From positions 1 through 29,478 of the IMG/VR virus record IMGVR_UViG_3300044846_001323: a stretch of 29,478 nt of DNA. The stretch is one strand, 5' to 3'. This stretch comes from a virus. Under the pieces are notes generated by a model. The model did no database searches. It saw only the letters and a list, made by a program, of their open reading frames with translations, and was not told the DNA's origin. The translations under genes and the position numbers were made by a program. This document shows positions 1-29,478 of the stretch, in pieces (position 1 is the stretch's first letter; the number at the start of each line of letters is the position of its first letter).

Positions 1-34
1 TTATATAAAAACGAATTAGATTAAAAATAATAGT

Positions 35-42
35 TATATTTG
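35..42 (+). promoter_or_regulatory. Probable promoter (-7 box) for the replication operon
   Basis: The octamer TATATTTG fits the Bacteroidota -7 consensus TAnnTTTG. No clear TTG or TTTG is present about 19 nt upstream, so the -33 element is weak or absent. Transcription would start near 48-50, leaving a leader of about 110 nt before the first gene at 158. Confidence 0.6.
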
Positions 43-52
43 CAGTTGTACT

Positions 53-140
53 CCTCTAACATTATAAGTACAAAAGGAATTATTACCCTTGTTAATGAAG
101 TTGAGGTTAGAGGCAACGGATTTAATGAGGGTTTTTTTTT
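53..140 (+). promoter_or_regulatory. Structured 5' leader, possible transcription attenuator
   Basis: Two pairings are visible. Segment 85-95 (ACCCTTGTTAA) is complementary in 9 of 11 positions to 122-132 (TTAATGAGGGT), and that stem runs straight into nine Ts (132-140), which is the layout of an intrinsic terminator. Inside its loop a small hairpin, GTTG at 100-103 with CAAC at 114-117, presents GTTAGAGG (106-113). This is an exact 8-nt complement of CCTCTAAC at 53-60, the first bases of the predicted transcript. The 5' segment could therefore form a pseudoknot with the terminator loop or compete with it. The pairings are seen in the sequence; the regulatory role is inferred. Confidence 0.45.
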
Positions 141-157
141 ACTAAAAAATTAAGATT

Positions 158-838
158 ATGAATGATTATTTTAAGTTACTAAGGAATTTTTGGGATTTTG
201 CTTTTGATAATCCAGAAAAAATAAAAGCTAACCATTGCGCTTTATATTGTTTTATAGTTGAGCATTGTAATCGTTTAGGTTGGAAATCTAAATTCGGATT
301 ACCGACAACAATGGCAAAAGATGCGATTGGCATAAGAAGCTATAATACTTATATTCAAACATTAAATGATTTAGTAAATTTTGGGTTTATTGAATTGGTT
401 GAAAAAAGCACAAATCAATATTCAAGTAATATAATTGCCCTATCAAATTTTAATAAAGCAAGTAGTAAAGCATTAGATAAAGCATTTATAAAGCACGATA
501 CAAAGCAAAGTGAAAGCATTAGTAGTATAGATAAACAAGTTACAATAAACAATATACAAGTATACAGGGCGTTCGCCCATTTAAGTTTAAGCGTTGATGA
601 CTTTCATAAATTATTAACTGAATATTCTAAACAACAAATAGACGACGTTTTAGATAGCATAGAAAATTTTAAGAAGAATACTAATTATAAAAGTTTATAT
701 TTAACCGCAAATAAATGGTTAAAGAAGGAAATACAAAAACCTGTTTACGAAAGTTCGGACGACGCACTTTATAGAAACGTAATGGCGCAAATAGCAAAAA
801 ACGAAGAAATTATGAAAAACAAAAAAAATGTTAATTAA
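158..838 (+). CDS. Winged-helix replication initiation (replisome organiser) protein
   Basis: The product has 226 residues. Residues of about 24-95 read as a winged helix: a first helix ([17 protein letters not shown]), a helix-turn-helix ([12 protein letters not shown], then [16 protein letters not shown]) and a wing ([19 protein letters not shown]). A polar Ser/Lys-rich linker of about 100-130 follows, then a helical C-terminal part. This is the shape of phage O-like or DnaD-like replication proteins, which bind the origin and load the helicase. The next gene encodes a RecA-fold ATPase and overlaps it by 11 nt, which fits initiator/helicase partners. It is the first gene behind the promoter and leader at 35-140. 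It could instead be a transcription regulator, but position and partner favour replication. No origin repeats were recognised inside the gene. Confidence 0.6.
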
Positions 839-1760
839 AAGCGGTTCTGGAATCAATTATTTATTGGACTATAAAAACGGAAAAATAAAGCAAGGTTTAC
901 AAGTCGGTTGTTTCTTAGACGAACATTTAAGATTCAAACCTAAACAACTAAACATAATTTTAGGACACGACAACGTAGGAAAATCTTATTGGATTACTTG
1001 GTACTTTTTAACTTTGAGTTTAACAAACAATTTGAAGTTTATTTTATGGAGTGGCGAAAACCAGCACGGGCAAATTTTACGCGATATGATTCAAATGTAT
1101 TCAGGAAGACCGTTCAAGGAATTAACGGAATCCGAAATAAGAACTTACTCAACTTATTTAGAACAATCATTTACGTTTATCGATAATTCAAAACTTTACA
1201 AACCTACTGAATTACTAGAAATTTTTAGAGCTTCGGACGCGGACGCTTGTTTGATTGACCCATTTACAGGCTTAGATAGGGAAATGAACTATGAGGGCAA
1301 TTATCGATTTCTAAATATGGCGAGACAATTTGTAAACGAAACGGGAAAAACAATTTACATTAACACGCACCCAACAAGCGAAAGCGGACGAAATGGTAAT
1401 TTATATCCAGAACAACACCATTGGAAAGGACATTTGAAACCACCATTAAAAGACCACGTTGAGGGCGGTAAGGCTTTTTTAAATAGATGCGACGATATGT
1501 TTGTTATTCATAGGCTTATAAAACATACAACTATGAAATTTGAAACAATGGTAGGGGTTGAAAAAATCAAAGATACGGACACAGGCGGTAAGCATACGGA
1601 ATTAGATATTCCCGTACTTTGTAATTATAATTATGGGGTTGGGTTTACGATTCAAGGCGTTGACCCTTTGCAGAAATACCGACCAAAACAATCGCAAATT
1701 TTTAAGCAACAAAAAAAACTTGATATTTGGGACGAATTAAATAAAAAAGCAAAACAATAA
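828..1760 (+). CDS. RecA-fold ATPase, RepA/DnaB-like replicative helicase
   Basis: The product has 310 residues. A Walker A motif, GHDNVGKS, lies at residues 46-53. A hydrophobic strand ending in Asp (ACLIDPF, D144) follows as Walker B, and NTHPTSE at about 179-185 sits where a sensor motif is expected. FILWSGENQ at 71-79 fits the strand after the P-loop helix. This layout is that of the AAA_25/RepA hexameric helicase group. The protein lacks the N-terminal domain of bacterial DnaB, as is usual for phage and plasmid members of this length. It would unwind the replication fork after loading by the protein encoded just upstream. ATPase identity is well supported; helicase role is inferred from family and context. 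Confidence 0.75.
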
Positions 1761-1762
1761 AA

Positions 1763-2047
1763 ATGGAAATTAAACTACTAAGCGCAACCGCTATTTTACG
1801 TAAAACTTTATTAAAGTTAAAAATAAGCCGCGAGGAAATCGAAGAAAAAAACGGACACCGAACCGACTTGATAAATTCGATGCTGGAAACCGAAAAAGAA
1901 CTTTCGGAAGTATTAACAACTTTTTTAGTTCTGGAGAAACAAGCTCGCGTATTTTCGTCAAGTTCAAACAGGTTGGAACAATTAAATTTAGAATTGAAAT
2001 TTAGAATTAAGGAACTTGAAAACGAAATTAAAATAAATAATTTTTAA
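1763..2047 (+). CDS. Small coiled-coil protein of unknown function
   Basis: The product has 94 residues and is not recognised. It is rich in Glu, Lys and Leu with heptad-like spacing, notably in REEIEEKNG..., TEKELSEVLTTFLVLEKQ and LEQLNLELKFRIKELENEI, so two antiparallel helices or a coiled-coil dimer are likely. There are no cysteines and no membrane segment. It starts 2 nt after the helicase stop and ends 1 nt before ninG, so it is cotranscribed with both and may be an accessory factor of the replication/recombination block. No enzymatic motif is visible. Confidence 0.6.
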   Translation: MEIKLLSATAILRKTLLKLKISREEIEEKNGHRTDLINSMLETEKELSEVLTTFLVLEKQARVFSSSSNRLEQLNLELKFRIKELENEIKINNF

Positions 2048-2048
2048 G

Positions 2049-2579
2049 ATGAAAAAATGTAAAAATTGCAAGGCGGAATTTACGCCAATAAGATTTAACC
2101 AAAAATATTGTTTAGACGAACCTTGCATAAAAGTTTGGGTAAATTCTCAAAAGGAAAAAGAATGGAAAACACGAAAAAAAGAAATAAAGGAAAAATTACA
2201 AACCGTTCAGGAACTTACAAAATTAGCGCAAACTTATTTTAATAGCTACATACGAAACCGCGACCGCAACAAAGGTTGTATTTCCTGCGGTACTCAGTTA
2301 GGGCAAAAATTTGACGCGGGACACTATTATTCAATGGGCGGACATAAAGCCGTTACATTCGACGAAGATAACGTACACGCGCAATGTGTTTATTGCAATC
2401 AATATTTACACGGAAACCTTTTGAACTACCAGATAGGAATACAACAAAGAATTGGCGCGGAACGATTGATTGAATTAACGTCAAAAGCTCACGAAACACG
2501 AAAATTTACAAGGGACGAATTAAAAGAAATAATTAGCACTTATAAGCAAAAAGTAAATGAACGAAAAGACGCTATTTAA
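2049..2579 (+). CDS. ninG: NinG-like (Rap) recombination protein
   Basis: The product has 176 residues and matches the lambda NinG pattern: an N-terminal zinc-ribbon-like part (C4, C7, C21, C26), a basic helical linker (about 36-60), and an HNH-like zinc core. The core has C77-x2-C80, an Asp-Ala-Gly-His stretch (FDAGHYYSMGG, H92) and C113-x2-C116 followed by NQYLHGN. In lambda, NinG/Rap is a structure-specific endonuclease that resolves recombination intermediates and helps phage-plasmid recombination. Here it sits among ERF, YqaJ-like exonuclease and SSB-like genes, as expected of an annealing pathway. The metal-binding residues look intact. The last 23 nt overlap the next gene. Confidence 0.85.
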   Translation: MKKCKNCKAEFTPIRFNQKYCLDEPCIKVWVNSQKEKEWKTRKKEIKEKLQTVQELTKLAQTYFNSYIRNRDRNKGCISCGTQLGQKFDAGHYYSMGGHKAVTFDEDNVHAQCVYCNQYLHGNLLNYQIGIQQRIGAERLIELTSKAHETRKFTRDELKEIISTYKQKVNERKDAI

Positions 2580-2940
2580 TTATTTGAAAAATAAGTACTG
2601 GAATGATTTAGAATTTAGCGACGATAAATTTAGCTCGTGGGATTGCTTTTCACATTCAACTAAAACACGAATAGAACTTAAATGCAGAAAAACCCATTAC
2701 AAAGAATTAATGATTGAAAAGCAAAAGTATTATTCCCTAGTAAAAAAATACATAGAGAGAAACGAAATACCACTATACATAAACTCAACGCCTGAAGGAA
2801 TCTTTGCTTTTGATTTAAGAACAATAAACCCCGTTTGGATAACTGATAAAATAATGCCGAAAACAACCGAACGCAACGAAAAAACGAAAACTCAAAAGAC
2901 CTACGGACTAATAAATATAAGCGAAGGAAAAAAAATATAA
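2557..2940 (+). CDS. Small PD-(D/E)XK-like nuclease, putative
   Basis: The product has 127 residues. D29 (SSWDCFS) followed by E40-x-K42 in RIELKCRKTHY has the spacing and strand context of a PD-(D/E)XK nuclease core. It is followed by a helix with Tyr and Lys (YKELMIEKQKYYSLVKKYI) and a strand (IPLYINS). Such small proteins occur in phage recombination blocks, possibly as Holliday-junction or flap nucleases, but that role is inference. The gene overlaps ninG by 23 nt, which suggests coupled translation. The C-terminus is basic and polar. Without a profile search the fold call is moderate. Confidence 0.5.
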   Translation: MNEKTLFNYLKNKYWNDLEFSDDKFSSWDCFSHSTKTRIELKCRKTHYKELMIEKQKYYSLVKKYIERNEIPLYINSTPEGIFAFDLRTINPVWITDKIMPKTTERNEKTKTQKTYGLINISEGKKI

Positions 2941-2958
2941 AAAAAAATAAAAAAATAG

Positions 2959-2987
2959 TTGTATATTAAAATAAATCATTATATTTG
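2959..2987 (+). promoter_or_regulatory. Bacteroidota-type promoter, -33 TTG and -7 TATATTTG
   Basis: TTG at 2959-2961 and TATATTTG at 2980-2987 are separated by 18 nt, close to the Bacteroidota consensus spacing. It lies in the 79-nt gap upstream of the gene at 3020. The -7 box and following bases are almost identical to those of the promoter at 27763-27793. Confidence 0.7.
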
Positions 2988-3019
2988 TGTATAATTACTA
3001 ACTAATTAAAACAAACCAA

Positions 3020-3208
3020 ATGAAAGCAACAATTGAACAACTTGAAATGATTGAAAAATTAAGATACAATTTTTGTATTAATGTTATGGATTATGGTTTT
3101 TATTCAGACGGAACAATAAGCGTTCGTTGTAATGATAATGACAAAGATATTTATCAAGTACATTTAGATAAATTAGGAAAATATGTAAACATAAAATATA
3201 ATAAATAA
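3020..3208 (+). CDS. Small protein of unknown function
   Basis: The product has 62 residues and is not recognised. It begins with a helix (KATIEQLEMIEKLRYNF) and continues with beta-like segments (YGFYSDGTISVRC, IYQVHLDKLGKYVNIKYN). There is no membrane segment or signal peptide. It is the first gene behind the promoter at 2959-2987, so it is probably made early and in quantity. The N-terminal helix recalls the product of 27832-28167, which has a near-identical promoter, but no convincing homology between the two is seen. Confidence 0.55.
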   Translation: MKATIEQLEMIEKLRYNFCINVMDYGFYSDGTISVRCNDNDKDIYQVHLDKLGKYVNIKYNK

Positions 3209-3233
3209 TTATTAACCAATAAAACCAATAAAA

Positions 3234-3761
3234 ATGAAACACTTATTTAAAAGTTTAGCGGAATTCCAACAAGAAGTTCCAACTATTCACAAAGCGACGC
3301 AAGGTTACGGATACACCTACGCAGATTTACCAAAAATCTTTGAAGTAATTAACCCGCTACTAAAAAAACACGGCTTAGGGTTTACTCAATTGATTCACGG
3401 AACGGATTTAATAACGATTATTTTCCACGTCGAAAGTGGCGAAACGCTTGAGAGCAAAACGTCCATTCCACAAAACGTTGCATTAAAGGGAATGAATGAC
3501 TTTCAAGTTTTGGGTTCGGCAATAACTTATTTAAGACGTTACGCTTTGTCAAGTGCTTTAGGATTAGTAACCGACAAAGATACGGACGCGGGTGGCGAAC
3601 AAGTAAAAACCGAAGTAAAAAACGAAACTAAAAAGGTTGCTATCGACGATAAACGATTAGCTAAGGCAATTAAGGCAATAAGCGACGGCGGTTATACAAT
3701 GGACGAACTTACAAAGACGTTTGAATTAACACCAGAACAACTTAAAACCCTTGCGATATGA
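3234..3761 (+). CDS. erf: ERF-family single-strand annealing recombinase
   Basis: The product has 175 residues and matches the ERF superfamily (P22 Erf). Typical features are the opening helix with Tyr and Lys contacts (FQQEVPTIHKATQGYGYTYADLPKIFEVINPLLKKHG at about 11-47, in pieces), a beta strand pair (ITIIFHVESGETLES) and the block VLGSAITYLRRYALSSALGL (about 97-116). A C-terminal Lys/Glu tail follows. ERF proteins coat single strands and anneal complementary phage DNA. The next gene, a YqaJ-like exonuclease, overlaps it by 4 nt (ATGA), giving the usual exonuclease/annealase pair. Family assignment is strong. Confidence 0.9.
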   Translation: MKHLFKSLAEFQQEVPTIHKATQGYGYTYADLPKIFEVINPLLKKHGLGFTQLIHGTDLITIIFHVESGETLESKTSIPQNVALKGMNDFQVLGSAITYLRRYALSSALGLVTDKDTDAGGEQVKTEVKNETKKVAIDDKRLAKAIKAISDGGYTMDELTKTFELTPEQLKTLAI

Positions 3762-4429
3762 AAATAAGATGTAGCTCAATAGGCAAAATAATGACCAACC
3801 CCAAAACAAAAGGGGAAACGTTAAGCCAAACAACTAAGACCTATTTACAAGAATTAGCCGTTCAGGAAGTTTACGGCATACGCAAAGAGTTTAGTTCACG
3901 TTACACCGACAAAGGAAACGAAGTTGAAGAACTATCAATTGCACTTTGTAATGACGTTTTGAATTTAGGCTTCATTTACAAAAATGAAGAACACTATTCA
4001 AACGAATGGATTGCAGGAACGCCAGACGTAAACACGAACGAGATTCTACTAGACGTAAAATCAAGTTGGGACGCGACAACGTTCCCGTTTTTCGATACCG
4101 AATTAAAAAACAAAGATTACTTTTACCAATTACAAGGGTATATGTGGCTAACTGAAAAACAAGAATCTTTACTTTGCTATTGTTTGATTGACACCCCTTT
4201 ACAAATCGTTGAGGACGAAATAAGACGCGAACACTGGAAAGCAAGTTTAATCGAGGAAAGTTTGGATTTAAGAGCCTTTGTACAATCTAAACATACATTC
4301 GGACATATTCCAAAAGAAAAGCGCGTAAAAACGTTTGTAATACAAAAAGACGATGAAGTAATCGAAGCAATCAAAACACGAATAGAAGAATGCCGAGAAT
4401 ACTATAACGAATTAATAAATAAACTATGA
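3758..4429 (+). CDS. YqaJ-like viral recombination exonuclease (PD-(D/E)XK)
   Basis: The product has 223 residues. The nuclease core is readable: an N-terminal helix pair with an ExVE-type acidic site (GNEVEEL, about 53-59), then AGTPD (D90), then LLDVKSSW giving D99-x-K101, and YFYQLQGYMW (about 121-130) with the conserved Gln of this family. YqaJ/lambda-exonuclease enzymes degrade one strand of linear DNA to create the single strands that ERF anneals, which agrees with the 4-nt overlap with erf. Length is usual for the family. A Cas4-like or RecB-like exonuclease would show the same core, but gene context favours phage recombination. Confidence 0.85.
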   Translation: MKIRCSSIGKIMTNPKTKGETLSQTTKTYLQELAVQEVYGIRKEFSSRYTDKGNEVEELSIALCNDVLNLGFIYKNEEHYSNEWIAGTPDVNTNEILLDVKSSWDATTFPFFDTELKNKDYFYQLQGYMWLTEKQESLLCYCLIDTPLQIVEDEIRREHWKASLIEESLDLRAFVQSKHTFGHIPKEKRVKTFVIQKDDEVIEAIKTRIEECREYYNELINKL

Positions 4430-4518
4430 TAACACTTTTAACAATACTTTTAACCCCAGCAATAGTTTGGGGTTGGGTTTGCACTATTGCACTAACTTAT
4501 AATTACTTAAAAAAATGA
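4426..4518 (+). CDS. Tiny membrane peptide (30 aa)
   Basis: An ATG at 4426 overlaps the exonuclease stop by four bases (ATGA), and the stop at 4516-4518 overlaps the start of the SSB-like gene in the same way. The 30-residue product, beginning MITLLTILLTPAIVWGW, is almost entirely hydrophobic and ends YNYLKK, so it is one membrane-spanning helix. The double coupling and the absence of a gap argue that it is a real gene and not chance. Its function is unknown. Confidence 0.55.
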   Translation: MITLLTILLTPAIVWGWVCTIALTYNYLKK

Positions 4519-4874
4519 AAGTAACAGGAAAAGTCCACTTTGTTGGCGCGCTTAGAACCGTAAGCGAAAAATTCAAATCAAAAGACGTTGTATTACTAAC
4601 GGACGAAAAGTTCCCGCAGTACATTACGATTCAGTTTACTCAAGACAAAACCGAGTTGATAACCCAAAACAACATAGGCGAACAAGTCGAAGTTAGTATT
4701 AATTTACGAGGGCGTGAATGGAAAAGTCCACAAGGCGAAATAAAGTATTTCAACACGATTGAAGGTTGGCAAATAAACGCAGCTCAAAGTGCGGTTGAAA
4801 ATAAAGGACGTGAAGCGTTAAAGGAAACAATAATTCACGAAAGCAATTTTGACAACGACGATTTACCATTTTAA
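4515..4874 (+). CDS. SSB-like OB-fold protein (DUF3127-like)
   Basis: The product has 119 residues. The N-terminal 80 residues form an OB-fold-like beta series (KVTGKVHFVG, DVVLLTDEKFPQYITIQFTQ, VEVSINLRGREWKSPQGEI, YFNTIEGWQI). The linker is polar and the protein ends in DNDDLPF, the acidic/hydrophobic tail by which bacterial SSB recruits partner proteins. Bacteroidota proteins of this shape are classed as DUF3127. In the recombination block it would protect single strands and work with ERF and the exonuclease. It is shorter than E. coli SSB (178 aa), which is common in phages. Domain call good, family number from memory. Confidence 0.75.
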   Translation: MKVTGKVHFVGALRTVSEKFKSKDVVLLTDEKFPQYITIQFTQDKTELITQNNIGEQVEVSINLRGREWKSPQGEIKYFNTIEGWQINAAQSAVENKGREALKETIIHESNFDNDDLPF

Positions 4875-4896
4875 GTTTTTTCTTGCACAAAGTACC

Positions 4897-4904
4897 TAAA
4901 TTTG
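4897..4904 (+). promoter_or_regulatory. Candidate -7 promoter box TAAATTTG
   Basis: TAAATTTG fits TAnnTTTG and lies in the 147-nt gap between the SSB-like gene and the gene at 5022. A TTG at 4883-4885 is too close (11 nt) to be a standard -33 element, so strength is uncertain. Transcription would start near 4911, upstream of the hairpin at 4934-4958. Confidence 0.45.
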
Positions 4905-4933
4905 GTATAAAACGCAAAACAAAACTAAAAAGC

Positions 4934-4958
4934 ATAAGGGGTAAAAATTGCCCCTTAT
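4934..4958 (+). terminator. Perfect 8-bp hairpin, terminator or leader element
   Basis: ATAAGGGG (4934-4941) and CCCCTTAT (4951-4958) pair perfectly around a 9-nt AT-rich loop. No T run follows (ATTAAAC), so termination would be inefficient or factor-dependent. Because a -7 box lies at 4897, the hairpin could end the upstream operon, end a short RNA, or lie in the leader of the 5022 gene. Confidence 0.5.
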
Positions 4959-5021
4959 ATTAAACTAAAATGTGCAGTAAGTATGAAAATTAAGTATTAA
5001 TCTAAATAATTAACTAAAAAT

Positions 5022-5246
5022 ATGAAAGTAAAACTTGAATATAACTTACCAGATGACCAATTCGAATTTGAGTGCGCAGTAAAATCAACGAAAATGTATT
5101 TTGCACTAACCGAACTTAAGGACGAATTACGAAGTATTTGGAAATACGAGGAACTCAAACAAAATCAATTTGAAATGGTTGAGCGCATAAGGGAAAAGTT
5201 TTTTGAAATCTTAACCGAAAACGAAATAAATTTAGACAAATGTTAA
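5022..5246 (+). CDS. Small acidic helical protein of unknown function
   Basis: The product has 74 residues and is not recognised. It is mostly helical and charged (LTELKDELRSIWKYEELKQNQFEMVERIREKFFEILTEN), with an N-terminal strand-like stretch (KVKLEYNLPDDQFEFECAV). It shares a 7-nt overlap with the HTH-like gene at 5240, so the two are probably translated together. No membrane segment or catalytic motif is visible. Confidence 0.55.
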   Translation: MKVKLEYNLPDDQFEFECAVKSTKMYFALTELKDELRSIWKYEELKQNQFEMVERIREKFFEILTENEINLDKC

Positions 5247-5443
5247 TCGACGATTATAGCTTACGAGCTTGTTTACTCGAAGCACTAAAAACACGAACAC
5301 GAAACCAAGTTGTTAAGGAAATAAAAGGTAGGGGTGAAAAATTCCACCAATACAATATAGACCGATTCTTACAAGGCAAAGACGTAAGTTTAGAAACCGC
5401 AAAGAAGCTAGACAAGTATATTTACCGATTGAAACTACAATAA
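5240..5443 (+). CDS. Small Cro-like helix-turn-helix protein, putative
   Basis: The product has 67 residues and is basic. NQVVKEIKGRGEKFHQYNIDRFLQGKDVSLETAKKLDKYI (about 21-61, in pieces) reads as the helices of a lambda Cro/XRE fold: a turn-containing HTH followed by the typical ETAKKLDKYI helix. It is the last gene before the terminator at 5450-5474, between the early block and the sigma-factor gene. A role in turning early genes off is plausible but is inferred. No partner CI-like repressor is in the window. Confidence 0.45.
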   Translation: MLIDDYSLRACLLEALKTRTRNQVVKEIKGRGEKFHQYNIDRFLQGKDVSLETAKKLDKYIYRLKLQ

Positions 5444-5449
5444 GTTTAC

Positions 5450-5474
5450 ACCCCTTTAATTAGGGGTTTTTTAT
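5450..5474 (+). terminator. Intrinsic terminator ending the early operon
   Basis: ACCCCT (5450-5455) pairs with AGGGGT (5462-5467) around the loop TTAATT, and the right arm runs into a T run (5467-5473). It begins 7 nt after the stop of the HTH gene and separates it from the sigma-factor promoter. Confidence 0.8.
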
Positions 5475-5526
5475 TTAACAAACTTTTGTTGATAAGATTA
5501 TTTAGCACTTGTTGAAAAAATAAACA

Positions 5527-5534
5527 TATATTTG
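5527..5534 (+). promoter_or_regulatory. Candidate promoter for the sigma-factor gene
   Basis: TATATTTG matches the -7 consensus. TTG trinucleotides occur at 5509-5511 and 5512-5514, giving 15 and 12 nt spacers, shorter than the usual 18-20, so the -33 element is poor. Transcription from about 5541 would give a leader of under 20 nt before the TTG start at 5558. Confidence 0.5.
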
Positions 5535-5557
5535 ATTAATATTTAAGCAAAACAAAA

Positions 5558-6091
5558 TTGGACTGGATTAACAAAGTAGTAAAGCACCATAAAGAATGGG
5601 TTAAAATAGTTAACTCGTTCGGCGAATATTTCTTTGCCGAAGACATAGTACAGGAAACTTATTTAATGCTTTTGAAATGGAGCAACGAAGACAAATTATT
5701 TACCAACGGAAACTTAAATAAAAGTTATGTTTGGTTAGCGTTAAAGAATACTTTTTTACAACACGTGAATAAAGCAAACAAAATGCAAAAGGTAGATTTA
5801 GATTCAATCGCGATGTTACCCGACGAAGCTCCAGACCTAGAAAAACACGAATCATTTAATTCTATATTAAACCAAGTAGAAAACATAGTAGACGATTGGC
5901 ACTGGTACGACCAAATGCTTTTCAACCTGTACAAAGATTCTGATATGTCTATGAGGGAAATAAGCAAAGAAACAAATATATCGGTTACGTCTATTTTCCA
6001 TACGTTGAAATATTGCAAAACACGAATAAAAGAAAACATAGGAGAGAATTACCAAGATTACCAAAACAAAGATTACGAACTTATAAAATAA
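5558..6091 (+). CDS. Phage RNA polymerase sigma factor (sigma-70/ECF-like)
   Basis: The product has 177 residues from a TTG start. The next in-frame Met, in LMLLKW, would delete the conserved region, so TTG is preferred. Region 2 is readable at about 22-60 (FGEYFFAEDIVQETYLMLLKW, in part), including the helix with EDIVQE that contacts the core enzyme in ECF sigma factors. Region 4 is a C-terminal HTH (MSMREISKETNISVTSIFHTLKYCKTRIKE, in part). The protein would redirect host polymerase to phage promoters. Its gene stands directly behind the early terminator and in front of the long late operon, where a late-gene switch is expected. A plain DNA-binding protein with a sigma-like fold cannot be excluded. 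Confidence 0.65.
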   Translation: MDWINKVVKHHKEWVKIVNSFGEYFFAEDIVQETYLMLLKWSNEDKLFTNGNLNKSYVWLALKNTFLQHVNKANKMQKVDLDSIAMLPDEAPDLEKHESFNSILNQVENIVDDWHWYDQMLFNLYKDSDMSMREISKETNISVTSIFHTLKYCKTRIKENIGENYQDYQNKDYELIK

Positions 6092-6096
6092 AAATT

Positions 6097-6516
6097 ATGG
6101 CAAAGAAAAAACTAACTAAGATTGACATTGAAGAAAACACATTAATCGAACCTACTGGATTAGGCGACACGATAGAAATTGTTTTAGAAAAAACAGGAAT
6201 AGCAAAATTAGCTAAATGGGTTTTAGGCGAAGATTGCGGGTGCGAAGAACGAAAGGAAAAACTAAACAAATTATTTCCATACGCAAAACCAAAATGTTTA
6301 ACCGAAGACGAACACACTTACTTAACGGAAAGCAAAGTTTTAGCAAAGAATGTTTTAATTCCCAGCGAACAAAGAGAACTACTTAAAATTTACAATCGTG
6401 TATTCTCGCAAAAAAGGCAACCGACTAGTTGCGGAAGTTGTTTAAGGGAAGTTGTAAACGGATTGAACAAAGTTGTAAACGAATACAAAGAACAAGATGC
6501 AAGTACTGAAGGTTAA
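6097..6516 (+). CDS. Cysteine-containing protein of unknown function
   Basis: The start chosen is the ATG at 6097, giving 139 residues (MAKKKLTKIDIEEN). The frame is open further upstream to 6013, but that part overlaps the sigma gene and reads as low-complexity basic sequence. The middle (GLGDTIEIVLEKTGIAKLA) and the block GEDCGCEERKEKLNKLFPYAKPKC are typical of a Bacteroidota phage protein of unknown role. Cysteines 47, 49, 67, 112 and 115 could bind zinc. The C-terminus has SCGSC followed by a helix. It overlaps the methyltransferase gene by 20 nt. No function is assigned. Confidence 0.6.
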   Translation: MAKKKLTKIDIEENTLIEPTGLGDTIEIVLEKTGIAKLAKWVLGEDCGCEERKEKLNKLFPYAKPKCLTEDEHTYLTESKVLAKNVLIPSEQRELLKIYNRVFSQKRQPTSCGSCLREVVNGLNKVVNEYKEQDASTEG

Positions 6517-7684
6517 AATTTCCGAGGTAAAGACGAACCCAAAAAACCCACGTTTAATAAAGGACGATAAGTTTAAGAAGTTAGTAAAATCTATTCAGGA
6601 GTTCCCACAAATGTTGGAGCTTCGACCAATAGTAGTTGACGAAAATAATATTGTTCTGGGTGGTAATATGCGGTTAAAAGCCTGTATTGAAGTCGGACTA
6701 AAAGAAGTTTTTATTGTAAAGGCGGACGATTTAACCGAGCAACAAAAAGACGAATTTATAGTTAAAGATAACGTAGGTTTTGGAGAATGGGATTGGGATA
6801 TTTTAGCGAATGAATGGGACACCGAAAAATTACAAGATTGGGGATTAGATTTACCGATTGATTTAAGCGTTGAGGAATTAGAAGCAGAAGAAGACGACTT
6901 TAACGTTCCAGAAGGCGGTATTGAAACCGATATTGTTTTAGGCGACTTATTTGAAATAGGTGAACACCGTTTAATTTGTGGCGATAGTACTCAAACGGAT
7001 ACATTTGAAAAACTAATGCAAGGCGAATTAGCAGATATGGTTGTTACTGACCCACCATACAATGTAGCTTATGAAGGAGGTACAAAAGAAAAACTTACTA
7101 TTGAAAACGATTCAATGAGTAATGATGATTTTTATAAGTTCCTTTATGACTTTTATACTGCATTAACAACCGCAGTAAAAAAAGGTGGTGCAATTTATGT
7201 TTGGCACGCATCTTCTGAAGTTATTAATTTTGGCAAAGCAATGGTTGATGCTGGATGGTTATTAAAACAACAGCTTATTTGGGTTAAAAATTCAATGGTA
7301 ATGGGAAGACAAGATTACCAATGGAAACACGAACCGTGCTTATACGGATGGTTAAAAGGAGATAGTCATAAATGGTATTCAGATAGAAAGCAAACAACCA
7401 TTATTGAATTTGATAGACCAAACAGAAATTCAGAACATCCAACAATGAAACCAATAGGATTATTTGCTTATCAAATAGAAAACTCATCAAAGATAGGAGA
7501 TATTGTAATCGATGCCTTTGCTGGAAGTGGAACGGCAATGATAGCTTGTGAACAACTAAAAAGAAAAGCAAGAGTTATTGAATTTGACCCAAGATATTGT
7601 CAAGTAATTTTAGAAAGAATGATTAAATTAGACCCAACTTTAAAAGTAAAGAAAAATGGAGAAGATTACACATTGTCAGTTTAA
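6497..7684 (+). CDS. ParB-domain / DNA adenine-type methyltransferase fusion
   Basis: The product has 395 residues. Residues 1 to about 95 form a ParB/Srx-like N-terminal domain (NPKNPRL, then VLGGNMRLKACIEVG at about 53-67). An acidic linker follows (about 120-145). The methyltransferase has DPPY at 185-188 (catalytic), HPTMKP at 314-319, and the SAM-binding motif FAGSGT at 341-346. DPPY preceding FAGSGT is the beta-class order, with the target-recognition region between (about 195-310). It would methylate N6-adenine or N4-cytosine. No restriction enzyme is adjacent, so an orphan phage enzyme protecting or marking DNA is likely. CpG density falls sharply after about 7030, suggesting that the catalytic half has been exchanged. 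Confidence 0.85.
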   Translation: MQVLKVKISEVKTNPKNPRLIKDDKFKKLVKSIQEFPQMLELRPIVVDENNIVLGGNMRLKACIEVGLKEVFIVKADDLTEQQKDEFIVKDNVGFGEWDWDILANEWDTEKLQDWGLDLPIDLSVEELEAEEDDFNVPEGGIETDIVLGDLFEIGEHRLICGDSTQTDTFEKLMQGELADMVVTDPPYNVAYEGGTKEKLTIENDSMSNDDFYKFLYDFYTALTTAVKKGGAIYVWHASSEVINFGKAMVDAGWLLKQQLIWVKNSMVMGRQDYQWKHEPCLYGWLKGDSHKWYSDRKQTTIIEFDRPNRNSEHPTMKPIGLFAYQIENSSKIGDIVIDAFAGSGTAMIACEQLKRKARVIEFDPRYCQVILERMIKLDPTLKVKKNGEDYTLSV

Positions 7685-7817
7685 TGGTAAGGATGGGTTT
7701 AAGTTTTTAGAAAGTGGCAAATGCTACACGTACAATAAAAACCAAAAGTCTAAAAGAAAGGCTTATGAATTAGCTTCTAAAGAAATGATAAAAGCGGAGC
7801 ACGATAAAGATAAATAA
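7656..7817 (+). CDS. Small basic protein (53 aa) of unknown function
   Basis: An ATG inside the end of the methyltransferase gene opens a 53-codon frame. The product (MEKITHCQFNGKDGFKF...) is Lys-rich, has two Cys (CQFNG and GKCYTYN) and ends in a helix (YELASKEMIKAEHDKDK). It fills the gap between methyltransferase and small terminase, which otherwise would be an unusual 151-nt hole in a dense operon. It is not a known family to me; a nucleic-acid-binding role is possible from charge only. Confidence 0.5.
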   Translation: MEKITHCQFNGKDGFKFLESGKCYTYNKNQKSKRKAYELASKEMIKAEHDKDK

Positions 7818-7835
7818 ACACCGAAACTACACCGA

Positions 7836-8153
7836 ATGAATAAAGAAGATAACTTAAAACCAAATTGGGAAAAAGGCGAAAGTGGAAACCCAAACGGACG
7901 ACCAAAAGGCACAAAGAATAGAAGCACGATAGCACGCAAATGGCTTGAGGTTAATCAATCACTTAAGAACCCAATAACTGGCGAACAAGAAACGATGAGT
8001 CAAGAAGATATGATTACTTTGGCACTAATTAAAAAAGCAAGGGACGGGGACGTAAGCGCTTACAAAGAATTAATGAATAGTGGTTACGGCGCACCCGTTC
8101 AACAAATAGAACAAACGAATATAGAACAACCTTTATTCCCAGATGTTAGTTAG
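7836..8153 (+). CDS. Probable terminase small subunit (DUF5681-like)
   Basis: The product has 105 residues. The N-terminal motif GNPNGRPKGTKNR is typical of DUF5681 proteins, which occur next to phage large terminases. The rest is helical with a mid-section rich in acidic residues (MSQEDMITLALIKKARDGDVSAYKELM). It overlaps the large-subunit gene by 11 nt. The small subunit recognises phage DNA and recruits the large subunit for packaging. Assignment rests on the motif and position, since small terminases diverge strongly. Confidence 0.7.
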   Translation: MNKEDNLKPNWEKGESGNPNGRPKGTKNRSTIARKWLEVNQSLKNPITGEQETMSQEDMITLALIKKARDGDVSAYKELMNSGYGAPVQQIEQTNIEQPLFPDVS

Positions 8154-9303
8154 AACAACGGCGGTAAATAAAATTATAGCGTTAAAAAAACGAATCAAAA
8201 TAATACAAGGCGGTACAAGTGCGGGTAAAACATTTGGTATCATTCCTGTATTAATAAGCAAGGCAGCCAAAACACCAAACTTAGAAATTAGTATTGTTGC
8301 CGAATCAATCCCGCATTTAAGACGCGGAGCGCTCAAAGACTTTATAAACATAATGAAATGGACAAGCCGTTTTTTTGAAGGGCGCTTTAACAAATCATTA
8401 CTTAGATACGATTTCGGAAACGGAAGTTATATTGAATTTTTTAGCGCAGACGATTCAAGTAAGTTAAGGGGAGCGCGACGGGATATTTTATACATAAACG
8501 AATGCAACAACGTAACGTTTGAAGCGTACAACGAACTATCAATAAGAACCAAGCGTGAAATATTTTTAGACTTTAACCCAGCAAACGAATTCTGGGTGCA
8601 TACCGAACTAAAACACGAAGACGATAGCGACTTTCTAATTTTGACGTATAAGGACAACGAAGCACTCGACGAACGAATAGTTAAGGAAATAGAAAAGAAT
8701 CGTTCTAAGGCGTCGACAAGTAGTTATTGGGCGAACTGGTGGCGGGTTTATGGACTTGGCGAAATAGGAATGCTTGAGGGCGTTGTTTTCAGTAATTGGA
8801 AAATGATTGACACGATACCACGCGAAGCAAAGTTAATTGGTTATGGGTTGGATTTTGGATTTACAAACGACCCGACGGCAATAATAGAAATATACAATTA
8901 CAACGGGCAACGAATAGTAAACGAAATTGTTTTTCAAACGGGTTTAGTAAATAACGAAATAGCGAAGAAGCTACAAAAAAACGTAATAGCATACGCCGAT
9001 AGTAGCGAACCCAAATCAATCGAGGAAATAAGACGAACAGGGCAACTAATTAAAGGCGTTACAAAGGGACAAGACAGCGTTAATTTTGGTATTCAAATAA
9101 TGCAAAGCCAATCTTATTTAGTAACCGCACAAAGCACAAATCTAATAAAGGAGTTACGAGCTTATTGTTGGGATAGGGACAAGACAGGCAAACAACTAAA
9201 CAAACCAATAGACAACTTTAACCACACCATTGACGCGCTACGTTACCACGAAATGGAATCATTAGGCAAAAGCGCTAACTTTGGAAAATACTCAATAAGA
9301 TGA
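8143..9303 (+). CDS. terL: Terminase large subunit
   Basis: The product has 386 residues. The ATPase domain has Walker A GGTSAGKT at 23-30 and Walker B ILYINE at 115-120 (E120 catalytic; the usual Asp before it is Asn). A coupling-type segment, FLDFNPAN, follows at about 141-148. The C-terminal RNase-H-like nuclease shows its acidic residues in GYGLDFGFTNDP (D237), YADSS (D286) and NHTIDALRY (D364). The enzyme pumps DNA into the prohead and cuts it. The short length and motif style fit the PBSX-type (Terminase_3) group. A -/ATGA overlap with the next small gene keeps the operon continuous. Confidence 0.92.
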   Translation: MLVRTTAVNKIIALKKRIKIIQGGTSAGKTFGIIPVLISKAAKTPNLEISIVAESIPHLRRGALKDFINIMKWTSRFFEGRFNKSLLRYDFGNGSYIEFFSADDSSKLRGARRDILYINECNNVTFEAYNELSIRTKREIFLDFNPANEFWVHTELKHEDDSDFLILTYKDNEALDERIVKEIEKNRSKASTSSYWANWWRVYGLGEIGMLEGVVFSNWKMIDTIPREAKLIGYGLDFGFTNDPTAIIEIYNYNGQRIVNEIVFQTGLVNNEIAKKLQKNVIAYADSSEPKSIEEIRRTGQLIKGVTKGQDSVNFGIQIMQSQSYLVTAQSTNLIKELRAYCWDRDKTGKQLNKPIDNFNHTIDALRYHEMESLGKSANFGKYSIR

Positions 9304-9473
9304 CAAACGATTTAAACGTAATGGTTGCCGTAGTTGAAGAATATATATACCAGCGTAAAGGCGTTAAGGTAAAAATAAATATGTCGGATTCTAGGAAGTT
9401 TGTATTACATTTTGAGATGTTGCTTTACGCTTACGAAATCGCAGTTGCATATAACAAGAAACAAAAAACTTAA
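9300..9473 (+). CDS. Small protein (57 aa) of unknown function
   Basis: The ATG at 9300 overlaps the terL stop (ATGA). The 57-residue product begins MTNDLNVMVAVVEEYIYQRK, continues with a beta-like VKVKINMSD and ends in a helix (KFVLHFEMLLYAYEIAVAYNKK). It fills the gap between terL and the chaperone-like gene. No motif is recognised. The tight coupling supports it as a real gene. Confidence 0.5.
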   Translation: MTNDLNVMVAVVEEYIYQRKGVKVKINMSDSRKFVLHFEMLLYAYEIAVAYNKKQKT

Positions 9474-9483
9474 TTATATTAAT

Positions 9484-10176
9484 ATGAAATTAGATTTAAC
9501 CATACCGACTGATTTAAACGAAATTACCTTAGGGCAATACCAGCAATTTGTAAAGGTAAAAGAAACGACTAACGACAACGAAATGTTAGCGGAAAAAATG
9601 ATACAAATCTTTTGTGGAATAGAACTCAAAGAAATAGTAAATATTAAGTTTACTGAAGTTAAAAAATTAGTTGAACACTTTAATAAATTGTTTTCCGAGA
9701 CACCGAAGTTTGTACCGACATTTAAGATTAAAGATATGGAGTTTGGGTTTATTCCAGATTTACAAAATATAAGTTTTGGCGAATACGTAGACCTAGAAGA
9801 GAACTTAAAAAGTTGGGACACTTACCATAAAGCAATGGCGGTAATGTATCGTCCAATTAAACAAAAAGTAAAAGGCGGACACGAATTAATTGAGTACACT
9901 GGTACTGCGGAATTTTCCGATTTAATGAGGTTTGCACCGCTAGGAGTAACGTTAAGCTCGTCGGTTTTTTTTTGGAATTTAGGAAGCGAATTACTACAAA
10001 GTACGATTCACTATTTAGAGCAGGAGATAACGAAGAATCCGAAGGTATTGGAGATTTTAGCGAAGCAACACAATTTTCAAAACAATGGGGTTGGTATCAA
10101 TCAATTTATGCACTCGCTAAAGGAGATGTCAGCAAATTTGACGAAGTTACCGCATTGGGATTACTTAAATGTTTAA
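9484..10176 (+). CDS. Tail assembly chaperone-like protein, 0-frame product
   Basis: The start is the ATG at 9484 (MKLDLTIPTDLNEITLGQYQQF), giving 230 residues. The frame is open further upstream to 9400 but that part overlaps the previous gene. The opening, with a short beta segment and the phrase ITLGQYQQFV, is typical of Bacteroidota phage proteins of the tail-assembly-chaperone kind. At codons 161-163 the gene reads through nine Ts (9965-9973), and a second frame, open from 9894 to 10247, overlaps its last 283 nt. This is the G/GT layout of tail chaperones, which bind the tape measure protein during tail assembly. Unusually, the 0-frame continues for 67 codons past the slip site. Role inferred. 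Confidence 0.55.
   Translation: MKLDLTIPTDLNEITLGQYQQFVKVKETTNDNEMLAEKMIQIFCGIELKEIVNIKFTEVKKLVEHFNKLFSETPKFVPTFKIKDMEFGFIPDLQNISFGEYVDLEENLKSWDTYHKAMAVMYRPIKQKVKGGHELIEYTGTAEFSDLMRFAPLGVTLSSSVFFWNLGSELLQSTIHYLEQEITKNPKVLEILAKQHNFQNNGVGINQFMHSLKEMSANLTKLPHWDYLNV
9966..9972 (+). other. Candidate -1 ribosomal frameshift site (T_TTT_TTT)
   Basis: Nine Ts occupy 9965-9973. In the 0-frame, codons run GTT TTT TTT TGG, so T_TTT_TTT at 9966-9972 is in the correct X_XXY_YYZ phase. A one-base slip back leads into the frame that ends at 10247. The joined product would have 163 + 91 = 254 residues. A homopolymer sequencing error is the main alternative. Confidence 0.55.
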
Positions 10177-10247
10177 CCTACTTAACTTTTGAGAAACAAA
10201 AAAACGAAATAGAACAAAGGCAACTTAATAAATACATAAAAAAATGA
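9972..10247 (+). CDS. -1 frame extension of the tail chaperone (T part of GT)
   Basis: This 91-residue segment has no ATG and no Met codon; only the TTG made by the T-run itself could start it, so production as a -1 fusion with 9484 is more likely. The part FSKQWGWYQSIYALAKGD, then FDEVTALGLLKCLTYLTFEKQKNE, is well formed, with the aromatic WGWY and a helical Glu/Lys end like the downstream half of other Bacteroidota phage tail chaperones. It overlaps the 0-frame end for about 200 nt. Its stop overlaps the start at 10244 (ATGA). Seen: frame, lack of Met, slippery run. Inferred: fusion and role. Confidence 0.55.
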   Translation: MEFRKRITTKYDSLFRAGDNEESEGIGDFSEATQFSKQWGWYQSIYALAKGDVSKFDEVTALGLLKCLTYLTFEKQKNEIEQRQLNKYIKK

Positions 10248-10699
10248 TAGGCTTTTACACGGCAATAGACAAATTAAAAACACACTTTGACGCAGATGCG
10301 CTGGTTAATTCAGTAAGCGAAGGGGATATATTTCAAGTTGATTTAGCTAAACAAACTATTTTCCCACTTGTCCACATTATGGTCAATTCGTGTTCATTTG
10401 AAACAAACGTGTTGCGATTTAATATTTCTTTAATAGCAATGGACTTAGTCGATATTTCTAAGAACGAAAACACGAATGTATATTTAGGCAACGACAACAC
10501 ACAAGACGCTTTAAACTCGACGCTAGCTATCTTAAACCGCGCCTACGATATTATGTTACACGGAAGCCTTGCATACGACTTATTCCAGATTGACGGAAAC
10601 CCAAACTGCGAACCATTTACCGAACGATTCGAAAACTTACTTTCAGGTTGGACGATGACGTTTGACGTTTTAGTTCCTAACGAAATGACTATTTGTTAA
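10244..10699 (+). CDS. Tail terminator-like structural protein, putative
   Basis: The product has 151 residues and mixed alpha/beta character: a starting helix (IGFYTAIDKLKTHFDADAL), strands (IFPLVHIMVNSCSFETNVLRFNISLIAMD, in pieces), a helix (TQDALNSTLAILNRAYDIMLHGS) and closing strands (GWTMTFDVLVPNEMTIC). This order, with a minor-tail alpha/beta fold and its place beside the gp10-like gene, fits a tail terminator or tail completion protein that caps the tail and joins it to the head. No strong motif supports it, so the call is contextual. Confidence 0.45.
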   Translation: MIGFYTAIDKLKTHFDADALVNSVSEGDIFQVDLAKQTIFPLVHIMVNSCSFETNVLRFNISLIAMDLVDISKNENTNVYLGNDNTQDALNSTLAILNRAYDIMLHGSLAYDLFQIDGNPNCEPFTERFENLLSGWTMTFDVLVPNEMTIC

Positions 10700-10700
10700 A

Positions 10701-11216
10701 ATGGAAAAAAACGAACAACAAATAATACTTGAAGAATTTAGGGATTACGTAATTCAACAAGCTCGTAGCAATTTAACAAAGTTAAAAAAGAATAGTAGCC
10801 GTAAACTTTACGATTCAATCAAAGGCGAAATTAAAGCAATGCCGAATTCTTTACGCTTGTATTTTGATATGACTGATTACGGGTTTTATCAAGACAAAGG
10901 AGTAAGCGGTACAAAAGTAAAATACGACACGCCTTTTAAGTACACAAACAAAATGCCACCGCCAAAAGCGTTTGACAAATGGATAGTTAAAAAGGGAATA
11001 GCACCTAGAAATAAAGAAGGTAAATTTACAAGTCGTAAAGGATTACAATTTGCGATAGCACGAAGTATTTTTACAAAGGGAATTAAACCGAGTTTGTTTT
11101 TTACCAAACCTTTTGAAAAGGCATTTAAGAATTTACCAAACGAAATGATTGAAGCGTACGGCTTAGAAGCCGAAGAAACATTTGACACTATAATGAAAGA
11201 AAACTTTAAAAAATAA
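10701..11216 (+). CDS. HK97 gp10-like head-tail joining protein, putative
   Basis: The product has 171 residues. After a basic N-terminal helix it has YGFYQDKGVSGTKVKY (about 59-74), a conserved-looking segment in gp10-like neck proteins, then a Pro-rich stretch (NKMPPPKAFDKWIVKKG), a basic loop (KFTSRKGLQFAIARSIF) and a C-terminal helix (FFTKPFEKAFKNL). Proteins of this type form the neck ring that connects head and tail. It is highly basic overall. It sits 1 nt after the preceding gene, in keeping with a connector pair. Homology is by pattern only. Confidence 0.55.
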   Translation: MEKNEQQIILEEFRDYVIQQARSNLTKLKKNSSRKLYDSIKGEIKAMPNSLRLYFDMTDYGFYQDKGVSGTKVKYDTPFKYTNKMPPPKAFDKWIVKKGIAPRNKEGKFTSRKGLQFAIARSIFTKGIKPSLFFTKPFEKAFKNLPNEMIEAYGLEAEETFDTIMKENFKK

Positions 11217-11222
11217 TTAAAA

Positions 11223-12341
11223 ATGGCGTTACCTACACAAGACCACATTTTCGTTCGCAGTCCGTTTATAATCGAAGTTGACGACGCAACGCAAACAGGT
11301 TCGAAAGTCGAAATATTTATTTACAAAGCGAACGCGTTACCGCCAGCGACACCGACTTACACGTTAAGTAAATTAATACCCGCGTCAAACAACACGGTAA
11401 CGCTTTACAATTTAAGTCCGTATATAAGGGAAAACATAACACACCCAACAAGTCCAGACAACGCAAACGTTAACTTACAATTAACACCATACGAAGAATA
11501 TACTTTGATTGACGTTTACACTTACAATCTAATCGGCGGGAATTACGTAGCTCAATTTAATGCAACTTACCGAGCGTTTGACGGCTTCGGATATTATGAA
11601 ACGGGAATTAACCCAGATTATTCGTTTGGACCAGCGGTTGTTTTAGCCGACGAAATGGATTACAATTATTATTACGACCCCGCTTACCCAACAACGGCTG
11701 AAAGTTTAGCAGGAACAATTACGGCTTACTTGCCTGTTAATTTTATTGTTGAATATACGGGTTTACAAACGGGAACAATATATACTTTTTCAGCAACAAG
11801 CTCACGAGTTTTTGATTTATTTCGTGTTCCGCCGTCTTTGATTTCGGAAGGCGCAAAAGTAAAAATTTCAACCGCTCCAGCACCTTTTTCGATTACCTTT
11901 TGGATTGGTTATTTTAGACCCGTTACGGAATGTAAATACGAACCAATAGTTTTGGACTTTATAAATAAGTACGGCGGTTTTCAGCGCGAAACATTTTTCA
12001 AAGCAAGTTACGAAAATTTAGAAGTTCAATCGACCCCGTATAATTTTATGATGACTATTGACGCTTTGACGTACGACGTTAAAGAAGGGCAAAAACAAAT
12101 ATTTAACAACAACGGAAATATAAAACACAAGGTAAATTCAGGTTGGGTAGATGAAACGTTTAACGAAAACTTACAACAACTTTTACTTAGTGAACGGGTT
12201 TTGTGGGTAAAGGGAAACACGAAACTACCAATCAGGATAAACACTAAAAGCCTTAACAAAGAAAAGAACATAAACAACAAAAAAATAAATTATTCTTTAG
12301 ATTTCGAAATGGCGTTTGACACAATCAATAATGTAATTTAA
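11223..12341 (+). CDS. Tail structural protein, possible distal tail component
   Basis: The product has 372 residues and is rich in Thr, Tyr, Pro and Asn with many beta strands and few charged helices. It opens DHIFVRSPFIIEVDDATQ, a phrase that seems typical of Bacteroidota phage tail proteins. The C-terminal part has ECKYEPIVLDFINKYGGFQ and a basic end. It lies between the neck proteins and the 702-residue tail-tip protein, whose start overlaps its stop by one base (TAATG), suggesting the two form one tip structure. No enzymatic motif or signal peptide is visible. Function from context. Confidence 0.5.
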   Translation: MALPTQDHIFVRSPFIIEVDDATQTGSKVEIFIYKANALPPATPTYTLSKLIPASNNTVTLYNLSPYIRENITHPTSPDNANVNLQLTPYEEYTLIDVYTYNLIGGNYVAQFNATYRAFDGFGYYETGINPDYSFGPAVVLADEMDYNYYYDPAYPTTAESLAGTITAYLPVNFIVEYTGLQTGTIYTFSATSSRVFDLFRVPPSLISEGAKVKISTAPAPFSITFWIGYFRPVTECKYEPIVLDFINKYGGFQRETFFKASYENLEVQSTPYNFMMTIDALTYDVKEGQKQIFNNNGNIKHKVNSGWVDETFNENLQQLLLSERVLWVKGNTKLPIRINTKSLNKEKNINNKKINYSLDFEMAFDTINNVI

Positions 12342-14449
12342 TGAAAAGGGAAGTAAGGATATTTATTGAGGGACAACAAATAGATTTATTCAACGACGAA
12401 ACAATCGAAGTAAATTCAAGCGTACAAAACATAGCGGATATTTCTAAAACGAGTACCGACTTTTCGCAAGCGTTTACGATCCCAGCAACAACAAGAAACA
12501 ACGCAATATTCCAACACTTTTACCAATCGGACGTAGACGGCACGTATAACTTTCAAGAACGAAAAGACGGATATATAGAAATTGATATGACAACGTTTAG
12601 ACGTGGACGAATTCAATTAGAAAAGTCAAACGTAAAGAACGGGCAAGTTGAAAATTATACGATTACTTTTTACGGGCAATTGACGAGCTTAAAAGATTTA
12701 TTCGGCGAAGATAAACTAAGCGACTTGGATTATTCAAGCGTTGACGTAGCCGTAAATTTACCGACGATTCAATTTTTTATTGAAGGTCTTTTAGGGTTTA
12801 CGGACATAGCTTACCCACTTATTAGCTCAGGTGAATTTTGGCGGTACAACGCCTTAAACGCTCAAGGCACAGCGCCATCGTGGTATTTTCCAATAGTTGG
12901 TGGTACTGACGAAATAGATACAACCGTTGGGGCAATTGACACAAGCGAATTGTTCCCCGCATTACGATTAAGCCGAATAATGCAGTTGATTGAATTACGT
13001 TATGGAATAACTTTTAATAGTAATTTCTTTACTACGGACAATTTTAAGAACGCTTATTTGTGGTATAAAAACCGAGACCGCTTCGAAATAATGTCAACTC
13101 CTACAACCTTAAATATAACAAACTTTGTATCGCAAACGGGAATTTTTCCAAATAACGTTCCTATGTCAAGTTTTGTTAGTAACGTAAATAATACGATAAG
13201 TATTCAAGCAACTACTTTAGCTGGTAACGGCTATCATCATAGAGTATTGTTACAATTGATAACACCTACAATTGTTCCTTTTTATGTTGACGTTTATACA
13301 AATGGAAATTTAACTCAATCAATTTTAGGGGACGGAACGGGTACGTTTTATTTTGACATAGTAAACGTAATTGATACAATCGGATTAAACAACACATATT
13401 TTTTCCAAGTCCGCGCAATAAATAACGTAATTTTAGATTTTGATTTTAGGTATTTATACGAAACTTTTTGTTATGCTGATTGGAATACCGCACCTATGCC
13501 GTTATTTGTTTCAACGTCTCTACAAAGAAACGCTCCCGACTTAAAAATTTCAGATTTCTTTTCAGGGTTACTTAGAGAATTTAATTTAACGGTTACAGGA
13601 ACGGACACCCCAAACGAATTTTTAGTTGAGACCTTAAATTATTGGTATGCTTCAGGGAACGTTTACGACATAACAAACTTTACGGATTCAACAAGTATTG
13701 ACGTTGAACGAGTAAAACTTTACAAGAAAATTTCTTTTAGGTATCAACCGAGCGAATCAATTACGAACAAGTTTTATTTACAAACGGGATTAAAAGAATA
13801 CGGAAACACGGAGCAACCTTACCCATACGACGGCGGAGAATTAAATATAGACGTTCCTTTTGAGAATCTTATGTTTAGTAAATACCCAAATACAAATATT
13901 CAAGTTGGGTTTTCAATTAATAACGCTTTGTCGCCGTATATTCCGAAGCCTTGCATTTTATATTATGGTCAAACCGTTGTGGCTACAAATCCAATTTTTA
14001 TAAAAGATTCAGCGGGTATACTTATGTGTAATTCAGTACAAATATTCGGACAAGACACAAATGTTGGGGGGGTTGATTACTCATTAAACTTTGCGCCTGA
14101 AACGTCAACTTATTTAGGCGTACCGATTCAACAAAGTTTATTCGCTACTTATTATTTTGACTACCTAGCGAATTTGTTTAATCCTAAGAACCGATTAACA
14201 AGCGTTAAGGCGGTATTACCTATTTCAATTTTAACGTCGTTAAAACTAAACGATAGGCTTATTATAAGGGACAAAAGATATATAATAAACGACTTTAAGA
14301 CGAAACTAACAACAGGCGAAACAACGTTAACTTTATTAAACGATTTTATACCAATATTACCCGAATCAAATTACCGAGAAACGGAAGATGGCGACTTACG
14401 AAACGTTGAAGGGTTTTTCTTAACGGACTTTAGAATAATAGAAAATTAA
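12341..14449 (+). CDS. Large tail-tip / baseplate-hub-like protein
   Basis: The product has 702 residues and is beta-rich. The N-terminus (VRIFIEGQQIDLFNDETIEV) and the phrase DISKTSTDFSQAFTIPATTRNN (about 34-55, in part) recall tail-tip proteins of Bacteroidota phages. The middle is rich in aromatic and Asn residues, as in adhesin or hub domains. The C-terminus (VKAVLPISILTSLKLNDRLIIRDKRYIIND, in pieces) looks like an OB/hub-like beta barrel. It would form the central tail tip or host-contact hub. No lytic domain is seen. It precedes the fibre-like gene by 11 nt. Confidence 0.55.
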   Translation: MKREVRIFIEGQQIDLFNDETIEVNSSVQNIADISKTSTDFSQAFTIPATTRNNAIFQHFYQSDVDGTYNFQERKDGYIEIDMTTFRRGRIQLEKSNVKNGQVENYTITFYGQLTSLKDLFGEDKLSDLDYSSVDVAVNLPTIQFFIEGLLGFTDIAYPLISSGEFWRYNALNAQGTAPSWYFPIVGGTDEIDTTVGAIDTSELFPALRLSRIMQLIELRYGITFNSNFFTTDNFKNAYLWYKNRDRFEIMSTPTTLNITNFVSQTGIFPNNVPMSSFVSNVNNTISIQATTLAGNGYHHRVLLQLITPTIVPFYVDVYTNGNLTQSILGDGTGTFYFDIVNVIDTIGLNNTYFFQVRAINNVILDFDFRYLYETFCYADWNTAPMPLFVSTSLQRNAPDLKISDFFSGLLREFNLTVTGTDTPNEFLVETLNYWYASGNVYDITNFTDSTSIDVERVKLYKKISFRYQPSESITNKFYLQTGLKEYGNTEQPYPYDGGELNIDVPFENLMFSKYPNTNIQVGFSINNALSPYIPKPCILYYGQTVVATNPIFIKDSAGILMCNSVQIFGQDTNVGGVDYSLNFAPETSTYLGVPIQQSLFATYYFDYLANLFNPKNRLTSVKAVLPISILTSLKLNDRLIIRDKRYIINDFKTKLTTGETTLTLLNDFIPILPESNYRETEDGDLRNVEGFFLTDFRIIEN

Positions 14450-14460
14450 AAATAAAAATT

Positions 14461-15366
14461 ATGGCAAATAAAAAAATTAGCGCATTAACACCAAAAGGAA
14501 GTGCTTTGAGCGCAACCGATTTATTAGAGGTTTCAGTTTATAACGGATCAACTTACGACACTAAATCTTTAAGCGGTGCGAACATAGTTAGCGCAAGCGG
14601 TTTAACCATAGGAAGCACTGCGATTGTTTCAGGAACGATTGGGCGTATTTTGTTTGAGGGAACGGGAAATGTTTTACAACAAGATTCAACTTTATTTTGG
14701 GACAACACAAATAAAAGATTAGGAGTTGGAGCAACGCCAGACACGGCAACAAGATTAGACGTCCGTTCGCAAGGTACTTTGTCAACTGATTTAGCTTTTA
14801 GAGTTCGGAACAATGGTAACACGGCAAACCTTATTGATAGTGCGGGAAATGGTAGTTTCTTTTTAAGGGCAAACACGGGCGATATGCACTTTAATTTTGA
14901 CCCCGCAAATAATAGAATACACTTAAAAAGAACGGGAGTTTATACGATTACAACCGACAATGCGGTTAGTGAATTAGCGTTAAGTTGTAACGTGGGTTCG
15001 ATTAGCATAACGGGTGGAACAAAAAAATTCCACATTTATAATGGTGGTAACTTTCATTTGGGCGGTACGTCTTTATTGTTGGGTTCTGGGAATGGAAATT
15101 TAATTTTCCAAAATGGTACTGCACCTTTTACCAATTTATTAGATAGACACTATTATTATTCAGCCGACGTAGTTGCGGGTAACGCTTCGCCACATTTTAG
15201 AACAGAAAACGGAGCTGTTATAAAAATATATCAAGAAACAACCGCAGTAACGCCCGCAACGGTTGTAAGTGGGTTGGGCGGAATAGTTCATCACAACGAT
15301 ACGTTCGACGGATATACATTAGAACAAGTAGTTAAGGCATTACGAAATCAAGGACTTTTAGCATAA
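14461..15366 (+). CDS. Tail fibre / receptor-binding protein, putative
   Basis: The product has 301 residues. The N-terminus (MANKKISALTPKGSALSATD) with Gly/Ser/Thr repeats resembles fibre anchors. The middle repeats the beta-helix-like pattern FWDNTNKRLGVGATPDTATRLDV found in many fibre proteins, followed by NLIDSAGNGSFFLRANTGD. The last residues (TFDGYTLEQVVKALRNQGLLA, in part) look like the conserved end of Bacteroidota fibre proteins. It is short for a fibre. No catalytic or chaperone peptidase domain is visible. Host recognition is inferred. Confidence 0.6.
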   Translation: MANKKISALTPKGSALSATDLLEVSVYNGSTYDTKSLSGANIVSASGLTIGSTAIVSGTIGRILFEGTGNVLQQDSTLFWDNTNKRLGVGATPDTATRLDVRSQGTLSTDLAFRVRNNGNTANLIDSAGNGSFFLRANTGDMHFNFDPANNRIHLKRTGVYTITTDNAVSELALSCNVGSISITGGTKKFHIYNGGNFHLGGTSLLLGSGNGNLIFQNGTAPFTNLLDRHYYYSADVVAGNASPHFRTENGAVIKIYQETTAVTPATVVSGLGGIVHHNDTFDGYTLEQVVKALRNQGLLA

Positions 15367-15385
15367 ACAATTAAACTATATAAAA

Positions 15386-15694
15386 ATGAGCATTACAATT
15401 AAAGCAACACAAGACAAAACTATTTTGATTTCAGGAACTGAAATTCCTTTAACCGAAGTTTACGGACGTTTGGAATTCGTTGGACGAGCAAACGGATTGA
15501 CATTAGAAATAGCAACGGGAACTTACGTAAGTAGAAACACGTACGAAGAAGGCAAGTTATTATTTACGGATATTCCTTCAGGGAACATAAACGCAAGTTT
15601 AGAACTTGACGAAGAACAAAGTTTAGAAACGGCGCATAAATACGCAAAGTTAGCTTACGAACAATTAGGCTACGAAGTAATTATTAATATATGA
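15386..15694 (+). CDS. Small tail-associated protein of unknown function
   Basis: The product has 102 residues and begins with beta strands (SITIKATQDKTILISGTEIPLTEVYGRLEFVG), suggesting a small beta domain, and ends in a helix (EQSLETAHKYAKLAYEQLGYEVIINI, in part). It follows the fibre gene and is coupled by ATGA to the next small gene. It could be a fibre accessory or assembly factor. No homologue is recognised. Confidence 0.5.
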   Translation: MSITIKATQDKTILISGTEIPLTEVYGRLEFVGRANGLTLEIATGTYVSRNTYEEGKLLFTDIPSGNINASLELDEEQSLETAHKYAKLAYEQLGYEVIINI

Positions 15695-15852
15695 TTGCGC
15701 TAATTATTCAACTTTTGGAATCGTCCGAACATTACGGGCAATCCGAAAATATAGAAATAGCAAAAGGAAAATACATTTTAGCCACAACAATAAAACAAAG
15801 TTGGAAAAAAGCAAAGCGACAAATAATTTATAATAAAAAACGAAATGGCTGA
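15691..15852 (+). CDS. Small basic protein (53 aa), coupled to the tape measure gene
   Basis: The ATG at 15691 overlaps the previous stop (ATGA) and its own stop falls 8 nt inside the tape measure gene. The product (MIALIIQLLESSEHYGQ...) has a hydrophobic start and a basic end (IKQSWKKAKRQIIYNKK). It occupies the 150-nt gap between two certain genes. No function is recognised; it may be a tail assembly accessory. Confidence 0.5.
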   Translation: MIALIIQLLESSEHYGQSENIEIAKGKYILATTIKQSWKKAKRQIIYNKKRNG

Positions 15853-18232
15853 AAAACGAACGATTGAACTTGAAATAAATTCAAACGCAAAAACACTTAA
15901 ACAACAATTTAAAGAAGCTCAACAAGAAGTCCAATTATTGTCCGAAAAGTTTGGAGCAACGTCTAAGCAAGCAATTGAAGCCGCTAAAAGTGCCGCTTCA
16001 TTAAAAGACCAAATAGGCGACGCAAAAGCATTAACCGACGCATTTAACCCAGACGCAAAATTCAAAGCGGTAAGCGCTTCTTTAACGGGCGTAGCGGGTG
16101 GTTTTTCAGTTGTTACTGGCGCAATGGGAGCGTTTGGTACGCAATCCGAAGAAGTAGAACAAGCGTTGCTGAAAGTTCAATCCGCAATGGCAATGGCTTC
16201 AGGTTTACAAGCAATAGGCGAAGCAAAAGATTCGTTTAAACAATTAGGCGGTGTTGTTAAAGATACGTTTAGAAATTTATCAAGCGAAAGCTCGTTAGCT
16301 GGCAAAGCAACAAGCGCTTTAGGACCAATATGGAAAGCCGTCGGATTAAGTGGTAAAACGGCATTAAACGGAATTAGAGCGGGTATAGCGGCAACTGGAA
16401 TAGGTTTACTTGTGATTGCGTTGGGTGCTGTTGTTGCTTATTGGGACGATATTAAAGCGGCGGTTAGTGGGGTTAATGGTACAATGCAAAAAAACTTAGA
16501 ATTAAGTAAACAACAAGTTGAAACCGCTCAATCGGAAGTTGAATTATTTGACTTACAAGAAAACTCATTAAAATTACAAGGAAAAACGGAATTAGAAATA
16601 ATAAGGTTACGTCAAAACAAACTAAAATTACTTGTTAAGGAACAAGAAGAAGACATAAAATTAGCTGAAAACAAAAAGAATTTAGAAGTAGAAGCGTCAA
16701 AACGAAATCAAAAGTTTTTAAGCATTTATTTTCAATACATTTTAATGGGAATGACTGCAACTGGTTATATTTTCACTGGAATAATTGACGGAGTAAGTAA
16801 TGGAGTGGTTTTTTTAGTTAAAAAATTAGTTTCGTTTAATCAAGGTTTCCAAGATATTATGGTTGATGCGCTCGTTTTCCCAATAGAAACGGCATTAAAA
16901 GGAGTAAACGAATTGCTCAAATTAGCGGGTTTGTCAACGATAAATGTTAAGGGAATAGTTGGCGACATTAAAGGTTCAATAAAGGAAATAAACAAAGAAA
17001 CAAACAACTTTGTCAAAGGATTAGAAGGCACTAATTTATCGGCTGGTTTGTTTAATTTAACCGCAGATTACGCCGCCGACCCGTTGTCGAAAATGATTTT
17101 TGACCCTGAAGCGGTTGCAGCCGAAGGGGACGCTTCAATTAAAGCAATGAAGATTGAACTTGCTAAAAGCAAAAACGAAGTTGACGGAGCAGAATTAGAA
17201 ATACAAGGCATAAAAAAAGAGTCAGCAAAAAAACAAGCAAAAGACGCAAAAGAAGCAAATAATTCTTTAACGGAATATTACGATGCAATTGAAGCGGAAC
17301 GACAAGCTAAAATAACGGACGCACGCGAAAAAGAATTACAAGACGCGGCTAATAAATATGACGAGCTTACATTATTAGCGGATAAGGCGGGACAAAGCAC
17401 GACACAAATAGACGAAAATTACAGAACTCAATTACACGAAATAAATAAAAAGTTTGACGATTTAGACAAAGTAGCAAAAGACGAAAAAACGGCAAAAGAT
17501 AAGGAACGACTAGAAAAAGAAAAAACATTTTTAGAATCAATTACGCTAAGTGAAAACGAATTAAAATTAGCAAAACTTGAGGAACAATATTTAGCCGAAA
17601 CACTTTTATACAAAGACAACGCAGAAATTTTAGCCGCTTTAGATAAAAAATACCAAAAGGACAAAGAAGCGTTAAACACCGAAACAAATGATAAAATTGC
17701 AGCCGCCGACAAAGAAGCAGCCGATAAAAAACAAGCCTTATTAAATTCTCAATTAGGAGCGGTTAAAGACGGATTAAGTGCAATTTCAAACATAGCCGAA
17801 TTATTCGCGGGTAAAAGTAAAGCAAGCCAAAAACGAGCGTTTGACGTTCAAAAGGCAACGAACATAGCGACTGCAACAATTGATACTTTTATGAGTGCGC
17901 AAAGTGCTTATAAGTCGCTTATTGGCGTTCCCGTTGTTGGTCCAGTTATAGCACCTTTAGCGGCGGCGGGTGCAATAGCGGCGGGTTTAATAAATATTAA
18001 GAAAATCAAAGCCACTCAATTTGAGGGCGGAACACCCCCAACGGATAGTAGCGTTCCAACCGCTCAAACAGGTGGAGAACCACAAGCACCCCAATTTAAC
18101 GTTGTCGGAAATAACGGAATGAATCAATTAGCGCAACTGCAACAACAACCCGTTCAAGCGTATGTAGTAAGTTCCGAAATGACAAGCGCACAAGCTCTCG
18201 AAAGGAATAGAATAAATAATGCAACAATTTAA
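15845..18232 (+). CDS. Tape measure protein
   Basis: The product has 795 residues. The N-terminus is Lys/Glu/Gln-rich helical (LKQQFKEAQQEVQLLSEKFG), followed by a Gly/Ala-rich part. Hydrophobic segments lie at about 177-200 (IGLLVIALGAVVAYW), at about 295-325 (ILMGMTATGYIFTGII) and near the C-terminus (VIAPLAAAGAIAAGLI). A long Ala/Lys/Glu coiled-coil section lies at about 440-640. It ends VVSSEMTSAQALERNRINNATI (in part), which resembles the C-terminal motif of Bacteroidota phage tape measures. It sets tail length and may form a channel in the host membrane on infection. At about 0.15 nm per residue the tail would be about 120 nm. Identification is firm from size, composition and context. 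Confidence 0.85.
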   Translation: MAEKRTIELEINSNAKTLKQQFKEAQQEVQLLSEKFGATSKQAIEAAKSAASLKDQIGDAKALTDAFNPDAKFKAVSASLTGVAGGFSVVTGAMGAFGTQSEEVEQALLKVQSAMAMASGLQAIGEAKDSFKQLGGVVKDTFRNLSSESSLAGKATSALGPIWKAVGLSGKTALNGIRAGIAATGIGLLVIALGAVVAYWDDIKAAVSGVNGTMQKNLELSKQQVETAQSEVELFDLQENSLKLQGKTELEIIRLRQNKLKLLVKEQEEDIKLAENKKNLEVEASKRNQKFLSIYFQYILMGMTATGYIFTGIIDGVSNGVVFLVKKLVSFNQGFQDIMVDALVFPIETALKGVNELLKLAGLSTINVKGIVGDIKGSIKEINKETNNFVKGLEGTNLSAGLFNLTADYAADPLSKMIFDPEAVAAEGDASIKAMKIELAKSKNEVDGAELEIQGIKKESAKKQAKDAKEANNSLTEYYDAIEAERQAKITDAREKELQDAANKYDELTLLADKAGQSTTQIDENYRTQLHEINKKFDDLDKVAKDEKTAKDKERLEKEKTFLESITLSENELKLAKLEEQYLAETLLYKDNAEILAALDKKYQKDKEALNTETNDKIAAADKEAADKKQALLNSQLGAVKDGLSAISNIAELFAGKSKASQKRAFDVQKATNIATATIDTFMSAQSAYKSLIGVPVVGPVIAPLAAAGAIAAGLINIKKIKATQFEGGTPPTDSSVPTAQTGGEPQAPQFNVVGNNGMNQLAQLQQQPVQAYVVSSEMTSAQALERNRINNATI

Positions 18233-18253
18233 GAAAACTTTAATTAAATAGAT

Positions 18254-18850
18254 ATGCGAATAGTTGAACTCATAATAGACGAACAAGACGAGCAAAGCGG
18301 AATCGACGCAATAAGCGTTGTTATGTCGCCAGCGATAGAATCTAATTTTATTCACTTGTCAAAACACGAAATCGAACTCAAAGAAGTTGACGCAGAAAAG
18401 CGCATTTTAATGGGTGCGGCTTTAATACCAAACAAACAAATTTACCGCAAAAACGATAAGACAAAAGACGAATACTATATTTATTTTTCGGAAGCAACTA
18501 TAAGAAAAGCAAGCGAGTTGTTTTTAATGAACGCAAATCAAAATAATAGTACGTTAGAACATAGCCAAAAATTAAAAGGAATGTCAGTTGTTGAAAGTTG
18601 GATTGTGGAAAGCGATAACGACAAATCTAAAAACTACGGGTTTAATTTTCCGAAAGGTACTTGGGTAATTTCTATGAAAGTAAACAACGACGAAATTTGG
18701 AACAAAGTTAAATTAGGCGAAGTTAAAGGATTTTCAATAGAGGGTTATTTTGCGGATAGGTACGAAATGAATATAGACGAAGATGAAATTTTAGTTGAAA
18801 AAATCAAAGCAATTATTAAAAATGGCGAAGCAAAAGAGCTAAAAAAATAA
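18254..18850 (+). CDS. XkdF-like prohead serine protease
   Basis: The product has 198 residues. Features typical of the phage XkdF-like protease family (Peptidase_S78_2) are VVMSPAIESNFIHLSK at about 22-37, LEHSQKLKGMSVVESWIVE with H103, FPKGTWVISMKV at about 132-143, and KLGEVKGFSIEGYF with S161. H103 and S161 are the likely catalytic His and Ser. The enzyme would trim the scaffold and capsid during head maturation. It stands just before scaffold-like and capsid genes, in the standard head order. An acidic/basic C-terminal tail follows the catalytic domain. Confidence 0.75.
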   Translation: MRIVELIIDEQDEQSGIDAISVVMSPAIESNFIHLSKHEIELKEVDAEKRILMGAALIPNKQIYRKNDKTKDEYYIYFSEATIRKASELFLMNANQNNSTLEHSQKLKGMSVVESWIVESDNDKSKNYGFNFPKGTWVISMKVNNDEIWNKVKLGEVKGFSIEGYFADRYEMNIDEDEILVEKIKAIIKNGEAKELKK

Positions 18851-18862
18851 AAAAACATAAAT

Positions 18863-18913
18863 GCGTTTTAAAGCGGTTTTAACGCGATTTAACGAACTTT
18901 AATACTTTAACGA
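18863..18913 (+). repeat. Short tandem repeats, GCGnTTTTAAn-like
   Basis: In the 88-nt gap after the protease gene, three adjacent 10-11 nt units are visible, GCGTTTTAAA (18863), GCGGTTTTAAC (18873) and GCGATTTAAC (18884), followed by degraded copies (GAACTTTAATAC, TTTAACGA) to about 18913. The array could be a binding site or promoter element of a phage regulator, or only a composition effect. Confidence 0.45.
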
Positions 18914-18938
18914 TAGATTATACCTAAAACTAAAGATA

Positions 18939-19112
18939 ATGAAAAATCCAACAAACATAAAGGTTTCCGACGTAGCAAAAAAAGAAATTGAAAGACCGCG
19001 TTCAAGTCCAATTGGGGGTCGAAGGGGTTGTTTATGTAAGGACGGAAAGCGCTATTCTCGGAAGTGTTGCGACGGCTCTTTACAAGCTCAAGGAATCGGA
19101 AACGTAAATTAA
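18939..19112 (+). CDS. Cysteine-rich small protein (57 aa), CxC...CC motif
   Basis: The ATG at 18939 opens a 57-codon frame in the gap between protease and coiled-coil genes. The product has a basic middle (RPRSSPIGGRRG), then GCLCKDGKRYSRKCCDG, and ends LQAQGIGNVN. The C-x-C-x9-C-C arrangement is a compact disulphide or zinc knuckle. Similar CxC...YS..CCDG....QGIG endings occur, from memory, in other Bacteroidota phage structural proteins. The position within the head module suggests a minor virion or assembly part. No family name is known to me. Confidence 0.6.
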   Translation: MKNPTNIKVSDVAKKEIERPRSSPIGGRRGCLCKDGKRYSRKCCDGSLQAQGIGNVN

Positions 19113-19149
19113 TTTTACAACAAAAAATAAACAATTAAATTATATAACT

Positions 19150-19515
19150 ATGAATACACTAAAAACCATTTACGACAAATTAGGCGACAAGACCGAGCTA
19201 GCAAAACACGAAGTTGAGTTGGGAAAAATAGATGATTTTAAGAAGATGCTTAACGACTCAAAAAATTTGACATTAAATTTTACTAAAGAATACGAAAAAT
19301 TATTAGTTGTTGCTAGAGGCGTAAATAATCTAGCAAATAATTATATTGCATCAGTAGAAAAGTTAAATAGTGTTCAAAGTAACATTGAAAATCAATTTAA
19401 AGAATTAGGATTAGATTGGGGCTCAACTCCTGAAAAAAAGGCATATAACGATTTATTAATTAAACAACCTATAAGTAATTATAAGAAAATTCAAGGAGGA
19501 TTACAACAAATATAA
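19150..19515 (+). CDS. Coiled-coil head-module protein of unknown function
   Basis: The product has 121 residues, nearly all helical: TELAKHEVELGKIDDFKKMLND, then repeated Lys/Glu/Asn heptads and NQFKELGLDWGSTPEKKAYND near the end. It lies between the protease and the scaffold-like gene, so a scaffold or core component is possible. Bases after about 19260 contain far fewer CpG than the start, suggesting recombination within the gene. No motif identifies it. Confidence 0.5.
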   Translation: MNTLKTIYDKLGDKTELAKHEVELGKIDDFKKMLNDSKNLTLNFTKEYEKLLVVARGVNNLANNYIASVEKLNSVQSNIENQFKELGLDWGSTPEKKAYNDLLIKQPISNYKKIQGGLQQI

Positions 19516-19533
19516 ACAAAACAAAAATCAAAT

Positions 19534-20115
19534 ATGAAAACAAGCGTAATTAATCAAATCAAAACTTTGCTCGGAATGGACGTAAAGTTAGAACAAAGAA
19601 AAATGGCGGACGGCGTTACACTAATCGAAGCAGATGCGTTCGAAATGGATAACGAAGTTTTTGTTATAACTGAAGACGAGCAAAAAATACCTGTTCCGAT
19701 TGGCGAGTATGAAATGGAAGACGGCTTTATTTTATCCGTAGTTGAAGAGGGTTTAATTGCTGATTACAAAGAAAAAGCAACCGAAGAAGAAGAAGCGCCA
19801 GTTGCCGAAGAAGAAGTTGTTGAAGAAGAAGTTGAAGCAAAAAACGAAAACGTAGCACCTAAGAAAACAATTGAAAGCGTAGTTAAAGAAACTTTCTTTT
19901 CGGAAATGGAAGCGCTTATAAACGAAAATACGGAGTTAAAAGCTAAATTGGAATTGTTAACCAAAGTTGACGCAGTTGAATTAGAATCAACCGAACTTTC
20001 GGACATTAAACCAATTAGTTTTAATCCTGAGAATAACAAAGAAATTGAATTCCACAAAATAGGCGCTAAAAGACCGCGTAACACAATGGATTCTATATTA
20101 GACAAAATTAAATAA
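19534..20115 (+). CDS. Scaffold-like acidic protein
   Basis: The product has 193 residues. A small beta-rich start (LEQRKMADGVTLIEADAFEMDNEVFVITEDEQKIPVPIGEY, in pieces) is followed by an extremely acidic Glu/Val stretch (EEEEAPVAEEEVVEEEVEA, about 88-106) and a helical C-terminus (TFFSEMEALINENTELKAKLELL). It lies between the protease and the major capsid gene, the usual place for an internal scaffold or capsid-assembly core. It would be removed by the upstream protease. Function is inferred from order and composition. Confidence 0.6.
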   Translation: MKTSVINQIKTLLGMDVKLEQRKMADGVTLIEADAFEMDNEVFVITEDEQKIPVPIGEYEMEDGFILSVVEEGLIADYKEKATEEEEAPVAEEEVVEEEVEAKNENVAPKKTIESVVKETFFSEMEALINENTELKAKLELLTKVDAVELESTELSDIKPISFNPENNKEIEFHKIGAKRPRNTMDSILDKIK

Positions 20116-20142
20116 TTACTAACAATTAAAAATTAAAAAGAA

Positions 20143-21087
20143 ATGCCAACACAACCAGTTATTACTACTACTTATGCGGGACAATTTGCGGGTAAGTATA
20201 TTAGTGCCGCACTACTAAGCGCACCAACAATCGAAAATGGCGGAGTTACCGTTATGCCGAATATTAAATTCAAATCAGTTATTCAACGTTTAGAAACTGC
20301 AAACGTTCTTGAGGACGCTTCTTGTGATTTTCAAACAAACTCAACGGTTTCTTTAACCGAGAGAATTTTAGAAGTTAAGGACATACAAGTTAATATGCAA
20401 TTGTGCAAGTCCCAATTTCATAATACTTGGCAAGGAATTGAGCAAGGTTTTTCGTCTTTTGACGTATTGCCAAAATCTTTTTCTGATTACTTAATTGCAC
20501 ACGTAGCGTCTCAAGTTGCTTCCGCTAACGAAGTATCTTTATGGCAAGGTTCAAGTGCAGTTTCGGGAGAATTTGACGGATTGTTTTCAACGGCTTTAGT
20601 TGACCCTTTGTTACCACCCGCACAATTGATTAACAACGTTGCGATTACACCCGCTAACGTAATTGCTCAACTTGCTTTAGTTGAAGCGCAAATTCCCGCA
20701 ACACTTTACGGAAAATCTGATTTAAAGATTTATGTTTCACAAAACGTTGCAAAGGCTTATGTTTCCGCTTTAGGTGGTTTCGGTGCTTTGGGTACTAACT
20801 CACAAGCAAATGCGGGTGTGAATTCAATGGGTACAATGTGGTATACAAACGGAGCTTTGTCTTATTCGGGAATACCAATTTTTATGGCAAACGGATTGCC
20901 TAACGATTCAATGATGGCAACAACAACATCTAACCTTTACTTTGGTTGTTCACTTTTGAGCGACACTCAAGAAGTACGTGTTATTGATATGTCGGATATT
21001 GACGGAAGTCAAAACGTTCGTGTAATTATGAGAATGGCTGCGGGTGCAACTTACGGAGTTATCGAGGATATCGTAGTTTACGGATAA
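20143..21087 (+). CDS. Major capsid protein
   Basis: The product has 314 residues and is rich in Ala, Ser, Val and Asn, with an even mix of beta strands and helices. Early residues (MPTQPVITTTYAGQFAGKYIS) and the segment NEVSLWQGSSAVSGEFDGLFSTAL resemble capsid proteins of Bacteroidota phages. Later, LKIYVSQNVAKAYVSALGGFG and the C-terminal YFGCSLLSDTQEVRVIDMSD fit an HK97-like A-domain and end. It directly follows protease and scaffold-like genes and is followed by a hairpin terminator, as expected for the most abundant virion protein. No cross-linking or decoration domain is obvious. Confidence 0.78.
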   Translation: MPTQPVITTTYAGQFAGKYISAALLSAPTIENGGVTVMPNIKFKSVIQRLETANVLEDASCDFQTNSTVSLTERILEVKDIQVNMQLCKSQFHNTWQGIEQGFSSFDVLPKSFSDYLIAHVASQVASANEVSLWQGSSAVSGEFDGLFSTALVDPLLPPAQLINNVAITPANVIAQLALVEAQIPATLYGKSDLKIYVSQNVAKAYVSALGGFGALGTNSQANAGVNSMGTMWYTNGALSYSGIPIFMANGLPNDSMMATTTSNLYFGCSLLSDTQEVRVIDMSDIDGSQNVRVIMRMAAGATYGVIEDIVVYG

Positions 21088-21096
21088 TCATTTAAC

Positions 21097-21120
21097 GGGG
21101 TGGGCAACCACCCCTTATTA
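21097..21120 (+). terminator. Hairpin after the capsid gene, partial terminator
   Basis: GGGGTGG (21097-21103) pairs perfectly with CCACCCC (21108-21114) around GCAA, a stable 7-bp stem. Only a short mixed T/A tail follows (TTATTA), so read-through is likely. It lies 10 nt after the capsid stop and may also stabilise the capsid mRNA. Confidence 0.65.
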
Positions 21121-21145
21121 TAAACAATACTAAAAACATAAACAA

Positions 21146-21700
21146 ATGAGTTGTGATATTACACACGGTAGATTGGAGCAATGTAAAGACGTCGTTGGCG
21201 GTTTACAAGCTATCTACATATTAAATTATGGGGAATACGACGCAACAACGGACGTTACCTATAATGTTGGAACAGACGAAATTTCGGCTATTGCTTTAAC
21301 TACGGCTGGAACACCAATTTACAAATTTGAATTAAAGGGAACAAACTCTTTTGAAACAACAATTACAAGTTCACGTGAAAACGGAACTACATTCTTTGAG
21401 CAAGTTTTGGCTATTACATTAAAGAAACAAGACGTTCAAACGCACAAAGAAATTAAGTTACTTACTTACGGAAGACCAAATATTATTGTTCGCACAAACG
21501 CAAACCAATTCTTTATTGCAGGGCTTGAAAGAGGTATGGACGTAACGGCTGGGACTATCGGAAACGGAACGGCTCTTGGCGATATGAATGGTTATTCTTT
21601 GACTTTCACAGGTCAAGAGGCAGTACCCGCAAATTTCCTAGATTGTACTACCGAAGCTGGTTTAGCAACTTTGTTGAATAACGCGGTTATTACGGTATAA
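21146..21700 (+). CDS. Probable major tail (tube) protein
   Basis: The product has 184 residues. It starts MSCDITHGRLEQCKDVVGGLQAIY (in part), then alternates beta strands (ITVTYNVGTDEISAIAL-type, YKFELKGTNSFETTITSS) with NGTTFFEQVLAITLKKQD and closes with TYGRPNIIVRTNANQFFIAGLERGMDV and SLTFTGQEAVPANFL (in pieces). The single-domain beta-rich pattern and the last motif fit tail tube proteins. It is insulated by a hairpin before it and a strong terminator after it, suggesting high expression. It sits in the head module away from the tape measure, so the call is moderate. A minor capsid protein is an alternative. Confidence 0.55.
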   Translation: MSCDITHGRLEQCKDVVGGLQAIYILNYGEYDATTDVTYNVGTDEISAIALTTAGTPIYKFELKGTNSFETTITSSRENGTTFFEQVLAITLKKQDVQTHKEIKLLTYGRPNIIVRTNANQFFIAGLERGMDVTAGTIGNGTALGDMNGYSLTFTGQEAVPANFLDCTTEAGLATLLNNAVITV

Positions 21701-21723
21701 AAAGACGTTTTATTGGTTAAAAC

Positions 21724-21757
21724 TAAAAGGGGGTTGCATTCGTGTAACCCTTTTTTT
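21724..21757 (+). terminator. Strong intrinsic terminator with TTCG tetraloop
   Basis: GGGTTGCA (21731-21738) pairs with TGTAACCC (21743-21750), including one G-T wobble, around a TTCG loop. A run of seven Ts (21751-21757) follows, and upstream As can extend the stem. It ends the probable tail tube transcript. Downstream genes then need read-through or another promoter, and none was recognised. Confidence 0.85.
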
Positions 21758-21792
21758 ATGAAACAAAAAACCAAAAATCTAATTATATAAAT

Positions 21793-22131
21793 ATGATAGT
21801 TTTAACTACCCAAAACGTATTAACTCAAACCTTTAATTGTACGCCACGAACGGGAACGATTACGGACTTATTAATTACGGACGAATCAACAAACGTTACT
21901 ATCAATGTTCCGATTATTAATCAAGGGTTGTTTAGTTATTTTTACCAAATAGAAGCCATATTTAACCTTACGGAAAATCGTTTTTATATGATTGAATTAC
22001 AAGACACGAACGGAAATAGATTACTATTAGAAAAAGCATTTTGCACGAATCAACCATTAGCGACGTTCTCGGTTAACAACGGGCAATATGTTTCGAATAC
22101 CACAACCAACGAATTTATAATTTATGAATAA
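21793..22131 (+). CDS. Small structural protein of unknown function
   Basis: The product has 112 residues and is beta-rich (IVLTTQNVLTQTFNCTPRTGTITDLLITDESTNVTINVP, in pieces, then FYMIELQDTNGNRLLLEKAF). It starts 35 nt after the terminator and overlaps the portal gene by 8 nt. A neck or decoration protein is possible. The fold looks like an Ig-like or jelly-roll beta sandwich, but no family is recognised. Confidence 0.5.
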   Translation: MIVLTTQNVLTQTFNCTPRTGTITDLLITDESTNVTINVPIINQGLFSYFYQIEAIFNLTENRFYMIELQDTNGNRLLLEKAFCTNQPLATFSVNNGQYVSNTTTNEFIIYE

Positions 22132-23890
22132 TTACCACGTACTTAATTTATCGAGTTATACCACACCAATAGTTGAGGAAACTAACCGCGAAAATTGGGT
22201 TGATTTCTTAACGGAAAACGGCGAACAATACTTTGATTTCTTAATTGACCGATACACGAATAGCACGACGAATAACGCAATAATAAACAATATTTGTAGA
22301 TTAGTTTACGGACGTGGTTTGGGTGCGTTAGACGCTTCTAAAAAGGTTAATGAGTATGCGCAAATGATGACTTTGTTTTCACGCGAAGACGTACGCAAAA
22401 TGATTATTGATAGAAAAATGTTAGGGCAATTTGCCGTTCAGGTACATTATTCAAAAGACCGAACAAAAATATTAAAGGCTTATCATATACCAGTTAATCT
22501 TTTACGAGCTGAAAAATGCAATAAAGAAGGCGAAATAGCAGGTTACTATTATAGCGACAATTGGAACGATACTAGACAATTTCCACCTATGCGATATTCG
22601 GCGTTTGGGTTTTCAAATGACAACGTTGAAATACTTTATTCTAAGCCTTATTCAGTTGGAATGAAATACTACGCTTACCCAGACTATCAAGGCGCAGTAC
22701 CATACGCTTTGCTTGAACAAGAAATAGGCGACTATTTAATAAACGAAGTACAAAACGGCTTTTCAGGAACTAAGGTTGTGAACTTTAATAACGGAGTTCC
22801 GAGCGAAGAACAACAATCGATTATTAGCCAAAAGGTACTAAACAAACTAACAGGTTCACGCGGTCAAAAAGTAATTGTTGCGTTTAATGACAACGCCGAA
22901 TCTAAAACAACGGTTGAGGATATACCATTAAACGACGCACCAGAACACTATACATATTTAAGCGAAGAATGTTTACGTAAAATAATGTTAGGACACAACG
23001 TTACAAGTCCTTTATTATTTGGGGTTGCTTCTTCAAATGGTTTTGGTTCAAATGCCGACGAATTAAAAAATAGTGCTGTTCTTTTTGACAATATGGTTAT
23101 ACGTCCATTCCAAGAAGAACTAATAGACGCATTCGACACGATTTTACATTTTAACGGAATAAGCCTAAAACTATTTTTCAAGACGTTACAACCTTTAGAA
23201 TTTACCGACTTAGAAAACGCACAAACTGAAGAACAAATAGCTGAAGAAACAGGAACGGAATTAAGCGCAGACCCAAAAAGCGACGCGCTTGCGCAAGCTC
23301 TTATTGATATGGGCGAAGACGTAGACCCAAATTGGTTATTAATAGACGAAAACGCAGTTGATTACGATAACGACGACGACGAAAATCAACTATTAAGCAA
23401 AGAAATTAAGCAAAGTTTTTTAAGTAAAGTTGTTAATTTAGTTTCTACGGGTTCGGCGTTCCCGAATTCAAAGAGTGAACAAGACGAAAATATAGACGGG
23501 TTTCAATTTATTACGCGTTACGTTTACGCTGGCGAACAAAAAGCAAACGGGAGGGCATTTTGTAGACAAATGATTTCGGCAAACAAAATATATCGTAAAG
23601 AAGACATTATTAGAATGGAAACGCAAGTTGTAAACGCTGGTTTAGGACCGCGCGGAACTGATTTATATTCTATTTGGTTGCATAAAGGCGGAGCTAATTG
23701 TTATCATCGTTGGAACAAACAAGTTTACGTTAATTTTTCAGGTTCAGGAATAGACGTTAATTCGCCAAAAGCAAAAAGAATAGCAGGGGCAAAAGCCGAA
23801 AAGTTTGGTTATGTAATTAAGAACCCAAGTTTAGTTGCGACAAGACCAATAGACACACCAACACGAGGTTTTTTACCTAAAACTAAATAA
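22124..23890 (+). CDS. Portal protein with C-terminal extra domain
   Basis: The product has 588 residues. The first ~400 read as a portal: NAIINNICRLVYGRGLG, KMIIDRKMLGQFAVQVHYSKD, AYHIPVNLLRAEKC, then a wing/stem part with EECLRKIMLGHNVTSPLLFG and NADELKNSAVLFDNMVIRPFQEELIDAFD (in pieces). Portals form the dodecameric ring through which DNA enters. An acidic linker (DENAVDYDNDDDENQLLSKE) leads to a C-terminal domain of about 150 residues with FCRQMISANKIYRKEDIIRME and KGGANCYHRWNKQVY. That part looks like a separate module, possibly a minor head protein domain, fused to the portal. The portal call is good; the second domain's role is unknown. Confidence 0.75.
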   Translation: MNNYHVLNLSSYTTPIVEETNRENWVDFLTENGEQYFDFLIDRYTNSTTNNAIINNICRLVYGRGLGALDASKKVNEYAQMMTLFSREDVRKMIIDRKMLGQFAVQVHYSKDRTKILKAYHIPVNLLRAEKCNKEGEIAGYYYSDNWNDTRQFPPMRYSAFGFSNDNVEILYSKPYSVGMKYYAYPDYQGAVPYALLEQEIGDYLINEVQNGFSGTKVVNFNNGVPSEEQQSIISQKVLNKLTGSRGQKVIVAFNDNAESKTTVEDIPLNDAPEHYTYLSEECLRKIMLGHNVTSPLLFGVASSNGFGSNADELKNSAVLFDNMVIRPFQEELIDAFDTILHFNGISLKLFFKTLQPLEFTDLENAQTEEQIAEETGTELSADPKSDALAQALIDMGEDVDPNWLLIDENAVDYDNDDDENQLLSKEIKQSFLSKVVNLVSTGSAFPNSKSEQDENIDGFQFITRYVYAGEQKANGRAFCRQMISANKIYRKEDIIRMETQVVNAGLGPRGTDLYSIWLHKGGANCYHRWNKQVYVNFSGSGIDVNSPKAKRIAGAKAEKFGYVIKNPSLVATRPIDTPTRGFLPKTK

Positions 23891-23893
23891 ACA

Positions 23894-24637
23894 ATGGCAG
23901 AAGCATTACTAATTTCACGCAACGACATCGTAAAATTTACCGCACTTAACGGAAATATTGACACTGATTCTTTTATTCAATGGATTAAAGTGGCTCAAGA
24001 TATTCATATACAAAACTACTTAGGCACGAATTTACTTGAAAAATTACAAAGTGACGTTACAAAATTAGTTACAAAAGTACCCGTAGGAATTCAAGTAATT
24101 GCGGGCGGTTCGGGTTATTCGGGGGCGGGTTTAAGTACAACGGCAATTGCACCAAGCACTGGTTCTGGAATGATTGTTAATTGCGGTTTTTCGGGTGGTT
24201 CAGTTGTTACGGCTAACTTTGTAGCTCAAGGTTCAGGGTATAACGTTGGAGACCAAGTTACTATTAACGGCGGAAATAATGACGCGATTCTTCAAGTTAC
24301 TCAATTGTTTGCTATTTTACCTAACTACTTAAATTTATTAAACACTTACGTAAAGCCTATGCTTATACATTGGGCAATGGTTGAGTACTTGCCGTTTTCA
24401 GCTTATACAATAGCGAATAAGGGCGTGTTCAAACATACAAGCGAAAACGCTACGTCGGTAGAAAAAAACGAAGTAGATTTCTTAGTTGAAAAGGAACGAA
24501 TGATTGCGCAAAATTATACGGAACGTTTTATAACTTACATTAATTTTAATAATTCTTTATTCCCTGAATATAGCACAAACTCAAATGCGGATATGTTCCC
24601 AAGCACTCAAAACAATTTTACAGGTTGGTATATATGA
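23894..24637 (+). CDS. Head-tail connector (DUF6712-like) with inserted beta domain
   Basis: The product has 247 residues. Residues 1 to about 60 (LISRNDIVKFTALNGNIDTD, IQNYLGTNLLEKLQSDV) and about 138-247 (LPNYLNLLNTYVKPMLIHW, then PFSAYTIANKGVFKHTSENA) match an all-helical head-tail connector family of Bacteroidota phages (DUF6712). Between them lies a Gly/Ser/Val-rich segment of about 75 residues (62-136), with GGSGYSGAG and GSGYNVGDQVTINGGNND, which looks like an exchangeable beta domain inserted in a helix-loop. The gene follows the portal by 3 nt. The connector role is by family and order; the insertion is seen directly. Confidence 0.7.
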   Translation: MAEALLISRNDIVKFTALNGNIDTDSFIQWIKVAQDIHIQNYLGTNLLEKLQSDVTKLVTKVPVGIQVIAGGSGYSGAGLSTTAIAPSTGSGMIVNCGFSGGSVVTANFVAQGSGYNVGDQVTINGGNNDAILQVTQLFAILPNYLNLLNTYVKPMLIHWAMVEYLPFSAYTIANKGVFKHTSENATSVEKNEVDFLVEKERMIAQNYTERFITYINFNNSLFPEYSTNSNADMFPSTQNNFTGWYI

Positions 24638-24717
24638 AAAAGAAGCACAAACCAAAAGAAACAAACATAAAAAAGTTACTCGTTTACTTAACGAAACTAA
24701 ACAAAGAAAAAAAATAA
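24634..24717 (+). CDS. Very short basic peptide (27 aa)
   Basis: The ATG at 24634 overlaps the connector stop (ATGA) and opens 27 codons, MKKKHKPKETNIKKLLVYLT then KLNKEKK. It is strongly basic with no membrane segment. The stop is 2 nt before the next start. It could be a real small gene or only a coupling stretch for the membrane protein downstream. Confidence 0.35.
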   Translation: MKKKHKPKETNIKKLLVYLTKLNKEKK

Positions 24718-24719
24718 CT

Positions 24720-24881
24720 ATGGAACACTTACGAGCTTTATCAATTTTCTTTTTTATCTTTTCGTATTTAACGGCGTTCACTATGCTTTTTGCAGACGCT
24801 TTGTTTTTAAGATTTGGCGGGGTTGCTTTATTCGCTTTTTTGTCGCATCAACTCGTTGAACAATACTACTTAAAAAAATGA
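24720..24881 (+). CDS. Small membrane protein (53 aa), possible holin partner
   Basis: The start chosen is the ATG at 24720 (MEHLRALSIFFFIFSYLTAF), giving 53 residues. The same frame is open upstream to 24585 but that part lies inside the connector gene. Two hydrophobic helices are visible, about 7-27 (LSIFFFIFSYLTAFTMLFADA) and about 30-46 (RFGGVALFAFLSHQLV), followed by a charged end (EQYYLKK). The stop overlaps the holin start by 4 nt (ATGA). It could be a second holin, an antiholin or a pinholin-like regulator. Membrane topology is seen; the lysis role is inferred from its neighbours. Confidence 0.55.
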   Translation: MEHLRALSIFFFIFSYLTAFTMLFADALFLRFGGVALFAFLSHQLVEQYYLKK

Positions 24882-25369
24882 AAATACAATTAACAATTTT
24901 ACTAGCGTCAATTCAAAAATCAATGATTAAATTACTTGCGGTTGTAAGCGCATTCTTTTTGCCGATTTCAGGTATTTTATTTTTGATTGGTTTTGCAATT
25001 TTATTAGACACCATTACGGGAATCTGGAAAGCAAAGAAATTAGGGTTACCGATTACGTCGCGTAAACTTTCGGCGGTTATTTCAAAACTATTCCTTTACG
25101 AAATTGCCGTTATTGGATTCTATTTAATTGACTTTTTTATTCTCAACGATATAATAATGAAATTCTTTTCTATTCCGTTAATGCTCACAAAAATACTTGC
25201 TTTGATATTAGTAAGTATTGAATGTATTTCCATTAATGAAAACTATTTTGCTATTCGCGGAATTTCAATCTGGAGTTCTATGAAAAATTTATTCGCACGC
25301 GCTAAAGAAATTAAAACCGATTTAAATGGAATTAGACACAACGAAGATAGTTCAAAAGAGATTATCTAA
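24878..25369 (+). CDS. Phage holin
   Basis: The product has 163 residues with three or four hydrophobic segments: about 18-50 (KLLAVVSAFFLPISGILFLIG then FAILLDTITGIW), about 70-90 (LFLYEIAVIGFYLIDFFIL) and about 97-117 (FSIPLMLTKILALILVSIE). The phrase LLDTITGIWKAKKLGLPITSRKL is typical of the phage holin family found in Bacteroidota and Firmicutes phages. The cytoplasmic tail is charged. It overlaps the endolysin gene by 44 nt. It would open the inner membrane at lysis and release the amidase. Confidence 0.75.
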   Translation: MKIQLTILLASIQKSMIKLLAVVSAFFLPISGILFLIGFAILLDTITGIWKAKKLGLPITSRKLSAVISKLFLYEIAVIGFYLIDFFILNDIIMKFFSIPLMLTKILALILVSIECISINENYFAIRGISIWSSMKNLFARAKEIKTDLNGIRHNEDSSKEII

Positions 25370-25973
25370 CGACCAATTTATTCAGGAAGAACACCCGAAA
25401 AAACAAATCTATTTACACCATACCGCTGGGGGTGGAAACCCTGTTGCAGTTGCTAATTACTTTCAACAAAAAGAAGGTAAAGTTGCAACGGCTTTTGTAA
25501 TTGGCGAAAAGGGAACAATCGTTCAATTATTTAGCTCAAAACATTGGGCGTACCATTTAGGGTTAAAGCCTGAAGTGTTCGCGGAAATGGGCGTAACTTA
25601 CCGCAGTTTAGATAAAATTTCAATCGGTATAGAAATATGTAATTTCGGACCATTAAAGAAACAAAACGGATATTTCGTTAATTACGTAGGCGGAAGAGTT
25701 GACCGCTCACAAGTTACCGAGTTAAACGGAAAATACAAAGGGCATATATTTTGGCAACGATACACCGACGAACAAATCGAAAGCACGCGCCAATTATTAG
25801 TTTACCTTTGCGATGCGTACGGAATTTCAAAGGATTATTTTGATTCGATTTTTGACATAGACAAACGAGCTTTGCGAGGCGAAAACGGAATCTTTACTCA
25901 TAATAGCGTACGACACGACAAGTCCGATATATACCCTTGTCCGCGAATGATTGAAATGCTAAAAAACTTATGA
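25326..25973 (+). CDS. N-acetylmuramoyl-L-alanine amidase (endolysin)
   Basis: The product has 215 residues and belongs to the Amidase_2 (T7 lysozyme-like) family. The first zinc ligand lies in IYLHHTAGGGNP (H31/H32). WAYHLG is at 74-79. KISIGIEICNFG (98-108) holds the conserved Glu strand. The C-terminal VRHDKSDIYPCPRM gives H197 and C205, whose spacing equals that of the zinc ligands H122 and C130 in T7 lysozyme. It cuts the bond between muramic acid and L-Ala in peptidoglycan. There is no signal peptide, so it depends on the upstream holin. Its start lies inside the holin gene. Confidence 0.88.
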   Translation: MELDTTKIVQKRLSNDQFIQEEHPKKQIYLHHTAGGGNPVAVANYFQQKEGKVATAFVIGEKGTIVQLFSSKHWAYHLGLKPEVFAEMGVTYRSLDKISIGIEICNFGPLKKQNGYFVNYVGGRVDRSQVTELNGKYKGHIFWQRYTDEQIESTRQLLVYLCDAYGISKDYFDSIFDIDKRALRGENGIFTHNSVRHDKSDIYPCPRMIEMLKNL

Positions 25974-26434
25974 AAAAACTAATCGCATTTTTAAGCGTTC
26001 TAACGATACTTAGTTGCTCAAGTGAACGCAAGGCACAATACCACTATCAAAAGGCTCTTAAACACGGCTTAAAATTGATTCAGGATAGCGACACGATACG
26101 AGTTGTTAGTGTTGATTCTTTCGCAGTAATAAAAAACGACACTATTTATTGGGAAAAGATAATAACGTCAAAAGATACTATCGTCTTTTTTAAGAATGTT
26201 TATGTTCCTAAAACAAAATGGGAAACCAGAATAGAATATAAATACAAAACGCAAATTATAAAACAAGACGTTCTAAAATATAAGTACATTTATAAGGATA
26301 GCAAAGAAAAAAGAAAAGAGATTCAACAGGAAAAAAGGAAAACAAATTGGAGCTTATTCTTTTGGGGTTTTCTAATTGGCTTTGTTTCGTTTTTTATTTT
26401 GCGAATAGTTATTAAATTAAGCCGTCCGATTTGA
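25970..26434 (+). CDS. Probable u-spanin (lipoprotein with C-terminal membrane helix)
   Basis: The product has 154 residues. The N-terminus (MKKLIAFLSVLTILSC) is a lipoprotein signal with Cys16 as the lipidated residue. A periplasmic part follows with beta-like then basic helical sequence (EKRKEIQQEKRKT). A single hydrophobic helix of about 22 residues lies at about 127-149 (WSLFFWGFLIGFVSFFILRI). Outer-membrane lipid anchor plus C-terminal inner-membrane helix is the u-spanin plan, which joins the two membranes for the last lysis step in Gram-negative hosts. It follows holin and endolysin with an ATGA overlap. Topology is visible; function is inferred, since spanins share little sequence. 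Confidence 0.65.
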   Translation: MKKLIAFLSVLTILSCSSERKAQYHYQKALKHGLKLIQDSDTIRVVSVDSFAVIKNDTIYWEKIITSKDTIVFFKNVYVPKTKWETRIEYKYKTQIIKQDVLKYKYIYKDSKEKRKEIQQEKRKTNWSLFFWGFLIGFVSFFILRIVIKLSRPI

Positions 26435-27459
26435 GTTATCGACCTAGATTAACACCAGACGAATCCGATATTTTAGATAAATACCGAGCAATTAAAAAAG
26501 CGTCCGACGCGATTGGAATAAACGACGAAGACGTAAAGCACGGTTGGTTAAAAAATGACAACGCTTCTTTATTCTTTAAGAATCCAAATTTTAAGACGGA
26601 AGACGAACAGGGGTTTAATATAATCAAACAAGAATGTATTGCAGCCGTAAAAAACAACGCTCCAGAATACAAGCAAATAAAGTTTGAAAAAACGAATGAT
26701 TCTCATTTACTAGTTATTGATATTGCAGACTTACACATTGGTAAATTAAGTTCAGCGTTTGAAGTTGGCGAAGATTATAATTCACAAATAGCCGTTAAAC
26801 GAGCAAAAGACGGAATGCAAGGTATTATAAACAAATCGCAAGGGTTTAAGATAGACAAAGTTTTATTCGTTGCTGGGAATGATATTCTACACACCGACAA
26901 CACGAAAAGAACAACGACCAACGGAACGCCACAAGATACCGACGGATTTTGGTTCGAAAACTTTATAATGGCGAAAAACCTTTATATTGATTTATTAGAA
27001 CAATTGTTAACGTTTGCAGAAGTTGAGGTTGTTTATAATCCAAGCAACCACGATTTAACGCACGGGTTTTTTTTAATGCAATTAATAGAAGCTCACTTTC
27101 ACAAATCAAGTATTCGTTTTAATGTAGACCTGAAACACCGCAAGGCATTTGTTTACGGAAAAAATCTAATAGGCACTACGCACGGCGACGGAGCAAAAGC
27201 CGAAAACTTGCCTTTGTTATTAGCTACTGAATTTCCTTTGGAATGGAGCAAAACAAAACACCGTTATATATATAGCCACCACGTACACCACAAAACAAGT
27301 AAAGATTATATCGGTTGCACGTTTGAAACGTTGCGCAGTCCTTCAGGAACGGATAGCTGGCACTACAAAAAAGGCTTTACAGGCGTTCCAAAAGCCGTTG
27401 AAGGCTTTATACACCACAAAGAATTTGGACAAGTCGCCAGATTGACGCATATTTTTTAA
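26431..27459 (+). CDS. Metallophosphoesterase, calcineurin-like
   Basis: The product has 342 residues from a TTG start that overlaps the preceding stop by 4 nt. The metal motifs are DIADLHIG (D100, H102), VAGNDILHTD (N150, D151), NPSNHD (N206, H207), THGDG (H251) and SHHVHHK (H284, H286). This is the complete calcineurin-like/Mre11-type set, with two-metal ligands intact. Residues 1-75 read as a separate helical, possibly HTH, domain (LTPDESDILDKYRAIKKASDAIGINDEDV, in pieces). Similar enzymes occur in many Bacteroidota phages; the substrate is unknown and could be DNA ends, a nucleotide or a signalling molecule. It is the last gene of the long late operon, after the lysis genes. Confidence 0.75.
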   Translation: MSYRPRLTPDESDILDKYRAIKKASDAIGINDEDVKHGWLKNDNASLFFKNPNFKTEDEQGFNIIKQECIAAVKNNAPEYKQIKFEKTNDSHLLVIDIADLHIGKLSSAFEVGEDYNSQIAVKRAKDGMQGIINKSQGFKIDKVLFVAGNDILHTDNTKRTTTNGTPQDTDGFWFENFIMAKNLYIDLLEQLLTFAEVEVVYNPSNHDLTHGFFLMQLIEAHFHKSSIRFNVDLKHRKAFVYGKNLIGTTHGDGAKAENLPLLLATEFPLEWSKTKHRYIYSHHVHHKTSKDYIGCTFETLRSPSGTDSWHYKKGFTGVPKAVEGFIHHKEFGQVARLTHIF

Positions 27460-27831
27460 TCAAGGACATTTTTTGTTCTAATTATACAAACATTTGTGAC
27501 GGAATTTTCCACCATAAACGGCATATAACCGACTTAATGTAAAGAATTTTGCATAATATATACATTATAATATACAAAAAACACCCTTTTTGCTAATTAT
27601 ATTTAGCGTTATACCTTTATTTTATTGCAGATTTTTAAGGTTTTACCCTTATTCCTTATTTATAATCATTATTAATAACGTTTTTTTTTATTGTTGAAAC
27701 GTAATAGATACAAGGGTTTTATAAAAAACTTTGTTAATTAGTTAAAAATAATTGTTAAAATGTTTGCAGTTATAAAAATAGTATTTATATTTGTGTATAA
27801 TTATTAACCAAACAATTAAAAACTAAACAAA
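27460..27831 (+). other. 372-nt AT-rich non-coding region
   Basis: No convincing open frame is present. Small inverted repeats are visible: ACAAA-CA-TTTGT at 27486-27497, GGAA-TT-TTCC at 27501-27510, GCTAA/TTAGC at 27592-27607, and ACGTTT/AAACGT at 27678-27702. None has the GC stem plus T run of a good terminator, though the late operon should end here. The right end carries a strong promoter. Operators, an origin or an attachment site could lie here, but none is recognised. Confidence 0.6.
27763..27793 (+). promoter_or_regulatory. Strong Bacteroidota promoter for the accessory gene cluster
   Basis: TTTG at 27763-27766 and TATATTTG at 27786-27793 are separated by 19 nt, matching the -33/-7 consensus of Bacteroidota. 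The -7 box with its downstream bases, TATATTTGTGTATAATTA, is repeated at 2980-2997. Transcription would start near 27800, about 32 nt before the gene at 27832. Confidence 0.8.
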
Positions 27832-28167
27832 ATGAAAACACAAATTGAAACATCAGAAAAATTAATTAAAAAAATTAAATGGGTTATTGAGTCGCAAGAC
27901 GAAAGTCACAAAATTGAAAGGTTAGAAAAAATGATTTTACAAATAGAAGAATTTTCTAAAATGAGTAGTTTAGAATTAAAATCTATTTGTAAAGAAATAA
28001 GCAAAGGTAGTTTTGAAAGAAAAGACTCAACAACGTTTGCCATTGCATTTGCTTTATTTACTAAATTAGATTTTGAAAAAATACTAAGGCAATCAAAAAC
28101 ATTTAAAGATGATTGGAACTTTTCAAAAAAAGAAATTTTTATATGGGATTTAACAGTTGCAATTTAA
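27832..28167 (+). CDS. Small helical protein of unknown function
   Basis: The product has 111 residues, mainly helical and charged (SEKLIKKIKWVIESQDESHKIERLEKMILQIEEF, in pieces), with a more mixed end (KDSTTFAIAFALFTKLDFEKILRQSKTFKDDW, in pieces). It is the first gene behind the strong promoter at 27763-27793, so it is probably made early and strongly. Its DNA is more AT-rich and has fewer CpG than the structural genes. No motif is recognised. Confidence 0.55.
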   Translation: MKTQIETSEKLIKKIKWVIESQDESHKIERLEKMILQIEEFSKMSSLELKSICKEISKGSFERKDSTTFAIAFALFTKLDFEKILRQSKTFKDDWNFSKKEIFIWDLTVAI

Positions 28168-28185
28168 TTAAAATTAAACAAGGGG

Positions 28186-28211
28186 TGCGACTTGACAACG
28201 CATTTTTTTTT
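28186..28211 (+). terminator. Weak terminator-like hairpin
   Basis: TGCG (28186-28189) pairs with CGCA (28199-28202) around a 9-nt loop and is followed by nine Ts (28203-28211). The stem is only 4 bp, so it may reduce but not stop transcription between the genes at 27832 and 28233. Confidence 0.45.
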
Positions 28212-28232
28212 AACCTTAAAAAACTAGAAATT

Positions 28233-28430
28233 ATGAATATGAGTTATTGCAGATTTCAAAATACTTTACAAGATTTAATTGATTGTGACGATAATTTACC
28301 AAATCAAGATTTATCAAAAACTGAGGCGCAAGCGTTTGCTGAGTTAGTTGAGTTATGCAAATCAATTGCAAGCAAATACGATGACTATGATTATTTTGAA
28401 TTAATCGAGCTATCAAAAGAAGTTTATTAA
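28233..28430 (+). CDS. MSYCRF-type small phage protein
   Basis: The start chosen is the ATG at 28233, giving 65 residues (MNMSYCRFQNTLQDLIDCDD). The frame is open upstream to 28113 but that part overlaps the previous gene. A start at the second Met is equally possible. The opening MSYCRFQNTLQDLIDC followed by an acidic helix (EAQAFAELVELCKSIASKYDD) resembles a common small protein of Bacteroidota phages whose function is unknown to me. It is acidic, with three Cys. It belongs to the accessory cluster downstream of the strong promoter. Confidence 0.6.
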   Translation: MNMSYCRFQNTLQDLIDCDDNLPNQDLSKTEAQAFAELVELCKSIASKYDDYDYFELIELSKEVY

Positions 28431-28447
28431 CCTTTAAAAATTAACAA

Positions 28448-28621
28448 ATGAACCAACAAGAAATGATTGAAGTAATCTTAAACTACAAAGATGAGCTTCA
28501 AAACGATTACAACGAACTTTGTAAGGCGTTCGGGCATCAAGACCCAACTACAAAACGAAATGAAACCAAATTAGTAACCTTAATAATTTTAATTGATAAA
28601 CTTGGACTAGATGAAAACTAA
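28448..28621 (+). CDS. Small acidic helical protein (57 aa)
   Basis: The ATG at 28448 opens 57 codons beginning MNQQEMIEVILNYKDELQND. The product is helical throughout, has one Cys and one His, and ends with a hydrophobic helix (LVTLIILIDKLGLDEN). Its end overlaps the next start by 11 nt. No function is recognised; a small antirepressor or host-modifying role is possible but unsupported. Confidence 0.5.
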   Translation: MNQQEMIEVILNYKDELQNDYNELCKAFGHQDPTTKRNETKLVTLIILIDKLGLDEN

Positions 28622-28748
28622 ACTCAACGATTTAATTTACTATTTTACACCGCTTACGGAAGACCATAAGACGATTTTAAGCACAGCAGTTGCGTTTGTT
28701 TTGTATTGTGTAAGTATTTATATGATTTGCTTTATTACTAACCTTTAA
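28611..28748 (+). CDS. Small membrane peptide (45 aa)
   Basis: The ATG at 28611 lies in the end of the previous gene and opens 45 codons. The first 20 residues are polar (MKTKLNDLIYYFTPLTEDHK) and the rest is one hydrophobic helix (ILSTAVAFVLYCVSIYMICF), so a single-pass inner-membrane peptide is likely. Such peptides in early phage clusters sometimes block superinfection or act on host membrane proteins, but that is speculation here. Confidence 0.45.
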   Translation: MKTKLNDLIYYFTPLTEDHKTILSTAVAFVLYCVSIYMICFITNL

Positions 28749-28759
28749 AACGCTTTAAA

Positions 28760-29083
28760 ATGAATTTAGAAGAATTAGAAATTGACCAGTACACCGCAAG
28801 TTTAAATTATGAAATTGACGGCGTTGAATTTATTATGGAATTTGATTGGAATTTTTACGACGCAGACCCGAAAACCTATGAATGTAAAATAGACGTTTAT
28901 TGCACGTACGCAGAACAATGGATTAACGGGGTTAAGCATTCGTATTTTCCTAGCGTAGACGAAATGAAAGCAATCAAAATAGGGATTGAAGACGTTGTTT
29001 TGGAATCGCCAGTTGATTGGGGATTAATTGAACACTTGGAAAGCGAATTAGATTTTTATAACGAACAAAAAAACGATAACTAA
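28760..29083 (+). CDS. Small acidic protein of unknown function
   Basis: The product has 107 residues and is strongly acidic. It starts MNLEELEIDQYTASLNYEID and has alternating beta strands (VEFIMEFDWNFYDADPKTYECKIDVYC, in pieces) before a helix (VDWGLIEHLESELDFYNEQ). The beta-then-helix layout and net negative charge recall DNA-mimic or anti-defence proteins, but the resemblance is weak and no family is recognised. It lies in the accessory cluster, 11 nt after the preceding stop. Confidence 0.5.
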   Translation: MNLEELEIDQYTASLNYEIDGVEFIMEFDWNFYDADPKTYECKIDVYCTYAEQWINGVKHSYFPSVDEMKAIKIGIEDVVLESPVDWGLIEHLESELDFYNEQKNDN

Positions 29084-29084
29084 A

Positions 29085-29258
29085 ATGGAAAATGAATTTA
29101 TACAAACAACGTTTAGCCTGAAAAGAAAAATGAATTGGTGGCGTGAACAAAGCGTTGAGGGCGACAAAGGCGGTAGCTTTAATTTAGAACTTTATTTAGA
29201 TTATTTAAGCGAACAAGAATTTAACGAAGAAACAATACTAAAACCAAGCAACAAATGA
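29085..29258 (+). CDS. Small protein (57 aa) of unknown function
   Basis: The ATG at 29085, one base after the previous stop, opens 57 codons, MENEFIQTTFSLKRKMNWWR then EQSVEGDKGGSFNLELYLDYL. The end is acidic. The stop overlaps the next start (ATGA). No family is recognised; position and coupling support a real gene. Confidence 0.5.
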   Translation: MENEFIQTTFSLKRKMNWWREQSVEGDKGGSFNLELYLDYLSEQEFNEETILKPSNK

Positions 29259-29478
29259 AAACAGCAATTCAAGAAGTATTTAGCGATTTAGAAAAATTGC
29301 ACCCAAATTTATTTAATGTTAACACAACCGAAGGTAAAGAGTTTATTAACCACTTTCATAAATATTTAGAAATGGAAAAGGAGCAGATGAAAATATACCA
29401 AATAGATAAAGAATTATTTAAAAAATTACCCATTGAAGGAGTTAATTGCACATCATTTAATGTTAATGAACATCGTTA
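29255..29478 (+). CDS. Unknown protein, truncated by the right edge
   Basis: The ATG at 29255 overlaps the previous stop (ATGA). The first 74 codons are open and run off the window. The visible part is helical (TAIQEVFSDLEKLHPNLFNV, then EFINHFHKYLEMEKEQMK) followed by mixed sequence. The phrase EFINHFHKYLEMEK looks like a short amphipathic helix. Nothing identifies the family, and the C-terminus is not in view. Confidence 0.5.
   Translation, partial: MKTAIQEVFSDLEKLHPNLFNVNTTEGKEFINHFHKYLEMEKEQMKIYQIDKELFKKLPIEGVNCTSFNVNEHR

Follow-up and report, generated by a model that had tools for sequence, protein, structure and literature searches.

Does one gene of this phage encode two proteins with different endings, and if so, is it the ribosome or the RNA polymerase that changes frame? 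The question is raised by a run of nine Ts within a gene that lies just after the terminase gene. The window, that is, the whole stretch of DNA that was analysed, comprises 29,478 nt (IMG/VR virus record IMGVR_UViG_3300044846_001323, positions 1-29,478), read as a single strand from 5' to 3'. The features relevant to the question are as follows.

8143-9303, + strand: large terminase subunit, the conserved upstream neighbour
9484-10176, + strand: 0-frame gene of 230 aa, made up of the shared N-terminal domain (codons 1-161; phrog_32199, family alignment) and the 0-frame tail
9965-9973, + strand: slip site, the T9 run, in codons GTT TTT TTT TGG (9964-9975)
9966-9972, + strand: in-phase T_TTT_TTT heptamer inside the T9 run
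9972-10247, + strand: -1 frame tail (LEFRKR...WGWYQSIYALAKGD...), 91 codons plus stop, a predicted helical domain probably entered solely via the run
9974-10173, + strand: region apparently decoded twice, with protein-level selection on both frames in the family and the +1 frame shut within a few codons
10244-10247, + strand: ATGA, where the -1 stop and the next gene's ATG overlap
10244-10699, + strand: conserved downstream neighbour, phrog_30964, of unknown function
15845-18232, + strand: tape measure protein, given for context

The slip gene and its two open frames

Starting from the ATG at 9484, the 0-frame continues for 67 codons past the slip's second Phe to its stop at 10174-10176. The -1 frame, which lacks a Met codon, is open over positions 9894-10247. 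Both frames are open over about 280 nt, some 200 nt of these being 3' of the run. A shift at the run would give a fusion product of about 254 aa with the junction residues V-F-F-L-E-F, and WGWYQSIYALAK is a peptide specific to the -1 tail. A sequence-only reading of this DNA had described the run, the heptamer in phase for a -1 slip, the Met-less -1 frame and the long continuation of the 0-frame, all of which we found again in the sequence. It had also placed the gene 5.7 kb ahead of the tape measure gene rather than next to it; by our count the distance to the start of that gene, at 15845, is 5.6 kb. As an observation, this reading of the slip gene was right and understated. The window is AT-rich and contains four T9 runs, so the run by itself proves nothing, whereas its conservation does. 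The other T9 runs are at 132 and 27681, both apparently intergenic, and at 28203, inside a doubtful open frame.

Conservation of the run and selection on both frames

Viral contigs were scanned with the 0-frame protein as query, using peptide patterns away from the run, and 80 relatives were retrieved; the -1 tail and the shared N-terminal domain, used as further queries, enlarged the set. The patterns of the -1 tail scans touched FFL, whereas those of the N-terminal-domain and 0-frame scans lay off FFL, and the results agreed. Most relatives are metagenome contigs, and because some were fetched under more than one identifier we counted distinct contexts, removing identical 60-nt surroundings (n=271). 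Among the 80 relatives, NTT TTT TTT TGG was in phase and both frames were open in all that reached the run. In the full set the slip place held at least nine Ts in 271 of 271 distinct contexts (T9 in 261, T10 in 10, shorter in none), and both frames were open wherever the sequence of a relative allowed them to be read. T9 also occurs in a close relative contig with 93% protein identity and in two cultured Nonlabens phages, P12024L and P12024S, where gp40 contains the same run and gp41 continues its -1 frame. Among those listed protein genes of P12024L that were checked, no other A or T run reaches nine. Bacteroidales prophage genes with 41-49% GC, in which TTT and TTC are used about equally, retain T9; no viral contig matched a Prevotella prophage query. 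On this comparison, the slip gene occurs in many viruses of Bacteroidetes bacteria, in which the T9 run would give two protein endings.

Homopolymers are error-prone and a few relatives carry T10, so a sequencing or assembly error, or a decayed gene that is really one intact ORF with ten (or eight) Ts, has to be considered. Such a reading is hard to reconcile with T9 in 261 distinct contexts drawn from many assemblies and in two cultured phage genomes, with many independently assembled contigs of which one is 93% identical at the protein level, with a -1 relation of the two tails that is kept in nearly all T10 members, or with the selection on both frames described below. For the family, the sequence comparison already refutes it, and we give it almost no credence. 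At the level of assembled contigs, the many T9 runs also answer the concern of the sequence-only reading that reads might show ten Ts.

Selection was examined in 46 members under 78% nucleotide identity. Upstream of the slip, their synonymous codons are near saturation (identity 0.455, against 0.430 expected for independent draws). The protein of one frame was then held fixed while its synonymous codons were redrawn, and the other frame was scored. With the -1 protein fixed, the real 0-frame had a mean BLOSUM score between members of 1.43 compared with 0.60 for the redrawn sequences (z 25.8), and every segment of the overlap was significant (z 21, 14, 16, 7 and 5). The 0-frame contained 0 stops against about 186 after redrawing (minimum 163 in 100 draws), a zero that is partly by construction, the overlap having been defined as the part before the 0-frame stop. 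The similarity score is free of this bias, and so is the chance of reaching the observed 0-frame lengths, which summed over the 46 members to about 10 to the -118, a value that is too extreme in that the first Leu codon was also redrawn. As controls, the shadow frame of the non-overlapping upstream part gave z -1.6 to 2.0 with stops about as expected, and the -1-only tail past the 0-frame stop gave z 4.5 and no stop deficit. In the reverse test, with the 0-frame protein fixed, the -1 frame scored z 59.8, with 0 stops against 263. Third positions of the -1 frame changed at 0.087 in the overlap, compared with 0.159 in the -1-only part and 0.213 at upstream third positions. The +1 frame shuts after a median of 2 codons, and after 14 at most.

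The -1 frame, that of the fused product, is the more strongly conserved of the two; the 0-frame varies in length after the run from 19 to 101 codons (median 62 in the relatives, 67 here), and where the overlap changes fastest, it is the 0-frame protein that is altered. These features would suit a gene in which only the -1 fusion is functional and the 0-frame extension is passively open as the shadow of a conserved -1 protein. The recoding test contradicts this already: a passive shadow would carry about 186 stops and show lower similarity, and the controls came nowhere near z 25.8. We therefore consider a passive 0-frame very improbable, and both frames appear, from the alignments, to be selected as protein throughout the overlap. 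The sequence-only reading had proposed a real slip gene in the -1 direction with a long doubly coding overlap, and had named homologues with one frame unconserved as the outcome that would speak against it. The conserved run and the selection bear out the proposal, and in the homologues both frames are conserved at the protein level.

An independent start for the -1 tail was considered and rejected. An ATG before the WGW motif is absent in 239 of 251 contexts. In 50 of the 251, three codons or fewer upstream of the run are enough to close the -1 frame, and conservation of this frame starts at the run. In 182 of 241 relatives, and at 10244 in the window, the -1 stop and the next gene's ATG overlap as ATGA, whereas the 0-frame stop lies a median of 67 nt before that ATG. 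Ribosomes therefore most likely reach the -1 tail through the run. The ATGA overlap also means that the gene at 10244 may be translationally coupled to the slipped product.

Polymerase or ribosome

An in-phase X_XXY_YYZ heptamer (T_TTT_TTT) is present in every context, the shift is in the -1 direction like that of most G/GT pairs, and two alternative frames follow an N-terminal domain with weak similarity to tail assembly chaperones. Programmed -1 ribosomal frameshifting of the classical kind, like that of lambda G/GT, acting at T_TTT_TTT would account for all of this, the extra Ts being explained by flanking hydrophobic or aromatic residues. Any T9, though, contains an in-phase T_TTT_TTT, so the heptamer alone does not decide the matter, and what appears to be conserved is the length of the run rather than merely the heptamer within it. 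The phase of the run varies, the first T being at codon position 2 in 232 contexts, at position 3 in 35 and at position 1 in 4 (n=271). The extra Ts 5' and 3' of the in-phase heptamer are distributed as (1,1) in 226 contexts, (0,2) in 33, (2,0) in 2, (1,2) in 6, (2,1) in 2 and (0,3) in 2, which makes a total of two in T9 and three in T10 and in no context less than two, a surplus on one side offsetting a shortage on the other. On a tree of the N-terminal domain the phase changed at least six times; the non-standard phases are confined to a few clades, so that independent switches are few (about six). Residue preferences, a V, I or L codon before and an aromatic residue after, explain one extra T on each side but not this compensation, which ribosomal frameshifting does not predict.

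Nor does it predict two further features of the run. All 238 loci of the first set have T as the third base of the second Phe codon, a position where a change would be silent in either frame in the common phase, whereas 26% of upstream Phe codons are TTC, and other heptamers such as T_TTT_TTC are lacking. T10 members occur but T8 members never do. The genome of Dysgonomonas sp. 520 has two prophage copies, one with T9 and the fusion in the -1 frame and one with T10, in which the frames are swapped: the fusion is in the 0-frame, the other tail is in +1, and both are still open. The second product of the T10 copy, which may be an assembly error or a decaying copy, is out of reach of a -1 ribosomal shift. 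Sequences downstream of the run showed no excess RNA stability (mean z near 0), and a stimulatory hairpin was thus rejected; upstream, no synonymous constraint was found as far as codon -2. The absence of a stimulatory signal is a weak argument by itself, as some tailed phages carry out ribosomal shifts without such signals (PMC5009743). In E. coli, U_UUU_UUU is a poorer ribosomal shifter than A_AAA_AAG (PMC5009743). For transcriptional realignment, T runs of more than eight are listed (PMC3711429); a common threshold is nine, the length at which selection against A/T runs shows in many bacteria (PMC1088944).

Since the length is kept across phase changes and no RNA structure is conserved, RNA-polymerase slippage is favoured. 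The sequence-only reading had assumed ribosomal -1 slippage, which is not supported as it was stated; a length of at least nine across phases and the lack of a stimulatory signal point instead to transcription. On the comparative evidence we favour transcriptional slippage over ribosomal frameshifting, giving it about twice the weight, and regard the ribosomal explanation as rather unlikely, though a serious competitor.

Under the explanation that we prefer, one phage gene would yield two proteins with about 161 N-terminal residues in common and different C-terminal tails. Most messages would carry nine Us and give the 230-aa 0-frame protein, presumably the major form. In a fraction of messages the RNA polymerase would add one extra U by slipping on the template strand's nine As, and these messages would give the protein of about 254 aa, which ends in the conserved WGWY helical tail. 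Loss of one U would lead into the +1 frame and to a stop almost at once. Both tails would be encoded in the same stretch of about 200 nt and maintained by selection, and the two forms would probably be tail-assembly chaperones made in a fixed ratio, an assignment drawn from the analogous G/GT pairs of other tailed phages. As a whole, polymerase slippage on T9, two selected tails and a probable chaperone pair, this explanation seems to us reasonably probable. It is founded on the conserved run, the two selected frames and the run as the sole evident entry to the -1 frame, all from comparative sequence; from these we infer the choice of RNA polymerase over ribosome, the identity of the major form and the tail-chaperone role.

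The proteins, their neighbourhood and comparison with known systems

The shared domain matched phrog_32199 (unknown function) in 46 of 46 members and the -1 tail matched phrog_38404 in 13 of 46; PHROGs keeps the two as separate unknown families. A tail chaperone was hinted at by weak similarity: the N-terminal helices matched Phage_TAC_7 with a best E of 0.0026, below the cut-off for significance, and phrog_166 ('tail protein') with a best value of 2.5e-5, in 8 of 46 members. AlphaFold modelled most of residues 1-160 of the 0-frame protein with confidence, the 0-frame tail being weak and mostly helical; its model of the -1 tail has three helices and is confident from about residue 31 on. Comparison of the 0-frame and -1 tail models with the PDB gave no confident match to a solved structure. 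Structure matches in BFVD were uncharacterised relatives, with named chaperones only at E 0.2-0.8. Several BFVD entries, among them A0A516L611 and A0A6J5N0W0, matched the -1 tail as well as the 0-frame model; going by the models, these may be single proteins of the fused kind. Three candidates for a more distant relationship were rejected: a structural match to protein R9VW65 of Flavobacterium phage 6H (191 aa, the length of gp10; TM 0.32-0.36), gp10 being outside the chaperone position; the terminase-adjacent gene of Phocaeicola phage BM127P2, with no detectable relation; and the annotated tail chaperone of FpV9, with no profile similarity.

A terminase gene precedes the slip gene in 160 of 210 relatives with enough flank, and a homologue of the gene at 10244 follows it in 160 of 164. 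In the window, an open frame of 57 codons (9300-9473) lies between the terminase and slip genes, its ATG overlapping the terminase stop. The order is unusual in mixing head with tail genes (15845-23890): terminase, slip gene and, further on, tape measure, head protease, a capsid-like gene, the likely tail tube (21146-21700) and portal.

It is well known that tailed phages have conserved tail chaperones made by a frameshift, which is assumed to be ribosomal. The pairs formed by lambda gpG/gpGT and their counterparts (Phage_TAC families) resemble the present gene in having one start and two proteins, a shared N-terminal domain, a -1 relation, an alternative C-terminal domain and a place in the structural region of a tailed phage, and the two products with a change of frame that mark these chaperones are indicated here by the conserved slip run and two selected frames. 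In G/GT pairs, though, the 0-frame usually ends soon after the slip, whereas here it has a long tail of 19-101 codons that is itself apparently selected. The slip site here is always T9 or T10, there is no significant profile match, and the position differs: the gene comes after the terminase, with the tape measure 5.6 kb further on, and not between the genes for the major tail protein (likely that at 21146) and the tape measure (15845). The tail-chaperone identity proposed in the sequence-only reading thus keeps the sub-threshold similarity to Phage_TAC_7 and the weak similarity to phrog_166 on its side, and has the lack of a confident solved-structure match and the place directly after the terminase against it; by analogy, we consider the role plausible.

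Bacterial genes with transcriptional slippage (Thermus dnaX, with A9; Shigella mxiE and spa13; IS elements) likewise have an A/T homopolymer of about nine or more and two products, and such a homopolymer, of conserved length, is found here in 271 of 271 contexts whatever the phase. They differ in that the present gene belongs to a phage structural region and its post-slip region would be coding in two frames. The open-access literature that we searched contained no case of transcriptional slippage in a tail chaperone gene, which does not prove that none exists. Closest to the window are gp40 and gp41 of the Nonlabens (Persicivirga) phages P12024L and P12024S (the pair is at 23946-24640 in P12024L), with a homologous N-terminal domain, T9 in the same place, a homologous -1 WGWY tail and, as here, the terminase gene directly before. 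They differ in that the 0-frame ends 25 codons after FF and that the annotation lists two separate hypothetical genes.

Together, our analyses suggest, tentatively and at somewhat less than an even chance, that polymerase slippage on an invariant T9, rather than ribosomal frameshifting, sets the proportion in which two tail-assembly (chaperone-like) proteins are made in a widespread Bacteroidota phage family, with two full-length selected tails read from the same nucleotides. Automated annotation splits or misses this gene, as the two PHROGs families and the two hypothetical genes of the cultured phages illustrate, and the cultured P12024 phages make the slippage question directly testable. 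If it is true that homopolymer length, and not just a heptamer, is kept in a large phage family, this would be a second route to the two-protein arrangement, alongside a conserved two-frame overlap of often 60-90 codons.
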